Positions 1-64,000 of a stretch of DNA of 64,000 nt are shown piece after piece (the first letter of the stretch is position 1; each line of letters begins with the position of its first letter). The DNA lies in the NCBI RefSeq assembly GCF_021295335.1, contig NZ_JAIWOT010000001.1, positions 2,937,501-3,001,500 of the forward strand, read 5' to 3'. This stretch comes from Komagataeibacter sp. FNDCF1 (lineage in GTDB: Bacteria > Pseudomonadota > Alphaproteobacteria > Acetobacterales > Acetobacteraceae). The position numbers were made by a program, and so were the translations under genes. The notes beneath the pieces were generated by a model. That model was given only the letters and a program-made list of their open reading frames with translations, ran no database searches and was not told where the DNA came from.

Positions 1-2567
<2,567 letters not shown>

Positions 2568-2681
2568 ATTCCATAGCCCCCTTGAAAGGGCAACACACAT
2601 GCACAGCAGTCATCCACTCTCAACACATGACAAAAAACACCAACCCATCCACATCCCCTCCCCATACCGGGGAGACTGGAT

Positions 2682-2800
2682 GACCTGGTGGCAATGGCGG
2701 GGAATGATCCACCCGATCCCATCCCGAACTCGGCCGTGAAATGCCCCAGCGCCCATGATACTGTGCCTCAAGGCACGGGAAAGTCGGTCGCCGCCAGGTC
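2682..2800 (+). rRNA. 5S ribosomal RNA
   Basis: The ends form the expected helix I: GACCTGGTGGC at the start pairs with GCCGCCAGGTC at the end. The internal block ATCCCATCCCGAACTCGGCC is the conserved loop B/helix III segment of 5S rRNA. The gene is about 119 nt, normal for bacteria, and sits about 115 nt after the 23S end in the usual order. Ends may be off by one or two bases. Confidence 0.95.
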
Positions 2801-2820
2801 TTCCAGTCTCCCCAAACAAA

Positions 2821-2897
<77 letters not shown>

Positions 2898-2926
2898 TGA
2901 ATATGTGTCTGATAAGACAGAAAAAA

Positions 2927-2952
2927 AGCCACCCCAACGGGTGGCTTTTTTT
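2927..2952 (+). terminator. Rho-independent terminator of the rRNA operon
   Basis: Stem AGCCACCC, loop CAAC, stem GGGTGGCT, preceded by a run of seven A and followed by seven T. It lies 30 nt after the initiator tRNA, so it ends the rRNA transcript. The flanking A and T runs would let it work in both directions. Confidence 0.93.
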
Positions 2953-3009
2953 GTGCCCAAAATCCCGCCCAGGATGCAAAGCGCAGCACGGTAGCTCAAG
3001 ACAGGACCT

Positions 3010-3395
3010 TCTTTCTCCTTTTCTCAGCCTCGGTTCGAGCAGGCGCAGGATATCCAGATAAAGCCCTTTCGCGGCATCAGGCAGGATAAGGTCGATCGGC
3101 TGCGGCATATCGTGGGCAAATGTCGTCACGGCATCCCCAATGCAGATATAAACCAGATCGGCCAGTCCGGCTTCTTGCAGGTTGGCCGCTGCGCTTGCGG
3201 CTTTCTGTGCGACAAACTCTGTTGTCACCACTGGTCTTGGCACCATTACCCCGTAGGGCAGCTGCCAGAAAGAGTGTTGAAACCCTGAACGCGATACCGG
3301 ACGCAATAATATGTCGGGCACTGCTGCTGCGCGCCAAAACTAAAGCAGGGCACCAAACCCAGGTGCGACTGGCATTCTGTCGCTGGTCATGGCCT
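3010..3395 (-). pseudogene. remnant of a class I O-methyltransferase
   Basis: Reading the minus strand in pieces gives a recognisable SAM-dependent O-methyltransferase core. One frame has ARSSSARHIIASGIAF followed by STLFLAAALRGNGAK (the nucleotide-binding segment). After a frameshift near 3235 comes VVTTEFVAQKAASAAANL, then LVYICIGDAVTTFAHD, then PIDLILPDAAKGLYLDILRL and LEPRLRKG, with a stop soon after. A short N-terminal piece (MTSDRMPVAPGFGALL, then stop) lies just upstream in the reading direction. Both ends and the acidic metal-binding signature are missing, so no active enzyme can be made. Family assignment is from motif order and is fairly secure; the ends are approximate. Confidence 0.72.
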
Positions 3396-3399
3396 GATA

Positions 3400-3935
3400 A
3401 AATCCGTGTTCTCCATCATGGTTCAATCCTGCTGACTGCGTGTCCGCATGTCGAACGGGATCCTGTTCAATGGTCTCGGAATGGAGATGTTCAAGAACCC
3501 GCTAAAGATCCGGTGTGAATTATGGACGCAAGAGGGGGCTGCTCATGGTAATTCTGCATCCAGAACTGGATGCAGATAAAAATGGTCCGCCGTTTTGCGC
3601 TGGCGTTACGCGCATATTTATGAAGATACCGACCTTGCTCCGACCCTACCCGATACGCCTGCCAGCGACGGTGTGTTGGTTTGCACTGAGAACCGCCCTC
3701 GGGTTTTCATCAGGAAGCGGGCCCGGCCGGATACTATTTCAGGCGCAGTAAGGCGAACGGTGAAGAATAGGGCCGTTCTGACTGTTTCTTCTTGGCGGGG
3801 CTTTGCTGGCACGGAACCTGTACCTGTCATTCCCCGGCCCAGGGATAGGGCAGCGGTGGGTCAGCAGATCGAGGAGCATTGTTGTCATCTTGCGGTCACC
3901 GAAGATGTCTTCTCATTCACTGAAGCCCGGACTGG
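3400..3935. other. decayed intergenic DNA, no gene recognised
   Basis: No open frame here has a convincing start, codon pattern or family motif on either strand. The stretch lies between the methyltransferase remnant and the TetR gene and is probably further decayed coding DNA. A plus-strand frame across 3595-4110 runs into the antisense of the TetR gene and was not accepted. Confidence 0.5.
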
Positions 3936-4646
3936 TTATGATGATGATACTGGCGCACCGCATCCGCGTCTGAAACCCGCAAGGAAAATCTGCACCGCAG
4001 ATGCAAAACGCGGGCGCATCGAGCACTCGCTCCATGATGTTTCCGATGCACAGGCCAGGTTCTGCAGCATCAGATCCCCGATCGTCATTCCGAACAGCAT
4101 GTTGCCGTAGACTGCAATATCTTCCACCACATAGCCCTCGCGCTGCACATAAGAGGCAAGCCACCGGGTCAGCACGTTATCCTTTCCGCCGCAACGCAGG
4201 CTTGTCAGGATCTGGCGAATGTCGGCCGATTCCTGTGATTCGGTAATCAGGGCACGGATCAGGCTGATCCGGTCCGGGCGCAGAATGACCTCCCCCAGCG
4301 CCAGGAGCAGGTCCGTCAGTTCGGCCGCCGGGTCATTGATGTTATGACAGAACGGGGCGGTGACATTGAACAGTCGGCTGCTGACCAGCGTATGGAACAG
4401 GTCCTGCTTGGAAGTGAACATCTGGTACAGCGTGCGCTTGGACATGGCGGAATGCTGCGCCACCCTGTCCATGGATGCGGCATGGTAACCACATTCCTGC
4501 AACACCGCGCTTGCGGCATCCAGTATGCGTTCACGGCGTTCGCATTCCTCCATTTCCGGTGGTCGGCCCGGGCCACGTCTGCGGCTGTCGCACCCTGTGG
4601 AGGGCGACAGTTGCACTTCATGTCCATTCTTACCCATTCTTAACAT
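3936..4646 (-). CDS. TetR/AcrR-family repressor of the adjacent RND efflux operon
   Basis: A 236-residue regulator. Residues about 36-82 form the TetR DNA-binding domain: RRERILDAASAVLQECGYHA, then the helix-turn-helix with SMDRVAQHSAMSKRTLYQMF and SKQDLFH. The C-terminal about 140 residues would be the ligand-binding and dimerisation domain, matching the AefR-like C-terminal type in general layout. It is transcribed away from the RND operon, the standard layout for AcrR/MexR-like local repressors that release on drug binding. The first about 30 residues are basic and variable, so the true start could be the later Met at residue 32 (MEECERRERI). Its ligand cannot be told from sequence. Confidence 0.9.
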   Translation of the reverse strand: MLRMGKNGHEVQLSPSTGCDSRRRGPGRPPEMEECERRERILDAASAVLQECGYHAASMDRVAQHSAMSKRTLYQMFTSKQDLFHTLVSSRLFNVTAPFCHNINDPAAELTDLLLALGEVILRPDRISLIRALITESQESADIRQILTSLRCGGKDNVLTRWLASYVQREGYVVEDIAVYGNMLFGMTIGDLMLQNLACASETSWSECSMRPRFASAVQIFLAGFRRGCGAPVSSS

Positions 4647-4710
4647 GCTCCGACCATTTTGCCCAAAAGCCCAGCTTGACCGCCTTATGGAGACGATATA
4701 GTTTTCTATT

Positions 4711-4742
4711 CATTGAAAACCAAACGGTTTCGTTATTTGGCT
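4711..4742. promoter_or_regulatory. candidate TetR operator and promoter region of the efflux operon
   Basis: The AT-rich gap between the divergent repressor and efflux genes contains overlapping inverted repeats: AAACC-aaac-GGTTT (4717-4730), and CCAAA (4720-4724) facing TTTGG (4736-4740). TetR proteins bind such short palindromes within the promoters they repress. That this is the actual operator is an inference from position and symmetry. Confidence 0.45.
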
Positions 4743-4827
4743 TTCTTATGGCGGCCCTGCGCGGCAACGGCACGGACGCTACCCGGAAACATATTTTATA
4801 TAACGGCAGACAGGCCGGTTGGTGACC

Positions 4828-5970
4828 ATGATGCATTATTCCCGTATCGTAGCCCCGGCGGCATTGATACTGGCCCTTTCGGCCTGCCAGCGGCATGCCG
4901 GTCCGTCCAGGCTGCCGCCCCAGCCGGTCAAGGTCGTGACACTCCATGCGCAGCCGGTGCAGATCACGACCCTGTTGCCCGGTCGTACCGAAGCATTCGA
5001 AATCGCACAGGTGCGTCCGCAGGTCAGCGGCGTGATCCAGAAGCGCCTGTTTGTCGAAGGCACGGACGTGGAGGCAGGCCAGCAGCTGTACCAGATCGAC
5101 CCCAGTATCTACCAGGCTGCCGTGGATAGCGCGCAGGGCCAGCTCCTGCACGCCCAGGCCAGCGAGGTGACGGCCCGCGCCAAACTGAACCGTTACGGAC
5201 CGCTGCTCAGGGCCCATGCCATAAGCCAGCAGGAATATGATGATGCCCTTGCCACCGAACGTGCGGCACAGGGTGATATCCAGTCCGCCAGGGGCCAGCT
5301 TGAGCGCGCTACGGTCGATCTGGGCTATACGCACATGAACGCGCCCATTACCGGCCGGATTGGCCGCTCGATCCTGACCGTGGGCGCTTTGGTAACCGCC
5401 AACCAGACCAATAACGTTGCGATCGTGACCCGGCTCGACCCGATTTATGTGGATGTGAACCTGCCCGCGACCGAACTGCTGCGCTTCAGGCGCGAACTGG
5501 CGCAGGGGCGGCTGACCCGCGCGGGCGACAATGCCGCCAGCATTACCATAGCGCTTGAGGACGGAACGACATACGAGCATGCCGGACGCATGGAATTCTC
5601 GGAAGTGAACGTGGATGAATCCACGGCCACCGTTGTGGTGCGTGCGGTCATGCCCAACCCCGAGCGCCTGCTGCTGCCGGGCATGTACGTGCATGCCCGC
5701 CTGGCCGAAGGTCTGGACCCCAATGCCCTGCTGGTTCCGCAGGAAGGCGTGCAGCGCAACTCCCACGGTGACCCGCAGGTCTGGGTGGTGGATGCGGATA
5801 ACAAGGTCAGCATCCGCCCGGTTGTGGTTGGACAGGCGATCGGCACGGACTGGCTGGTGACGGATGGCCTGAAAAGTGGCGAGCGCGTTGTGGTGGAAGG
5901 GGTGCTGAAAATCCACCCCGGCGACACGGTGGCGCCAGGCGATGCGGCTGCTCCGGCCAAGGCAGGATAA
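4828..5970 (+). CDS. RND efflux periplasmic adaptor lipoprotein (AcrA/MexA type)
   Basis: The membrane-fusion subunit that links the inner-membrane pump to the outer-membrane channel. The N-terminus is a lipoprotein signal with a hydrophobic stretch ending in the lipobox LSAC (Cys20 from this start), so it is lipid-anchored in the inner membrane facing the periplasm. The barrel-sandwich half-motifs are visible: VRPQVSGVIQKRLFVEGTDV and later VDLGYTHMNAPITGRIGRS, flanking a coiled-coil hairpin. Length (380 residues) is typical. An in-frame TTG at 4819 precedes the two ATG codons at 4828 and 4831; an ATG start is preferred. It lies 6 nt before the pump gene, so the two are co-transcribed. Confidence 0.95.
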   Translation: MMHYSRIVAPAALILALSACQRHAGPSRLPPQPVKVVTLHAQPVQITTLLPGRTEAFEIAQVRPQVSGVIQKRLFVEGTDVEAGQQLYQIDPSIYQAAVDSAQGQLLHAQASEVTARAKLNRYGPLLRAHAISQQEYDDALATERAAQGDIQSARGQLERATVDLGYTHMNAPITGRIGRSILTVGALVTANQTNNVAIVTRLDPIYVDVNLPATELLRFRRELAQGRLTRAGDNAASITIALEDGTTYEHAGRMEFSEVNVDESTATVVVRAVMPNPERLLLPGMYVHARLAEGLDPNALLVPQEGVQRNSHGDPQVWVVDADNKVSIRPVVVGQAIGTDWLVTDGLKSGERVVVEGVLKIHPGDTVAPGDAAAPAKAG

Positions 5971-5976
5971 CGTCCC

Positions 5977-8900
5977 ATGTCGCTTTCCCGTTTCTTTATC
6001 GACCGGCCTGTCTTCGCGTGGGTGATCGGACTGATCATCATGCTTGTGGGCGGGGTCTCGATCTTCCGGCTGCCAATCGCGCAGTATCCCTCCATCGCGC
6101 CGCCACAGATCGCCATAACCGTCACCTATCCCGGTGCATCCGCCGATACGGTAAACGATACGGTCGTGCGCCCGATCCTGCAGCAGATGTTCGGGCTTGA
6201 CCATCTGGAGTACATTTCCTCGCAGTCCTACGCCTCGGGGCAGATGGAAATCGACCTGACTTTCGCACAGGGCACCAACCCCGACATCGCGCAGGTGCAG
6301 GTGCAGAACAAGCTGCAGCTGGCCCAGCCCAAGCTGCCGCAGGAAGTCACGGCCCAGGGCCTAAGCATTACCAAGGCCGTCAAGAACTTCATGATGGTCA
6401 TCGCCTTCATCTCGACCGATAACAGCATGACGGGTGCTGACATCGCGGATTACGTGGCCTCGAACATTTCCGACCCGCTCAGCCGTGTGACCGGCGTGGG
6501 TGACCACACGCTGTTCGGCGCGGAATATGCCATGCGCATCTGGCTCGACCCCTCAAAGCTGTACAAGTACGGCCTGACGGTAGGTGATGTGCAGACCGCG
6601 ATCCAGACGCAGAACATACAGGTCTCGTCCGGTGAACTGGGGGGCGTGCCCGCCGTGAAGGGCGCGCGGCTGGATGCGACCATCATCGGCCCGACCCGCC
6701 TGCACTCGCCCGAGGAATTCGAGAAGATCCTGCTCAAGGTGCAGCAGGACGGTTCGCAGGTACGCATACGCGACGTGGCGCATGTGGAACTGGGGCCACA
6801 GACCTACAACACCCATTCCTTCTACAACAACATGCCCGCCTCGGGCATGGCGCTGAAGCTTGCGCCGGGCGCCAACCAGCTCCAGACCGAAACGGCGGTG
6901 CGCCAGCAAATCCATGAACTGGAGCAGTTCTTCCCGCCGGGGCTGAAAACCGTCTACCCGCTGGATACCGAGCCGTTCATCGTGCTGTCGATCAAGGAAG
7001 TGGTCATCACGCTGGCCGAGGCGATCGTGCTGGTCTTCCTGGTGATGCTGGTTTTCCTGCAGAATTTCCGCGCCACCCTGATCCCCACCATCGCGGTGCC
7101 GGTGGTCCTGCTGGGTACGTTCGGTGTTCTTGCCGTCCTTGGCTTTTCCATCAATACGCTGACCATGCTGGCCATGGTGCTGGCGGTGGGCCTGCTGGTG
7201 GATGACGCCATTGTCGTGGTCGAGAATGTCGAGCGCGTCATGACGGAAAAGAACCTCTCCCCGCCCGAGGCGGCCCGCCAGTCGATGGATGAAATCTCGG
7301 GCGCGCTGGTCGGCATCGTGCTGGTGCTGACGGCGGTGTTCCTGCCCATGGCCGCCTTTGGTGGTTCCACGGGGGTGATCTACCGGCAGTTCTCCATCAC
7401 CATTGTCGCGGCCATGTGGCTGTCGGTGCTGGTGGCCATGGTCATGACACCGGCCCTGTGCGCCACCATGCTCAAGCCCGGCACGCATGAAAAGACAACC
7501 GGGGCGGCAGGCTGGTTCAACCGCCATTTCACCCGCCTGACCAATGGCTACCAGAAGGGCGTGACCCGCGTGCTGGGCCGTAGCGGCCTGTCCATGCTGG
7601 TGTTCGTGCTCATTACGGCGGGGGTCGGCTTCCTGTTCATGCGCCTGCCCGCCGGCTTCCTGCCCGATGAGGATCAGGGCCTGATCTTTGGCCAGGTCAC
7701 CATGCCGCCCAGTTCCACCCTGGAGCAGACGGCGCAGGTCAACCACATGGTGGCGGACTATATCCTCAAGACCGAAGGCAGGAATGTCGAATCCGTCTAT
7801 TCCATGAACGGCTTCAACTTTGCAGGCCAGGGGCAGAGTGCTGGCGCCTTCTTCATCCGGCTCAAGGACTGGGATGATCGCCCCGCCGCATCACAGACAT
7901 CGGCTGCGATCGCCATGCGCATCATGATGCATTTCTGGATGAACCCGGTCGCCCAGATCTTTGCCATCAACCCGCCCGCCGTGCTGGAACTGGGCAATGC
8001 CACGGGCTTCGACCTGGAACTGGAGGATCGTGGCCATCTGGGGCACGCCAGGATGCTGGCGGCACGTAACATGGTGCTAGGCCTTGCGGCAAAGGACCAT
8101 CGCCTGACCGCCGTGCGCCCCAACGGGATGGAGGACGCGCCACAGTACCACCTGGATATCGACCGTGAGAAGGCCAACGCCCTTGGCATCACCATTGCCG
8201 ATATCAACACCACCATCGAGGGCGCGCTGGGGTCGATCTATGTCAACCAGTTCCTGCGCGATGACCGTGTGAAGCAGGTCTATATCCAGGGCGAACCCGA
8301 TGCGCGCATGATCCCTGATGACCTGAACAGATGGTACATCCGCAACGCAACCGGCGGGATGGTGCCGTTCAATGCCTTCGTGTCCGGGCAGTGGATCATG
8401 GGCCCGCAGAAGGTTGAGGATTATAATGGACTGAATTCATTTGAAATTCTTGGACAGCCTGCTGCCGGCTACAGTTCGGGTGATTCCATTGCCGCCATCA
8501 GGGATGTGCTGGCCAAGCTGCCCCCCGGCGTGGGATACGAGTGGACCGGCCTGTCTTACGAGCAGATGGCATCCGGTGCATCCACCGGCCCGCTTTATGC
8601 GCTGGCGCTCATTGTCATCCTGTTCTGCCTGGCGGCGCTGTATGAAAGCTGGGCCATCCCGTTTGCCGTGCTGCTGGTCATCCCGCTGGGCGTGCTGGGC
8701 GCCATTGTCGCAACGCTTGGGCGCGGGCTGGCCAATGACGTCTATTTCCAGGTCGGGCTGCTGACCACGGTGGGGCTGGCGGTAAAGAACGCCATCCTGA
8801 TCGTGGAATTCGCCAAGGCATTTTTCGAGAACGGGGCCACACTGGAAGATTCCGTGCTGGAAGCCGGGCGCGAGCGCCTGCGCCCCATCCTCATGACGTC

Positions 8901-9102
8901 CATCGCTTTCGTCGTGGGTGTGTTCCCGCTGGCCATCGCCACGGGGGCGGGATCGGCCGCGCGCGTGGCAATCGGCACCGCGGTGGTCGGGGGCATGGTT
9001 ACGGCGACCCTGCTGGCCGTTTATTTCGTACCGCTGTTCTTTGTGGTGGTGCTGCGCCTGTTCCGGGTAAAGCGCCTGTCCGAACGGACAAAGGGAGAGT
9101 AA
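5977..9102 (+). CDS. RND multidrug efflux pump, inner-membrane subunit (AcrB/MexB, HAE1 type)
   Basis: A 1041-residue proton-driven antiporter, the length of AcrB. It starts with the family N-terminus (MSLSRFFIDRPVFAWVIGLI). The proton-relay residues are present: GLLVDDAIVVVENVERVM with Asp409-Asp410 in TM4, and Lys937 in AVKNAILIVEF in TM10. Two large periplasmic loops (about 40-330 and 560-870) form the porter domain, and the phenylalanine-rich binding pocket region is intact. It would export hydrophobic or amphipathic compounds through the partner channel. It overlaps the outer-membrane factor gene by one base (TAATG), so all three subunits form one operon. Substrate range cannot be read from sequence. 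Confidence 0.97.
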   Translation: MSLSRFFIDRPVFAWVIGLIIMLVGGVSIFRLPIAQYPSIAPPQIAITVTYPGASADTVNDTVVRPILQQMFGLDHLEYISSQSYASGQMEIDLTFAQGTNPDIAQVQVQNKLQLAQPKLPQEVTAQGLSITKAVKNFMMVIAFISTDNSMTGADIADYVASNISDPLSRVTGVGDHTLFGAEYAMRIWLDPSKLYKYGLTVGDVQTAIQTQNIQVSSGELGGVPAVKGARLDATIIGPTRLHSPEEFEKILLKVQQDGSQVRIRDVAHVELGPQTYNTHSFYNNMPASGMALKLAPGANQLQTETAVRQQIHELEQFFPPGLKTVYPLDTEPFIVLSIKEVVITLAEAIVLVFLVMLVFLQNFRATLIPTIAVPVVLLGTFGVLAVLGFSINTLTMLAMVLAVGLLVDDAIVVVENVERVMTEKNLSPPEAARQSMDEISGALVGIVLVLTAVFLPMAAFGGSTGVIYRQFSITIVAAMWLSVLVAMVMTPALCATMLKPGTHEKTTGAAGWFNRHFTRLTNGYQKGVTRVLGRSGLSMLVFVLITAGVGFLFMRLPAGFLPDEDQGLIFGQVTMPPSSTLEQTAQVNHMVADYILKTEGRNVESVYSMNGFNFAGQGQSAGAFFIRLKDWDDRPAASQTSAAIAMRIMMHFWMNPVAQIFAINPPAVLELGNATGFDLELEDRGHLGHARMLAARNMVLGLAAKDHRLTAVRPNGMEDAPQYHLDIDREKANALGITIADINTTIEGALGSIYVNQFLRDDRVKQVYIQGEPDARMIPDDLNRWYIRNATGGMVPFNAFVSGQWIMGPQKVEDYNGLNSFEILGQPAAGYSSGDSIAAIRDVLAKLPPGVGYEWTGLSYEQMASGASTGPLYALALIVILFCLAALYESWAIPFAVLLVIPLGVLGAIVATLGRGLANDVYFQVGLLTTVGLAVKNAILIVEFAKAFFENGATLEDSVLEAGRERLRPILMTSIAFVVGVFPLAIATGAGSAARVAIGTAVVGGMVTATLLAVYFVPLFFVVVLRLFRVKRLSERTKGE

Positions 9103-10607
9103 TGCAGATGACCGTTCTCTCCACATTCAGGCGGGCAGGCATGGCTGGCATGGCGGGCCTGCTGCTGGCGGGCTGCACCATGATCCCGCATTACAGGCGC
9201 CCCACCCCGCCAATGGCACGGACGTGGCCTGCTTACGCCAATACCGGCCAGCCGGTGGTGGAAAACCCGCTGGCGGCGGATCTGGGCTGGGCGGAATTCT
9301 TTACCGATCCGCGGCTGCGCGCGCTTATTGCCATCGCCATACGTGAAAACCGTGACCTGCGGCAGGCGGCGGCCGATATCCGCCGTGCGCAGGGGCAGTT
9401 CGATATCCAGCATGCCGGACTGTTCCCGGCCATCGGTGGCGGGGGAGAGGCGATATTCCAGGCACCGTCAGGTGCGGCAGGTCTGAGCTTCGCGCCGGGG
9501 CTGGATACCGGCAACCCGCCCTTGTTCAAATATTTCCAGATGGGGGTCGGTGTCTCGTCGTACGAGATCGACCTGTTCGGCCGCATCCGCAGCCTGTCGC
9601 GTGAGGCGGCCGAGCATGCGCTGATGCAGCGCGAGAATGCCCGCTCCATGCTCATCAGCATCATCTCGCAGGTGGCCACGGCCTATATCTCATGGCTGGG
9701 CGATCAGGCGCAATTGCACCTGTCCGACGAGACCATGGCCTCCCAGCAGGCCACGCTGGACATGGTCAGGGCCCGTTTTGCCCATGGCGAGACGGATGAG
9801 ATGACCGTGCGCCAGACCGAGACACAGGTGGCGCAGAGTGGCGCCTTCCGCGATGAATCGCGCCGGCATGTGGCACAGGATGAAAACCTGGTCACGCTGC
9901 TGATCGGCCAGCCGATTCCCGACAACCTGCCCCCCGCCCGCCCGCTGGGGGAACAGACCATCATGCAGGACCTGCCGCCGGGCCTGCCGGCCGAGGTGCT
10001 GGAACACCGGCCCGACATCATGTCCGCCGAGCATGACCTGCTGGCCGCCAATGCGGATATCGGGGCCGCCAAGGCCGCCTTCTACCCGCGCATAACCCTT
10101 ACGGCATCGGACGGGATCAGCAGCCTGCAGCCGCACAGGCTGTTCACCTCGGCCGCCACCACATGGGGCGTGTCGCCCCAGCTGCAGGTGCCCCTGCTCA
10201 ACTGGGGCCAGAACAGCGGTAACCTGAAGGCATCGCGCGCCATGCGGGCCGCCAAGGCGGCGGCGTATGAAAAGGCCGTGCAGTCCGCTTTCCGCGAGGT
10301 GGCGGACGCACTGGCCGCGCGGGATACCTATCGTGACGAGACGGGACAGATGGACCGATATGTCTCGACCACAGGAGATGCCTATCGCCTGGCGATGCTG
10401 CGCTACAGGGCGGGGACGGATTCGTACCTGACCTCGCTGGTTTCGCAGCGTAATTACCTTCAGGCCCAGCAGTGGCAGATCACGATTGCGGTCTCGCGCT
10501 ACCAGAACCTAGTCACGCTCTACCGCGCGCTGGGTGGCGGGTGGACCGAGCACACGCCGAAACAGCCTGCGCCCGGGAGCCAGAAGGCGCCGGTCCGCAA
10601 AGGATAA
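9102..10607 (+). CDS. RND efflux outer-membrane factor (OprM/NodT type lipoprotein)
   Basis: The channel subunit that completes the tripartite pump. The N-terminal signal ends in the lipobox LLAGC, so the mature protein is acylated. Two outer-membrane efflux protein repeats are visible, with the conserved YEIDLFGRIRSLSREAAEHA in the first and NWGQNSGNLKASRAMRAAKA in the second. At 501 residues it is slightly longer than OprM, the excess being a Pro/Gln/Lys-rich C-terminal tail. The start overlaps the pump stop codon by one base; a second ATG at 9108 is an alternative. The operon ends at an intergenic palindrome that also faces arfB. Confidence 0.95.
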   Translation: MQMTVLSTFRRAGMAGMAGLLLAGCTMIPHYRRPTPPMARTWPAYANTGQPVVENPLAADLGWAEFFTDPRLRALIAIAIRENRDLRQAAADIRRAQGQFDIQHAGLFPAIGGGGEAIFQAPSGAAGLSFAPGLDTGNPPLFKYFQMGVGVSSYEIDLFGRIRSLSREAAEHALMQRENARSMLISIISQVATAYISWLGDQAQLHLSDETMASQQATLDMVRARFAHGETDEMTVRQTETQVAQSGAFRDESRRHVAQDENLVTLLIGQPIPDNLPPARPLGEQTIMQDLPPGLPAEVLEHRPDIMSAEHDLLAANADIGAAKAAFYPRITLTASDGISSLQPHRLFTSAATTWGVSPQLQVPLLNWGQNSGNLKASRAMRAAKAAAYEKAVQSAFREVADALAARDTYRDETGQMDRYVSTTGDAYRLAMLRYRAGTDSYLTSLVSQRNYLQAQQWQITIAVSRYQNLVTLYRALGGGWTEHTPKQPAPGSQKAPVRKG

Positions 10608-10617
10608 TTGCCGGACT

Positions 10618-10676
10618 GAAAAAGCTTCAAGGAACGCCGCCTGTCTGGAAAAAGGCGGCATCCGGAAACTTTTATC
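10618..10676. repeat. intergenic GC-rich palindrome, copy 1
   Basis: Core inverted repeat GCCGCCT (10636-10642) and AGGCGGC (10653-10659), with an outer partial repeat of AAAAGCTTC against GGAAACTTTT. The sequence GGAACGCCGCCT, then GGAAAAAGGCGGCA, then CCGGAA is shared with copies near 21128 and 52021. It lies between the convergent ends of the efflux operon and arfB, so it probably works as a two-way terminator or is a REP-like element. Confidence 0.8.
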
Positions 10677-10709
10677 ACTTTCATCAGGCGGCTGCGCGTA
10701 TGCGTGCCT

Positions 10710-11117
10710 TCAGTCCGTAAAGCGGCCGCTACGCCCCTGCTTGATCCGGCTGCGGTGCTGCTTGCTGTCCAGCCGCTTGCGGCGCTGGCTGCGTGAGGGG
10801 CGGGTGGGCACGCGATAGGCCTGCACCGTGCTGGCTTCCCCGATCATCTCGTGCAGGCGGCTCACCGCATCCTCCCGGTTGCGGGTCTGGCTGCGGAAGC
10901 GGCGCGCGGTCAGCACGATCACGCCATCGCCGGTCATCCGGCTGCCTGCCACCTCCATCAGCCTGTGCTTGGTGCGGGGGGGCAGGGAGGGCGAATTGCG
11001 TACGTCAAAGCGCAGCTGGGCAGCGGTCGCTACCTTGTTGACGTTCTGCCCACCCGGACCGGAGGCCAGGATGTAGGTCACATGTAATTCATCATCGGGA
11101 ATGACGGGGGGCGACAT
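10710..11117 (-). CDS. arfB: alternative ribosome-rescue factor ArfB (peptidyl-tRNA hydrolase)
   Basis: A 135-residue class I release-factor-like protein that frees ribosomes stalled on mRNAs lacking a stop codon. The catalytic GGQ is seen in ILASGPGGQNVNKVATAAQL near residues 17-36. The C-terminus is a flexible basic tail (SRSQRRKRLDSKQHRSRIKQ), the feature that separates ArfB/YaeJ from true release factors and that enters the empty mRNA channel. Length matches the family. It is convergent with the efflux operon. Confidence 0.94.
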   Translation of the reverse strand: MSPPVIPDDELHVTYILASGPGGQNVNKVATAAQLRFDVRNSPSLPPRTKHRLMEVAGSRMTGDGVIVLTARRFRSQTRNREDAVSRLHEMIGEASTVQAYRVPTRPSRSQRRKRLDSKQHRSRIKQGRSGRFTD

Positions 11118-11250
11118 GGCGGTTTACGGTCCTGAAGCGTGGGAGATCCATCACAGGCTGATGGGCGGCCCTGCGCGGGCAGCATTGCTGCGCTGGCCGT
11201 TTGCCATCACCATGTATGCCACATGATGACAGGAGCGGAGTAGCGTAATC

Positions 11251-11535
11251 ATGAACGAACAGGCAATAACCGACCAGCTGCGCAAGGCGCTTGCGCAGGC
11301 CGCTGGCGATGCGGCGCAGGCCAAGGTCATGCCTGTCGTCAAGATGATTGCGGCCCAGCAGCTTGTGGTCATGGACCTCATGCAGATGCTGGTGGAGGCT
11401 AAGGTGCTGCACGCCGATGAGATCGCGGCCCGCATGCGCCACCACATGGAACATACCGACCCCAGGGACATGGCGGCGCGAACCCTGTTCGAGCAGGTGC
11501 GTTCGCGCTTTGCCACGACTGGCAAGGCACCCTGA
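11251..11535 (+). CDS. small protein of unknown function
   Basis: A 94-residue soluble, helix-rich protein. I do not recognise a family. Most of the length is predicted amphipathic helix (MNEQAITDQLRKALAQAAGD, then MIAAQQLVVMDLMQMLVEAK), with no signal peptide or membrane segment. The ATG follows GGAGCGGAG, a usable ribosome-binding site about 12 nt upstream. It heads a run of three small plus-strand genes with gaps of 22 and 39 nt that may be one transcript. Codon use is like the neighbours, which supports a real gene. Confidence 0.6.
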   Translation: MNEQAITDQLRKALAQAAGDAAQAKVMPVVKMIAAQQLVVMDLMQMLVEAKVLHADEIAARMRHHMEHTDPRDMAARTLFEQVRSRFATTGKAP

Positions 11536-11557
11536 TACCGTAAGGAACGTGTTGCAG

Positions 11558-11713
11558 ATGGCTGATCATCTTCCCGCCCTGCGGGCTGAAATCGTGGCGC
11601 TGAAGGCGGAGCTTGCGCGTGTGCGTGACGAACTGGCCGTCGCCCGCAAGACCATACAGGACCAGAATCTGAAACTGCGGCGTGACCAGACACGTCCCCC
11701 CACCGCACGCTGA
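11558..11713 (+). CDS. 51-residue coiled-coil miniprotein
   Basis: A very short ORF reading MADHLPALRAEIVALKAELA and onward with regular heptad spacing of Leu, Val and Ala, ending in a basic tail. It looks like a single parallel coiled-coil helix. TAAGGAACG, an acceptable ribosome-binding site, lies about 10 nt before the ATG. It sits 22 nt after the preceding small gene in the same direction. No family is recognised. Partner binding is the likely role given the coiled coil, but that is inference. Confidence 0.5.
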   Translation: MADHLPALRAEIVALKAELARVRDELAVARKTIQDQNLKLRRDQTRPPTAR

Positions 11714-11752
11714 TGGCGTGGCGCATGGTGGCATGACAGGGAATTTTCAATC

Positions 11753-12028
11753 TTGAACGACAAACACGACACAGGCGACCGGGCCGTGGTCTACCCCACG
11801 GTCAGCTGCGGGGCGGAAGCGGTGCAGGATTCCATCGTGGTCCTGGACCTGTTCATGGCGACCGCACCCGAGCACATGCCCAAGGGGGACAGGCGGGTCA
11901 TAACCGTCCTGCCGCCGGAACTTGCCCTGAACCTGGCGGAGCAGCTGCGTGCCGCCGCCGGACGGGTGCAGGCCGCCCGCAGCGACAAGGCGGCAGCAGC
12001 GTCAGGCAATACGTCCGCCCCGGCGTAG
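11753..12028 (+). CDS. small protein of unknown function, TTG start
   Basis: About 91 residues if the TTG at 11753 is used; no ATG is available near the N-terminus, and the purine-rich ACAGGGA 11-17 nt upstream could serve as ribosome-binding site. The middle reads CGAEAVQDSIVVLDLFMA and RRVITVLPPELALNLAEQL, the pattern of a small globular domain. The C-terminus is low-complexity Ala/Ser. No family is recognised. Its end overlaps the end of the convergent glycosyltransferase gene by 27 nt. Confidence 0.5.
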   Translation: MNDKHDTGDRAVVYPTVSCGAEAVQDSIVVLDLFMATAPEHMPKGDRRVITVLPPELALNLAEQLRAAAGRVQAARSDKAAAASGNTSAPA

Positions 12029-13021
12029 GCGCATGGCGCCATAACGCAGGTTGACCGCCACTTGCCCGCCCTGCAGCGTGGGGATGGACATGGTGTTCTC
12101 CAGCGCGGCGCGCATCGCCTTCTGCGATGCCATATGCACGATGCCAACCGGCGGATGCGGAAAGAACAGGTTGGCAAACTGGCCGGTGCTTTCGTCCAGC
12201 AGCCAAGGGCCAAGGTAATTATGGCTGTTGTCGAGCAGGGTGACCGGTAGCCCGTCGATATAGACCGCCAGCGCCATGCAGAGCTGGTCCTGCGTAAAGG
12301 CCATGCCACGTCGGGGCAGGATGAGCGCCTGCCAGCGGCGCAGCACGGGCCAGATCGTGGCCTTGCGGTGCAGGCAGAACACGCCGGCATTGAGGAGCGG
12401 CCTGGCGCCGATCCGCCTGCGGATGGAAAAGGGCAGGCGGGCACGGGTTGCGTTCTTGTACAGGAACGAGCGGATCTGCATCCAGCCCGGGCAGATCCAG
12501 CGCACCCCCAGCAGATTGGCGGTCTTGGCCCCGATTTCCGGCACGATGGCCAGCGTGCCGCTTTCGGCCGCGGCGAACATGCGTTCGAGTGCCGCGCCAT
12601 CCTGCACCCATGTATCCGCATCCAGCCACAGGATCAGGTCGAATTCCGGCAGCATCCGGTCCAGCCACAGCTTGCATATGTTGATGGCCAGGCTGGGGCG
12701 GCGGCGCAGCGCGCGCGGCGGGGCATAATCGGGAATGAAGGGTGCAAGGACCCGTATGTCCCGCGCATGTAGCGCGGCGATCTGGTCCGGCGTCATGCCG
12801 CAGTCGATCACGCCGATGGGCGTGGGCGTGTGGTCGCGGATGGAAGCAACCAGTTCCATCACCAGCGTGAAATACGTGTCATCACAGCCGGTGACGATAA
12901 TCCGGCGCCCCGTTGCATCCGGTATGGTGTGGCCCGATGCGGTGTAAGCCGCAGCAGCGGGGGCCGGAACGTCAGGGGCCTGTGCGGCAGGGGGGGCGGG
13001 CGCTGTCATGCCCGCCATCAT
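12002..13021 (-). CDS. putative glycosyltransferase, GT-A fold with DxD motif
   Basis: About 339 residues from the double ATG at 13021/13018 (a third ATG at 13009 is possible; the longer frame upstream is unlikely and runs into the next gene). After a Pro/Ala-rich N-terminal 30 residues comes IIVTGCDDTYFTLVMELVAS, typical of nucleotide-sugar-binding GT8-like transferases. The metal-binding motif lies in FDLILWLDADTWVQD. The C-terminal half has the acceptor-side pattern LNAGVFCLHRKATIW. It is the last gene of a three-gene minus-strand operon, 34 nt after the GT2 gene, so it probably acts on the same surface glycan. Donor and acceptor are unknown. Confidence 0.75.
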   Translation of the reverse strand: MMAGMTAPAPPAAQAPDVPAPAAAAYTASGHTIPDATGRRIIVTGCDDTYFTLVMELVASIRDHTPTPIGVIDCGMTPDQIAALHARDIRVLAPFIPDYAPPRALRRRPSLAINICKLWLDRMLPEFDLILWLDADTWVQDGAALERMFAAAESGTLAIVPEIGAKTANLLGVRWICPGWMQIRSFLYKNATRARLPFSIRRRIGARPLLNAGVFCLHRKATIWPVLRRWQALILPRRGMAFTQDQLCMALAVYIDGLPVTLLDNSHNYLGPWLLDESTGQFANLFFPHPPVGIVHMASQKAMRAALENTMSIPTLQGGQVAVNLRYGAMRLRRGGRIA

Positions 13022-13055
13022 AGAAGCAACGACCGCGCGCGGAAATACGCCCCGG

Positions 13056-13859
13056 CTATGCTTTTGCCACGGGGGAGGCCATGCGGGCGCGGGCCGTGAG
13101 TTCAGGGTGGCGAAAGGCCATGATGGCGCGCAGGCGCTCATGGGCGGCCCAGGCATCGTTGGTGGTGCGCGAATCACCATGCATGCGGTAGCGGCACAGG
13201 ATTTCGGGCACGTAGCCTGCCTCAAAGCCGTGATCCATGAATTTCAGCCAGAAATCGTAATCTTCCCAGCCTTCGTCGATATGGCTGTAGCCATCCACGT
13301 CCATCCATGCCTGCCGGCGGATGAGCGCCATGACATCCACGTAGTTTTCCCGTGCCATCTGCATGGGGTCCCATATGTCGGCCGAGCCGATGCGCTGTTC
13401 CAGGCCAAAGAATTCGATCTGGCTGTACGTGGCGTCAAAGCCACCATCCAGCGCGGCTTCATGCAGGCGGCCAAGCGCGCGGGGGTAGACGGTGTTGTCC
13501 GCATCCATCACGAACACGAACGTGCCGCCGGCATGGCTGAAGGCCGTGTTGCGGGCGGCGGACGGACCCTGATTGCGGGCATGCACGACCAGCGTCGCAT
13601 GCCAGAACCGCTTGTGATTTTCCTCCATCCAGGCGGTGATCAGGGCGACGGAGTCATCCTTGCGCGAATGGTCATCGACCACCACCAGTTCCAGCGGTGC
13701 ATGGGTCTGTGCGGCGATGGAATCCAGTGCTTCCAGAATATAGCAGCTGTAATTGTAATTGGTCAGGCATACGCTGATCAGGTCGGCAGGCTTCCTGCGG
13801 CGGCTTCTGAATGTGCAGGCAACCCGGGCCGTGGCCATCCACGGGGCATTGAGGCTCAT
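13056..13859 (-). CDS. glycosyltransferase family 2
   Basis: An inverting GT-A enzyme of about 267 residues. The GT2 signatures are in order: ISVCLTNYNYSCYILEALDS, then LELVVVDDHSRKD (first Asp pair), RNQGPSAARNTAFSHAGG, and VFVMDADNTVYPRAL as the DxD motif. A later EGWEDYDFWLKFMDHGFEAG is the usual catalytic-base region. The start at 13859 overlaps the stop of the upstream gene as ATGA, indicating translational coupling; an ATG 18 nt earlier is possible. It lacks membrane helices, so it should be a cytoplasmic or peripheral enzyme of glycan assembly. Confidence 0.9.
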   Translation of the reverse strand: MSLNAPWMATARVACTFRSRRRKPADLISVCLTNYNYSCYILEALDSIAAQTHAPLELVVVDDHSRKDDSVALITAWMEENHKRFWHATLVVHARNQGPSAARNTAFSHAGGTFVFVMDADNTVYPRALGRLHEAALDGGFDATYSQIEFFGLEQRIGSADIWDPMQMARENYVDVMALIRRQAWMDVDGYSHIDEGWEDYDFWLKFMDHGFEAGYVPEILCRYRMHGDSRTTNDAWAAHERLRAIMAFRHPELTARARMASPVAKA

Positions 13860-15484
13860 GGTTCGGGCGTACTCCATACATACGAGATGAATCCCCTGAT
13901 CCGCGTGCAGTGGGCGCGGTTATGGGTGGGGGCGCTGACCAGCTGTAGCGTGGTCGCGCGTATTTCCTCCGCGCGGGCCTGGCCATCGGGCGTGTTCAGC
14001 AGCCACTCGATCAGGTTGGGAATGTGGCGGCCGGTTTCCTCCAGAAAATGGACATTTGGCTGGAAGACCGGATGCGGCAGGCATGGCTCGGACACCACGA
14101 CGCTGCCATTGGCCATGGCTCCCTTGACAATACGGTGCCATTCGAAAAAACCATAATCATCACGGTGGATGTTCAGCGCGATGCGCGAATGCCCCGCAAC
14201 GTGGGAAGCCAGGCGGGAGAGCGGGTTGTCACGCGGGCTGCTGTCAATCGGGGCGGTAAACTTGCGGTAATAGAAATAATTGCGGTACTGCGCGAAGAAA
14301 CCGGCATTGCGGGCAAAGAATTTCTCCCGGTGGGGGGAACTGCCACCAAAGAAACTTATGTCCAGCTGCCGGTCGGCAAACGGGGTGTGGGGATCGGGCT
14401 GCTTGCGGCAGGCGGGCGGCAGGACGCGCACCATGGGGTGCTGCATGTCTTCTTTGCGCAGGTAATCGCGCCCGGTGCCGATATTGGGGGTGAAATGGAT
14501 GGCGGGCATGCCGGCCTGCCGGAAGCCTTCGGCCATCTGATGGCAGATATCGATCACACCGGCGGACATGAGCAGGAACGGAATACCGCGCTCGAACCAT
14601 AATGTCTGCGGCTGTTCGGTATTGAACATGATCGCATCCTGGATGATGCTGCCCGTGGCCCATGCCTGCCCGCGTCCGATATGGAAGAATTCATGCGGGG
14701 CGACGAATATGCACAGATCCGGACGGCTGTCGGGGTCGGCATTTTCATCCAGCAGGCTGCAGTTCAGGCCCGCATCGACCAGGGTGCGGTGCAGGTCGGC
14801 CGCGATTTCATGAATGAATACATTGCCGCCTGAATTGTGGAATATGCCGATACTGTCGGGAACCGGCCCGTCGGGGAGTGTATAGTCCGCATCATCCAGT
14901 CCCTTGCCGCAGCACAGCGCGCCCAGCGTTTCGGACACGCGTAGCGCCCCGAAGATGCGCCGCCCCTCCGGCACGCCATACAGCAGGGCGTGTTCGGCCA
15001 GGTCGGTCGTGGCGCGGGCCACGTCGCGGTTCAGGTCGTGATAGTCTTCCGGTTCGAAAAATGGCAGCTGCTCGAGCGTCCGGACCCCAAGGCTCAGGTC
15101 TTCCAGCCGGAAACGTGTCAGCAGTCCCTGATGGGCGACATGGCAGCCGGAATGGGTCTGCAGGAAATGGATGAAGGGATTGCGGTTATCCGCGCCCGCA
15201 TCGGGATGCTGCGCCAGATACAGCGCCGGGCGGAAATTGCGGTTGGGGCGCCGTCCCTCACGGAAGCCGTATTTGACATAGTGGACCAGCGGTTCATAGC
15301 CGGAACCGGCGATGTCCGGATTGGTGGCAAGATAGAATTCCGCGTCGAACTGGCCTGATTCCCTGATGGTCTCCAGGTCCTGTTGTTCAGTACGGGTCAA
15401 TGTCAGGAGCAGGTCCGCGGACAATGGCTTTACCTCGGCTGGGGCGTGGCATGACGGTGCAGTACGTTCATGGAGCGCGCACAT
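13856..15484 (-). CDS. large glycosyltransferase-like protein with N-terminal repeat domain
   Basis: A 542-residue protein heading the glycosyltransferase operon. Residues about 45-110 contain a repeated motif (FDAEFYLATNPDIAGSGYEP, then HYVKYGFREGRRPNRNF, then PALYLAQHPDAG) that I know as an accessory N-terminal module of large bacterial glycosyltransferases. The C-terminal half resembles GT-B glycosyltransferase group 1 proteins (SRIALNIHRDDYGFFEWHRI, then AMANGSVVVSEPCLPHPVF), the part that binds the nucleotide sugar. The ATG at 15484 abuts its own AGGAG, which is too close for good initiation; an in-frame TTG at 15424 with GAGG upstream is an alternative start. Exact specificity is unknown. 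Confidence 0.72.
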   Translation of the reverse strand: MCALHERTAPSCHAPAEVKPLSADLLLTLTRTEQQDLETIRESGQFDAEFYLATNPDIAGSGYEPLVHYVKYGFREGRRPNRNFRPALYLAQHPDAGADNRNPFIHFLQTHSGCHVAHQGLLTRFRLEDLSLGVRTLEQLPFFEPEDYHDLNRDVARATTDLAEHALLYGVPEGRRIFGALRVSETLGALCCGKGLDDADYTLPDGPVPDSIGIFHNSGGNVFIHEIAADLHRTLVDAGLNCSLLDENADPDSRPDLCIFVAPHEFFHIGRGQAWATGSIIQDAIMFNTEQPQTLWFERGIPFLLMSAGVIDICHQMAEGFRQAGMPAIHFTPNIGTGRDYLRKEDMQHPMVRVLPPACRKQPDPHTPFADRQLDISFFGGSSPHREKFFARNAGFFAQYRNYFYYRKFTAPIDSSPRDNPLSRLASHVAGHSRIALNIHRDDYGFFEWHRIVKGAMANGSVVVSEPCLPHPVFQPNVHFLEETGRHIPNLIEWLLNTPDGQARAEEIRATTLQLVSAPTHNRAHCTRIRGFISYVWSTPEP

Positions 15485-15958
15485 CTCCTGCTAGGGCAGA
15501 GCAATTAACAATTGATTATTCCAGCCGCTTATTTTTATCGGAATTGCCGGGTTCATGCGGGTTGCAGGCCGTATGCTGTACCGGATCATCATAAAACGGA
15601 CCGCCAGTCCCGGGCCTGCTCCACCGTTCCTCCCCATGCCGGTTTCCCGCGCGTGTGTCGGGTCCGGGTCGCTTCCTGTCCGCAGGCTTCTGGCCAGCCC
15701 CGGATGCGCCGGTGAGGACGGAGGGCATGTCATGCCTCCGGAAACCGGCCTGGGAACCGGGGGTATGGAGTGGAACGGGAGGAGACGGATATATCAGGGT
15801 CACGATATTATCGACCGTAATGGATATGTGGTGACGTATGGGCTGCGGGGCAGGCGATGCCGGTCGTTTCTCGCAATGCTGTGTCCGGACGTGCCCTCCC
15901 ATTCAGAGCGCAGGTGGCGGATAGTAGGGGCCACACGCGGCAGGGAAGGAAGGATCGG
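15485..15958. other. divergent intergenic region, promoter zone of the glycosyltransferase operon
   Basis: No gene is supported here. The first about 60 nt are AT-rich (TTAACAATTGATTATT around 15508) and probably hold the promoter of the minus-strand glycosyltransferase operon. The rest is GC-rich and has plus-strand open frames that run into the methyltransferase in another frame without any recognisable product. Confidence 0.45.
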
Positions 15959-17308
15959 GTGGCCACGCTGGAATGGGAGGGCAAGCGCGCCATTGCCGCC
16001 TGTCTCGAGCGCATGGTGGCGGGCACGCTGCGGGTTGATCCCGCCCTGTCCCGTGGCACGGCGCAGAGGGGGAGTCAGGTCATCCATGGTGACAACCTCG
16101 CGGCCCTGCTGGCGTTGCCGCGGGCGCATGCGGGGCGGGTGGACATGGCGCTGCTCGACCCGCCCTACAATACCGGCCGGCGGGACTGGCTGTATGATGA
16201 CAGCGCCAGCATGCCCGTCTGGCCGCACGGGCTGGAAGCCGCCATGGGCCCTGCTGCACGCGCGCTTTCACGTCAGGACAGGTGGCTGTGCCTCATGTAT
16301 CCGCGCCTGATCGTGCTGCGCCGCCTGCTGGCGGAAAATGGCGTGATCGCCTGCTGCATTGATGACCGGGAATATCCCCGCCTGCGCCTGCTGATGGAGG
16401 AAGTATTTGGCGCGGCCAACTTCCTGGCCACCTTTGTATGGGTGAACGCGGGCAACATGGATAACCACAGCCGCATCAAGACCAATCATGAATATGTGGT
16501 GGTCTTTGCACGCGATGCGAAGCGCTTCGTGCCCGGCAGTGTCCTGGCCCCGCAGGTGGGGATGGACAGCAAGCTGCGGCAGCCCTTCATCCGGAATACC
16601 ATTGTCAAGAACGGACCGCGCAATCCCGTGTCCAACCTGGTGCTGCCCGCGGGTTTTCCTGCCTGTTTCGATTCAGGCGAGATCGCGCCTCCCAAAAGTG
16701 AGAAATTCTGGCCACGGTTCACGGCGCCGGTCGTGGTACGCGACGGCCGTCTGCTCCGGCCCGTGACCCTGCGCAGCGGGTGGAGTTCGCGCAGGCAGTG
16801 CATGGCCTTCATTGCCGGTGGCTTCCGTGACATTGCCGACCGGCGCGGGCTGGCCACCCGTTTCTACCTGACCCGCAGCGGGGCCGTATTCATGGAAAAG
16901 GACCGCGCCGGGCAGGCAAGCCATGTCCTGACCGTGCTGCAGGGCATGGGCACGGTGCAGCAGGCGGCGGCGGAACTGGCGCTGCACGGGGTGCGCTTTG
17001 ATTATCCCAAGCCGCTGTCCCTGATCACCTACCTGCTGCGCGCGCTGTGCCCGCGGCCCGATGCGCTGGTGCTGGATGCGTTTGGCGGTTCAGGCACCAC
17101 GGGGCAGGCGGTGATGGACCTCAATGCGGCGGATGGCGGTACGCGGCGCTTCATCATGGTGGAAAGGGATGAACACATCGCCACGACGGTCATCCAGCCC
17201 CGGCTTGCGCGGGTGCTGGCCGGACATGGCCAGCCACCGGGGGCCGGGTTTCATTTCTGCCGGCTGGTCATGCCCCGGCAGGCCGGTTGCCTCCAGCCCG
17301 TGCCATAA
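15959..17308 (+). CDS. orphan site-specific DNA methyltransferase (adenine-N6, type III Mod-like)
   Basis: A beta-class DNA amino-methyltransferase of 449 residues. The catalytic motif comes first (ALLDPPYNTGRRDWLYDD, DPPY at residues 67-70), and the SAM-binding motif comes late (VLDAFGGSGTTGQAVMDLN, about residue 382), the order expected of the beta class. The GTG at 15959 is chosen because GGAAGGAAGGA lies 6 nt upstream and the N-terminus LEWEGKRA then matches the usual start of Mod-type enzymes; the ATG at 15857 would add 34 unrelated residues. At 449 residues it is shorter than classical Mod proteins. No restriction subunit lies beside it, so it is an orphan methylase that may mark DNA for regulation or come from a lost system. 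The target sequence is unknown. Confidence 0.88.
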   Translation: MATLEWEGKRAIAACLERMVAGTLRVDPALSRGTAQRGSQVIHGDNLAALLALPRAHAGRVDMALLDPPYNTGRRDWLYDDSASMPVWPHGLEAAMGPAARALSRQDRWLCLMYPRLIVLRRLLAENGVIACCIDDREYPRLRLLMEEVFGAANFLATFVWVNAGNMDNHSRIKTNHEYVVVFARDAKRFVPGSVLAPQVGMDSKLRQPFIRNTIVKNGPRNPVSNLVLPAGFPACFDSGEIAPPKSEKFWPRFTAPVVVRDGRLLRPVTLRSGWSSRRQCMAFIAGGFRDIADRRGLATRFYLTRSGAVFMEKDRAGQASHVLTVLQGMGTVQQAAAELALHGVRFDYPKPLSLITYLLRALCPRPDALVLDAFGGSGTTGQAVMDLNAADGGTRRFIMVERDEHIATTVIQPRLARVLAGHGQPPGAGFHFCRLVMPRQAGCLQPVP

Positions 17309-17523
17309 CCGCAGGCCCGGGGCTGCCACGGCGGGCCGTCCGTTATTGTGCATGAAAAGGGGGGAGCGGGCGGGCGTGGTGAAATTGACCTGCCTCTGTT
17401 AGAATGCGGGCACGAAAACGGCCCGGCAGGCAGGGAAGGGGAACCGCCCGTCGCGCCGGGCATTGCGATCAGGGACGCGATGGCGCGCGAAAGGCGGCGC
17501 GTGCAGGCAGGGAGAACCGGCAC

Positions 17524-18195
17524 ATGGATCCGGCATACGCAGATGGGGGGCACTCGGGTGTGTCGGGTTTTGTCAGGCGGCACCGCTGGGCCTGCATGGC
17601 CGTGCCGGTGCTGCTTGCCCTGCTGGGCGGGATGGCGGGTTACCTGAACTGGAGCGCCAATAGTGATGCGAACTTCGCCAGGCATAATGTCCTGATGAAG
17701 CATTCGCAGGAAGAAGCGGCCTATGCCCGCCAGCTTGCCGAATATGACGGGACGATCATCCGCAACCGGCGCGTTTTCCTTGACATCACCCGCGCGGATT
17801 TCACCCGCATCGCACCGGCGGCGCAGATGGCGTGGCTTGTGCACGAATACCGCAAATTCGATATCAGCCGCGTCAAGGTGTATGACGGGCATGAAATACG
17901 TCCCTTCGTGCCGGTGCCCTGTCCCGGCCCGTTGTGCTTCATCCCGATTTTTCTCGAGGAACTGCACGATGACCCCATTCACAACACAAAATATGTGCAG
18001 GTTGGCGCGCTGGAGGAAACATCGCGCACACTGATTATTGATTCCGAACAGTTCTGGCGGCTGCGCAAGCTGGTCATCCGCGTCGATGCCATTCTTTTCG
18101 CGGCCTATCATCAGCAGATCGCCGATTACGAAAAGACGATGCAGCTTCGCGACTCGCTTGATGTGCTGCGACAGGCGGCGCAAAAGCTGCATTAG
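17524..18195 (+). CDS. membrane-anchored periplasmic protein of unknown function
   Basis: About 223 residues from the ATG at 17524. After about 20 cytoplasmic residues there is one transmembrane helix (WACMAVPVLLALLGGMAGYL), then a soluble region likely to be periplasmic. The soluble part is rich in charged helices and has the segment VPVPCPGPLCFIPIFLEELH with two Cys close together, which could form a disulphide. No known family is recognised. It lies between the orphan methylase and the GDP-mannose gene on the same strand; a role in the envelope is possible but not shown. Confidence 0.6.
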   Translation: MDPAYADGGHSGVSGFVRRHRWACMAVPVLLALLGGMAGYLNWSANSDANFARHNVLMKHSQEEAAYARQLAEYDGTIIRNRRVFLDITRADFTRIAPAAQMAWLVHEYRKFDISRVKVYDGHEIRPFVPVPCPGPLCFIPIFLEELHDDPIHNTKYVQVGALEETSRTLIIDSEQFWRLRKLVIRVDAILFAAYHQQIADYEKTMQLRDSLDVLRQAAQKLH

Positions 18196-18298
18196 GCTGG
18201 CTGACCGGCCGGGGAACGCGGTGTTGGAGACCGGTGCCAGGACGGGTTTCATGCGTGCCCGCGCACATGGGTAATGATCTTTTTTTCAAGGAGTCATG

Positions 18299-19756
18299 AT
18301 GGTCGCTTCCATTACGCCTGCCGCCTCGCGGCATGAGTCAGTTCCCGTGGTTCCGGTTATCCTGTCGGGTGGAAGCGGCAGCCGGTTGTGGCCCGTCTCG
18401 CGCGGGTCCTATCCCAAGCAGTTCTGGCCGCTGGTCTCGAAGCATACGATGGTGCAGGAAACCGCGCTGCGCAGCCACGGCGCGGGGTTCAGCGCGCCAA
18501 TCGTGGTGTGCAACAACGAGCACCGCTTCGTCATGGCCGAGCAGCTCAAGGAAGTCGGCATAACACAGGCGCGTATTTTGCTGGAGCCGGTGGGGCGGAA
18601 TTCGGCCCCTGCCATTGCCGCTGCCGCCCTGCTTGCGGCCGAGACGGACCCCGACGCCGTATTGTGGGTGATGGCCGCCGATGCCGCGATGCAGAAGCCG
18701 CAGAATATCGGCCCCGCCCTAGCCGTGGCGGTGGAGGTCGCGCGGGCGGGTCGTATCGTCACGTTCGGCATGACGCCCACCAGGGCGGAAACCGGCTATG
18801 GCTATATTGAACAGGGTGCGGCGCTGGACGGATTTGCCGGGGCGTTCTCCGTTGCCAGATTTGTCGAAAAACCCGATGCCGAAAATGCCGCGCGGATGTT
18901 CGAAACAGGGCGGTTCCTGTGGAATTCCGGCATGTTTGTCTTCACCGCCCGCACCATGCTGGCCGAGATGGAAAAGTTCGAACCCGCCATCGTTTCCGCA
19001 GTCAGGGACGCCATGCGCAAGCGCTCCACCGATATTGATTTCGAGCGGCTGGACGCGGCGGCCTTTGCCGTGTGTCCCGATATCTCGATTGACTATGCTG
19101 TGGCGGAGCGTACCGATCTCATGACCGTCATTCCCGCCGATTTCGGCTGGTCCGACGTTGGCAGCTGGGATGCGCTGTGGGAACTCAGCCCGAAGGACGA
19201 TGCAGGCAATGCCACCATAGGCGATGTGTTCGTGCATGACACATCGGGCAGCTATATCCGTACCGATGGCATCCTGACCGCCGTGACCGGGGTGGAGGAC
19301 CTGCTGGTGGTGGTCAATGATGATGCGGTCCTGGTCGCGCACCGCCAGCATGCGCAGGACGTCAAGACCATACTGGCCCAGATCAAGAAGGCAGGGCGCA
19401 AGGAAGCGGCATCCCATGCCCGGTGTTACCGCCCGTGGGGTTTTTACGAGACCCTGATCGAGGGCAGCCGCTTCCAGGTCAAGCGCATCGTGGTGGAACC
19501 GGGGCGAAAGCTGTCGCTGCAGAAGCATTTCCACCGTGCCGAGCACTGGGTGGTGGTGGAAGGGACCGCGCATGTCGTCCGCAATGAGGAAACGATCCTT
19601 GTGCGCGAGAACGAGAGTGTCTACCTGCCGCTTGGCGCCGTGCACCGGCTGGAGAATCCCGGTCGCATCCCCCTGACCCTGATCGAGGTCCAGTCCGGCC
19701 CCTATCTGGGGGAAGATGATATCGTCCGGCTGGAAGACGCCTACAGCCGCGCCTGA
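18299..19756 (+). CDS. manC: mannose-1-phosphate guanylyltransferase / mannose-6-phosphate isomerase
   Basis: A bifunctional type II enzyme of 485 residues that makes GDP-mannose (and isomerises fructose-6-P to mannose-6-P) for exopolysaccharide or LPS. The N-terminal nucleotidyltransferase has the signature VILSGGSGSRLWPVSRGSYP followed by KQFWPL, and the later FVEKPDAENA. The C-terminal cupin isomerase domain starts after about residue 345 (RPWGFYETLIEG) with metal ligands in LSLQKHFHRAEHWVVVEG. The ATG at 18299 is 5 nt after AAGGAG, better spaced than the ATG at 18296. It is followed by a strong terminator. In acetic acid bacteria such genes serve acetan-like polymer synthesis; that role is inferred. 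Confidence 0.94.
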   Translation: MVASITPAASRHESVPVVPVILSGGSGSRLWPVSRGSYPKQFWPLVSKHTMVQETALRSHGAGFSAPIVVCNNEHRFVMAEQLKEVGITQARILLEPVGRNSAPAIAAAALLAAETDPDAVLWVMAADAAMQKPQNIGPALAVAVEVARAGRIVTFGMTPTRAETGYGYIEQGAALDGFAGAFSVARFVEKPDAENAARMFETGRFLWNSGMFVFTARTMLAEMEKFEPAIVSAVRDAMRKRSTDIDFERLDAAAFAVCPDISIDYAVAERTDLMTVIPADFGWSDVGSWDALWELSPKDDAGNATIGDVFVHDTSGSYIRTDGILTAVTGVEDLLVVVNDDAVLVAHRQHAQDVKTILAQIKKAGRKEAASHARCYRPWGFYETLIEGSRFQVKRIVVEPGRKLSLQKHFHRAEHWVVVEGTAHVVRNEETILVRENESVYLPLGAVHRLENPGRIPLTLIEVQSGPYLGEDDIVRLEDAYSRA

Positions 19757-19782
19757 TATGGCGGACGGGATGCGCCCGATCG

Positions 19783-19822
19783 GGGCGTGGTGTGGCATGG
19801 GCCGCGCCACGCCCTTTTTTTT
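19783..19822 (+). terminator. Rho-independent terminator after manC
   Basis: Stem GGGCGTGG (19783-19790) and CCACGCCC (19807-19814) with a 16-nt GC-rich loop, followed by eight T. It lies 26 nt after the manC stop codon and separates it from pstS, whose promoter region follows. Confidence 0.9.
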
Positions 19823-19879
19823 CGGTTTTCCAGAACGGGCGGGCAAGGAAGGTAGGCGATGAATGACAGGGCGGAAGGT

Positions 19880-19918
19880 GTTCATATTTCCTTCATAAAA
19901 CTGTCATGGACATATCAT
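19880..19918 (+). promoter_or_regulatory. Pho box (PhoB binding site) upstream of pstS
   Basis: The segment 19890-19907 reads CCTTCATAAAACTGTCAT, which matches the E. coli Pho box CTGTCATAAATCTGTCAT at nearly every position. Related half-sites recur at about 10-11 nt spacing: GTTCAT at 19880, CTTCAT at 19891, CTGTCAT at 19901 and TATCAT at 19913. Such tandem direct repeats are how PhoB binds. The site lies about 95 nt before the pstS start, so induction by phosphate starvation is strongly implied. Confidence 0.88.
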
Positions 19919-19999
19919 TTTATTTTATATGGGCGATTTTTTATTGTGCCGCATGTCTGCTGCACAGCCAGGCACGTCTGTCTTTTCATGTCGGAGAAC

Positions 20000-21019
20000 A
20001 TGAGTATTATGTACTTTCCTGCTCGACTGCTTACATGCGCCCTGTTGGCAACCGCCCTGCCGGTCATGGCGCATGCTGCTGATATTACAGGTGCCGGCTC
20101 CAGCTTCGCTGCACCTATCTACGGAGCCTGGGGGGCAGACGGTCGGAGTGCGGCTGGCGTCAACCTCAATTACCAGACCGTGGGATCCAGCGCGGGCCAG
20201 AACCAGATTCTGGCCGGTACGGTTGATTTCGGCGCATCCGATGTGCCCATGGACCGCCAGAAGCTGGAATCCGCCCACCTGTTCCAGTTCCCGACCGTCA
20301 TGGGCGGGATCGTGCCGGTCATCAACCTGCCCGGCATTGCAGCCAACCAGATCCAGCTTGATGGCCCGACGCTGGCCGCCATCTATCGTGGTGAGATCGA
20401 CCAGTGGAACAATCCGCGTATCGCGGCCCTCAATCCCGGCCTGAAACTGCCCGATACCGCAATCGCAACCGTGCACCGCGCCGATGGTTCGGGCACGACG
20501 GCCGTCTTTACCGGCTACCTGGCCCATGTCTCGCCTGAATGGCGCGAAGGTCAGGGCGCGGGCGCTTCCATTGCCTGGCCCGGTGGCATCGGCGCGCGTG
20601 GCAATGATGGCGTGGCCGCCTCCGTGCGCAATACCGAAGGCGCGATCGGCTATGTCGAATATGCCTTTGCCGCCAATGCCCACATGATCACCGTCAAGCT
20701 GAAGAACCACAGCGGCGCGTTCGTGGCCCCCGACATGAACAGCTTCAACAGCGCCGCCGCGGCAGCGGACTGGAAGGATGCGTCCCATTTCGCGGTGGAC
20801 CTGCTTGATACCGATGGCGCTGGCGCATGGCCCATCATGTCGCCCACCTACGTGCTGGTTCCCGTGCCCACCGCCAAGACCGCCCATGGCGCGGATGTGC
20901 GCAAGTTCTTTGGCTACGCACTCAGGAACGGGGACGCCGCAGCCTACCGTCTTGACTATGTTCCGGTGCCAGCCAACGTCAAGACCGATATCCTGAGCCA
21001 GTGGGATAGCGCCAGATAA
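20000..21019 (+). CDS. pstS: phosphate ABC transporter substrate-binding protein PstS
   Basis: A 339-residue periplasmic phosphate-binding protein. The signal peptide is FPARLLTCALLATALPVMAHA with cleavage before ADITGAGSSF. Phosphate-binding segments of PstS are present: GAGSSFAAPIYGAW, VDFGASDVPMD and VHRADGSGTTAVFTGYL. The ATG at 20000 has GGAG 3 nt upstream; ATG 20009 is an alternative, while the upstream frame to 19859 would cover the Pho box. The pstC, pstA and pstB genes are not adjacent, as the next gene is convergent, so this is a detached PstS. It may feed a transporter encoded elsewhere. Confidence 0.94.
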   Translation: MSIMYFPARLLTCALLATALPVMAHAADITGAGSSFAAPIYGAWGADGRSAAGVNLNYQTVGSSAGQNQILAGTVDFGASDVPMDRQKLESAHLFQFPTVMGGIVPVINLPGIAANQIQLDGPTLAAIYRGEIDQWNNPRIAALNPGLKLPDTAIATVHRADGSGTTAVFTGYLAHVSPEWREGQGAGASIAWPGGIGARGNDGVAASVRNTEGAIGYVEYAFAANAHMITVKLKNHSGAFVAPDMNSFNSAAAAADWKDASHFAVDLLDTDGAGAWPIMSPTYVLVPVPTAKTAHGADVRKFFGYALRNGDAAAYRLDYVPVPANVKTDILSQWDSAR

Positions 21020-21048
21020 TACGGCCTTCCCCGATAATGGCATGACAG

Positions 21049-21077
21049 GGCCGCCCGGCTGTCCGGGCGGCCTTTCT
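21049..21077 (+). terminator. Rho-independent terminator after pstS
   Basis: Perfect 10-bp stem GGCCGCCCGG (21049-21058) and CCGGGCGGCC (21063-21072) with loop CTGT, followed by TTTCTGT. It lies 30 nt after the pstS stop. Confidence 0.9.
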
Positions 21078-21127
21078 GTATTGATCAGGCATGATTTCAG
21101 AATGGCGGGTCAATGAATGATGATTAT

Positions 21128-21175
21128 TCCGGGTGCCGCCTTTTTCCGGAAGGCGGCGTTCCCTGAAACCTCGTG
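21128..21175. repeat. intergenic GC-rich palindrome, copy 2
   Basis: Core GCCGCCT (21135-21141) and AGGCGGC (21151-21157). On the minus strand it reads GGAACGCCGCCT, then GGAAAAAGGCGGCA, then CCGGAA, nearly identical to copy 1 at 10618. It lies between the convergent pstS and ATP-grasp genes, downstream of the separate pstS terminator, so it may terminate the minus-strand transcript. Confidence 0.8.
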
Positions 21176-21311
21176 GAAAAGGCATTGCCGGAAATTCCCT
21201 GCGGTTTGCAGGTCTGGCTCCTGTCATCGGCCCTGAATGAATGCATCCTTCAGCACGCGGCAGCCTGGTGCCGCTCTTTCACCTGCCGCTCCATGCCGCC
21301 AGATCGTGGGT

Positions 21312-22643
21312 TCATAATGCCGCCAGGAAAGGACTGTCGGTGACCATGCCGCCCTGCAGCAGGGTGGACAGCTTGCCCAGCGCCTCGCTCCGATCCACCG
21401 ATTTGCCATAGGGCATGTTGGGGCGGAGGCGCTCCTCCAGCCGGGCCACCGACCCCCGGCGTGGCCAGGGCCGGCGTAGCAGTTCCTCCACCAGTTCGGG
21501 GTAGCGCCATGGAATGTCGATCCATGCCGCCGCGTTGTTCAGCCGGCTTGCATCGGCACGCAGGATCTGCGGGAACAGGGCGATCACGTTGCGCTCGCCC
21601 ACTTCCATGGCGGGATCGGGACGCGCGGCCTGCGGGCCGCCACGCACATGCTGCAGCAGGCGGCGGATCAGTGTCGTGCCGCCATGGCACAGATGGCCGA
21701 TCTGGGTCAGGCGCGGATTCATTTCTATGAAGTGATAGGTGCCGGTTTTTGCGCAGCGTACAAAATCCAGGCCAAAAAAACCCGACAGGTTCAGTGCCGC
21801 GCATGTCACCCGTGCCGCCCGTTCCATATCGGCGGACCGGGTGATCTCTATCACCGTCGCAGCCCCCGTACGCCCCTGATAGGAGAGTACGTTGACCCCG
21901 AGCGTGCCGATCACCTTCCCCTGCCAGCATGCCACCATGATATTGGCGGGCATGCCGCTGACATGCGCCTGCGCGATGACAGGCATGGACCGCCGCGCTG
22001 TTGCCTCCATGAAGGAATAGATATCACGGTCAGCCAGCAGCACCCGTAGCGCGCAGGCCATCCGGACCGGCTGTGACAGGCGACGGAAACTGCTTTCGGC
22101 CTCCCGCACGGTGTCGGCAATGACCACGCCCGAACCACCCCAGCTCCGGTCACGCTTGAGCACCCACGGGCCGGGTACCGTCGCACACCAGCGGTGCACG
22201 TCCTCTACCGTATCCAGGTTGACGGCGGCCGGGGTGGGGATGTCGCGCGCACGCAACGCATCGATCAGCCTGAGCCGGGTCTGGGCATAGGCAAAATACG
22301 CGGGCTGGCCCAGCGACCGTTCAATGATGTCACGACACAGCCTGCCAGCCCGGGTTGCGGGGTCGGCTTCCGCATGGACCTGGTGCAGGGCGCCGACCAC
22401 GCGGTCATCGGCGGGAATGATCAGGTCAGGCTTTGTCTGTACAATGGCGTCCGACAGCGTGGCGAGGGGGGAGACGCAGGGATAGCTGCGTACGGAACTG
22501 ATGGCGCGGATGCAGCGCAGCGAATGCCCGGGCGGGCAGATGGCGTGGACCGTTACCCCGCTTTCAAGGAACTCCAGCGCCGCGCGTGTGATGGCCGACC
22601 ACCATACGGAGGAGATGATGAGAACTGTAAAATCATTTTTCAT
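21312..22643 (-). CDS. ATP-grasp ligase-like protein
   Basis: A 443-residue protein with the layout of carboxylate-amine ligases of the ATP-grasp fold. The N-terminal domain has TVLIISSVWWSAITRAALEF; the ATP-binding lobe includes PGPWVLKRDRSWGGSGVVIA with its Lys and glycine-rich loop. The metal-binding end FIEMNPRLTQIGHLCHGG carries the Glu and Asn that hold Mg-ATP. Such enzymes join an amine to a carboxylate through an acyl phosphate. It follows an FAD oxidoreductase gene by 54 nt on the same strand, so the two probably act in one small pathway. The substrate is unknown. The last about 100 residues match nothing I recognise. Confidence 0.8.
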   Translation of the reverse strand: MKNDFTVLIISSVWWSAITRAALEFLESGVTVHAICPPGHSLRCIRAISSVRSYPCVSPLATLSDAIVQTKPDLIIPADDRVVGALHQVHAEADPATRAGRLCRDIIERSLGQPAYFAYAQTRLRLIDALRARDIPTPAAVNLDTVEDVHRWCATVPGPWVLKRDRSWGGSGVVIADTVREAESSFRRLSQPVRMACALRVLLADRDIYSFMEATARRSMPVIAQAHVSGMPANIMVACWQGKVIGTLGVNVLSYQGRTGAATVIEITRSADMERAARVTCAALNLSGFFGLDFVRCAKTGTYHFIEMNPRLTQIGHLCHGGTTLIRRLLQHVRGGPQAARPDPAMEVGERNVIALFPQILRADASRLNNAAAWIDIPWRYPELVEELLRRPWPRRGSVARLEERLRPNMPYGKSVDRSEALGKLSTLLQGGMVTDSPFLAAL

Positions 22644-22697
22644 GGGTAGGGACTTTCCAGTTCAGGCCTGGCTGTCACGCCATGACCGGCAGGACAT

Positions 22698-23957
22698 TCA
22701 CTGAGCAAGGGCGGGCTGTGGGCGGGATTGTGGCTGCGACCGGGTCCAGGCCCCGGCTGCCTGCCGCCGGAACCGCCCCGAAAGGCGGCGCGCGGCAAAT
22801 CGTGCGCCCCATGCAAAGCGCAGCAGGGGACCAAAGCTGCCTGCCGCCAGCGGCCCGATGAAATGGAGCCCCGGCACGCTTGATTCAAAGTTGCGCGACA
22901 GCGCGGGCATGTTGTCTTCCGTACGGATGCTGGCTACCAGCGCCCGATCCAGGAACGGGATGCGCGCAAGGTCAATGTGTACTCCCGTGCCCAGGAAGAC
23001 ATGGTCCACATCCATTTCCCGCATCGTGCCCTGTTCGGTATCGGCGAATTCCAGATGGATGGCCTGCCCGCGCATGCTGGCGCGCCGCAGGTCCAGGTTG
23101 AGGCAGATGGGCACCTTGTTGTCGCGCACGACCTGTCCCGTCACCCAGCCCGCGGCGGGCCCCAGATGCCCGCGTGTTATGCGCAGGCGCAGGCGCGCGG
23201 GCAGCATGTGGAAGACATCGGGCAGGTCACTGGCCATGCGGGAGCGCCAGCCCGTGCCCAGTCCGGACCGGGGCTTCTTGATGCGGGTCAGCAGCAGCTT
23301 GAGCAGCGGTATCTTGCGCGGGGGGTGATTGATCCAGATCTTGGGCCGACGGGTGCAGATAACAGGCTCGGCTCCCGCTTCATGCAGGAAACTGGCCGTA
23401 TCCACCGCCGAGGACCCCGCCCCGATCACCGCAACGCGCTGGCCCGCGAAGCGTGCGAAATCGGTCTGGGCAAATGTATGGCTGACCCGTTCGGGGGGCA
23501 GCGTGCGCACCGGGGGCGGGACGTTGGCGAAATCACCGATCCCGATCGCCATGACCACATTGCGTGCCACGACGCTTTTTCCGTTTTCCAGACGCAGGAT
23601 AAATCCGTCCTGCGTGCGTGACAGGTGCGTCACGTTGTGCGGCTGGAGGTGGGGCACGTGGGTTTTCTGGAATTCCTCGCCATATTCGGTAAAGACCCGG
23701 GCGGGGATGGGCACCCCGGTCGGGGCGTAGGGATGGCCCCGTTCCGCGCAGAATTGCCGGAGGGTGGACTGCCGCTTCGGATCGAACAGGTCGAGGGCGA
23801 AGCCTTCCGCCTTGAGGCACAGTTTACTGGGCACATGATCGCGCCAGAAGGCCATCGGTCGCCCGAAAATACGAAAGTCCACCCCCCTGTCGCGCAGATG
23901 GGCAGCCAGCGAAAGACCATAGGGGCCGGCCCCTATAATGGCTATGTCGGTATTCAT
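22698..23957 (-). CDS. FAD-dependent oxidoreductase / N-hydroxylating monooxygenase-like
   Basis: A 419-residue flavoprotein of the two-dinucleotide-binding type. The FAD motif is IAIIGAGPYGLSLAAHL at the N-terminus, and the NAD(P)H motif is VAVIGAGSSAVDTASFL near residue 170. Between them FGRPMAFWRDHVPSKLCLKA resembles the lysine/ornithine N-hydroxylase and flavin monooxygenase group. A C-terminal PGLHFIGPLAAGSFGPLLRF completes the FAD site. It is the first gene of a two-gene minus-strand unit with the ATP-grasp ligase. Hydroxylation of an amine or oxidation of a small metabolite is likely. A long AT-rich leader precedes it. Confidence 0.82.
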   Translation of the reverse strand: MNTDIAIIGAGPYGLSLAAHLRDRGVDFRIFGRPMAFWRDHVPSKLCLKAEGFALDLFDPKRQSTLRQFCAERGHPYAPTGVPIPARVFTEYGEEFQKTHVPHLQPHNVTHLSRTQDGFILRLENGKSVVARNVVMAIGIGDFANVPPPVRTLPPERVSHTFAQTDFARFAGQRVAVIGAGSSAVDTASFLHEAGAEPVICTRRPKIWINHPPRKIPLLKLLLTRIKKPRSGLGTGWRSRMASDLPDVFHMLPARLRLRITRGHLGPAAGWVTGQVVRDNKVPICLNLDLRRASMRGQAIHLEFADTEQGTMREMDVDHVFLGTGVHIDLARIPFLDRALVASIRTEDNMPALSRNFESSVPGLHFIGPLAAGSFGPLLRFAWGARFAARRLSGRFRRQAAGAWTRSQPQSRPQPALAQ

Positions 23958-25033
23958 TGGAAATCCACCAGCCTGCAGTCCGAAGACTGATCTTTATTTA
24001 TAAATCGGGAAAAGTTGCGTATATTTATTTAGATTTCTAACGAAACCTGTACATGTTTCTTGCTCCATGCCAATCGGGAATTGCGGGAACAGGCAGGCGG
24101 ATGCATGACCCTGCCACATGTTAACCATACATTTACCCTTTACCGGACAACAATCACAAAAAAAATAGTCAGGGTATTGCAGGCAGCGTCTTGCAAAAAT
24201 CACACACTCGGGACCGTATTCTTTGGAAGAAAGTAAAATTCATACCCCTATGTTTGATTAATATAACGAGAGCAGGGAACTTTTCTGCTGATTGCATATT
24301 TCGCGCGTAGCACGCCATGGTTGCGCTGGCCTGTTCTTTAGGAAACCGTTTTCATACTAATATGTTTATTTTAAGTGAGGGTATATTTTCAAAGTATTTC
24401 ATGAATTGTATTTTTGGGTTTGATATTGGTTTCATACAAAATCTATATTTCATTCATGCATTCCATCATGTACCATCCAGATGAAGTCATGGCATGCGGT
24501 AATACAGGACCGGTCTTGTACAGCTGTCCGTCTGTTTCATGACTGTCAGGAACAGAGACCTGTGCATGTCAGGTCAAAAAAATGAAAAATGACCATTATG
24601 GTTCTTGTAAGTATATTATAAGTAGTTAATTTTATTTTCAAATATTTTTACAGGTATTGAATTGCATGGACGCACGGTATCAGGCAGCCGTGACGGCGCT
24701 GCCATCATATGTTCGCTAATTGAACCCTGACGATATGACGCCGACCCGTCCCGTAATGGTACAAATCAGGTGATCCATGGTACAGGAATGGCATGTGCCA
24801 CATTAGGTATCGGCATGGGTCAATCTGCTCCCTGCGCTGTCTATATAATGACACGCAGGCGTGCGTGCCTTGGACAGGGCCGTGCCTTGCGGTCAGTACG
24901 TGCGGCGAAGGCGGCAGCGGGACGGTCATCCTGTCCTTAATGGTGAAGGGGCCGAGAACGGAACCTGTGAACTGCCCGCATGTGGCTGGTACTTTCGTGC
25001 CCTCCCAGTGCGTGCGGAGCAGGAAACACTGGC
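23958..25033. other. about 1.1 kb AT-rich intergenic region without a recognised gene
   Basis: From 23990 to 24720 the sequence is strikingly AT-rich with stops in all frames. It contains the leader of the minus-strand oxidoreductase gene and otherwise nothing I can name. From 24720 to the IS left end at 25037 the base composition returns to the genome norm, but there is no recognisable product; a minus-strand frame across 24705-25862 is antisense to the IS transposase and was discarded. The region probably marks the left part of an acquired segment. Confidence 0.5.
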
Positions 25034-25036
25034 TAA

Positions 25037-25966
25037 GAGCCCGATCCGAAAGTTTTTGAACAATACCAGCCTGTTGTGATTCATCCGTCTTTGCAGAGAG
25101 ATGGAGTGAATGGTGACATGGACTGGTATTGCCCGGCGCGAGTATAGCCGGGAAAGATTGCGATATCCATCGGACATGACGGACGGGGAGTGGACTTTGA
25201 TCATGCCATTTGTGCCCCCGGCGAAACGGGGCGGTCGTCCGCGCACGACGGATATGCGCGAGGTGGTCAATGCGATGCTCTACATAGCCTCGGCCGGGTG
25301 TGCGTGGCGTCTGCTGCCGAAATGCTTTCCGCCGGTCTCGACCATCAGGCGCTATTTTTACGCCTGGCGTGATGCCGGAGTGTTCGAGGTCATGAATACG
25401 GTGCTGGTCATGAGCCTGCGCGAGATCGAGGGACGTGACGCCTCTCCGAGCGCGGGCGTGATTGACAGCCAGTCGGTGAAAACCACGGAAAGCGGCGGGA
25501 TTTCGGGCTATGACGCGGGGAAGAAGGTCAAGGGCCGCAAGCGCCATATCGTGACGGATACCTGCGGCTTCCTGATCTTTCTCCTCGTTCATGCCGCTGA
25601 TATCCAGGACCGTGATGGGGCCGTTGATGTTCTGGCAGCGATACGCAGGCGCTTTCCCTGGCTGCGCCACATCTTCGCTGATGGCGGCTATGCTGGCGAC
25701 AAATTGCGATCCGCGCTCGCCTCCATGGGAAAATGGACCCTCGAAATCATCAGGCGGTCCGATACGGTGAAGGGTTTTCAGATCCTGCCGCGTCGCTGGG
25801 TGGTGGAACGGACATTCGCATGGCTGGGACGATGCAGGCGGCTCGCCAAAGATTGGGAACAATCCATTGCTTCCTCAACCGCATGGACATTGATCGCCTC
25901 AATCCGAATGCTCACACGACGGACAGCAAGGCATTGTCAGGGTTGAAAAACTTTCGGATCGGGCTC
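25037..25966 (+). mobile_element. IS1031-like insertion sequence (IS5 family), complete
   Basis: A 930-bp element with matched ends: GAGCCCGATCCGAAAGTTTT at the left, and its reverse complement ending GGATCGGGCTC at the right. It is flanked by TAA on both sides (25034-25036 and 25967-25969), the 3-bp TNA target duplication of the IS1031 group. The length equals that known for IS1031. It carries one intact transposase. Intact ends, target repeats and ORF suggest a recent insertion. Confidence 0.95.
25110..25946 (+). CDS. IS1031-like transposase (IS5 family DDE)
   Basis: A 278-residue single-ORF transposase that cuts and joins the IS ends. The N-terminal part has the family start MTDGEWTLIMPFVPPAKRGG. 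The DDE residues lie in SAGVIDSQSVKTTESGG (first Asp), RHIFADGGYAGDKLRSA (second Asp) and RWVVERTFAWLGRCRRLAKD (Glu with the YREK-like end). The frame is complete, with no frameshift needed, as expected of the IS1031 group. It ends 20 nt before the right inverted repeat edge. Confidence 0.95.
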   Translation: MVTWTGIARREYSRERLRYPSDMTDGEWTLIMPFVPPAKRGGRPRTTDMREVVNAMLYIASAGCAWRLLPKCFPPVSTIRRYFYAWRDAGVFEVMNTVLVMSLREIEGRDASPSAGVIDSQSVKTTESGGISGYDAGKKVKGRKRHIVTDTCGFLIFLLVHAADIQDRDGAVDVLAAIRRRFPWLRHIFADGGYAGDKLRSALASMGKWTLEIIRRSDTVKGFQILPRRWVVERTFAWLGRCRRLAKDWEQSIASSTAWTLIASIRMLTRRTARHCQG

Positions 25967-25969
25967 TAA

Positions 25970-26439
25970 GACTGCAGCCGTTCCCTGCGAGGTTCGTGAG
26001 GCTGACTCGATGCCCTCACCTCGGACGCTTCTCTTGCCGGAAATGCACGACGCGCGGGCCTGCATCCGCTGGACCCGTTCTGGACCTGCCGGGGCATGCT
26101 GGCAAAAAGGCATGTCCGAAAAGGAAATTGTCGCTGCGTTCTTTGCCCTGCCAGCCGCGATAAAACAGCACCTGCGTCTCATGACCGTATTCGACAGCCT
26201 GCCTGGGGTTTACGGACAGGACGGCATGCGGCTGATGGCGTTTTCCGTAAGTGATGATTATGCCCGACGGGGAGCGGGAGAACCGGCGTAATCTTTCGCC
26301 CTTCGCGCTTTTTGATAAAAGGACTGGCATCTTAAGCCCTGTCGGCGTTGGGGCTCGGGGCGCGACTTTGTCCAGAAAGAGTCCGCGTTTATGATATCAG
26401 CCCGCTGTCCGGCTGCCCGGCTGCCAGGGACCGGGCAGC
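25970..26439. other. flank of the IS without a recognised gene
   Basis: A plus-strand frame at 26010-26291 (93 codons, MPSPRTLLLPEMHDARACIR and onward) and an antisense frame over the same bases have no recognised family and no ribosome-binding site that stands out. The segment EIVAAFFALPAAIKQH is faintly like an IS30-type transposase piece, too weak to call. The stretch is best read as decayed mobile DNA. Confidence 0.4.
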
Positions 26440-26640
26440 AGCCTTTCCTGCACTATCAACGATAACGCGGATCTTTATGGTCAGTCTGCCCCTGGACCGT
26501 TCGATGGCCTGATTTGTACCCTTTTTTTGCGGGCTTCCGCACGATGCCGATGATTACGGACAATCGTGCTGTCGACCATCCTGTATTCAGTGTCGTGATC
26601 AGCAGCTGAGGGTAGAAAAACCGTTCCATCACGTCATTTC
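26440..26640 (-). pseudogene. fragment of an IS5-family (IS427-like) transposase, frameshifted
   Basis: On the minus strand one frame reads DTEYRMVDSTIVRNHRHRAE, containing the first catalytic Asp region (MVDSTIV). After a shift at the A-run near 26529 the next frame reads KKGTNQAIERSRGRLTIKIR then VIVDS, the typical continuation in this family. Both ends are missing. It differs from the intact IS427-like element at 28372, so it is an older relic. The A-run may be the old programmed frameshift site. Confidence 0.75.
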
Positions 26641-26970
26641 GCACCATTAGTGTAATCGCTGGTATACGTTCTTCCTGGTACCCTACCGGGCAGGCAGGTC
26701 ACGCCGGAAAATACCTGCATGGTAACGATACGGAACGGCTTCAATAAACAGGCCATTACCTGAAGTTGTGATACCGACATGACTTTCACGTCTGGGGAGA
26801 AGGCCCTTTATTTTCTTCTATTGTCTGGCATGCAGACCATACTGCCGCATACGCATCTTTCCTAAAAATCAGGGAAAACATCATAGTACATGCACAGGTA
26901 CAGGTCACTATTACGATATGCATTAATTTAAAAACGCTTTTTCATGTTTTATAACATAAGTTAGGTAAAA

Positions 26971-27774
26971 TTAAAATACAACTTCTAATTTTACTGATGA
27001 CTGGGTTATTTTGTTAATTTCTTTTTCCTGATTATATTTCATAGAAAGCCATGTGGGCACTTTCATTTCAAAAACAATATCCATATCTTTTTTAATTTCC
27101 AGTAACGTATTTATTTCAAAATTTGAACTTTCTGCTTTATTATTTTTGTTTTTTCTTATATTAAAAATATTGATCATTAAAGGATCATTACTTAATCCAG
27201 ATTGATATAGGTATTCTTCAGATTTTTTCAGGTCTGCTTCACTGGAAGAAAATCGTTGTTCTATTTTTATTAATTCAGCATATTTGAGATATTTCTCTTT
27301 TTTTCTTGATACAGCCAGTTCCGCTGGAATTTGTGGGACAGAACCTGGAAAGCTGAATTCTGCGTTATGACCATCGATTGCCACTTGTACACTCACAGTA
27401 GAGACGGATTTTGCACCAAGAAGGCTGCATAAATTAGAAAAATTTGTTAATTTCGACAGGCTTACATTTTCCGCTACTCGATCAATAAGCTCATAAGTAG
27501 ACGGAATAAATGGGTTTGCAATTAGTCTATTCCCTGGAGTATAAATATTTTTACAAATCAAATTCTTCAAACTGGAGGATAATGGAGAAACGGGATTTGC
27601 ATTGTAACGCAGAAAAGTAGTTTGGTTGGAAGTTACTAAAAACTTTCCTTCTCCATTACTGATAGCTTTTTCAACGTCGTCATCAGTGAGAATAACAATA
27701 GAGTGCCTGTCATTGATATTGTCAGGAAGGTCGTCGACGAGGATGGGGTTTTTATTCATTGTATATTCTTTCAT
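26971..27774 (-). CDS. unknown soluble protein, fourth gene of the small-GTPase operon
   Basis: A 267-residue protein with no signal peptide or membrane helix from the chosen start. I do not recognise its family. It has an acidic N-terminus (ILVDDLPDNINDRHSIVILT), a central region of mixed character and a charged helix about residues 150-190 (SRKKEKYLKYAELIKIEQRF). The start at 27774 overlaps the stop of the upstream gene as ATGA with GGTGAA before it; a longer frame to 27819 would read through the membrane tail of that gene in another frame and is unlikely, while ATG 27759 is possible. It is very AT-rich, unlike the chromosome around it, which points to acquisition. As the last gene of the operon it could be the effector or a partner of the GTPase. 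Confidence 0.72.
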   Translation of the reverse strand: MKEYTMNKNPILVDDLPDNINDRHSIVILTDDDVEKAISNGEGKFLVTSNQTTFLRYNANPVSPLSSSLKNLICKNIYTPGNRLIANPFIPSTYELIDRVAENVSLSKLTNFSNLCSLLGAKSVSTVSVQVAIDGHNAEFSFPGSVPQIPAELAVSRKKEKYLKYAELIKIEQRFSSSEADLKKSEEYLYQSGLSNDPLMINIFNIRKNKNNKAESSNFEINTLLEIKKDMDIVFEMKVPTWLSMKYNQEKEINKITQSSVKLEVVF

Positions 27775-28247
27775 TTCACCATAAAGTAATAAGAGAAAAA
27801 AGATATAAATGAAAAACAAAATATACCAGCAATGAAAATCGTTGCATAACTTGATCTTTTAGAAAATAACATAACGCTTTCAGCGTCAACATTTCTTTTT
27901 ATATATTTTGCAAATTTTGTTACTTCATATTTTATTGAATTTAATTTTTCCGCTGACGCATTAAAATCACTTTTTTCACAAAAAACTATAAACGTATCTC
28001 TGGATAATATGTCTTTTTCTGCGCAAGGCAGTTCAAATATAAACCCATTTCCTTTTGATTCTATAAGCTTTGTCCCATTATGCACGGTAGTTTTTGTAGA
28101 ATTTTTCGAAATTAATGATAATATAGACGCAGCCTCTTGCCTTTCTTCCTGGTTTTCTGCTGCCAGAAAGTTTCCATTTAAAGTCATTGGATTAGGCGAA
28201 GTGTTATCCAATGATTGCGCATATAAAATTTTAATTCTGGATGTCAT
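27771..28247 (-). CDS. unknown protein with C-terminal membrane anchor, third gene of the small-GTPase operon
   Basis: 158 residues. The first about 110 residues are soluble (MTSRIKILYAQSLDN, later GNGFIFELPCAEKDILSRDT) and would face the cytoplasm. A basic patch follows, and the protein ends in one transmembrane helix (ATIFIAGIFCFSFISFFSYY then FMVK), so it is tail-anchored. No family is recognised. Its ATG overlaps the stop of the original GTPase frame (AAAATGA), and its own stop overlaps the next gene (ATGA), so the three genes were translationally coupled. The IS inserted 124 bp upstream may now cut it off from the operon promoter. Confidence 0.75.
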   Translation of the reverse strand: MTSRIKILYAQSLDNTSPNPMTLNGNFLAAENQEERQEAASILSLISKNSTKTTVHNGTKLIESKGNGFIFELPCAEKDILSRDTFIVFCEKSDFNASAEKLNSIKYEVTKFAKYIKRNVDAESVMLFSKRSSYATIFIAGIFCFSFISFFSYYFMVK

Positions 28248-28369
28248 TTTAGCATCTCCGTTAGAATTTCTTGAGCGCCATCATTATCTTGAAGACTTCC
28301 TATTAAAATTCGAGGTCTTGGCATCCCATCCAAATAACATAAGGCCCGCGTAATGCTTAATGTATGCGT
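28244..28369 (-). pseudogene. C-terminal fragment of the IS-interrupted small GTPase
   Basis: These 126 nt encode the last 41 residues and stop of the GTPase: THTLSITRALCYLDGMPRPR then ILIGSLQDNDGAQEILTEML. The segment ILIGSL is at the place of the G5 base-recognition loop, and the final helix fits a Ras-like fold. It joins in frame to codon 171 of the N-terminal part when the IS and one TA copy are removed. The stop TGA overlaps the next gene start. On its own the fragment has no start and is not expressed as a protein. Confidence 0.85.
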
Positions 28370-29183
28370 TAGGTTTCGTGGACAAAGGGTATCCACTGGA
28401 GTGCTGACACGAGACTGACGAAGCCAAGATATGATTCCTTGGTTTTGTCATATCGGGTGGCAACGCGTCGCCAGTTCTTGAGTTTGTTGAACAGGCGCTC
28501 GACGAGATTGCGCCAGCGATATTTGGTTTTATCATGAGGTACAGGATTGCGACGGTTGCTTTTGCTCGGGATGACGGCTTCGATTTCGGCCTTGGCAAGT
28601 TCCTCGCGAATGAGGTCGGCATCGTAACCTTTGTCTGCCAGTAACGCCTCGATCTTGTCAGCGATCATGCGGAACAGCGGGCCGAAACCCTGAATATCGT
28701 GGGTCTGTCCCGGCGTCAGGACAAAACCGAGAGGGCGTCCCCTGGCGTCGCATCGGGCGTGCAGTTTGGTGGTGAAACCACCGCGCGATCGGCCAAGCGC
28801 CTCGGTTTCCTGTGTCCCTTTTTTATACCGATAGCACAATGATGTGCCCGGACCACCGTGCTGTCGATCATGTCGGCAGTGGTATCCCGCTCGACCATTT
28901 CAGCCAAGGTTTCGAGCATCGCATCGAACACGCCTGTCGTCACCCATCGTCGGTAGCGTCGGAACACGCTGTTCCACTTGCCATAATCATCAGGCAGGTG
29001 GCGCCACTGCGATCCGGTTCGGGCAATCCACATCATGCCTTCGAAATACAGACGATTGTCTTGCGCAGGACGGCAGCCACGACCCCTCTCAGGCGGAAGC
29101 AGCGCCCCGATGATGGCCCATTCCTCGTCCGAAAGCCCAATTCGCTCGCCCAACAACGCCTCCAAAAGGCAGCTTTGAATCAA
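28369..29183 (-). CDS. IS427-like transposase made by -1 frameshifting (OrfA 28716-29183, OrfB 28369-28839)
   Basis: A DDE transposase split over two frames. OrfA (29183 to 28716) has the N-terminal domain GLSDEEWAIIGALLPPERGR and the first Asp in DMIDSTVVRAHHCAIGIKKG. OrfB (28839 to 28369) continues TQETEALGRSRGGFTTKLHA, the second Asp in ALLADKGYDADLIREEL, and the Glu in WRNLVERLFNKLKNWRRVAT. A slip at A AAA AAG (28824-28818) joins them in the right register, giving a full-length protein of about 271 residues. Without the slip OrfA ends in an unrelated 36-residue tail. All catalytic parts are present, so the element may be active. Confidence 0.9.
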
Positions 29184-29219
29184 TCATGGACGTTACTGTC
29201 AACCTTTGTCCACGAAACC
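28372..29219 (-). mobile_element. IS427-like insertion sequence (IS5 family), complete, inside the GTPase gene
   Basis: An 848-bp element. The left end reads GGTTTCGTGGACAAAGG and the right end is the reverse complement, CCTTTGTCCACGAAACC. It is flanked by TA on each side (28370-28371 and 29220-29221), the 2-bp duplication seen in the IS427 group. It carries a two-frame transposase read from the minus strand. The interrupted host gene is otherwise undamaged, so insertion is recent. The last transposase codon ends at the IS edge and the stop codon TAA is formed by the TA duplication plus the next host base. Confidence 0.93.
28818..28824 (-). promoter_or_regulatory. programmed -1 ribosomal frameshift site of the transposase
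   Basis: The minus strand reads GGT ATA AAA AAG in the OrfA frame, so the heptamer A AAA AAG lies in exactly the phase needed for tandem -1 slippage. This is the most efficient slippery heptamer known in E. coli. The -1 frame continues directly into the conserved OrfB sequence. No structure downstream was assessed. Confidence 0.85.
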
Positions 29220-29732
29220 TAATTGATCTTGGTAAGAAATTTTTTTATGTAAATCATATTCTGAGTCGCAATCACAATGGGTTCCGATAAGTAATATTTT
29301 TTCGGGTTTCTTCTTTCTTCTATCCAATATGTCAGAAATAAAAGACATATCTGATTCCATACGATTGCAGGCACGCTCATCGTTGTGCATTATTTCGTCA
29401 GCACGAAACAGGTAAACAATCCAGTTAGCGGTCTCACAGCTTTCTTTCCAGTCATTATAAAAAGCCTTGTCTCCGGGAACATCGACACTCTCTTTGAAAT
29501 CATAAAGCTTATCTTGAATTTTTCGTGGAAAACTTTTTTGTTTTTCTGTAAGTGCCGTTTGGCTGTTATTTGTTGGAACGGAATTAGATTGAATAAAATG
29601 AAGAAGAGTTGTCTTTCCTGTTCCGCGTTCCCCCAAAACGCACAATTTTATATGATCGAATTTATAGCCAAAAATTTGTATTAAAGAGAAATTCCAAGCC
29701 AATTTTTCAAGAGCAGATAAATCATCTGTCAT
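29220..29732 (-). pseudogene. Ras-like small GTPase, N-terminal 171 codons (interrupted by IS)
   Basis: This part has four of the five G motifs of a P-loop GTPase: Walker A GERGTGKT at residues 34-41, DVPG at 84-87 as G3, and LIGTHCD ending at 154 as G4 (T-x-x-D in place of N/T-K-x-D); G2 is not clear, and G5 lies in the detached C-terminal fragment. A hydrophobic strand (WIVYLFRAD) follows G3 as in Ras. With the fragment at 28244-28369 the original protein had 212 residues, the size of a small GTPase without large extra domains. At present the frame runs 7 codons into the IS and stops, so a protein lacking G5 and the last helix could be made. Low GC and lack of lipid signals suggest it acts in the cytoplasm with the membrane-bound partner proteins. 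Confidence 0.85.
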
Positions 29733-29777
29733 ATGCGGAACCTTTTATGTTTATTTAATACTAAAAATAAATAATAT

Positions 29778-30026
29778 TTATTCATCATCATTAAACTTTT
29801 TTATAGCATAAATGCATGCACCAGATAACAAAGAGGCTGCGATTATACCTGTTGTATTTTTTCTCTTATCTGCGTCTGCATTAAAAACAATTTTTTCTTT
29901 TTCTATTTCTGATTTCAACACATTTTCTTTGTTTTTGCTTCGGTAATCAAGGAAGAGTTTTGAACCTTCTGTTAATGTTTTAGTTACAGTCAGGGCTATA
30001 GCAGATATTAATTTTGGATTTGCCAT
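29778..30026 (-). CDS. small membrane protein, first gene of the small-GTPase operon
   Basis: 82 residues. The N-terminal 55 are helical and charged (LTEGSKLFLDYRSKNKENVL then KSEIEKEKIVFNADADKR), likely a coiled coil. A single membrane helix follows (TGIIAASLLSGACIYAI) and a short acidic tail KKFNDDE. AAGG lies about 9 nt before the ATG. It is 45 nt upstream of the GTPase start on the same strand and equally AT-rich, so it belongs to the same unit. No family is recognised. It may anchor the GTPase or its partner at the inner membrane. Confidence 0.65.
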   Translation of the reverse strand: MANPKLISAIALTVTKTLTEGSKLFLDYRSKNKENVLKSEIEKEKIVFNADADKRKNTTGIIAASLLSGACIYAIKKFNDDE

Positions 30027-30408
30027 TCCTAAGAACCTTAAAAATCAAGATGGATGATGATATACTACATCAAGATATGGCTTCCTGCCATCGATACCAG
30101 TATGCCATGATACACTTCATCCGGTGTACGTCTACCCAGCGTTGTATACGGATGCGTTGTCCGCTGTAATGAGCGATCCTCTTTGTCAGAGACTGGAGAT
30201 AATTCACCATGGGCAGTAATATAGCATGCCGGGCCTGAACCCGGCCATCAATGGCTGACACTTTTGCCGATTGTCGCGGCAGTCCGACCTGTGAACGGTC
30301 TCGGGTCTGTCGGAGCTTAAAACTCTCGGAAGATGAGGCCTGTGGCATGAAAGAAGAAAATATCACATCATGAGTGCAGGTACAGGTCTTACCTGCACCA
30401 TGCGCTCA
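30027..30408. other. upstream region of the GTPase operon, no gene recognised
   Basis: The first about 50 nt are AT-rich and should hold the promoter of the GTPase operon. Beyond that composition rises, and a minus-strand frame at 30070-30366 (98 codons) shows no family motif or good ribosome-binding site. It probably is part of the decayed integrase region. Confidence 0.4.
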
Positions 30409-30640
30409 CTGACGGCACGCCATAAGAGCAGATAACGCGGCCATGGCAGCTTTCTGCTGCTTTTCTGTCAGTGACGGATCTTGCTTTGTGCGGAGATCGC
30501 TTCGGGCACTATTATGATATTTCCGGCTTCGGCAACGGCAACCTCGGGATATGCTCCGAAGGCTAAAACCCGTGCCTTGCACCCAAGCGGTATTGGACCG
30601 GCCGCAGTTTCGCGGCATTGGGCTTCATCGGCGGATATAG
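30409..30640 (-). pseudogene. remnant of a P4-type tyrosine integrase next to tRNA-Arg
   Basis: Three frames on the minus strand join into the N-terminal arm-binding domain of P4-like integrases. First AAKLRPVQYRLG, then KARVLAFGAYPEVAVAEAG, then RKYHNSARSDLRTKQDPS followed by LTEKQQKAA. Intact relatives read in the same order: a YRxGGK segment, LALGxYPEVSLxEAR, then a stretch ending DPSxxKKxxKAA. The catalytic domain is absent. Its place about 260 nt from the 3' end of a tRNA gene, reading away from it, is where island integrases lie. Ends are approximate. Confidence 0.75.
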
Positions 30641-30898
30641 AGCACCAGGATCAACGGTTTCCATCGCCTTATTCTATTACGGCGTCGGGTGAATTGCAGT
30701 GTTTGCGAGCCTTTTGAACGCCCCGGCAAGATTTCACCGTAACGCGACAGATATTCCCACGTGCCGAATCAGTTTCTTCGCCGGTACCCCATGCGCCGGG
30801 CTGGAGGATCCGGTGGAACAGGCCGGGGTCCGCAACATCATGGAAATGGCAGCTGACTGTCATTCCCAGGACTGATTCGACCTGTTTGGAATATATGT

Positions 30899-31208
30899 TG
30901 GTGTCCGCGGCGGGATTCGAACCCACGGCCCCAGGATTCATACCACTTCGGCTTTCACCGCCGCCATGCAGGCATGGCGTTCGTGGTCTGGACTGTCCCT
31001 TCACCATGGGCCGCAAGCGGCCTGCAGGTGCTGCCCATCCAGTCTCTACACCTTGCCGGTCGTCTGACCGGCCTTGGCTCGGGATTGGCACGGCAACGTA
31101 TTGCCAGAGCGTTCCCCGAATTTGAGCAGATCCGCCACGTGGTTTCCCGTCGTGACGCCCAATTGAAAACCAGGAATCCTGTGCTCTATCCGGCTGAGCT
31201 ACGCGGAC
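30899..31208 (-). tRNA. tRNA-Arg(CCU) split by a group I intron
   Basis: The exons are 31172-31208 and 30899-30938. Joined, they make a 77-nt cloverleaf: acceptor GTCCGCG with CGCGGAC, D-stem GCTC with GAGC, anticodon stem CAGGA with TCCTG, loop TTCCTAA (anticodon CCT), T-stem GTGGG with CCCGC, discriminator A and encoded CCA. The intron lies between anticodon position 36 and position 37. tRNA-Arg(CCU) is a known home of group I introns in alphaproteobacteria such as Agrobacterium. The 3' end points to the genomic island. Confidence 0.95.
30939..31171 (-). ncRNA. group I (IC3-type) self-splicing intron in tRNA-Arg(CCU)
   Basis: A 233-nt intron without an ORF. The conserved core segments occur in order on the minus strand: P (AAATTCGGGGAACG), Q (CAATCCCGAGCCAAGG), R (GTGTAGAGACTGGATGG) and S (AAGGGACAGTCCAGA), close to those of the cyanobacterial tRNA-Leu intron. 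The 5' exon ends in U, and CCU plus GG can pair with UUGGG just inside the intron to form P1 with the needed U-G pair at the splice site. The last intron base is G. It should excise itself using guanosine. Confidence 0.92.
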
Positions 31209-31284
31209 ACACCCGGATTGTGTAACCGAGCCTACGCCCAACGGCAAGGGTGTTTCCCCAGGGGGTAGGGGAATATTTCGCCCG

Positions 31285-32304
31285 TCAGGACCGCCTGTGC
31301 GCCAGTTGTGCCTGCGCGCACAGACGGGCGACATGGCGCAGGGCCAGTACGATATCGGGGCTGCCGGTCTGTTTGCACGCCAGTTCCAGGGCCTGTGTTT
31401 CCGTGGCCGCGCGCAGCAGGGCCGGTGCCGACCATGCCGCCAGCGCCCGTTCGAAGCTGTCCGTACGCTTGAAAAATACCGGTGGCCGCAACTGCCGCAT
31501 GGCTTCGGCCCGGCTCATGCCGCCATCCACCGCAAGTCGTGCCCGGCGCAACCGGTGAATATGCGACAGCAGGGCGCGGGTCAGGGTCACGGGGCTGCTG
31601 CCATCGACCATCAGCGCGCGCTGGGCTGCGGCATCGGCTTCCCTGCGCTGGCCCGCCATGGCGGCAAAGGCCGCATCTTCCATCGAGACACCGGCGGCAT
31701 CCCCCACGCAGGCCCGCACATCGTCCAGTCCCAGCCGTCCGCCGCTGCCCACAAACAGGGCAAGCTTTTCCACCTCGCTGCGGGTCGCGGCCCGGTCGGG
31801 CCCGGCCCGTTCAACCATCCAGCCCAGGGCATCGGGGTCTATGCCCACGTTCTGTGCCGCCAGCATCTGGCGGATCGCCCCCTCCAGCGCGCGGCCTTCT
31901 TCCGGATAGCAGCCGATCAGGGCGCATTGTGCATCCTTTTCCGCAAAGCCACGCAGTTTTGAGCGGGAATCAAGGGCGGGTGCTTCCACGACCACCAGCG
32001 CGTCCGAATGCTGCGCAAGGCCGTGCCGGAGCGGTTCAAGCAGGTCATCGGCCCCGTCACGCACCCAGATCACGCGCCTGCCGCCGGACAGGGACAGGGC
32101 GGTCATTTCCTCCTCCAGCCGGGCATGGTCCGCACGCCCCAGCATGGCCACACGAAACGGATCCTGCAGGTCGGAACAGATGGCGTGCGCGGCAATGGTG
32201 GCGCGTTCGCGGATCAGCCCCACATCATCCCCATGCAGCACGATGGCCCGCAGGCTGCCCGGCGCCTGTAGTGTCGTGGTGATATTGCGCGGGCTGACCT
32301 TCAC
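31285..32304 (-). CDS. holA: DNA polymerase III subunit delta
   Basis: The delta subunit of the clamp loader, which opens the beta clamp during replication. 339 residues, the family length. The N-terminus SLRAIVLHGDDVGLIRERAT is the degenerate P-loop region that begins HolA proteins; the middle has VIWVRDGADDLLEPL and the C-terminal domain begins near GVSMEDAAFAAM. The start overlaps the lptE stop as ATGA, as in many Gram-negative genomes in which lptE, holA and leuS travel together. Confidence 0.94.
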   Translation of the reverse strand: MKVSPRNITTTLQAPGSLRAIVLHGDDVGLIRERATIAAHAICSDLQDPFRVAMLGRADHARLEEEMTALSLSGGRRVIWVRDGADDLLEPLRHGLAQHSDALVVVEAPALDSRSKLRGFAEKDAQCALIGCYPEEGRALEGAIRQMLAAQNVGIDPDALGWMVERAGPDRAATRSEVEKLALFVGSGGRLGLDDVRACVGDAAGVSMEDAAFAAMAGQRREADAAAQRALMVDGSSPVTLTRALLSHIHRLRRARLAVDGGMSRAEAMRQLRPPVFFKRTDSFERALAAWSAPALLRAATETQALELACKQTGSPDIVLALRHVARLCAQAQLAHRRS

Positions 32305-33146
32305 TGGCTGCCGTGCCCGCCAATGCTGATGCCGGACATGTCATCCGTAGTGTTCGTCCTTGCATCGGGCATGACGTAGCGTGAGGAGGAGGCGGGAATA
32401 TTGTCGGCGGGCGCGCTTTCGGTCGTCATGTCCGCACCCTCGTTGTTCTGCTCATTCAGCTGCGAATCGGTACGCCCCGTTGCCATGGCGGGCAGGCCGT
32501 CGGCACCCGGCTGCTGGGCGGGCATCTGGTTGTTGGGGTTGACGATGCTGTTGGGGTCGACATAACGCGGCTGGTTCTGTCCGGGGACCGAGCCGTCCAG
32601 CGCGGGTTTGGCATGGGTGCGGAACCAGACGGCCACCTGCTGGGTAATCTGTTCGGCCATGTTCTTGGCCACGCGGCCACGCACGGTCTCCAGGTTCAGG
32701 GTCAGGGCGAAATACTGCTCGTACGTATTGTTCACCCCATCCACCACCGAGGCATCGCCGCCCGCCAGCAACTGCGGGTCTTCCCCCAGCGTATAGAGCT
32801 GCCAGTGGGCAAAGGCGGTGGTGCGCGTGCGGCCGCTGGTATTGTCGGCGTGGATGTCGACCGCTTCGTTCATGATGTAGCTTCTGATCCGCAGCGCGTA
32901 GCGGGTCGGGTTTTCCGGCCCGGCGCCGCTCAGATCCTGCTGCAGGAACTGGCGCAGCTGCTGGCCATAGCGTTCCGGAATCAACGGAACGTAAACCTGC
33001 TTGAGCTCCGCCAGCACATTCGACACGGTGGGCTGGCCATCCGCGCCGATATGGGTTCCCGTCGTCTTGTACATGGGCGAGAAGCCACATGCCCCCAGCA
33101 TGAGCAGCGCACACAGTAAGGCGGCGTGACGGACGGGATGCGGCAT
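32301..33146 (-). CDS. lptE: LPS-assembly lipoprotein LptE
   Basis: The outer-membrane lipoprotein that plugs the LptD barrel and helps insert LPS. The signal is LLCALLMLGACGFSPMY with lipobox LGAC, and the characteristic CGFxPMY follows. Residues up to about 180 match the LptE core (VPLIPERYGQQLRQFLQQDL, later SVVDGVNNTYEQYFA). A low-complexity C-terminal extension of about 90 residues rich in Asn, Gln, Pro and Ser makes this protein (281 residues) longer than usual. It lies 3 nt after leuS and overlaps holA. Confidence 0.92.
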   Translation of the reverse strand: MPHPVRHAALLCALLMLGACGFSPMYKTTGTHIGADGQPTVSNVLAELKQVYVPLIPERYGQQLRQFLQQDLSGAGPENPTRYALRIRSYIMNEAVDIHADNTSGRTRTTAFAHWQLYTLGEDPQLLAGGDASVVDGVNNTYEQYFALTLNLETVRGRVAKNMAEQITQQVAVWFRTHAKPALDGSVPGQNQPRYVDPNSIVNPNNQMPAQQPGADGLPAMATGRTDSQLNEQNNEGADMTTESAPADNIPASSSRYVMPDARTNTTDDMSGISIGGHGSQ

Positions 33147-33149
33147 GAC

Positions 33150-35783
33150 CTATTTCGCAACCACGAAATTGACGATCCGCCCCGGCACATGGATGCGCTT
33201 TACAATCCGCGCCCCTTCCAGCAGGCGGGCCACGTTCGGCTCGGCTTCCGCCATGGCGATCACTTTTTCCGCAGGCAGGTCGGGGGCAACCGCGATCGTG
33301 CCACGCAGCTTGCCCATGATCTGCACCGCAATGGTCAGTTCGCTGGCCCTGAGCAGTTCGGGAATGGCCGCAGGCCAGGTCCGCTCCACCACCGGCTGGC
33401 CACCGGGCTCCAGCAGCGCCATCATCGCTTCGGCCTGATGCGGGACCATGGGGGCCACCAGCAGGGATATGACCGTGGCGGCCTCGCGCCGGGCAAAGGC
33501 CATGCCGTCTTCCCCCGCCGCCTTTTCCGCATCCGCCAGGGCGGATGTCAGTTCATGCAGTCGGGCGACCGCCACGTTGGCGCTGAAGGAGTCCAGCGCG
33601 TCGGTCACCGCCACGATGGTGCGGTGGGTGGCGCGGCGCAGGCTGTCGGCCGCGCGTGACACACTGGCGGGGCAGGCGGCGCCAGCCGGCGTCTGTTCAG
33701 CCACGCCACGTACGATGCGGAACAGGCGCTGGAGGAAGCGGGATGCCGCGGCAACGCCGGCCTCCGTCCATTCCATGTCGCGTTCCGGCGGGCTGTCGGA
33801 CAGCACGAACCATCGCGCGGTATCAGCCCCGAAGCGCTCGATGATGGCAACGGGGGCCACCGTGTTGCGCTTGGACTTGGACATCTTTTCCACCCGCCCG
33901 ATGGTGACGGGCTGGCCATTGTCGCGGCGCACGGCGCTGTCGCCCCGGCGTTCGACTTCCTCGGGGTAAAGCCAGTTGCCCTGCGCGTCGCGGTAGCTTT
34001 CGTGGTTGACCATGCCCTGGGTGAACAGTCCGTCAAACGGCTCATCCACATGCAGGTGGCCCGTCTCGTGCATGGCGCGGGTAAAGAAGCGGGCGTAGAG
34101 CAGATGCAGGATCGCATGCTCGATCCCGCCGATATACTGGTCAACCGGCAGCCAGCCATCCGCCGCCGCGGGCACGGTGGGTGTGGGCGCGTGCGGCGCG
34201 GTAAAGCGGGCGAAATACCATGAACTGTCCACGAAGGTGTCGCAGGTATCGGTCTCGCGCTCGGCGGGCCTGCCGCATCCGGGGCAGGCCACGTGCTTCC
34301 ATGTCGGGTGGTGGGCCAGCGGGTTGCCGGGGCGGTCGAATGTCACGTCCTCGGGCAGCGTGACCGGAAGCTGGTCATCGGGCACGGGCTGCGGGCCGCA
34401 GTCGGTGCAGTGGATGACGGGAATGGGACAGCCCCAGTAGCGCTGGCGCGAAATGCCCCAGTCGCGCAGCCGCCAGTTGACCACGCCCTGGCCAACCCCC
34501 ATGCCTTCCAGCCGGGTGATCGCTTCCTTTTTCGCGGCCTCGGTATCCAGTCCGTCAAGGAAGCCGGAATTGATCAGCGTGCCGTGGCCGTCACATGCCC
34601 TGTCGGTCATGGTGAAGGTGGCGGCATCGGTGCCCGGCGGCAGGATGACGGGGGTGACGGGCAGGTTGTACTTGCGCGCGAAATCAAGGTCACGCTGGTC
34701 ACCACACGGGCAGCCGAACACCGCGCCCGTACCGTAATCCATCAGCACGAAATTCGCGATCCATACAGGAAAGGACTTATCGGGCATGAACGGATGGCTG
34801 ACCCGCAGCCCGGTGTCGAACCCGCGCTTTTCAGCAGTTTCGATCGCTTCTTCCGATGTGCCCAGCCGCTGGCATTCGGCAATGAATTCGCCTGCCGCCG
34901 CGTTTTTCGCCGCCACCTTTGCCGCCAGCGGGTGGTCGGCTGCAATGGCCAGGAAGGACATGCCGAACAGCGTGTCGGGGCGGGTGGTGAACACCTCCAC
35001 CGAATCAAGGTCGGTATCGAACCCCGCGGGCGGTTCATGCAGGGCGAAACGGACCTTCGCCCCTTCAGACCGGCCGATCCAGCGTTCCTGCATGGTGCGC
35101 ACGCGCTCGGGCCAGCGCGGCAGGGTGGACAGGCCATCAAGCAGTTGCGGGGCGAATTTCGTGATCTTGAGGAACCACTGCGACAGCTTCTTCTGTTCGA
35201 TCAGCGCGCCCGAGCGCCAGCCGCGCCCGTCCACCACCTGCTCGTTCGCCAGCACGGTATTGTCCACCGGGTCCCAGTTGACCCAGCTTTCCCGCCGCTC
35301 GACCAGTCCGCCCCGGAGCATGTCGAGGAACAGCTTCTGCTGTTTGCCATAGTATTCCGGCAGGCAGGTCGCGATTTCCCGGTCCCAGTTGAAGGAGAAG
35401 CCCAGCCGCTTGAGCGTGGTGCGCATGGCGGCGATGTTGTCCATCGTCCACTGACCGGGATGCACGCCGCGTTCGCGTGCGGCATTTTCCGCCGGCAGGC
35501 CAAACGCATCCCATCCCATCGGGTGCAGCACGTTGAAGCCGCGCGCGCGCTTGTAGCGCGCCACCACGTCGCCCAGCGTATAGTTGCGCACATGGCCCAT
35601 GTGCAGCTGCCCCGACGGGTAGGGGAACATTTCCAGCACATAATACTTGGGCCGGTCGGCGGGCGGTACGTCGGGAACATTGAAGATGCCGGATGCGGCC
35701 CAGCGTTCCTGCCACTGCGGTTCTGCCGTGCTGAAGTCATAGGCGGGGAGGGCGCTGTCCGGTGGGGTGCTGGTTTCGGTCAT
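33150..35783 (-). CDS. leuS: leucyl-tRNA synthetase
   Basis: Class Ia synthetase that charges tRNA-Leu, 877 residues as expected. The HIGH motif is [20 protein letters not shown] (HMGH at 61-64), and the KMSKS motif is [11 protein letters not shown]. The editing (CP1) domain is present between them with a threonine-rich pocket region ([11 protein letters not shown]). The zinc-type segment [20 protein letters not shown] then DTFVDSSWY is the usual bacterial arrangement. First gene of leuS-lptE-holA; the DUF3576 gene lies just upstream. Confidence 0.98.
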
Positions 35784-35883
35784 CTTCTTCTGGTTCGGTG
35801 TGCGGGGCAGGCTGCATGTGCCTGCGCGGGCAGGGGGAGCGGGCGGCAGGCGCCACCCGGCAGAAAAGGCAGGAAAAAGGGGG

Positions 35884-36444
35884 CTAGTGCTGGCCGCTAT
35901 CGGTGCGCAGCTGGCGCGCGCGGGTCAGGATACGGGCCGTGATGTCTGATACCGTATTGGCCGCGACCGGGGTGTCCACCCACTGGTTGTCCTCATAGGC
36001 CTGGCGGAAGACCGATACGCGCAGCGCGTCCGAACGCAGGCTGCGCGACAGGATGAAACAGGTGATCTTGAAGCGTTCGTCCTTGGTGGCGGGCGGCGTG
36101 TACCAGTCCGTCAGGATCACGCCCGCCACCGCATCGGCGGATGCGAACGGCATGAAGGACAGCGTATCCAGCGCGCCGCGCCACAGGAAGGCGTTGACGC
36201 CATTGCTTTCCAGCGGTGTCGCGCCCCCGTTGGCGCCACGGTCTTCCTTGAGCAGGCGATTCTGTGGAATGGCTAGCCCGCTCCTGTCATGCTGGGGGGC
36301 GCTGCCACAGCCGGCCAGCAGGCCGGCGGCCAGCAGGGCAAGGGTCGCGCGCGGCAGCATGGGGCGACGCAGGGGCAATGCGGCCAGGGATACGGTAGCC
36401 ACGGACATGGTGGACGGAGCAGGATTGGGCGGGCGAAGGGTCAT
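35884..36444 (-). CDS. DUF3576-domain lipoprotein
   Basis: A 186-residue protein with a lipoprotein signal ([14 protein letters not shown]). The body has the family pattern [20 protein letters not shown] then [13 protein letters not shown] and the later [14 protein letters not shown], so it is the DUF3576 protein usually found before leuS in alphaproteobacteria. Function is unknown; it is probably anchored in the outer membrane facing the periplasm. The ATG at 36444 is preferred over a frame to 36597, which overlaps low-quality sequence. Confidence 0.85.
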
Positions 36445-36669
36445 GATGCCTCTATGGACGCCGGGGATGGCCCCCGCAGGTGGTAATCCGGCCATGCGCC
36501 TGAACTGCCGGCCATGCCGGGCAGGGTGCGTCCTGGCCTGTCGCGTTGTCCGTTCTTCATATCGCGCGATACCTGTCCCGCCAAGTCGTACGGGCACTTT
36601 ACCGTGCCTTGCGTGACAATCCGGGCATTAAAGCGCAAAAATATTCCTGCCCGTAACAGCGCATGGACC

Positions 36670-38727
36670 ATGATGAAACACGCAGCCGCCCGGCCTGGAC
36701 TGTCCTGGATATGTCGTGCCACCGCCCTGTGCGTGGGGGGAATGCTGCTGGCCCTGCCCCCCACGCCGGCACGCGCGGCGGTGGCGGGGGGCAGTGCCGG
36801 CTCGGCCCACGCGGCGGACATGGCCGCCCGCATGCAGCCCGTCGAGCAGCAGGCCGTGCTGCAGGCCCGTCCGGTTGCGGGGCGCGGTGCGAATGCGCAG
36901 GCGGCTTCCGGCCTGCTGACATGGCCCGGCGTGCCCCGGCTTGGCCTGCCGGCACTGCGCATGCCCGATTTCGCCACCGTGGCCCAGCCGGCCGGTGATA
37001 CGCTGCCCCCCATGCTGCCATGGCTGGCGCTGGCGGCGACATGGGACCCTGACCTGGCCCGCCGCGCGGGGGCCATGCGCGCGCATGGTGAATGGGTGCA
37101 TGGCCGTGCCGTGCTGCGGGTGGGCGGGATCGATCTGCTGCCGTCAGGGCGCCTGCAGGCTGGCGAGGACCAGGTGCTTGCGGGCAGCGTGGCGGGCATG
37201 ATCGGCGCGGGACTGCTGTCGGGCCATGTGCTGCCGGTGTTCGGCTCGGTCATGAAGGAGGAGCAGGTCCGCGCCGATGGCGTCCTGCCCGGACGCACGG
37301 CGCAGGTTGCCGCCGCCCGGCTGGCGGATGGCAGCCTGCTGGGTGTCGCCACGGCGCTCGAGATCGCCCATGGGGGCGCGCTGCTGTGCGGCGGCATGGC
37401 GGCATGCCAGACGGTAACGGGGCTGGGGGCCATGGTGCATGACGCCTGGCATTTCCCCGGCATGGTCATGGCGGTGCCCGGCGGCCTTGGCATGGCACGG
37501 GAGAACGATGTCACCCAGCCCGTTGGCGCGATTGCCGCGGGCGTGGACATGGAGCAGGCCACGACGGGAGAAGGTGGCCATGACGTGTTCGGTGCGCCCC
37601 TGCGCCAGGCCGTGGCCGAAGGTAGCGTGAAGTCCGCTCAGCTGCAGGCCATGGATACGCATATCCTGGCCTCTTTCTACATGGCGGGCAGTCTTGACCA
37701 TCCGCCGCCTTTCGCCGGCAGCGCGGCCGCGCCCGGTCCCTCGGCCGACACGCTGGTGGGCGATGTGGAAACGGAAGGCACGGTCCTGCTCCAGAATGAA
37801 AACCGGGTGCTGCCATTCGATCCCGCCCTGGGCCCGGTGCTGCTGCTGGTGCGCCCAACCCTGCGTCATGCCGCCGACCTGCTGGCCGGGGCGCTGGGGC
37901 ATGCCGGGCTGGCCGTGACCGTCAGCATCGCGGCGGAGGGGGCCGGTGCGCCGGGCACCCTGCCCCCCGCCACGGCGCAGGCGGCGCGCACGCTGGTACT
38001 CAGTGACGGCGACGGGGATAACCGGATGATCTCGACACTGGCGGACATGGGCGGCCATGTGGCGGTGGTGCTCACGGCCGATGATCCGGACCGGCAGATG
38101 CCCTGGCTTGATAAGGTGGACAGCGTGGTGCAGGCATGGGCGTGGCGTGATGAACATGCCCGCCCGCTTGCGGCCCTGCTGTCCGGGCAGCAGGATTTTT
38201 CCGGCCACCTGCCGGTGACCCTGACCGGCGGTTTCTACCCGCCCGGCATGGTGGATGCGGATTACCGCGCCTTCGAGCGCGCGCATGTGGCGGCGCTGTT
38301 CCCCTTTGGGTATGGCCTGTCGACGTGCGGACACCTGATCCTGAGCGATCTGCACGTGGTGCGTGAAGGCACGCATCTGAGCGCCAGCTTCTCCGTCACC
38401 AATCCCGATACCACTCCGGTGCGCGCCGTGCCGCAGCTTTATGTCGTGCCATCCGCCGACCAGGCGGCCCCCCGCAGGCTGGCCGCGTGGCGCAGCGTCA
38501 TGGTGGCGGGGGGGCATACGGTGCGGCTGGTCGTGCCGGTCAGCCTGCGGCTGCTGGCACAATGGAACGCGGCAGGCGGCAACTGGGCGGTGGCGGCGGG
38601 GGATTATTCGCTCTCGCTCGGGTTTTCATCGGTCATGCTGGTGCGGCATGCGGATGTGCGCCTGCCGGCCCTGCACCTGCCCGCGGCGCTGGAGAGTCCG
38701 GCCGGCCCTGCCACGACAACGGACTGA
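36670..38727 (+). CDS. secreted GH3-like protein, possibly without catalytic nucleophile
   Basis: About 685 residues with a signal peptide (ALCVGGMLLALPPTPARA). The overall layout is glycoside hydrolase family 3: an N-terminal barrel-like part (about 60-330), an alpha/beta sandwich, and a C-terminal fibronectin-III-like domain after the hallmark FPFGYGLSTCGHLILSDLHV. However, the segment that should hold the Asp nucleophile (usual VMSDWGAxHD) reads MVMAVPGGLGMARENDVTQP, although the following AAGVDMEQAT is kept. So catalysis by the normal mechanism is doubtful. It is divergent from the DUF3576 gene and convergent with the transglycosylase gene. Confidence 0.75.
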   Translation: MMKHAAARPGLSWICRATALCVGGMLLALPPTPARAAVAGGSAGSAHAADMAARMQPVEQQAVLQARPVAGRGANAQAASGLLTWPGVPRLGLPALRMPDFATVAQPAGDTLPPMLPWLALAATWDPDLARRAGAMRAHGEWVHGRAVLRVGGIDLLPSGRLQAGEDQVLAGSVAGMIGAGLLSGHVLPVFGSVMKEEQVRADGVLPGRTAQVAAARLADGSLLGVATALEIAHGGALLCGGMAACQTVTGLGAMVHDAWHFPGMVMAVPGGLGMARENDVTQPVGAIAAGVDMEQATTGEGGHDVFGAPLRQAVAEGSVKSAQLQAMDTHILASFYMAGSLDHPPPFAGSAAAPGPSADTLVGDVETEGTVLLQNENRVLPFDPALGPVLLLVRPTLRHAADLLAGALGHAGLAVTVSIAAEGAGAPGTLPPATAQAARTLVLSDGDGDNRMISTLADMGGHVAVVLTADDPDRQMPWLDKVDSVVQAWAWRDEHARPLAALLSGQQDFSGHLPVTLTGGFYPPGMVDADYRAFERAHVAALFPFGYGLSTCGHLILSDLHVVREGTHLSASFSVTNPDTTPVRAVPQLYVVPSADQAAPRRLAAWRSVMVAGGHTVRLVVPVSLRLLAQWNAAGGNWAVAAGDYSLSLGFSSVMLVRHADVRLPALHLPAALESPAGPATTTD

Positions 38728-38753
38728 AGCCGGGCGCAGGCTTCCCTGCGGCG

Positions 38754-39818
38754 TTACTGTCCGGGCCGTATGACCGTGCAGGGCAGTCCCTGATCCTTGA
38801 GCGTGGCGCAGGCCCGTGTTGCCGTCCCTTCCGACAGGCCGGCCAGGCGCGCGCGATAGATCACGCCCGTGGGCCGGCTGACCGGAATGACCATGCTGCG
38901 TGCGCCCTGCAGGGCGGCGAAGTCACCCTGCCGCGCCATGGAGTTGGCGAAGCGGGCCTGCCCTTCCGCCGAGAAGGCGCCCACCTGCACCATCCATGCC
39001 CCGTAGCCCGCGCTGGCGGCGGGTGCCGCCGTGGCGCGGGTATCGGTGCGGCAGGTGGTGCCGGTCGGGTCGTACGCCGCACTGGCGTCCTGCACGCAGG
39101 CGGTGCGGTGCTGCGGCTGGACGGGGGCAGGCGGATTGAGGGTGGCGTACTGGACATAGGTGTGCCCCGGCTGGATCGTGGTCTCCACCGGGGGTAGCGG
39201 CGTGGGCGTCGCGGTTACGCGCTGGCTGGATGAGCCATAGACCGCCAGCGGTCCGCTGAGCGCGACTTCATTGCCAAGGTTGGGGGTGATGATGCGCAGG
39301 TAGCGCACGGTCTGGCTGGGTAGCGGGCGACCGTTTTCCAGATAGTCGTTCACGCGCAGGGTGCCCGCATTGTAGGCCGCCAGGAAGCCCGGCGCGCCAT
39401 ACAGCCCGTAAAGGATGCGGATATAGGCCGTACCGGCCAGGATGTTGTTATGCGGGTCGTACGGGTCGGTACCCAGATGGTTGCGGCGCCGCATGTCGGC
39501 ATAGGTGGGTGGCATGAGCTGCATGAGCCCGATCGCCCCGCTGGCGGAGCGGGTCAGATGGCCGTCGATATACTCGTTCCCGCCCGATTCCTTCTGTATC
39601 ACCGCGCGGATCCATTCCTGCGGCACGGCAAAGCGGGTGGAGGCATCGGCAATGTAGGGCTGCCATGGATCGCTGGCAGGACCCGGCGGGCGGTAGGCGG
39701 CCTTGCCCTGGTAGTAGCGCTGGTAATGGGACGCGCCACCGCCCCCGCTCCCGCCGCCGGAACTGGCGCAGGCGGCCAGGCCAAGCCCCACCAGTCCCAG
39801 CATGAAAAGACGTGTCAT
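38754..39818 (-). CDS. SLT-type lytic transglycosylase lipoprotein with SPOR domain
   Basis: A 354-residue cell-wall enzyme that cleaves peptidoglycan to anhydromuropeptides. The signal and lipobox are LGLVGLGLAACASS, with a Gly/Ser linker next. The SLT domain has the catalytic Glu in WIRAVIQKESGGNEYIDGHL, then GAIGLMQLMPPTYADM and AAYNAG. A Pro/Thr linker leads to a C-terminal SPOR domain (WMVQVGAFSAEGQARFANSM), which binds denuded glycan at the septum. This resembles RlpA/MltE-like septal enzymes in organisation. Start at 39818 gives the lipoprotein signal directly; the frame extends to 39863. Confidence 0.9.
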   Translation of the reverse strand: MTRLFMLGLVGLGLAACASSGGGSGGGGASHYQRYYQGKAAYRPPGPASDPWQPYIADASTRFAVPQEWIRAVIQKESGGNEYIDGHLTRSASGAIGLMQLMPPTYADMRRRNHLGTDPYDPHNNILAGTAYIRILYGLYGAPGFLAAYNAGTLRVNDYLENGRPLPSQTVRYLRIITPNLGNEVALSGPLAVYGSSSQRVTATPTPLPPVETTIQPGHTYVQYATLNPPAPVQPQHRTACVQDASAAYDPTGTTCRTDTRATAAPAASAGYGAWMVQVGAFSAEGQARFANSMARQGDFAALQGARSMVIPVSRPTGVIYRARLAGLSEGTATRACATLKDQGLPCTVIRPGQ

Positions 39819-39850
39819 GTCCCCGCGCGCGGGCAGGAGGGGCAGTTTGT

Positions 39851-40294
39851 TCAGATCAGGCACAGTTCCGCCAGTTCGTTGCGCAGGGCTTCAGGCAGCA
39901 CGTCGCCATCATGGCTGCTGGCCCGCAGGTCGGGGGGCGCGTCCTCGGGGCGGAGGTAGCGCCACCCCTGGAACGGGCGCATGGCCCGTGGGCTTACGGG
40001 AATGATCTCGGGCGCCAGGACCACGCGGGCGCAGGCCGTGCCGTCCTCACGCGTGTCGGGCGTTATGGCGGTAATGCGCTGGCGGCACAGGATCCGGCCG
40101 GAAATCACGCGGTAGATCGAGCCGCCATCCAGTATCTCGGCCGCCCGGCGGGGGTACATGCGGGTGCGGAACCACGGCAGGCCGCCGGTATCCGTGCCGT
40201 CCAGATCATCGACCGGCGGGGTCTGGTGGGACTGGCGGCGGGCCAGGTCCTCGATCGAACCGATCCCGACCGCCAGCTTGACCATGTGCAGCAT
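39851..40294 (-). CDS. DUF1489-family protein
   Basis: 147 residues matching the alphaproteobacterial DUF1489 family: LHMVKLAVGIGSIEDLARRQ at the N-terminus, RTRMYPRRAAEILDGGSIYR in the middle, and RPFQGWRYLRPEDAPPDL near the end. Function is unknown, and no signal peptide or membrane segment is seen. It follows the nucleoside hydrolase gene by 18 nt and runs into the transglycosylase gene, with overlap only if the longer start of the latter is used. Confidence 0.85.
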   Translation of the reverse strand: MLHMVKLAVGIGSIEDLARRQSHQTPPVDDLDGTDTGGLPWFRTRMYPRRAAEILDGGSIYRVISGRILCRQRITAITPDTREDGTACARVVLAPEIIPVSPRAMRPFQGWRYLRPEDAPPDLRASSHDGDVLPEALRNELAELCLI

Positions 40295-40312
40295 GGGGCG
40301 CGTCCCTTCGCC

Positions 40313-41464
40313 TTACAGCCCGTGGGCCGCGGGGTCGGCCTGCGCTTCGTGCAGGAACGTGTCACGGAAGCGCTGCGCATCAATGCCACGCACGATATGC
40401 ATGCGCTGCATGGCGCTGCCATGGGGCACCAGCGCGTCCGGTACCACGAAGGCATGGCCGTAATGCGGGCCGGGGGTGATGTCGATATCCATATGCGCAT
40501 CCACTGCCGATGTGACCAGTGTGGGGTCGGCCGCGATGGCCGCCGTCATTTCATCCCACATGGGCAGGGGGTCGTAATTGGCGCCGATATATTCCGTCAG
40601 CGGCGTTTTCCGGCTGGTCAGCTTCGCCAGGTAATCGCGGGAGAGCATGAGATCGTTGGACACGCTGCCCACCACCGTAATCGCCTTCCATGGCGCGGTC
40701 AGGGTGATATGGGCGGCTTCGGGGTCGAAGATCATGTTGAAGTCGGAAGCAAAGTCGGCATTGCCGGTAATGGACATCATGCTTGTATCCAGCATGCCGC
40801 CCATGAAGACCAGCCGTTTCGCCGTCTCGGCAAAGGTCGGGTCAAGGCGGATGGCCAGGGCAAGGTTGGTCAGCGGACCCGCCGCGACAATGGTGACCTG
40901 ATGCGGGTGGGCATGCACCTGTTCGATCAGGAACTGCGCGGCGTCCTGCGCCACCGGGGCGGTATGGGGCGTGCCTTCCTTCATCGGGCCGATGGCGGGC
41001 TGGGTGTCGGGTGCCGTATCGATCGAACCAAGGCCACCCCACGCGCCCTTCCATGGTATGGTGCCGTACTGCATTTCATGCAGGCGCATCGCGGCGCGGG
41101 TGTTGACCAGCGGATAGACCGCGCCGTCGGCCACCGGCACATCCGTGCGGCCGATGATTTCCAGCAGGCGGCGCAGATGGGCCGATTCCGCGTTTTCCCA
41201 GCCATCTCCACTGGCCACCGTAAAGCCCAGCACACGCACATGCGGGTTGAACAGCAGCGGAATGATGGAAAGCTGGTCCGACCCGCCGGGGCCGAGGAAA
41301 TCATTGTCCTCGATCACCAGTTCCGGCCCGGCAGGCTCAGGCGCCGCGTGGGCGGTGGCCGTGAAGAAGGCCAGGGCCATGGCGCATGCCGCGGACCGGC
41401 CAAATCGTGAAAGGACGGATGAAAACACGCAGCCTGCTCCCTGCCTTGAATGCCATGGTGCCAT
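40313..41464 (-). CDS. secreted nucleoside hydrolase-like protein
   Basis: About 383 residues. The inosine/uridine-preferring nucleoside hydrolase fold is shown by VIEDNDFLGPGGSDQLSIIP (the site of the Asp cluster that binds calcium), TIVAAGPLTNLALAIRLDP and RLVFMGGMLD, with NADFASDFNMIFDPEAAH matching the substrate loop. The family motif DTDxGxDDA is altered here (D-N-D then GGSD), so activity is likely but not certain. A hydrophobic stretch with AHAAPEPAG suggests a signal peptide, unusual for this mostly cytoplasmic family. Start uncertain: ATG 41464, or a later GTG at 41428. Confidence 0.8.
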   Translation of the reverse strand: MAPWHSRQGAGCVFSSVLSRFGRSAACAMALAFFTATAHAAPEPAGPELVIEDNDFLGPGGSDQLSIIPLLFNPHVRVLGFTVASGDGWENAESAHLRRLLEIIGRTDVPVADGAVYPLVNTRAAMRLHEMQYGTIPWKGAWGGLGSIDTAPDTQPAIGPMKEGTPHTAPVAQDAAQFLIEQVHAHPHQVTIVAAGPLTNLALAIRLDPTFAETAKRLVFMGGMLDTSMMSITGNADFASDFNMIFDPEAAHITLTAPWKAITVVGSVSNDLMLSRDYLAKLTSRKTPLTEYIGANYDPLPMWDEMTAAIAADPTLVTSAVDAHMDIDITPGPHYGHAFVVPDALVPHGSAMQRMHIVRGIDAQRFRDTFLHEAQADPAAHGL

Positions 41465-41480
41465 GGTATTGCCTAAATTC

Positions 41481-42671
41481 CTAAAGCACCAGCGCGGCAA
41501 GCAGGCTTTCCAGCCGCAGGCGGCCTTCCGCCGTGGCGCGCAGGGTCTGGCGGGCGGTATCATGGATCAGGTAGCCTTCCTCCATGGCGGCCTGCATCAT
41601 GGCGGGGTCCGTTGCATCCGCAATTGCCATGCCGGTGCGGCGGGCGAAGCGGGGGGTGGAAATCCCTTCCGCCAGCCGCAGGCCCATCAGCAGCATTTCA
41701 CGCGCGCGGTCGCGGTTGCCCAGCGGTTCATCGGGGTGGGCGCCGGTGCCGGTGCGCTCCACGCGTTCGGCCCATGGTTCGGGTGCCCTGTGGCGGCGGG
41801 TGGCGGCGGTCACCCCGTTGCAGGTCAGCCGCCCATGCGCGCCGGGGCCGATGCCCAGATAGTCGCCATAGCGCCAGTAGGTCAGGTTATGGCGGCTTTC
41901 GGCGCCGGGACGGGCGTAGTTTGAAATTTCATAGCCCAGCAGGCCGTGCCGTGCCGCCACCTCGGCGGTCAGTTCATACAGATGTGCCGCCTCATCACCA
42001 TCGGGCAGGCGGAAGCGGCCCTGGCGGTACAGGCCCTCGAAGCGGGTGCCGGGCTCGATGGTCAGCTGGTAGAGCGAGAGATGGTCGGACACCAGTGCAA
42101 GGGCGGCCTCCAGTTCAGCCCGCCATGTGCCCGCGTCCTGCCCCGGCCGGGCGTAGATCAGGTCGAACGAGATGCGATCGAACAGGCCGCGCGCCGTCTC
42201 GAGCGCGGTGATGGCCTGGCGGGCGTCATGCTCGCGGCCCAGGAATTGCAGCGCCCCGGCATCAAGGCTCTGGACGCCAACGGATACGCGGTTGACCCCG
42301 GCGTCACGGAAAGCCCGCAGCAGCCCGGTTTCCACACTGGTGGGGTTGGCTTCCAGCGTGATTTCAACATCATCCGTCGTGCCGAACAGCGTGCGCGCAT
42401 CATCTATCAGCCCCGCCACGGTTTCCGGCGCCATGAGGGAGGGCGTGCCGCCGCCAAAGAAGACCGAGCCGATGCGGGGCCGTTCGGCCTGGCTGTCACC
42501 CATGCGCCCGGCCTCGAACGCCAGTTCACGCCGCAGTGCTGCGCCAAAGCGCGCACGCGGGATCACGTCGCGCACATGGCTGTTGAAATCGCAGTACGGG
42601 CATTTGGACAGGCAGAACGGCCAGTGCACGTAAAGTGCCAGCGGTTCCGCCATGCCCGTTGCCATGTCCAT
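41481..42671 (-). CDS. hemW: radical SAM heme chaperone HemW-like
   Basis: 396 residues. The radical SAM cluster motif is YVHWPFCLSKCPYCDFNSHV, the HemW/HemN pattern with CxxxCxxC, followed by FFGGGTPSLM. HemW proteins bind heme and pass it to membrane targets rather than acting as coproporphyrinogen oxidase; the lack of the HemN-type N-terminal extension fits HemW. The later HNLTYWRYGDYLGIGPGAHG is typical. It lies 5 nt downstream of kup. An internal ATG at 42653 (MAEPLALYVHW) may be the real start. Confidence 0.9.
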   Translation of the reverse strand: MDMATGMAEPLALYVHWPFCLSKCPYCDFNSHVRDVIPRARFGAALRRELAFEAGRMGDSQAERPRIGSVFFGGGTPSLMAPETVAGLIDDARTLFGTTDDVEITLEANPTSVETGLLRAFRDAGVNRVSVGVQSLDAGALQFLGREHDARQAITALETARGLFDRISFDLIYARPGQDAGTWRAELEAALALVSDHLSLYQLTIEPGTRFEGLYRQGRFRLPDGDEAAHLYELTAEVAARHGLLGYEISNYARPGAESRHNLTYWRYGDYLGIGPGAHGRLTCNGVTAATRRHRAPEPWAERVERTGTGAHPDEPLGNRDRAREMLLMGLRLAEGISTPRFARRTGMAIADATDPAMMQAAMEEGYLIHDTARQTLRATAEGRLRLESLLAALVL

Positions 42672-42676
42672 GCGGG

Positions 42677-44677
42677 TCAGATCCCCAGCCGTACACCCAG
42701 TTCCACCACGCGGTCGGGCGGAATGCGGAAGAACTCGGTCGCCGGTGTTGCATTGCGCGCCATGAACAGGAACAGCGACATCCGCCAGCGCGACAGCTTG
42801 GGCACCGACGAGCGCACCAGCAGTTCACGGCTGGTGAAGTAGGACGCCTGCAGCGCATCGAAATCGAGGCCGTTTGCCTTCAGGTCCTCCAGCGCGCGGG
42901 GCAGGTTGGGCATTTCCATGAAGCCGTAGCGCAGGATGATGCGGTAGATGTCGGGGGCCAGTTCCTGCAGCGCCACGCGGTGGCCGTGGTCGGCTTCAGG
43001 CTGGTCCAGCGTCTGCACGGTCACGAACAGCACGTGGTCATGCAGCACCTTGTTGTGCTTGAGGTTGTGCAGCAGGCAGGCGGGCACGAATTCCGGGTTG
43101 CCGGTCATGTAAACGGCCGTGCCCGGCACGCGGATGATGCGTGACTGCGGCAGGCGCGCCAGGAACGAGTTCATCGGCATGCTGTCCTGCTTCTGCCGGT
43201 TCATGATCAGCTGGCGGCCCTTCTTCCACGTCGTCATCATCAATGTGAGCACGATGCCCAGCATCACCGGCACCCAGCCGCCCTGCGGGATCTTGAGCGC
43301 GTTGGAGGCGAAGAACGTCGTATCCAGCAGGAAGAACCCGCCGAAGGTCGCGATCGCGGCAGGCCGCGACCAGTGGTAGAGCCTGCGGAAGACCACCATC
43401 GCCAGCACGCAGGTGCACATGAACGTGCCCGTCACCGCAATGCCATAGGCCGAAGCCAGCGCATCCGAACTGCGGAAGGCCAGTACCAGCAGCAGCGCGC
43501 CCACCATCAGGAAGCGGTTGAACTCGGGCAGGTAGATCTGGCCTTCTTCCTCCGCATTCGTGTGGGTCACGCGCATGCGCGGCAGGTAGCCCAGCTGGAT
43601 GATCTGGCGGCACAGCGAGAACCCGCCAGAGATGCCCGCCTGGCTGGCAATGACGGTGGCAAAGGTGGACAGGATGATCATCGGCACCTGCAGCCAGTGC
43701 GGGCCGAGCAGGAAGAACGGATTTTCCAGCGCCTTGGGGTCGGCAATGATCAGGGCGCCCTGGCCCAGATAGTTCAGGGCCAGGCACGGCAGCACGCAGA
43801 ACAGCCACGCATAGCGGATGGGCTGGCGGCCGAAATGGCCCATGTCGGCATAAAGTGCCTCCGCCCCCGTGACCGACAGCACGACGGAACCCAGGGCAAT
43901 GAACGAAAGCCAGCCGTGATAGATGATGAACTGCACCGCATAGGTAGGCGATATCGCCAGCAGCACGGCGGGGTGGTGCAGGATCTGCAGCCCCCCCAGT
44001 ATGCCCAGCAGGCTGAACCACACCAGCATGATCGGGCCGAATATGGTCCCTACCTTGCCCGTGCCGTAGCTCTGTACCGAGAACAGGCCCACCAGCACCA
44101 GCAGGGCTATGGGAATGACCAGGTCGCGCGCGGCGGGAAAACTGACTTCCAGCCCCTCAACCGCTGACAGAACGGAAATGGCGGGGGTGATCATGCCATC
44201 GCCAAAGAACAGGCACGCCCCCCCGATTCCCACCATGCCCAGGGCGATGCGCATGCGGTTGCTGGGTGCGACACGCTGGGCCAGCGACATGAGCGAGATG
44301 ATCCCGCCTTCGCCATTATGGTCGGCGCGCATGATCAGGATGACGTATTTCACCGTCACGATCAGCAGCAGCGACCAGATGATCAGGCTCAGGACGCCCA
44401 GCACCTCCCACGGTTCGATCCGGTGATGCTGCGAGACAACCATGATGGTCGAGCGCAGGGCATAGATCGGGCTTGTGCCGATATCGCCAAACACCACCCC
44501 CAGCACGCCCAGCAGGGCGGCGAAGCCCACGGGGTTGGCCGCGTGTTCGTGCTGGTCCGCCCCGTATTCGGTTATCTTGGGGGGGGCGGGCGGCGCGCTG
44601 GGGGCAGGGCCTGCATGGGCGCTGCCAGCCGGCGGCGTCGAGGGTCCGGGGGCGTCGGGCCCCGTGGGTTGCGTCAT
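42677..44677 (-). CDS. kup: potassium uptake protein Kup
   Basis: A 666-residue K+/H+ symporter of the KUP/HAK/KT family, residing in the inner membrane with about 12 helices in the first 440 residues. The signature starts at [20 protein letters not shown] then RSTI, and [20 protein letters not shown] is the second hallmark. The C-terminal about 170 residues are cytoplasmic. The start at 44677 (MTQPTGPD) is followed by a Pro-rich N-terminal tail of about 45 residues before the first helix, longer than E. coli Kup. No K+ sensor or regulatory gene is adjacent. Confidence 0.96.
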
Positions 44678-44782
44678 GTCGTGACGGCTCCGCGGCAATG
44701 AAGACTGAAAACCGGCATCTCGTCGCGACCGGATAGTTCCGCATTACCGCCTCGCCCCATGCGCAGCAAGGCCCGTCTCTGC

Positions 44783-45487
44783 TCAGGTGCCATTCGGCCC
44801 GGTTTGCGCGGCGGCGGGGCGCGCGCCAAAAATGGCGCTGCCCACCCGCACCAGTGTGGCACCACAGGCAATGGCGCGCTCGAAATCGGCCGACATGCCC
44901 ATTGATACGACAGCCAGCCCATGCCGGTGCGCCATGGCGGCAAGGGTACGGAAATGGGGCGTCGGGTCCTGGTCATGCGGCGGGATGCACATCAGTCCCC
45001 GCACGCTGGTCCCGAAGCGCTCCAGGCTTGCATTGATGAAGGCATCCGCCTGTTCCAGCCGTACGCCGGATTTCTGGCTTTCATCGCCGGTATTCACCTG
45101 CACCAGCAGCCCGGGCAGGCGCCCCGCCCTGTCCGCCGCGCGCGCAAGGGCGTCGGACAGGGAAGGACGGTCGAGGCTTTCGATCATGTCGGCAATGCGC
45201 ACGGCTTCCAGCGCCTTGTTGGTCTGCAGGCCGCCAATGATGTGCAGCCGCAGGTCGGGCCAGCGGGCGCGCAGGTCGGGAAACTTGGCCGCCGCTTCCT
45301 GCACCCGGTTTTCACCAAAGATGCGCTGCCCGGCTTCCAGTGCGGCGATGACGCTGGCCTGCGGGTGGAACTTCGATACGGCCACCAGTTCCACGCTGGA
45401 AGGTGGCCGCCCCGCCGCCTGCGCGCTGGCGGCGATACGGGTGCGGATGCCCGTCAGGGCCTGTGCTATGGAGGATGATGTTGACAT
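44783..45487 (-). CDS. yggS: YggS-family PLP homeostasis protein
   Basis: 234 residues, a single-domain PLP-binding TIM barrel that manages free pyridoxal phosphate. The PLP lysine is in VELVAVSKFHPQASVIAALE; FGENRVQEAAAKFPDL and LHIIGGLQTNK follow as in the family (which usually has HFIGxLQxNK). Near the end, VSMGMSADFERAIACGATLV then RVGSAIFG binds the phosphate. The start ATG at 45487 lies 8 nt from an inserted IS1182-type element, so its native leader and promoter have been displaced. Confidence 0.93.
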   Translation of the reverse strand: MSTSSSIAQALTGIRTRIAASAQAAGRPPSSVELVAVSKFHPQASVIAALEAGQRIFGENRVQEAAAKFPDLRARWPDLRLHIIGGLQTNKALEAVRIADMIESLDRPSLSDALARAADRAGRLPGLLVQVNTGDESQKSGVRLEQADAFINASLERFGTSVRGLMCIPPHDQDPTPHFRTLAAMAHRHGLAVVSMGMSADFERAIACGATLVRVGSAIFGARPAAAQTGPNGT

Positions 45488-45495
45488 GGCTCTAG

Positions 45496-46944
45496 CAGCC
45501 TGTCGGGTTGGGGTACCCTGTGAAGGGGTAAGGCTGTAGAGTGTCGCGATGAGCCGCTTCATCCCGTTTGACCGATCCCAGCCGTATCTTCTGCCGCCTG
45601 ATCTGACGTCGTGGCTTCCGGCTGACGATATGGCGCATTTCATTGTCGCAGCTGTTGAGCGGGTTCCGATGAGTGCGTTCTGCGTGCCAGTGCGCACGGG
45701 AGGCAAGGCGCAGTATCATCCGCGCCTGATGCTGGCCCTTCTGATCTTCAGCTATGCGAACGGGTTGTTTTCCTCACGCCGGATCGAGCGGGCGACATAT
45801 CGCGACATCGGGGTACGCTTCGTGGCGGCGAACCTGCATCCGGATCATGATACGATTGCGACCTTCCGCCGGACGAACCGGACAGCCATTGAAGCTGCAT
45901 TTGCGCAGGTCCTGCTTCTGGCGCGCGAGACGGGTCTGCTGCGTCTGGGTGTCGTATCGATTGACGGCACGAAAATTGATGCCGACGCTTCGAAATACCG
46001 TTCCCTGCGCTACGACCGGATCAGGGCACTGCGCGAACAGCTGGCGGTGGATATCGCGAAACTGATGGACCAGGCGGAGCACGCAGATGCCACAGACAGA
46101 GATCCGCAGGCCCTGCCAGAAGAGCTTGCCCGACGGGAAACACTGAAAGCGAAGCTGGACGAAGCCTGCGCCCGGCTGGAAGCAGATGCGAAAGCGCAGG
46201 CCGAGGCGGCGCGACCGGCATACGAGAAGAAGAAAGCCGCTTATGATGCGAAAACAGGGCGTCGTGGCAGGGCGCCGAAACCGCCGGATGATGAACCGCC
46301 ACCCGACCGGCAGATCAGTCTGACCGATCCCGACAGCCGCCTCATGCGGCGTTCGGACGCCCACGAGTTCCGGCAGGCTTACAATGCCCAGGCCGTGGTC
46401 TGCGCCGAAGGCAGTCAGCTGATCGTGACAACCGACGTTGTCGCCACGTCAGCGGACGCGCCATCCTTTGCCAGCACCGTGCTGTCGATGGAACACACGA
46501 TCGGTCTCCCAAAGACAGTGCTCGCCGACACCGGTTACGCCAGCGGGCAGGCGGTCCGGGACCTGCGGAAAAAAGGCATCGATCCGCTGGTCGCCATCGG
46601 ACGGCCCTGCGCCCGCAGGCCTTATGACTTCCGGCCACCTCCTGAAGACAGGGAACCGCGCCGGATCACCGAACCCTGGCGGCTTGCCATGAAGAAAAAA
46701 CTGGAAACCACAAAAGCCGGAAATATTTACAGACTACGAAAACAGACCGTTGAACCGGTCTTTGGAATTATCAAAAGCATCATGGGCTTCAGAAGATTCA
46801 GTCTGCGTGGCCTTGCAAAAGTCACGACTGAATGGACCCTCGTCGCTCTCGCATACAACTGCAAAAGAATGGCACGGCTTCAGGCAGCATAAGCCGGGTC
46901 AGCCTCGGCGTTATCAGCCGCAAAATGCCCAACCCGACAGGCTG
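45496..46944 (+). mobile_element. IS1182-family insertion sequence, complete
   Basis: A 1449-bp element with ends CAGCCTGTCGGGTTGGGGTA (left) and its reverse complement ending CCCGACAGGCTG (right). CTAG occurs on both outer sides (45492-45495 and 46945-46948), consistent with a 4-bp target duplication, though CTAG is palindromic and could partly belong to the repeats. It carries a full-length transposase. It sits between yggS and rsmB, 8 bp upstream of the yggS start codon. Confidence 0.93.
45549..46892 (+). CDS. IS1182-family transposase
   Basis: A 447-residue DDE transposase. N-terminal family block: RFIPFDRSQPYLLPPDLTSW then LPADDMAHFIVAAVE, and the DUF772 region YHPRLMLALLIFSYANGLFS. The catalytic residues are in GVVSIDGTKIDADASKYRSL (first Asp), TVLADTGYASGQAV (second Asp) and QTVEPVFGIIKSIMGFRRFS (Glu). 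A charged helix (about 150-240) between the first two Asp residues is the known insertion domain of this family. No frameshift; probably active. Confidence 0.95.
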   Translation: MSRFIPFDRSQPYLLPPDLTSWLPADDMAHFIVAAVERVPMSAFCVPVRTGGKAQYHPRLMLALLIFSYANGLFSSRRIERATYRDIGVRFVAANLHPDHDTIATFRRTNRTAIEAAFAQVLLLARETGLLRLGVVSIDGTKIDADASKYRSLRYDRIRALREQLAVDIAKLMDQAEHADATDRDPQALPEELARRETLKAKLDEACARLEADAKAQAEAARPAYEKKKAAYDAKTGRRGRAPKPPDDEPPPDRQISLTDPDSRLMRRSDAHEFRQAYNAQAVVCAEGSQLIVTTDVVATSADAPSFASTVLSMEHTIGLPKTVLADTGYASGQAVRDLRKKGIDPLVAIGRPCARRPYDFRPPPEDREPRRITEPWRLAMKKKLETTKAGNIYRLRKQTVEPVFGIIKSIMGFRRFSLRGLAKVTTEWTLVALAYNCKRMARLQAA

Positions 46945-47036
46945 CTAGGCTTGGCATGAATACCTGCCGGGTCAAGCCCCGGTCGGCTCCCCCGTGTGCC
47001 AGCATTCGCGTGCCGCAGCTTTCAGGTCAGGATTAC

Positions 47037-48371
47037 ATGAAGTCTTCCCCGTCGTCCCCGTCCCGTCCCACAGGCCGCAGATCCGGGTCAGGCCGCCCTG
47101 GCCGCCAGGGTGGGCAGGCCGCCCCGGACCCCACGCGCGATATCGCCTTTGATATCGTGGAGGGGGTGATCGCGCACCGGCGCATGCTCGATACATCGCT
47201 TGAACATTCCGCCGCCGCCCGTACGGCCGAACCACGCGACCGTGCCGCCGCCCACAGGCTGGCCGCGACCGTGCTGCGCCACATGGGCACGGCGAATGAA
47301 GTGCTGGCCCCCTTCCTCAAGCGTGAACCGCCCGAGCCCGTGCGGGTGGTGCTGCTGATTGGTGTGGCGCAGTTGCTGTTCCTTGACACGCCGCCGCATG
47401 CGGCAGTCGCCACATCCGTTGCGCTGGCGCGCAGGCGGGGGCTGGTGCCGTTTGCCGGGCTGGTCAACGCCGTGCTGCGCCGGGTCGCGGCGGGCGGCGC
47501 GCAGGCGCTTGAGGGGCTTGACCAGCCCCGGCTCGATGTGCCGGCGTGGCTGTGGCAGTCCTGGGGGCGGCTGGCGCGGCCCATCGCCAGCGCCCTTGGC
47601 CATGAGCCCCCCCTTGACCTGACCATCCGCCCCGGGGCGGAACCGCCACCGGGCGGTGAACTGATGCCCGGCGGCAGCGTGCGCTTTGCGGCGGGCACGG
47701 CAAAGGTTTCCGAACTGCCCGGCTTTGCCGAAGGCGCATGGTGGGTACAGGACATGGCGGCCAGCCTGCCCGCGCGCCTGCTGGACGTGAAGGCGGGCGA
47801 ACATGTGGCCGACCTGTGCGCGGCACCGGGCGGCAAGACCGCCCAGCTGGCCTGCACGGGGGCGGAGGTGTTCGCCATCGAGCGCGAGGGCAGGCGGATC
47901 GAGCGCCTGCGCACAAACCTGGCCCGGCTGGGACTGGATGGCGTGCATGTGATCCATGCGGATGCGGCCGAATGGCGGCCCGACAGGCCGCTGGATGCGA
48001 TCCTGCTCGACGCCCCGTGCTCGGCCACCGGCACCATCCGCCGCCACCCCGATGCCATGTGGATCAAGCGCCCGCGGGACATTGCCACCATGACCGAAGG
48101 CCAGGACCGCCTGCTGGCCGCCGCGCGCGACATGCTGCGCCCCGGTGGCCGACTGGTCTATGCCGTATGTTCCCTCCAGCCCGAGGAAGGCGGCCAGCGC
48201 GCCCGCGCGGCGGAAGCCATGGGCCTGATTGCCGATCCCTTCACGCCGGAGGAACTGGCCTTCCTGCCGCAGGCCCGCACGGCGGAGGGGTGGCTGCGCA
48301 CCCACCCCGGCATGCTGGGCGCGCAGGGCGGCATGGACGGGTTTTTCGCCGCCCGTTTCCGCCGCGCCTGA
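47037..48371 (+). CDS. rsmB: RsmB/NOP-family 16S rRNA cytosine-C5 methyltransferase
   Basis: 444 residues from the ATG at 47037, after a basic, Ser/Pro-rich N-terminal tail. The N-terminal NusB-like RNA-binding domain (about 30-165) is followed by the SAM-dependent methyltransferase: ADLCAAPGGKTAQLACTGAE binds SAM, ILLDAPCSATGTIRRHPDAM holds the cysteine that releases product, and VYAVCSLQPEEG holds the catalytic cysteine. It should methylate C967-type positions in 16S rRNA. The IS1182-like element ends 92 nt upstream, so its promoter may have been altered. rpe follows after 62 nt. Confidence 0.93.
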   Translation: MKSSPSSPSRPTGRRSGSGRPGRQGGQAAPDPTRDIAFDIVEGVIAHRRMLDTSLEHSAAARTAEPRDRAAAHRLAATVLRHMGTANEVLAPFLKREPPEPVRVVLLIGVAQLLFLDTPPHAAVATSVALARRRGLVPFAGLVNAVLRRVAAGGAQALEGLDQPRLDVPAWLWQSWGRLARPIASALGHEPPLDLTIRPGAEPPPGGELMPGGSVRFAAGTAKVSELPGFAEGAWWVQDMAASLPARLLDVKAGEHVADLCAAPGGKTAQLACTGAEVFAIEREGRRIERLRTNLARLGLDGVHVIHADAAEWRPDRPLDAILLDAPCSATGTIRRHPDAMWIKRPRDIATMTEGQDRLLAAARDMLRPGGRLVYAVCSLQPEEGGQRARAAEAMGLIADPFTPEELAFLPQARTAEGWLRTHPGMLGAQGGMDGFFAARFRRA

Positions 48372-48433
48372 AAGAGGAGGATGGGAGGCAGGAAATATTG
48401 GCGCACGTCATGGATTTCTGTTAAAAAACAGGC

Positions 48434-49111
48434 ATGGCTGCTCTCAAGACCCCCCTTATCGCACCGAGCCTGCTGGCTGCGGACTTCTCACGCGCGGCGG
48501 ATGAAGTCGCCGCCGTTGAACAGGCGGGCGCCGACTGGCTGCATCTGGATGTCATGGACGGGCATTTCGTGCCCAACCTCTCCATGGGGCCGCAACTCGT
48601 CCAGGCGCTGAGACCCAAGTCGAAGCTGGCGTTTGACGTGCATCTCATGATCGCGCCGGTCGACCCCTATATCGAGGCCTTTGCAAAGGCAGGCGCCAAC
48701 CATATCCACCTGCATGTGGAGGCCGGGCCGCATACGCACCGCTCTCTCCAGCATGTGCGCGACCATGGGGTGAAGCCCGGCATCGCCATCTGCCCCGCCA
48801 CCCCGCCCGAAGCGGTGGGAGAGGTGCTGGATCTGGTGGACATGATTCTGGTCATGACGGTCAATCCCGGCTTCGGCGGCCAGAAATTCCTGACCAGTCA
48901 GCTTGACAAGATCAGAACCCTGCGCCGCATGGCCGATGCCACGGGGCGTGACATCCGCATCGGGGTGGATGGTGGCATCACGGCCCGGACCGCGCCGCTG
49001 GCCGTGGCGGCGGGGGCCGATGTACTGGTGGCGGGCACGTCCGTATACGGACAGGACGACTATGGTGCCGCCATAAGGGAATTACGGACCGGGACATCCA
49101 TCCCGGCGTGA
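48434..49111 (+). CDS. rpe: ribulose-phosphate 3-epimerase
   Basis: 225 residues, the family length. It interconverts ribulose-5-P and xylulose-5-P in the pentose phosphate pathway, which is central to sugar use in acetic acid bacteria. Motifs: LIAPSLLAADFSRAADEVAA, then WLHLDVMDGHFVPNLSMGPQ (metal-binding His-Asp), DVHLMIAPVDPYIEAF, and MTVNPGFGGQKFLTSQLDKI with the phosphate loop DGGITARTAP. A second Asp in RIGVDGGITA is the acid/base residue. Confidence 0.97.
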   Translation: MAALKTPLIAPSLLAADFSRAADEVAAVEQAGADWLHLDVMDGHFVPNLSMGPQLVQALRPKSKLAFDVHLMIAPVDPYIEAFAKAGANHIHLHVEAGPHTHRSLQHVRDHGVKPGIAICPATPPEAVGEVLDLVDMILVMTVNPGFGGQKFLTSQLDKIRTLRRMADATGRDIRIGVDGGITARTAPLAVAAGADVLVAGTSVYGQDDYGAAIRELRTGTSIPA

Positions 49112-49148
49112 GGGAATGGCCCCCGATACATCACAGGGGTAATGTGTC

Positions 49149-50843
49149 ATGCCGCTGAAGCGCCTGACACGCGGGGCACGCCTGTCACTTGCGCGCCTGT
49201 CGCTGTTTGGTGGCGGCAGGCGGCTGCCGGCGGCCCCCGTCCATCATGTACGTGACCTGTGGCCGGGCAATCCGGCGGCGGGCGCGCTGCTGGTCCGCGG
49301 CAGCCTGACATGGGCGGGATATACCCATCCCGTTGGTCCCGGCCTGTGGGATTCGCCTGCGTTCGAACCTGCCTTCCGCGAGGGGCTGCTCGGTTTTCGC
49401 TGGCTGCGTGACCTGCGCGCGGTGGGTACGGATGCCGCACGGCTGAAGGCGCGCGCGCTGGTCGATGACTGGCTGCATCACCCCGCCCAGGACCCGCTGG
49501 CGCTGGAATGCGGGGTGATTGGCGCGCGTGTGGCCGCATGGCTGGGGCATTACGATTTTTTCGCCGCTTCCGCCAGCGATGCCTTCCGCCAGCGCCTCAT
49601 GGCCCGGATCCTTGTGGAAGGGCGCACGATCGCGGCGCTCATGCCGCCTGAAACGCAGGGCTGGCAGACGCTTGCCGCGCTGAAGGGGCTGCTGGCGGTC
49701 GCGGTGGCCATGCCGGAATATACCGGCTTCCTGGCCCGGTACCGCCGCTATATCGATGCAGCGGTGGAAGGCCAGATCCTGCCCGATGGCTGGCATGTCG
49801 AGCGCAGTCCGGAGGTGCAGCTGCGCGCGCTGCGCGAACTGGCGGAAATGCGCGCCATGATGCAGGCCGTCCAGCATGCGCTGCCGCATTCCGTTGCCCT
49901 GGCACTGGACAAGATGAGCCCGGTGCTGCGCGCCATGCGCCATGGGGATGGCGGGCTGGCGCTGTTCAACGGCAGTCATGAGCGTAGCGCCACGCTGATC
50001 GAGATGGTACTGTCCCAGGCCACACGCACGCGGGTGGTGGCAAGCAGCATGCCCGACGGGGGATTCGTGCGCATGCAGGCCGCGCGCACGCTGCTGCTGG
50101 TGGATGCGGGCATTCCGGCACCCCCCGACCATGACCATAATGCGCATGCGGGCACGCTCTCGTTCGAGTTTTCCTGCGCGCGCCAGCGCCTGATCGTCAA
50201 TTGTGGCGGCGGGGTGCTGCCCGCGTGGAAAGAGGCCCTGCGGCAGACGGCGGCCCATTCCGTTGTGGTGGTGGAGGACATGTCCTCCTCCGAATTCGGG
50301 GATGACGGCACGGTGCGCCGCAAGCCCACCCATGTGGGGGTGGAGCATGCGGTGGCCGAAGGCGCGCACTGGCTCAACCTGTCCCATGATGGCTACCATG
50401 CCTCCGCCGGGGCCACATATTACCGCAGGCTCTACCTTGGCGCGGATGGCGAGACCCTGCGCGGGGAGGAAATGCTCGAGGGCGAGCGTGAACTGGCCTT
50501 CGTGCTGCGCCTGCACCTGCATCCGTCGGTTACGGCGGTGGACGCGCTGGATGGTTCGATCCTGCTGACCGGGGGCGAACAGCACTGGCGCTTCCGTGCC
50601 ATGGGGGGCACTGTCGGCATAGAGGAAAGCGTGTACAGCGGTGGCCAGGTCCCGCGTCCCACGCTTCAGCTTGTGGTGCGGGTGGACCCGGCGGCGCGGG
50701 CGGACGCGACCGGCAGCGGCGCATTGCCCGGGCAGCCGCCCGTGCCGCAGGGCAGCACCACGATGGACGACGTGCCGCCGGGCAGGGTGCGGCAGGTGGT
50801 GCGCTGGGCCCTGCAGCGCGAAAAACTGCTGCTGCTGGCATGA
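49149..50843 (+). CDS. heparinase II/III-like protein
   Basis: A 564-residue protein with an N-terminal alpha/alpha toroid (about 60-300) and a C-terminal beta-sandwich (about 320-540) of the heparinase II/III family, seen in AGTLSFEFSCARQRLIVNCG and in HDGYHASAGATYYRRLYLGA. Such proteins are polysaccharide lyases or of unknown role; no sequence signal shows it is exported, which is common for this alphaproteobacterial subgroup that sits near rsmB and rpe. It overlaps the next gene by ATGA, so it is coupled to a glycosyltransferase, which suggests a role in glycan processing. Confidence 0.85.
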   Translation: MPLKRLTRGARLSLARLSLFGGGRRLPAAPVHHVRDLWPGNPAAGALLVRGSLTWAGYTHPVGPGLWDSPAFEPAFREGLLGFRWLRDLRAVGTDAARLKARALVDDWLHHPAQDPLALECGVIGARVAAWLGHYDFFAASASDAFRQRLMARILVEGRTIAALMPPETQGWQTLAALKGLLAVAVAMPEYTGFLARYRRYIDAAVEGQILPDGWHVERSPEVQLRALRELAEMRAMMQAVQHALPHSVALALDKMSPVLRAMRHGDGGLALFNGSHERSATLIEMVLSQATRTRVVASSMPDGGFVRMQAARTLLLVDAGIPAPPDHDHNAHAGTLSFEFSCARQRLIVNCGGGVLPAWKEALRQTAAHSVVVVEDMSSSEFGDDGTVRRKPTHVGVEHAVAEGAHWLNLSHDGYHASAGATYYRRLYLGADGETLRGEEMLEGERELAFVLRLHLHPSVTAVDALDGSILLTGGEQHWRFRAMGGTVGIEESVYSGGQVPRPTLQLVVRVDPAARADATGSGALPGQPPVPQGSTTMDDVPPGRVRQVVRWALQREKLLLLA

Positions 50844-51961
50844 AGATACTTGAAATCACCAATGTCGATTTCTCGATGCGTCAGTTCCTTTTTCCCCTCA
50901 TGCTGGCGTTGCGCGGGCAGGGGCATGATGTCGTGGGCGCATGTGCCGATGGCGCGCTGCTGGATGCCATGCGGGCGGAAGGCCTGCGGGTGGTCGCCGT
51001 TCCCATGTCGCGCACCCTTTCCCCCCTTGCTCAATGGCGGGCGTGGCGGGCGCTGGTGCGCCTGATCCGGGCCGAAAAGCCCGACCTCGTGCACGCCCAC
51101 ATGCCCATCAGCGGCCTGCTGGGGCGGTTTGCCGCCTGGCGGTGCGGGGTGCCGTGCGTCGCCTATACCTGCCACGGCTTTCTGTTCAACCAGCCGGGCT
51201 CGCGCCTGCGGCGCGTTGCGGCCCTTGTGCTGGAATGGCTGGCGGGAAAGGTGACGGATATCTACCTGACCGTATCGGAGGAGGAAGCACGCGACGCCCG
51301 CAGGCTGGGCATCCATCACAGGGCTGCGGGCATTGGCAATGGACGCGATCCCGCCATTTTCCACCCCGACCCGACCGTCCGTACCCACCTGCGCGCGCAG
51401 ATGGGCGTGACGGAGGGGCAGGTCGTGATCCTGGCGGTCTCACGCCTTGTGCGCAGCAAGGGATACCCCGAACTGCTGGCGGCCATGCGCGCGGTACCGG
51501 ACAATGCGGCATTGTGGATTGTGGGTGAGCGCCTGCCCAGTGACCGGGGGGAGGACCTGGAGCCCTATTTCGCCGCCGCCCGTGCGGTGCTGGGGTCAAG
51601 GCTGGTCTTTCTGGGATATCGTGAGGACGTGGCCGCGATCATGGCGGCGGCGGACATCTTCGTGCTGCCCAGCCACTTCGAGGGCCTGCCGATGAGCGTG
51701 ATCGAGGCCATGCTGTGCGGCCTGCCGGTGGTGGCCACCGATATTTCCGGCCCGCGGGAGCAGGTGGTGGCGGGGGAAACCGGCCTGCTTGTGCCCCCGG
51801 CCAACGTGCCCGGGCTTGAGACGGCGCTCGCACGGCTTGTGGCGGATGACGCCCTGCGCCAGCGCATGGGCCGTGCCGGACGCGCGCGGGCGATGGCATG
51901 CTACACGCAGGACCGGGTGATGGCACGTATACTGGCCCTGTTGACCGTGCATCAGGGATAG
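50840..51961 (+). CDS. glycosyltransferase family 4
   Basis: 373 residues, GT-B fold. N-terminal acceptor-binding domain starts MKILEITNVDFSMRQFLFPL and has KPDLVHAHMPISGLLGRFAA. The C-terminal donor domain has VVILAVSRLVRSKGYPELLA and the E-x7-E region FVLPSHFEGLPMSVIEAMLC then GLPVVATDISGPREQV, conserved for sugar-nucleotide binding. The ATG overlaps the heparinase-like gene stop. It probably adds a hexose to a lipid-linked or surface glycan. A palindromic repeat follows. Confidence 0.93.
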   Translation: MKILEITNVDFSMRQFLFPLMLALRGQGHDVVGACADGALLDAMRAEGLRVVAVPMSRTLSPLAQWRAWRALVRLIRAEKPDLVHAHMPISGLLGRFAAWRCGVPCVAYTCHGFLFNQPGSRLRRVAALVLEWLAGKVTDIYLTVSEEEARDARRLGIHHRAAGIGNGRDPAIFHPDPTVRTHLRAQMGVTEGQVVILAVSRLVRSKGYPELLAAMRAVPDNAALWIVGERLPSDRGEDLEPYFAAARAVLGSRLVFLGYREDVAAIMAAADIFVLPSHFEGLPMSVIEAMLCGLPVVATDISGPREQVVAGETGLLVPPANVPGLETALARLVADDALRQRMGRAGRARAMACYTQDRVMARILALLTVHQG

Positions 51962-52020
51962 TCCGCAAAGCCGCTTCCCGGACCATCGTGAAAAATCTCT
52001 GGTAAAGCATTTTCCGGAAA

Positions 52021-52075
52021 TCTTCCGGGAGCCGCGTTTTTCAAAAAGGCGGCTCGCGGAAGCTTTTCTGGCAAC
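52021..52075. repeat. intergenic GC-rich palindrome, copy 3
   Basis: Core GAGCCGC (52029-52035) and GCGGCTC (52049-52055) with the loop GTTTTTCAAAAAG, and outer arms TCTTCCGG against GCGGAAGCTTTT. Related to copies at 10618 and 21128 but with changed stem bases that keep pairing, so the structure is conserved more than the sequence. It lies between a convergent gene pair (GT4 and the secreted unknown gene). Confidence 0.72.
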
Positions 52076-52096
52076 ATCGTCTGCTCAGGCAATCCC

Positions 52097-52660
52097 CTAA
52101 CGGCGGGGTGTGGCCTGCGGCTGTTCTTCCATCTGTCCCTCGCCCTCGCCGCCCATGGCCTGGATCAGCGCCTGGGTCTGGGCTTCATGCGACTTGATCA
52201 GCTTGACATTATCCGGGTTGAGCGTGGGCATGGAACGGCTGTCCTGTGCGGGATGCTGCAGGACGGCGGTGGTCATGCCGAAGGTGGTGATGCCCATCAC
52301 GAACTCACGCGCCGACATGCCGTATTTCTGCAGGATCGGCTGAAGCTGCGGCATGGCTTCCGTGCGCTTGATGGTTTCTTCCAGCGACATGTTCGGCGTC
52401 TCGGGCGGGGAGATGCGCGATTCGCGGATCTGCTGGATCACCGGCGTCATGCGCGTGAAGAAGTCCTTTGGCAGCCTGTACTGCGCCACCGTGTTCATGT
52501 CACGCTGGATCGCGGCCTGCTGGGCGGCGCTGGGAGCCTGCTGGGGGGCTGCCGCCTGCGGTGCCTGCGCCCGTGCCGCACCCATGGCACCCGGCATGCA
52601 GGCCATGCCAAGGGCACAGGTGGTGGCGACAAGCGCCCTGCGGAGGGAAAAATCGGTCAT
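52097..52660 (-). CDS. secreted protein of unknown function
   Basis: 187 residues with a signal peptide (LVATTCALGMACMPGAMGAA RAQA by appearance, cleavage after ARAQA). The next 25 residues are Ala/Gln/Pro-rich. The body is helical (YRLPKDFFTRMTPVIQQIRE then MPQLQPILQKYGMSAREFVM) and the tail is Gln/Pro-rich. No family is recognised with confidence. It is translated after the M29 peptidase gene with an ATGA overlap (52657-52660), so it should be made together with it. Confidence 0.68.
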   Translation of the reverse strand: MTDFSLRRALVATTCALGMACMPGAMGAARAQAPQAAAPQQAPSAAQQAAIQRDMNTVAQYRLPKDFFTRMTPVIQQIRESRISPPETPNMSLEETIKRTEAMPQLQPILQKYGMSAREFVMGITTFGMTTAVLQHPAQDSRSMPTLNPDNVKLIKSHEAQTQALIQAMGGEGEGQMEEQPQATPRR

Positions 52661-53904
52661 GGCTGGTTACTCCATTCACCCTGTCGCATCAGGGGTTCGC
52701 GGGTGCCGTCATGGTTGATGGCGTCCACGTCGATCTTGCCGGACCCGATCATCCAGTCAATATGGATGAAGCTGCTGTTGGCCCCCTGCTGCGCCAGATG
52801 GGCTTCGGTCAGGTTGTCAGTATCCAGCATGCATTTGGCATAGGACTGGCCCAGCGCGATGTGGCTTGCCGCGTTCTCGTCAAACAGGGTGTTGCGGAAC
52901 AGGATCCCGCTTTCGGAAATGGGGGAGGACGCGGGAACAAGTGCGACTTCACCCAGCCTGCGGGCGCCGTCATCGGTATCAAGGATGCGTTCCAGCACGG
53001 CCTGCCCCTGGCCTGCGCGGGCTTCGACGATGCGGCCTTCCTCGAAGCGTACGGCAATATCGTCGATCAGCGTGCCCTGATGGAACAGTGGCTTGGTCGC
53101 GCGCACCGTGCCGCTGACCTTGCGGGCATGGGGGGTGGTGAACACTTCCTCGGTCGGAATGTTGGGGTTGCACACGATGCCGTTGCCAGCCGGTTCCGCC
53201 CCGCCTGCCCAGGCATGGCCATCGGCCAGGCCCACGGTCAGGTCCGTATCAGGGCCGGTAAAGTGCAGGGCCGCGAACCGGCGGTCATTGAGCCATGTCG
53301 CGCGCTTGTGCAGGCGGGCGTTATGGGTTTTCCATTCCGCCACCGGGTCATCCACCATCACGCGCGATGCCTGGAAGATCGCATCCCACAGATGGCTCAC
53401 GGCTTCATCTTCCGGCAGGTCGGGAAAGACCTGTGCCGCCCATGCGGGCGTGGCGAAGGCCACGATATTCCAGTTGATGGCAAAGCGCGTGATCAGTTCC
53501 ATGGCCGGACGCCCCGCACGGGATGCCGCGCGCGCCACGCGGGAGACGCGTTCGGGGGCCTCATTGGCCAGCAACACGGGGTTGCCACCGGTAATCGCCA
53601 TGCGTGCCGCCCCCTTGCGGTAGGCGGTGGCCATGCCGTCCTGCAGCCAGTCGGCGGCGGTATCGAGCGTGTCGTCGGCGGCATGGCGGAAGCGGGCCAG
53701 CGTCGTCGCGTCATCGGCATAGAAGGGGGTGACCAGTGACGCACCGGCCTTGTAGGCATGTTCCGTAATCCGGCGCACCAGCGGCACGGCGTCCAGTGGT
53801 GCCGTGATCAGAAGCTGCTGGCCATGGGCGACGTTCACGCCAACGCGCACGGCCACTTCAGCCAGGCGGTCCAGAAGATGTTCATGCTGGGGGGAAAGAG
53901 CCAT
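52657..53904 (-). CDS. M29-family aminopeptidase
   Basis: A 415-residue cytoplasmic metallopeptidase that removes N-terminal residues. The two-metal site is visible: Glu in NPNIPTEEVFTTP, the Glu/His cluster in ESGILFRNTLFDENAASHIA then LGQSY, and the His-Asp pair in SSFIHIDWMIGSGKIDVDAI. N-terminal domain with AYKAGASLVTPFYADDATTL matches the thermophilic AmpS/PepS group. Length is typical. It is the first of a two-gene unit. Confidence 0.93.
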   Translation of the reverse strand: MALSPQHEHLLDRLAEVAVRVGVNVAHGQQLLITAPLDAVPLVRRITEHAYKAGASLVTPFYADDATTLARFRHAADDTLDTAADWLQDGMATAYRKGAARMAITGGNPVLLANEAPERVSRVARAASRAGRPAMELITRFAINWNIVAFATPAWAAQVFPDLPEDEAVSHLWDAIFQASRVMVDDPVAEWKTHNARLHKRATWLNDRRFAALHFTGPDTDLTVGLADGHAWAGGAEPAGNGIVCNPNIPTEEVFTTPHARKVSGTVRATKPLFHQGTLIDDIAVRFEEGRIVEARAGQGQAVLERILDTDDGARRLGEVALVPASSPISESGILFRNTLFDENAASHIALGQSYAKCMLDTDNLTEAHLAQQGANSSFIHIDWMIGSGKIDVDAINHDGTREPLMRQGEWSNQP

Positions 53905-54023
53905 GCGTCATCATATCCTGTAAAAAGCGGGCCATGTGCCGCATGCCCGCGGAATGGGCGCAGGATAGACGACACGCTCCCTTTAGGTAAGATGATAGAT
54001 GATGACCGGAAACCGGCGGGAGC

Positions 54024-54365
54024 ATGCAGTCAATGAAACAGGTGCCCACGGGTTCCCGCGTCCTGTGCACGCTGGATGCGGCGCGCGCGGCCCCGCAGCG
54101 TGTGCTGTGTGATGACCGTGCCCTGGTGGTGTGGATGGTGGATGAGGACAGTCCCGCCGTGATCGATGACCGCTGTCCGCACGGAAATGCCCGGCTTTCC
54201 GCCGGTTACGTGCTGTATGGCCGGATTGTCTGCCCGCTGCATATGTGGACATTCGGCCCCGACGGGCGCGCGCAGGCGCCCGGTGGCCGGACCGAGGCGG
54301 CAGGTCCCGCCCCACGGGGTTATGAATGCTGGGTCAGCGGGGGGCAGGTCTGGGCGCGGGTGTAG
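54024..54365 (+). CDS. Rieske [2Fe-2S] ferredoxin-like protein
   Basis: A 113-residue one-domain Rieske protein. The cluster ligands are Cys51 and His53 in DDRCPHGNARLSAGY, and Cys70 and His73 in IVCPLHMW, the C-x-H and C-x2-H pattern of Rieske ferredoxins (NirD/biphenyl dioxygenase-type). It should carry electrons for an oxygenase or reductase encoded elsewhere; no partner gene is near. The 3' end overlaps the convergent DUF4186 gene by 32 nt. Confidence 0.9.
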   Translation: MQSMKQVPTGSRVLCTLDAARAAPQRVLCDDRALVVWMVDEDSPAVIDDRCPHGNARLSAGYVLYGRIVCPLHMWTFGPDGRAQAPGGRTEAAGPAPRGYECWVSGGQVWARV

Positions 54366-54873
54366 GCGTGTCTCCCTGACGCTTCAGCCATTCCTGTATC
54401 ACCGCAAGGATATGGGCCTGCTGGCGCGCATCCAGTGCCTGCCCGGCCGGAATTGCATGCCATTTGGCAACGCAGCCCCGGCAGCAGGTACCCGTGGCAT
54501 GCTGGGCGATGAAGACCGGGTGGCCGCGCCATGGTGTCTGCCTGCCATCCTTGTCCGGCCGGGCCGGGGCAAGCCGGCTGGCTATGAAATCGGCCGCGTG
54601 CGCCATGACTTCCGGCAGGCCACGGTTGTCCAGATAGGCGCGTTCCCGCGCACCCAGGTGGAAACGGGCACGAAAGCGTGAAAAGGCCAGCCGTTCCCAC
54701 AGTTCGGGCGGGACGGCGGGTAGCGGCGGCAGGACCGGGGCCGCTACCTGCCGCGCAGCACCGCGTAGAGCGGGCTGCGGCGTGGCCATGGCGGGGGCTG
54801 CTGGCGGTGGCGGCGCGAACAGGTCGGCCTGAACGGCGGGTGCCGTATTTTTTCCCGCGCGCCTGGGGGGCAT
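54334..54873 (-). CDS. DUF4186-family protein
   Basis: 179 residues. The C-terminal about 110 match DUF4186: LWERLAFSRFRARFHLGARE, then RAYLDNRGLPEVMAHAADFI, and HPVFIAQHATGTCCRGCVAK then WHAIPAG, with a CCxGC cluster that could bind a metal. The N-terminal 65 residues are basic and Pro/Ala-rich. Function is unknown. The start at 54873 is just 1 nt past the tyrS stop, so the gene is co-transcribed with tyrS. Confidence 0.85.
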   Translation of the reverse strand: MPPRRAGKNTAPAVQADLFAPPPPAAPAMATPQPALRGAARQVAAPVLPPLPAVPPELWERLAFSRFRARFHLGARERAYLDNRGLPEVMAHAADFIASRLAPARPDKDGRQTPWRGHPVFIAQHATGTCCRGCVAKWHAIPAGQALDARQQAHILAVIQEWLKRQGDTPTPAPRPAPR

Positions 54874-54874
54874 G

Positions 54875-56122
54875 TCAGCCCGGCTGGACCAGAATGTGGC
54901 GCTTGCGGCCGGAAGAAAGCTTGAGCGCGCCGTCAATCAGGTCTGCACTGGATACGACCTGCGCCTCGTCACCGACCACCACGTCGTTCACCCGCGCGCC
55001 ACCACCACGGATCAGACGCCGGGCTTCCCCGTTGCTGGTGGCGAAGCCGGCTTCGACAAACAGGCGGAAGGCGGGAACGCCTTCGGCCAGCAGGGTGGCG
55101 GGAAGCCGGACCGTGGGCAGGGCGGCGGCGGTTACCGCGCCTTCCTCGAATGTACGGCGGGCGGCTTCGGCGGCTTCCTGTGCGGCGGCGCGGCCATGGC
55201 ACAGGGCCGTGGCCTCGGTCGCCAGCACCTTTTTCGCCTCGTTGATCTCCGCCCCGCCAAGCGCTGCCAGCCGGTCGCATTCCGCAACCGGCAGTTCGGT
55301 GAACAGCCTGAGGAAGCGACCCACATCCGCATCCTCCACATTGCGCCAGAACTGCCAGTAATCGAATACCGGCAGCCGCCGTGCGGAAAGCCAGACCGCC
55401 CCCTGCGCGGTCTTGCCCATCTTCGCGCCGGAACTTGTGGTGAGCAGCGGTGTTGTCAGGCCGAACACCTGGGCACCATTCATCCGGCGCACAAGGTCAA
55501 TGCCCGAGACAATGTTGCCCCACTGGTCCGATCCCCCCATCTGCAGGGTCACGCCATGACGGAGGTTGAGTTCACGGAAATCGTAGGACTGGAGGATGGA
55601 GTAATTGAATTCAAGGAACGTCAGTCCCTGTTCACGCTCCAGCCGCGAGCGCACCGAGTCGAAGGACAGCATGCGGTTGACGGAAAAATGGATGCCCACA
55701 TCACGCAGCAGGTCGATGTAGGACAGCCTGTCCAGCCAGTCGGCGTTATTGGCCAGCAACGGGTCCGCCGGGCCATCGCCCAGCGGCAGGAACTGCCGTA
55801 GGCAGCCTTCGACGCCGCGCAGGTTGGTGGCGATGGTCTCCGTCGTCATGAGCTTGCGCGCTTCCTCACGGAAGGACGGGTCACCGATCTTGGCCGTGCC
55901 GCCGCCCATCAGGGCGACCGGGCGGTGGCCGTGGCGGTGCATGAGCCGCAGCAGCATGATCTGGATAAGGCTGCCAACGTGCAGGCTGTCCGCCGTTGGG
56001 TCGAACCCGATATAGCCCCCAACCGGCCCGGCCTGCATGGCGGCGTCCAGCGCCTCCATGTCGGTGCACTGGAATATGAAGCCGCGTGCTTCGGCCTCCC
56101 GGAGGAATTCACTCTTGGGCAT
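54875..56122 (-). CDS. tyrS: tyrosyl-tRNA synthetase
   Basis: 415 residues, class Ic. The HIGH-type motif is [20 protein letters not shown], and the KMSKS-type loop is [20 protein letters not shown], the KMGKT form of TyrS. A C-terminal S4 RNA-binding domain is visible ([20 protein letters not shown]). Start at 56122 ([14 protein letters not shown]) is chosen; the frame extends to 56194 but the extra residues are not conserved in type. Charges tRNA-Tyr. Confidence 0.97.
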
Positions 56123-56234
56123 GATCTGTTCCGCGCTGTGATGGGCTTGGCTGGCCGGGCCACCCCGGCGCGGACCAGCCTCTAGCATGTTCACGGCGCG
56201 ACAGGGAACCGCCCGCGGCCAGCGGGGTGGTGAA

Positions 56235-56897
56235 TCAGTCCGCAGCCAGCGCCAGCGTCTTGCGGTTCATGACCGTGCTGACATGGTCTTCCAGTGCTTC
56301 GGCCACGTCCTCGGCATGGTTGGCGAAGACGTGGTCGGCCCCCTTGAAGATGCGGTAGTCCACACTTACGCCCTTCTGGGTGTTCAGCTTGTCCACCAGC
56401 TTGCGCACGGCGGGTTCGGGCACCAGTTCATCGTTTTCCCCCGCGATCATGAGCCCGCCACACGGACAGGGCGCAAGGAAGCCGAAATCATAGTGGTTGG
56501 CAGGCGGCGCCACGCTGATCCAGCCCGTGATCTCGGGCCGGCGCATGAGCAGCTGCATGCCGACGAACGCGCCAAAGGAATAGCCCGCAATCCACAGCCC
56601 GCTGGCGTTGGGGTTGATCATCTGCATCCAGTCAAGGGCCGCGGCGGCGTCCGAAATCTCGCCAATGCCACCGTCATAGCGCCCCTGCGAGCGGCCGACG
56701 CCGCGCGAGTTGTAGCGCATGACCGAGAAGCCCATTTTCTCGAACGCGCGGTACATCGCATAGGTGATGCGGTTGTTCATGGTTCCGCCATGCAGCGGGT
56801 GGGGATGGAGTACCAGCGCAAGCGGCGCATTGGGTGCGCTTGAGTGGTGGTATCGACCTTCCAGGCGGCCATCAGGGCCGGCAAACATGACCTCAGG
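56235..56897 (-). CDS. alpha/beta hydrolase
   Basis: 220 residues of the small dienelactone hydrolase/esterase-like group that follows the pattern [20 protein letters not shown], then [20 protein letters not shown]. The nucleophile Ser is in [14 protein letters not shown]; Asp and His of the triad are expected at GENDELVPE and KGADHVFAN. No signal peptide, so cytoplasmic. Substrate unknown. The start at 56897 ([11 protein letters not shown]) is preferred over longer reading. Confidence 0.9.
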
Positions 56898-57476
56898 CAT
56901 AGGTATCCCGCATTTGCATCTCCCCGTGCATTCCAGGCATTGCATCGGGAACGGTTACTGTAACAGCCTGCCTGACCGGCGATGCCCCGTCAGGTCGGCA
57001 GGCGGAGAAAACGCTGTCTGTTCGTGCGCCCCTGCCCGGTGCAGGAAGTGGCCCTGTATTCATCCGGTCGTTACGGCACGAAAAACAGAATTGATCCGGC
57101 CTGGCGCGCCAGACCGAAAGTAAACCAATGCCAACCGGCCTGATAATGGGCATCCTGCCCACCGGAGAACAGTGCATCTTCGGCAGGCGTGCCCTGCGTG
57201 GGGGGCAGGCATGGCTGGCTGGGTATGCCCGCGGCGGTGCAGGAATTTCTTTCCTGCCGGGACGGGTGCTGTCGTGCGGGTTCGCTCTCCTTGCCATGCC
57301 CCGGGCGGGGCAGGCGACATGTAGGGCAGCGGCATGGAAATGGTGTATCCACCCCATAACACGTTGCAATAAATATTATGTTGCGCTGCCTTATAGCGGT
57401 GTGGATTCACAAAATGCCAGATAAATCGTAATCCACGTCGTAAAACGACTTGCCGCAACCCATATGGCTGGACAGC
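56898..57476. other. intergenic region without a recognised gene
   Basis: About 580 nt between the divergent hydrolase and cysteine desulfurase genes. The last 120 nt are AT-rich (AATAAATATTATGTTG near 57368) and should contain the promoter of the sulfur-transfer operon. I see no RNA gene or conserved motif; frames in this stretch lack supporting features. Confidence 0.5.
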
Positions 57477-58613
57477 ATGAGCACCGCACGCGACCCTTTT
57501 ACATACCTTGACGCGAATGCCACCGAACCGCTCCGGCCGCAGGCGCTTGCCGCCATGACGGAGGCGGCGCAGATGGCGGGCAACCCGTCCTCCGTGCATC
57601 GGGCGGGGCGGGCGGCGCGCGCCATGCTTGAAGCCGCGCGTGAGGACGTGGCGATGCTGTTTGGGGTGCAGCCGGACAACTGCGTTTTTACCTCCGGCGG
57701 GACGGAGGCCAACGTGCTGGCCATGACCGGGCAGGCGGGCGGGCGACGCATCCTGGTCGGGGCGACCGAGCATGATGCCGTGCGGCAGGCGCTCCCGGCC
57801 ACGACCGTGCCCGTAACGCCGGATGGCGTGGTCGACCGTATTGCACTCGAACGCCTTCTGGCCGTGCCCGATGCCGCCCCGGCGCTGGTCTGCATCATGC
57901 TGGCCAATAACGAGACCGGGGTCATCAACCCCATGCGCGAGATTGCCAACCTGTGCCATGCCCACGGGGCCTTGCTGCATGTCGATGCGGTGCAGGCGGC
58001 GGGACGGATCGCGTTCGACGTGGCGGGGCTGGGGGCCGACAGCGTGGCGGTTTCAGGTCATAAATTCGGCGGACCGAAGGGCGCGGGCGCGCTGCTGCTG
58101 GCGGGCGAACGCTTTTGCGCCATTCCCCCCCGCCTTGCCGGTGGGGGGCAGGAGCAGGGGCGGCGTGGGGGCACGCCCGCGCTGCCCGCCATCACGGGCA
58201 TGGCCGCCGCAGCCCGCGTGGCGGTGGCCGATATGGCGGTACAGGCCGCACGGCTTGGTGCATGGCGCGCGCGGATCGAGGCGGCGGCGGTCGCTGCCGG
58301 GGCCATGGTGTGTGGCGGCGCGGCGGCGCGGCTGGCCAATACCACCTGCCTGCTGCTGCCCGGACGGCGGGCGCAGACGCAGCTGATCGCGCTGGACATC
58401 GCGGGATATGGTGTATCCGCCGGTGCGGCCTGTTCATCGGGCAAGGTCACACGCTCGCACGTGCTTGAAGCCATGGGACTGGGGGAGGACGCGGGCTGCG
58501 CCATCCGTGTCTCGCTCCCTTGGTCCGTGACCGGGGCGGGGGTGGACGGCTTCATTGCCGCCTATACCGCCATGGCCCGCCGCCTGCCTGCACCCCGGGG
58601 CGTGGTGGCATGA
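57477..58613 (+). CDS. cysteine desulfurase (NifS/IscS-like), first copy
   Basis: A 378-residue PLP enzyme that takes sulfur from cysteine and keeps it as a persulfide. N-terminus: FTYLDANATEPLRPQALAAM; PLP lysine in AVSGHKFGGPKGAGALLLAG; the sulfur-carrying Cys in VSAGAACSSGKVTRSHVLEA. The catalytic loop is short and of the IscS type. Its variant start (DANAT in place of DxxAT with Asn) and the missing N-terminal HAS motif set it apart from the second copy. It overlaps the second desulfurase by ATGA. Having two different desulfurases in tandem is unusual (see findings). Confidence 0.9.
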   Translation: MSTARDPFTYLDANATEPLRPQALAAMTEAAQMAGNPSSVHRAGRAARAMLEAAREDVAMLFGVQPDNCVFTSGGTEANVLAMTGQAGGRRILVGATEHDAVRQALPATTVPVTPDGVVDRIALERLLAVPDAAPALVCIMLANNETGVINPMREIANLCHAHGALLHVDAVQAAGRIAFDVAGLGADSVAVSGHKFGGPKGAGALLLAGERFCAIPPRLAGGGQEQGRRGGTPALPAITGMAAAARVAVADMAVQAARLGAWRARIEAAAVAAGAMVCGGAAARLANTTCLLLPGRRAQTQLIALDIAGYGVSAGAACSSGKVTRSHVLEAMGLGEDAGCAIRVSLPWSVTGAGVDGFIAAYTAMARRLPAPRGVVA

Positions 58614-59815
58614 GCGAAGATGACCTGATCTATCTGGATTACCAGGCCACCACGCCATGTGACCCGCGCGTGATGGAAGACATGCTGCCGTGGTTTACCC
58701 ACAGCTTCGCCAATCCGCACAGCCTTGACCACGCGGCCGGGCGCGCGGCGCATGAAGCCGTGGAACAGGCCCGGGCGGACGTAGCCGCCCTGCTGGGGGC
58801 GGAAGCACGGGAAATCGTGTTTACCTCCGGCGCGACCGAGGCGAACAACCTTGCCATCAAGGGTGCGGTCCGTCACCTGCTGGAATACGGCGATACGCGC
58901 AGGCGGGTGATCACGCTGGCGACCGAGCATAAATGCGTGCTGGAGTCGGTGCGTGACCTTGCGCGCGAAGGATGCGAGCCGGTGGTCCTGCCCGTCCGCC
59001 CCGATGGTACGCTGGACCCCGACGTACTGGCCCGCGCGCTGGAGGTGCCCACCCTGCTGGTCAGCATCATGGCCGCCAATAACGAGACGGGTGTCCTGCA
59101 CGACATTGCGGCCCTTGCCCCGCTGGTCCGTCAGGCGGGCGCATTGCTGCACAGTGATCTGGCGCAGGCGGCGGGCAAGGTGGATGTGGATGTGCGGGCG
59201 TGGGATCTCGATCTGGCCTCCGTCTCCGCCCACAAGCTGTACGGGCCAAAGGGGGTCGGGGCGCTGTTCGTGCGCCGCAGGCCCCGGGTGCGGCTGGCGC
59301 CGCTGTTTTCGGGCGGGGGGCAGGAACGCGGCCTGCGTTCGGGCACGCTGCCGGCCCCCCTGATCATCGGCTTTGGCGCGGCGTGCCGCCTTGCCCGGGC
59401 CGGGGGGGCGGCGGAACGCGTGCGGGTCGCGGCGTTGCGCGACCGGCTGCTCGCGGCATTGCAGGCGGGTTGCGGGGGCATGCATGTGCATGGCCGCATG
59501 GAGAACAGGCTGGCGGGCAACCTCAACCTGCGTTTTGACGGGGTGCGGGCGGTGGACCTGCTGGCCGCAGCGCCCCAGCTTGCGGTTTCCACCGGGTCGG
59601 CCTGCTCATCGGCGGAAGTGGTGCCGTCCTACGTGCTGACGGCCATGGGGCTGGACGGGATTGCGGCGGCGGAAGGCTTGCGTCTGGCCGTCGGACGCTA
59701 TACCTCAGCCGCCGATGTGGATCGCGCGGCGGCGATCCTGTGCCAGGCCGTGGCACGGTGCCGCGCGCAAGGCAGTGTTTCGCCCCAACCGGGGCGGACA
59801 GCACAGGCAGGATGA
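58610..59815 (+). CDS. cysteine desulfurase (IscS-like), second copy
   Basis: A 401-residue PLP enzyme. N-terminal [40 protein letters not shown]; the PLP lysine in [20 protein letters not shown]; the active Cys in [20 protein letters not shown]. It is the closer match to IscS and probably supplies sulfur for Fe-S clusters and for tRNA thiolation by MnmA, whose gene follows the ferredoxin gene. The start overlaps the upstream desulfurase stop. Confidence 0.92.
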
Positions 59816-59820
59816 CAAAG

Positions 59821-60135
59821 ATGGCGCATATAACATTCATCGAGCGTGACGGCAGCCACCGTGAAGTCGCGGCCCCGCTGGGCCTCTCGGTTCTGGAAAT
59901 CGCTCACAAGAACGGAATCGACCTTGAGGGCGCGTGCGAAGGCTCGCTGGCCTGCGCTACCTGCCACGTGGTAGTGGACCCCGAATGGGCCCCGAAGCTG
60001 ACCCCGCCGACCGAGGACGAGGAAGACATGCTCGACCTGGCCTTCGGGCTGGAGAAAACGTCCCGCCTGGGCTGCCAGATCGTGATGACCGAGGCGCTGG
60101 ACGGTCTTGTGGTGCGCCTGCCGCGCACGTCCTGA
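59821..60135 (+). CDS. fdx: [2Fe-2S] ferredoxin (isc-type)
   Basis: 104 residues with the adrenodoxin-type ligand pattern: [18 protein letters not shown], then [16 protein letters not shown] as the fourth Cys. It donates electrons in Fe-S cluster assembly. An alternative ATG at 59812 overlaps the desulfurase stop as ATGA. Its position between a cysteine desulfurase and mnmA fits a cluster/sulfur-relay role. iscU, iscA and hscAB are not beside it. Confidence 0.93.
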
Positions 60136-60251
60136 CCGGGGCGGGCTGCAACCGCGCGCGGGATCGCGCGCAACATGATGTTTGACGCGCGGTGCCCGGG
60201 GGCGGATAGTCCCGCGGGCACCGCCTGTTCATAGGGAAGTGGGATCAAGCC

Positions 60252-61352
60252 ATGCGCATTCTTGTGGCCATGTCCGGCGGGGTGGACAGTTCCGTCGTTG
60301 CCGCCCGCCTGGTGGACGAGGGCCACGAGGTGATCGGCGCGACCCTCCAGCTGTACGATTCACGCGAGAGCACGAAAAAGGGCGCGTGCTGCGCGGGCCG
60401 TGACATCCATGATGCCCGCCGCGTGGCCGACAGGCTGGGCATCCCCCATTACGTGATCGATGCCGAGCGCCGTTTCCATGACAGCGTGATCGGCACCTTT
60501 GCCGATGCCTATGCGGCGGGCGAGACACCGGTGCCCTGCGTTGCGTGCAACCAGGGTGTCAAGTTTACCGACCTGCTGGGCATGGCACGCGACCTGGGGG
60601 TGGATGCCATGGCCACCGGCCACTACGTGCGCCGCGTGGACGGGCCGGACGGCCCCGAGATGCACCGCCCCGTCGATGCCGGGCGCGACCAGTCGTGGTT
60701 CCTGTTCGCCACGACGCGCGACCAGCTGGATTTCCTGCGCTTTCCGCTGGGGGACATGCCCGACAAGGCGGCTGTGCGGGCGGAAGCCGAGCGGTTCGGT
60801 CTTGCGGTGGCCACCAAGCCGGACAGCCAGGACCTGTGTTTCGTGACCGATGGTTCCTATGCCGGGCTGGTGGAAAAGCTGCGCCCCGATGTGACAGGTG
60901 CCGGCGATATCGTGGACCGGTCCGGTCACGTGGTGGGCCGGCATGAAGGCGTGACCCGCTACACCGTGGGCCAGAGCAGGCGGCTGGGCAACGCCGCCAT
61001 GCGCGATGGCGCGCGCCAGATGGTGGTGGGCATCCAGCCCGCCAGCCGGCGTGTCGTGATCGGCCCGCGCGCGCAGGCGGTCTCGCGCACGCTCATGCTG
61101 CGTGACATGAACTGGCTCGTGCCGCCGCCGGGGCCCGATGGCCTGCGCTGCGCGGTCCAGATCCGCGCGCGGGAGACCGCGCGCGCCGCCACCGTATGGC
61201 AGGCCGGAAGCAGTGGCGCACGTGTGGAACTGGATGAAGGCGCCGTGCCCGCGCCGGGGCAGGCCTGTGTCCTGTATGATGGCAGCAGGGTGCTGGGCGG
61301 CGGCTTCATCCGCAGGCCCGACAGCGAAGGGAAGGTCGTGTCAGATGAGTGA
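60252..61352 (+). CDS. mnmA: tRNA-specific 2-thiouridylase MnmA
   Basis: A 366-residue enzyme that makes 2-thiouridine at position 34 of Glu, Gln and Lys tRNAs. The ATP-binding PP-loop is ILVAMSGGVDSSVVAARLVD; the catalytic Cys pair are in TPVPCVACNQGVKFTDLLG and SQDLCFVTDGSYA. The enzyme needs persulfide sulfur from a cysteine desulfurase, so the upstream genes explain the grouping. GGAAGTGGGATC precedes the ATG. Its stop overlaps the next gene by 8 nt. Confidence 0.95.
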   Translation: MRILVAMSGGVDSSVVAARLVDEGHEVIGATLQLYDSRESTKKGACCAGRDIHDARRVADRLGIPHYVIDAERRFHDSVIGTFADAYAAGETPVPCVACNQGVKFTDLLGMARDLGVDAMATGHYVRRVDGPDGPEMHRPVDAGRDQSWFLFATTRDQLDFLRFPLGDMPDKAAVRAEAERFGLAVATKPDSQDLCFVTDGSYAGLVEKLRPDVTGAGDIVDRSGHVVGRHEGVTRYTVGQSRRLGNAAMRDGARQMVVGIQPASRRVVIGPRAQAVSRTLMLRDMNWLVPPPGPDGLRCAVQIRARETARAATVWQAGSSGARVELDEGAVPAPGQACVLYDGSRVLGGGFIRRPDSEGKVVSDE

Positions 61353-62013
61353 TGGTATTCTGGTTATCGGTACGCGGCGGTATTCGTCATGGTCACTGCG
61401 TGGCTGGCTTGCGGTACGGCTGGCCGGGCTGGATGTGCGTGAACAGCTGATCCCGCTGGCGGCCAACGGGCAGACGGCGGCCATCGCCACCCTCTCGCCC
61501 AATGGCAAGGTACCGTATCTGGAGCACCGGGGCATCGCGGTGTGGGAAAGCCTCGCCATATGTGAATACTGTGCCGAGCAGGTTGCCGGGCTGTGGCCCG
61601 CCGATGCGCGCGCACGCGCCTATGCCCGCAGCATCTCCGCCGAGATGCATGCCGGATTCCGCGCGCTGCGGCAGGCCATGCCCATGAATACCGGCCGCGA
61701 CAGCCGGCCGCTGGCGGCAGGCACCACGCCGGACATCGATGCCGACATCACGCGCATCGACGCCATCTGGACCGAGGCACGGCTGGATTTTGGCAGGGAT
61801 GGCCCCTTCCTGTTCGGTGCGGCCTTTGGCATGGCGGATGCCATGTTCGCGCCCATTGTCTCGCGCTTCCTGTCCTATGGTGTCAGTCCTTCACCGGAAT
61901 CGCAGGCTTACATGACCGCCGTGCGCGCCCACCCGCTGGTGGAGGAATGGTACGGCCTGGCGTCACGCGAACCGGTGGAATGGCAGCAGTCCCGTTTTGA
62001 GGAGATCGGCTGA
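61345..62013 (+). CDS. glutathione S-transferase family protein
   Basis: 222 residues with a thioredoxin-like N-terminal domain (LVIGTRRYSSWSLRGWLAVR, where the Ser-Ser-Trp-Ser motif marks the GST subgroup near maleylacetoacetate isomerase-like enzymes) and a helical C-terminal domain (about 85-215). The glutathione-binding NGKVPYLEHRGIAVWESLAI is clear. It overlaps mnmA by 8 nt. Substrate unknown; it is likely cytoplasmic. Confidence 0.9.
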   Translation: MSDGILVIGTRRYSSWSLRGWLAVRLAGLDVREQLIPLAANGQTAAIATLSPNGKVPYLEHRGIAVWESLAICEYCAEQVAGLWPADARARAYARSISAEMHAGFRALRQAMPMNTGRDSRPLAAGTTPDIDADITRIDAIWTEARLDFGRDGPFLFGAAFGMADAMFAPIVSRFLSYGVSPSPESQAYMTAVRAHPLVEEWYGLASREPVEWQQSRFEEIG

Positions 62014-62023
62014 GCCAGCCCGC

Positions 62024-63127
62024 ATGACCATGCCATGGCGCGTGGCCGTGGTGCTGCCCGCGCGTGAGGGGTTCACCGCTGGCGCCGTGGGTGCGATCGG
62101 CCTGCAGGTGGCGGCCCTTGCCGGGCCGCGGGATGTGATCGTGGGGCCGGAACTGTCCGCGCCTTCGCTGGTGCCTGGCCATGAATACCATGCCATCCGG
62201 CCCGGCCTGTGGCCACCGGGTGGCCGCAGCCTGCGTTACGCCGCGGCGGTGCTGCGTGCGGTGGCGGGCATTGCCCCGGCCGTGGTGGAAGTCCACAACC
62301 GCCCCGATACTGCCCTTTACATTGCCCGGAACCGCCCCGGCCAGCGCGTGCTGCTGGTGCTGCACAACGACCCGCAGGGCATGCGCGGCGCGGATACGCC
62401 CCCCCTGCGGCGCGACCTGCTGCGGATGATGGATGTGGCCTGCGTGTCGGGCTGGGTCCGCGCCCGCTTCCTCGATGGCCTGCCCCCTGCGTGTGAAGGC
62501 CGGGTTGGCCTTTCCCCCAACGGTGTGGCCCTGCCCGCGCAGGTCATGCCGATGGACCGGCGCGACCCCTGCGTGCTGTTTGCCGGCCGCGTGGTGGCGG
62601 ACAAGGGGGCCGACCTGTTCGTGGCCGCCTGCGCCCGGCTTGCCGTGGATCATCCGAGCTGGCGCTACCGCATGATCGGGGCCGACCGCTTCCGCCCCGA
62701 TGCACCGCTTACCCCCTTCATGACCGGCCTGCTGCCCGCCGCCCGCGCGGCCGGGGTGGAAATGGCAGGCTACAGGCCGCATGCGGACGTGCTGGCCGGC
62801 ATGGGGCGGGCCGCCATCGTGGTGGTGCCCAGCCGCTGGCCCGAACCCTTCGGCATGACGGCGCTGGAGGCCATGGCGGCGGGCGCCGCCCTTGTTGCCG
62901 CCCCCTGTGGCGGCCTGCCCGAAGTGGTGGGGGATGGCGGCATCCTGTACCCGCCAGACCCCGCATCCGGTCTGGCGCGGGTGCTGGGCGGACTGATGGC
63001 GGACGGGGCGGCCCGCACGGATCTTGCCGCGCGCGGGCGTGCCCGGGCGGCGCGTTTCAGCCTTGCGCATGCCCGTGCCTGCCGCGACGGGCTGCGCGTG
63101 GCCTGCCTGCACGGGCGCCATGGATGA
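62024..63127 (+). CDS. glycosyltransferase family 4-like protein
   Basis: About 367 residues in a GT-B fold. N-terminal MTMPWRVAVVLPAREGFTAG, then VEVHNRPDTALYIARNRPGQ; the donor domain has CVLFAGRVVADKGADLFVAA and VVPSRWPEPFGMTALEAMAA then GAALVAAPCGGLPEVVGDGG, the E-x7-E type donor site. It follows the GST gene by 10 nt. Sugar and acceptor unknown; a role in LPS or exopolysaccharide is likely. Confidence 0.88.
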   Translation: MTMPWRVAVVLPAREGFTAGAVGAIGLQVAALAGPRDVIVGPELSAPSLVPGHEYHAIRPGLWPPGGRSLRYAAAVLRAVAGIAPAVVEVHNRPDTALYIARNRPGQRVLLVLHNDPQGMRGADTPPLRRDLLRMMDVACVSGWVRARFLDGLPPACEGRVGLSPNGVALPAQVMPMDRRDPCVLFAGRVVADKGADLFVAACARLAVDHPSWRYRMIGADRFRPDAPLTPFMTGLLPAARAAGVEMAGYRPHADVLAGMGRAAIVVVPSRWPEPFGMTALEAMAAGAALVAAPCGGLPEVVGDGGILYPPDPASGLARVLGGLMADGAARTDLAARGRARAARFSLAHARACRDGLRVACLHGRHG

Positions 63128-63247
63128 CAGGTTTTGGTTTTTCTGCACCGATGGGTATGGGACAGATCGGCCCATGGCCCTATATCTGGTCGGAACAGGG
63201 CTCATGCCAAACACAGTGCCAGACAATAGCGAAAGACTGGAGGCCAC

Positions 63248-64000
63248 ATGTCCGATACCGTTCAGGCAGCACCGGATGCCGCAGCCCAGAATGCCCTCGT
63301 GCCGGTTACGGTGCTGACGGGTTTTCTGGGTGCGGGCAAGACCACGCTGCTCAACCATATCCTGACCGCCCAGCATGGCCGCAAATATGCGGTGGTGGTG
63401 AATGAGTTCGGGGAGCTTGGCGTAGACAACGACCTCGTGGTGGATGCCGATGAGGAAGTGTTCGAGATGAACAACGGCTGCATCTGCTGCACCGTGCGCG
63501 GCGACCTGATCCGCATCCTTGGCAACCTGATGAAGCGCCGCGCCAGATTTGATGGCATCATTGTCGAGACCACGGGGCTGGCCGATCCCGCCCCGGTGGC
63601 GCAGACCTTCTTTGTCGATGAGGACGTGCGCGGCAGGACCCGGCTCGATGCCGTGGTCACGGTGGTGGATGCCTACAACGTCATCCAGACGCTGGAAGAA
63701 AGCCCCGAGGCGGTGAACCAGATCGCCTTTGCCGATGTGATCATCCTCAACAAGACCGACCTTGTGGATGAAGCGGGGCTTGAGGCGATCGAAAAGCGCA
63801 TCCGCTCCATCAACGCGGTGGCCCGCATCCACCGCGCGCAGCGTGGCGACGTGCCCCTGTCCGATGTGCTGGATCAGGGCGGCTTCGACCTGCAGCGCGC
63901 ACTGGAACACGCGCCGCACTTCCTTGAAGATACCAGCCATTCGCATGAGGCGGACGTGACATCGCTCTCCTATGAAGTGGAGGAGCCGCTGGACGCCGCC
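63248..64000 (+). CDS. CobW/P47K-family metal-chaperone GTPase, 3' end beyond the window
   Basis: 251 codons are present without a stop before the window ends. The Walker A is TVLTGFLGAGKTTLLNHILT, the metal-binding CxCC is EMNNGCICCTVRGDLI, and ETTGLADPAPVAQ and VIILNKTDLVDEAG give the other GTPase motifs. This is the COG0523 family (ZigA, YeiR, CobW), which loads Zn or Co into target proteins; the metal cannot be told without Zur/Cob signals. GGAG lies about 7 nt before the ATG. The C-terminal CobW domain is cut off. Confidence 0.94.
   Translation, partial: MSDTVQAAPDAAAQNALVPVTVLTGFLGAGKTTLLNHILTAQHGRKYAVVVNEFGELGVDNDLVVDADEEVFEMNNGCICCTVRGDLIRILGNLMKRRARFDGIIVETTGLADPAPVAQTFFVDEDVRGRTRLDAVVTVVDAYNVIQTLEESPEAVNQIAFADVIILNKTDLVDEAGLEAIEKRIRSINAVARIHRAQRGDVPLSDVLDQGGFDLQRALEHAPHFLEDTSHSHEADVTSLSYEVEEPLDAA

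What the first reader, a model, noticed from the sequence alone, without database searches (positions are those of the whole stretch)
26971..30026. Four-gene AT-rich operon built around a Ras-like small GTPase and two membrane proteins
The operon encodes an 82-residue membrane protein, a small GTPase (212 residues when reconstructed), a 158-residue tail-anchored protein and a 267-residue protein. The last three genes have ATGA overlaps. Apart from the GTPase I recognise none of the families. The base composition is far from the host's and the unit sits among mobile-element relics near a tRNA. Small GTPases with dedicated membrane partners are known from bacterial polarity and conflict systems, so a signalling or defence role is possible. 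That is inference.
Basis: partly seen in the sequence, partly recalled or inferred. Interest (0 to 1): 0.82.

Follow-up and report, generated by a model that had tools for sequence, protein, structure and literature searches.

The report
Conserved membrane GTPase operon, IS-interrupted here
A small Ras-like switch protein, a tail-anchored membrane protein and a third protein of unknown type are encoded together in the same order in very distant bacteria, in some of them near antiviral genes, which points to an unnamed membrane-bound signalling or defence unit whose copy in this genome is broken by a transposon.

Summary
On the minus strand lie an 82-aa single-TM gene, a small-GTPase gene (G), a 158-aa tail-anchored gene (T) and a 267-aa gene (H), with 4-nt G/T and T/H overlaps; GC 0.33 against 0.65 outside. 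An IS5-type element (about 28370-29221) interrupts G.

A DNA-pattern scan of 84,980 species and profile searches found 10 further loci, all G-T-H in the same order, in Bacteroidota, a cyanobacterium, Gemmatimonadota and other lineages. Profiles built without the window find its G, T and H at 1.5e-39, 7.4e-16 and 3e-43. The T and H proteins scanned reach no Pfam, NCBIfam or PADLOC family; the H model has no significant PDB or BFVD fold match. The 82-aa gene was not found elsewhere.

Three of 10 relatives lie near PADLOC-recognised defence genes (one inside a type I R-M operon), a fourth near a NACHT-CHAT protein. My control does not prove enrichment: its first form was not like for like, and the corrected form shows no difference. 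Best reading: a membrane-anchored Ras-like GTPase switch module, plausibly for defence, which is inferred, not shown. The window copy is probably inactive.

The parts
29778..30026 (-). 82-aa single-TM protein, first gene of the AT-rich unit; no relative found
29222..29732 (-). G, N-terminal piece (170 aa) of a Ras-like small GTPase: G1 GERGTGKT, G3 DVPGD, G4 GTHCD; no N-terminal TM, unlike 11 of its 12 relatives
28370..29221 (-). IS5-type insertion sequence inside G (two transposase ORFs, inverted ends GGTTTCGTGGACAAAGG)
28244..28369 (-). G, C-terminal piece (about 42 aa, holds the IGSL G5-like motif)
   Evidence: weak profile match, E 0.0045
27771..28247 (-). T, 158-aa tail-anchored protein with the family's conserved D-x-x-x-R motif
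   Evidence: (model of the L220 member)
26971..27774 (-). H, 267-aa soluble protein of a family without known fold or curated model
   Evidence: (model of the L220 member)
30899..31208 (-). tRNA-Arg(CCT) with a 233-nt intron; its 3' end is the right border of the variable island
23976..30898 (.). strain-specific island (6.9 kb) with other or less content in the three sister genomes compared
25036..25974 (+). IS1031/ISGdi1-like insertion sequence in the island

Best explanation
G-T-H is a horizontally moving three-gene module built on a membrane-anchored Ras-like GTPase switch, about as likely as not a defence or conflict system, which is the single most likely role. SHOWN: the three families occur together in fixed order; G keeps the GTPase motifs, has an N-terminal TM helix in 11 of 13 members and lacks the catalytic Gln in 12 of 13; T has a C-terminal TM helix in 10 of 11; H is soluble and its model resembles no solved structure significantly. 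INFERRED: G and T sit side by side at the inner membrane; T, a compact alpha/beta domain on a tail anchor, regulates or reads G's nucleotide state (the missing Gln suggests that hydrolysis needs help in trans); a trigger, perhaps infection, shifts G to its active state and this releases or recruits H, which acts as sensor or effector. In the window G has no TM of its own and an 82-aa TM protein precedes it, possibly replacing the anchor. The IS cuts G before its G5 motif, so the window copy is probably inactive.
For: Leave-one-out profiles: window G 1.5e-39, T 7.4e-16, H 3e-43 among 923 window ORFs; best of 1000 shuffled T/H sequences 0.055. Same order in 10 of 10 relatives with intact H, with overlaps or short gaps (G/T -11 to 29 nt, T/H -97 to 160 nt). 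Pairwise identities of G, T and H correlate at r 0.88-0.92, Mantel p 0.0002. TM positions and G motifs. Context: L240 inside a type I R-M operon between hsdS and hsdR; L242 about 3 kb from MzaC-D-E; L246 under 1 kb downstream of a type IIG enzyme and a DrmD-like helicase; L245 2 kb from a NACHT-CHAT gene. In Nostoc (L226) a GTPase of this family carries the N-terminal module of a neighbouring NACHT-like protein (BLASTP 5e-16). Patchy distribution by H profile: 2 of 244 (one a fragment), 1 of 249 (68), 2 of 217 (69), 1 of 89 (again in 74 on the same background), 4 of 64 (75), each count including its own centre genome. The window copy sits in a tRNA-bounded variable island.
Against: No functional data. 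Seven of 10 relatives (L241, L243-L245, L250-L252) have no PADLOC match at 1e-40 among their two longest neighbours. The control does not establish enrichment: control loci were 8 kb or less and only complete ORFs up to 1500 aa were taken, while neighbours of G-T-H came from longer stretches. The naive 2 of 10 against 0 of 71 (p 0.014) vanishes when only complete ORFs inside the 8-kb window are allowed: none of the 9 longest that were scanned reaches 1e-40 (the tenth, of L242, was not scanned). Three Gemmatimonadota copies sit among ordinary genes by eye. H and T show no known effector domain. No copy was found in plasmid, phage or viral-contig collections. Two GTPases of the family (L226, L157) lack T and H. 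One T (L194) lacks the TM helix.
Confidence: 0.5

Rival explanations
1. G-T-H is an accessory envelope or polarity signalling module, like MglA/MglB or Rup group 1 neighbourhoods, without a role in conflict; its nearness to defence genes in some loci reflects only that both travel in islands.
For: Small GTPases in prokaryotes are known from polarity, motility, development and similar signalling (PMC4316618, abstract and passages); G is membrane-anchored and T tail-anchored; seven of 10 loci have no PADLOC match in the scan of two neighbours each, and the corrected control shows no enrichment.
Against: Patchy presence, a locus inside a restriction operon and one next to a type IIG enzyme, a Nostoc GTPase that shares its N-terminal module with a NACHT-like protein; by eye no shared signalling output gene next to the operon.
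Confidence: 0.3
2. Addiction-like or selfish module: H (or T) is toxic and the GTPase complex keeps it quiet; the unit is kept for its own sake rather than as defence.
For: Compact genes with overlaps, patchy distribution, PIN/antitoxin-like genes near L243 and L252 (seen by eye, not tested).
Against: Three conserved proteins are more than a toxin-antitoxin pair usually has (recalled); no toxin family match above cut-off.
Confidence: 0.12
3. In this genome the unit is merely decaying cargo: an acquired fragment broken by an IS, with no present function.
For: IS inside G before the G5 motif, with another IS in a replaceable island; no close copy of H in 298 other family genomes sampled (single-sequence query, blind to diverged copies).
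Against: T, H and the 82-aa reading frames are intact. This concerns the window copy only and does not explain the conserved family.
Confidence: 0.6

Closest known systems
Rup family of prokaryotic Ras-like GTPases, group 1 (Wuichet and Sogaard-Andersen 2014, PMC4316618; abstract and passages read)
   Same: Small Ras-superfamily GTPase in bacteria, not coupled to MglB, lacking the catalytic Gln in the G3 motif, with a conserved neighbourhood that includes a membrane protein.
   Different: Group 1 neighbours are a coiled-coil protein, a domain-TM-OmpA protein and a signalling output protein. Here they are a tail-anchored T and a soluble H; no such set was seen by eye in the ORF tables. G4 is GTHxD/GTYxD instead of NKxD (recalled canonical form). 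No tree with Rup sequences was made.
MglA with MglB (roadblock GAP)
   Same: Bacterial Ras-like switch with a cognate partner; MglB (3t1r) appears at rank 33 of the T fold search, E 0.41, not significant.
   Different: T is tail-anchored; no MglB among the 13 weak PDB sequence matches of the T profile (best E 0.0067); H follows T in all 11 loci that have T.
DO-GTPase/GAP1 systems and AP-GTPase conflict systems (Kaur et al. 2020 PMC7159879; PMC8195603; passages read)
   Same: GTPase switch at the centre of predicted conflict operons, often at the membrane; sharing of N-terminal modules between an NTPase and its partners, as in the Nostoc locus.
   Different: Double-GTPase 2 (PF19993) was only a sub-threshold match of one member (E 0.23). 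No GAP1, zinc-ribbon, COR or LRR match above cut-off in the proteins scanned with Pfam (G: window, L220, L223).
Arf-like membrane GTPases with an N-terminal TM anchor (SR-beta; recalled)
   Same: Arf/Ras-like G domain behind an N-terminal membrane helix.
   Different: No SR-beta family among the Pfam matches; its partners were not compared with T or H directly.

Membership tests
Ras superfamily small GTPase | P-loop G domain with G1, G3 and G4 motifs, matched by Ras-family structures | tested here: met
   Profile A9 matches Rab11 1.5e-07 and LRRK2 Roc 6.8e-07. G1 and G4 in 13 of 13, G3 D-x-x-G in 12 of 13; for the 8 members found by pattern, GTHxD was a search condition. Pfam Ras, Roc and Arf hits of the window piece stay just under their cut-offs. 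G4 is GTHxD/GTYxD, not NKxD.
MglA/MglB | Adjacent MglB-type roadblock protein | tested here: not met
   No MglB among the PDB sequence matches of T; fold match to MglB not significant; no such family match for T in Pfam.
Rup group 1 | Neighbourhood of coiled-coil protein, TM-OmpA protein and signalling output protein | tested here: not met
   By eye not in the ORF tables of 11 loci; no Pfam match above cut-off for the T and H proteins scanned. Not every neighbour was scanned.
Rup (unclassified) | Placement in the Rup clade of the GTPase tree | not tested
   No Rup sequences were fetched.
DO-GTPase/GAP1 systems | DO-GTPase domain and a GAP1 protein | tested here: not met
   No Pfam match above cut-off (G of window, L220, L223; T and H of several loci).
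Roco (Roc-COR) | Roc domain followed by COR, usually with LRR | tested here: not met
   The relatives' GTPases have 191-275 aa; no COR or LRR match in the three GTPases scanned.
Known anti-phage system in PADLOC 2.0.0 | Match to a system's protein models | tested here: not met
   T and H: none; G: only weak P-loop matches (best 2.1e-4, PtuA) for the window and worse for the relatives scanned (10 proteins).
Longin/roadblock (profilin-like) fold for T | Significant structural match | tested here: inconclusive
   Model of L220 T, pLDDT 89.6; no Foldseek hit with E <= 0.001; GATOR1, TagF, MglB and PAS chains among the 50 weak hits shown.
Anti-phage defence system (functional) | Reduces phage plating | not testable with these tools
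   Needs an experiment.

The most novel reading that the evidence does not exclude
A previously unnamed bacterial immune module in which a Ras-like GTPase anchored by an N-terminal helix and a tail-anchored longin- or roadblock-like partner form a membrane switch that controls H, a protein of a new fold: a prokaryotic counterpart of eukaryotic membrane GTPase platforms such as Rag-Ragulator, used in defence.
Probability: 0.2. Interest if true: 0.9.

Novelty: new variant of a known kind. Interest (0 to 1): 0.63.

Why it matters
Small Ras-like GTPases were found in only 17% of prokaryote genomes in a 2014 survey (PMC4316618, abstract), and few of their pathways are known. A conserved operon with two partner families that the libraries scanned here do not hold, and a GTPase that lacks the catalytic glutamine in nearly all members, would add a new kind of bacterial membrane switch. 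Copies inside a restriction operon and near NACHT genes make it directly testable whether Ras-like switches serve in prokaryotic immunity.

Tried and rejected
Single-protein searches with the window proteins found no relative: plasmids, phages, viral contigs, the first genome-contig scan, 398 phylum genomes. Searches used single window sequences and would miss copies as diverged as the relatives found later. tblastn of the window GTPase in plasmids at E up to 5 gave only weak, partial matches. A tighter pattern gave 3 viral stretches; none is in the profile hit list, which scanned all loci. Relatives came from the pattern W[KN]-x10-Y-[hydrophobic]2-x(about 40)-GTHxD in genome contigs: of 79 stretches, 14 have the translated motif in frame without a stop; 8 of these have a P-loop and are true relatives, 6 are chance. 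Alignments A1, A5 and A6 in viral contigs gave nothing.

Second GTPase subfamily in a small-genome family member (L004): GTPase related (98% hhalign probability), but its TM partner does not align with T, so it is not counted. L005 (E 0.005) looks like chance (an in-frame stop in the match). L238, a 51-aa match to the C-terminal end of H in a cyanobacterium, has no G or T hit; not counted.

Control that failed: I first counted 2 of 10 against 0 of 71 (p 0.014). On checking it is not like for like: controls took only complete ORFs in loci of 8 kb or less and dropped one ORF of 1648 aa (L171), while hsdR, hsdM, MzaE, the IIG enzyme and the NACHT-CHAT gene are not complete inside the matching 8-kb windows. 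With equal windows no difference remains by that measure. A second, post-hoc look (tblastn of the ten defence-type neighbour proteins: 0 of 71 control loci, 3 of 10 trimmed G-T-H loci) is circular, because the queries come from those loci; it only says that these genes are not common in the control set. One search used 10 neighbour proteins that I chose because they looked defence-like. Control loci are chance-motif loci and include several Flavobacterium records.

Considered and dropped: MglB-type partner, DO-GTPase/GAP1 and Roco (not met), phage or plasmid module (no match), pore-forming H (no structural support). The idea that the 82-aa protein replaces the missing TM anchor is untested. 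Rfam at gathering thresholds found nothing in 23500-32000, so the class of the tRNA intron is open. Searches list the same 88 background genomes: one sample, not two. Literature: seven searches on this operon or its kind and one on the tRNA intron (138); no paper on this operon stood out in the rows listed, which for some searches were a part of all hits. Papers seen: PMC7159879 and PMC8195603 as passages, PMC4316618 as passages and outline with abstract; the rest as listings.
Full report
Observation. Four AT-rich genes lie on the minus strand between 30026 and 26971: an 82-aa single-TM protein, a small GTPase (G), a 158-aa protein with a C-terminal TM helix (T) and a 267-aa soluble protein (H). 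G/T and T/H each overlap by 4 nt. GC without the insertion sequence is 0.325 against 0.646 outside the island. The GTPase gene is interrupted by an IS5-type element at about 28370-29221: transposase domains, an 852-bp match to copies on a Komagataeibacter saccharivorans plasmid (83%) and sphingomonad plasmids. The N-terminal piece has 170 native residues with G1, G3 and G4; the C-terminal piece has about 42 residues with a G5-like IGSL.

Setting. With introns allowed, ARAGORN finds a tRNA-Arg(CCT) with a 233-nt intron at 30899-31208 (-); the default run missed it. The same sequence is present at 89-90% identity in three sister genomes. Against them the window has a private stretch from about 23976 to 30898: sister L253 holds 1.0 kb there, L255 7.9 kb and L254 9.2 kb (for L254 counted from the last shared point at 21023) of other sequence. 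Sister homology resumes at 30899 (L254), 30902 (L255) and 30806 (L253). This is the pattern of an island at a tRNA 3' end. The other IS of the island has copies of 94-99.6% on plasmids of Kozakia, Gluconacetobacter and Komagataeibacter, so the host is probably an acetic acid bacterium (inference).

Finding relatives. Standard searches with the window proteins failed. I designed a DNA pattern from the GTPase, keeping a Trp also shared with a distant GTPase. In genome contigs it gave 79 stretches. In 14 the translated motif is in frame, and 8 of these have an in-frame P-loop. Six of the 8 have T and H directly downstream: L187/L240 Desulfuromonadaceae, L194/L241 Candidatus Binatia, L205/L242 Lutibacter flavus, L211/L243 Gemmatimonadota, L220/L244 Kofleriaceae, L223/L245 Roseofilum. 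Two have not: L226 Nostoc and L157, a MAG titled Helicobacter cetorum; no H match was found in either genome. An H profile then found four more intact loci: L246 and L247-L249, all again with G and T upstream. So the 10 relatives with intact H, and the window, all show G-T-H in one order on one strand. A 51-aa H-like fragment (L238) was not counted.

Is the homology real? Profiles built without the window sequence, searched against all 923 six-frame window ORFs of 40 aa or more, hit G (1.5e-39), T (7.4e-16) and H (3e-43). The best of 500 shuffled T and 500 shuffled H sequences reached 0.055. Identities between members are low (median 0.32, 0.24 and 0.29 for G, T and H), yet the pairwise identities of the three genes correlate strongly (r 0.88-0.92, Mantel p 0.0002). 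The operon has been inherited as a unit.

How common? By H profile: 2 of 244 genomes (one a fragment), 1 of 249, 2 of 217, 1 of 89 (and again on the same 88 background genomes), 4 of 64. Each count includes the centre genome that was already positive. In the host's family and phylum only single-sequence searches were run (1 of 299 for H; G in 1 of 398), which see close copies only. Within these limits it is rare and patchy. No match was found in plasmid or phage collections (16, 57, 131), and no relative was confirmed by five viral-contig relative scans or seen among the pattern-scan loci examined (36, 89).

What the proteins are. G: Ras-superfamily profile matches (Rab11 1.5e-07, LRRK2 Roc 6.8e-07). 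G1 is present in all 13; G3 is D-x-x-G in 12 (Q-x-x-G in L248), followed by a residue other than Gln in 12 (L205 has Gln); G4 is GTHxD in 11 and GTYCD in 2, where for 8 members GTHxD was a condition of the search. A TM helix opens 11 of 13 members; the window protein and the Nostoc one lack it. T: a C-terminal TM helix in 10 of 11 (not L194); D77 and R81 (L220 numbering) invariant. The AlphaFold model of the L220 member (pLDDT 89.6) is beta-beta-alpha-beta4-alpha plus a long C-terminal helix. Foldseek gave no significant match; weak hits include GATOR1, TagF, MglB and PAS chains. That the order of elements resembles a longin or roadblock domain is a lead from memory, not a result. H: no TM helix; the model of the L220 member is mixed alpha/beta (pLDDT 78.8, pTM 0.79) without a significant PDB or BFVD match; its invariant residues look mostly structural. 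The T and H proteins scanned match no curated family above its cut-off (Pfam, NCBIfam, PADLOC; PHROGs for the window only).

Neighbourhood. L240 lies inside a type I restriction operon: hsdM, hsdS, G, T, H, a Schlafen-AlbA protein, hsdR, on one strand. L246 follows a DrmD-like helicase and a type IIG enzyme; L242 is about 3 kb from MzaC-D-E. L245 is 2 kb from a NACHT-CHAT gene. Among the two longest neighbours of each of the 10 loci, PADLOC matches at 1e-40 occur in 3 loci (L240, L242, L246). My control, the longest complete ORF of 71 chance-motif loci, gave 0 of 71. The apparent contrast (2 of 10 by longest ORF, p 0.014) is not sound: the G-T-H neighbours came from longer stretches. Restricted to complete ORFs in equal 8-kb windows, none of the 9 longest neighbours that had been scanned reaches the threshold, so enrichment is not established. 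The individual cases stand; a rate does not. In Nostoc the GTPase begins with the same module as a neighbouring NACHT-like protein (BLASTP 5e-16), the kind of sharing that Kaur and colleagues describe in predicted conflict systems (PMC7159879 and PMC8195603, passages); that this protein is a NACHT is judged by eye.

Mechanism. I hold most likely a membrane switch. G is anchored by its own helix (in the window perhaps by the 82-aa protein, untested) and T by its tail; T controls or reads the nucleotide state of G, for which a partner in trans would be expected because the catalytic Gln is missing; H is the third, soluble component that senses or acts. Anchors, motifs, gene order and co-inheritance are shown; interactions, trigger and output are inferred. 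Defence is favoured over polarity or envelope signalling by the patchy distribution, the restriction-operon and NACHT cases and the island setting, but most loci lack recognised defence neighbours and the control is uninformative, so I put it at even odds. The window copy itself is probably inactive because the IS separates G5 and the last helix from the rest.

Comparison. It works like other Ras-type switches, but it is not MglA/MglB, Rup group 1 by neighbourhood, DO-GTPase/GAP1 or Roco, each of which fails a defining feature tested here; membership in the wider Rup clade was not tested. I rate it a new variant of a known kind: a GTPase-centred operon with two partner families that the libraries scanned do not hold.

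Noticed in passing
window 30899-31208 (-): tRNA-Arg(CCT) with a 233-nt intron, the sequence conserved in three sister genomes; found only with introns allowed; no Rfam gathering match, so the intron class is open.
   Followed up: partly
window 15857-17308 (+): 483-aa protein with a DNA-methylase-like DPPYNTG motif (by eye) in a stretch (15595-17457) where sister L253 has only about 0.36 kb: a second strain-specific insertion.
   Followed up: no
L004:1147-2028 (-) and 274-1143 (-): Related GTPase subfamily in a small-genome family member with a different TM partner and an upstream WYL-like regulator (recalled); GTPase related at 98% hhalign probability, partner not alignable with T.
   Followed up: partly
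L226:2185-3012 (-): Nostoc GTPase of this family whose N-terminal NTGGGNYNE module is shared with a neighbouring NACHT-like protein and, more weakly, a 111-aa protein.
   Followed up: partly
L157:7323-7898: GTPase of the family in a MAG titled Helicobacter cetorum; no H match in that genome.
   Followed up: partly
L238 (G867:C24:116025-116177): 51-aa C-terminal H-like fragment in a cyanobacterium, with no G or T hit in the 3.2 kb held.
   Followed up: no
L254:3541-12761 and L255:5479-13382: The same tRNA-Arg site holds other genes in sisters (a penicillin-binding-protein-like gene and a large protein in L254; PAS-domain proteins and a resolvase in L255; named by eye), so it looks like an insertion hotspot.
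   Followed up: partly
L240:7078-8742 (-): A Schlafen AlbA_2 / HATPase_c_4 protein sits between H and hsdR in the type I restriction operon.
   Followed up: no
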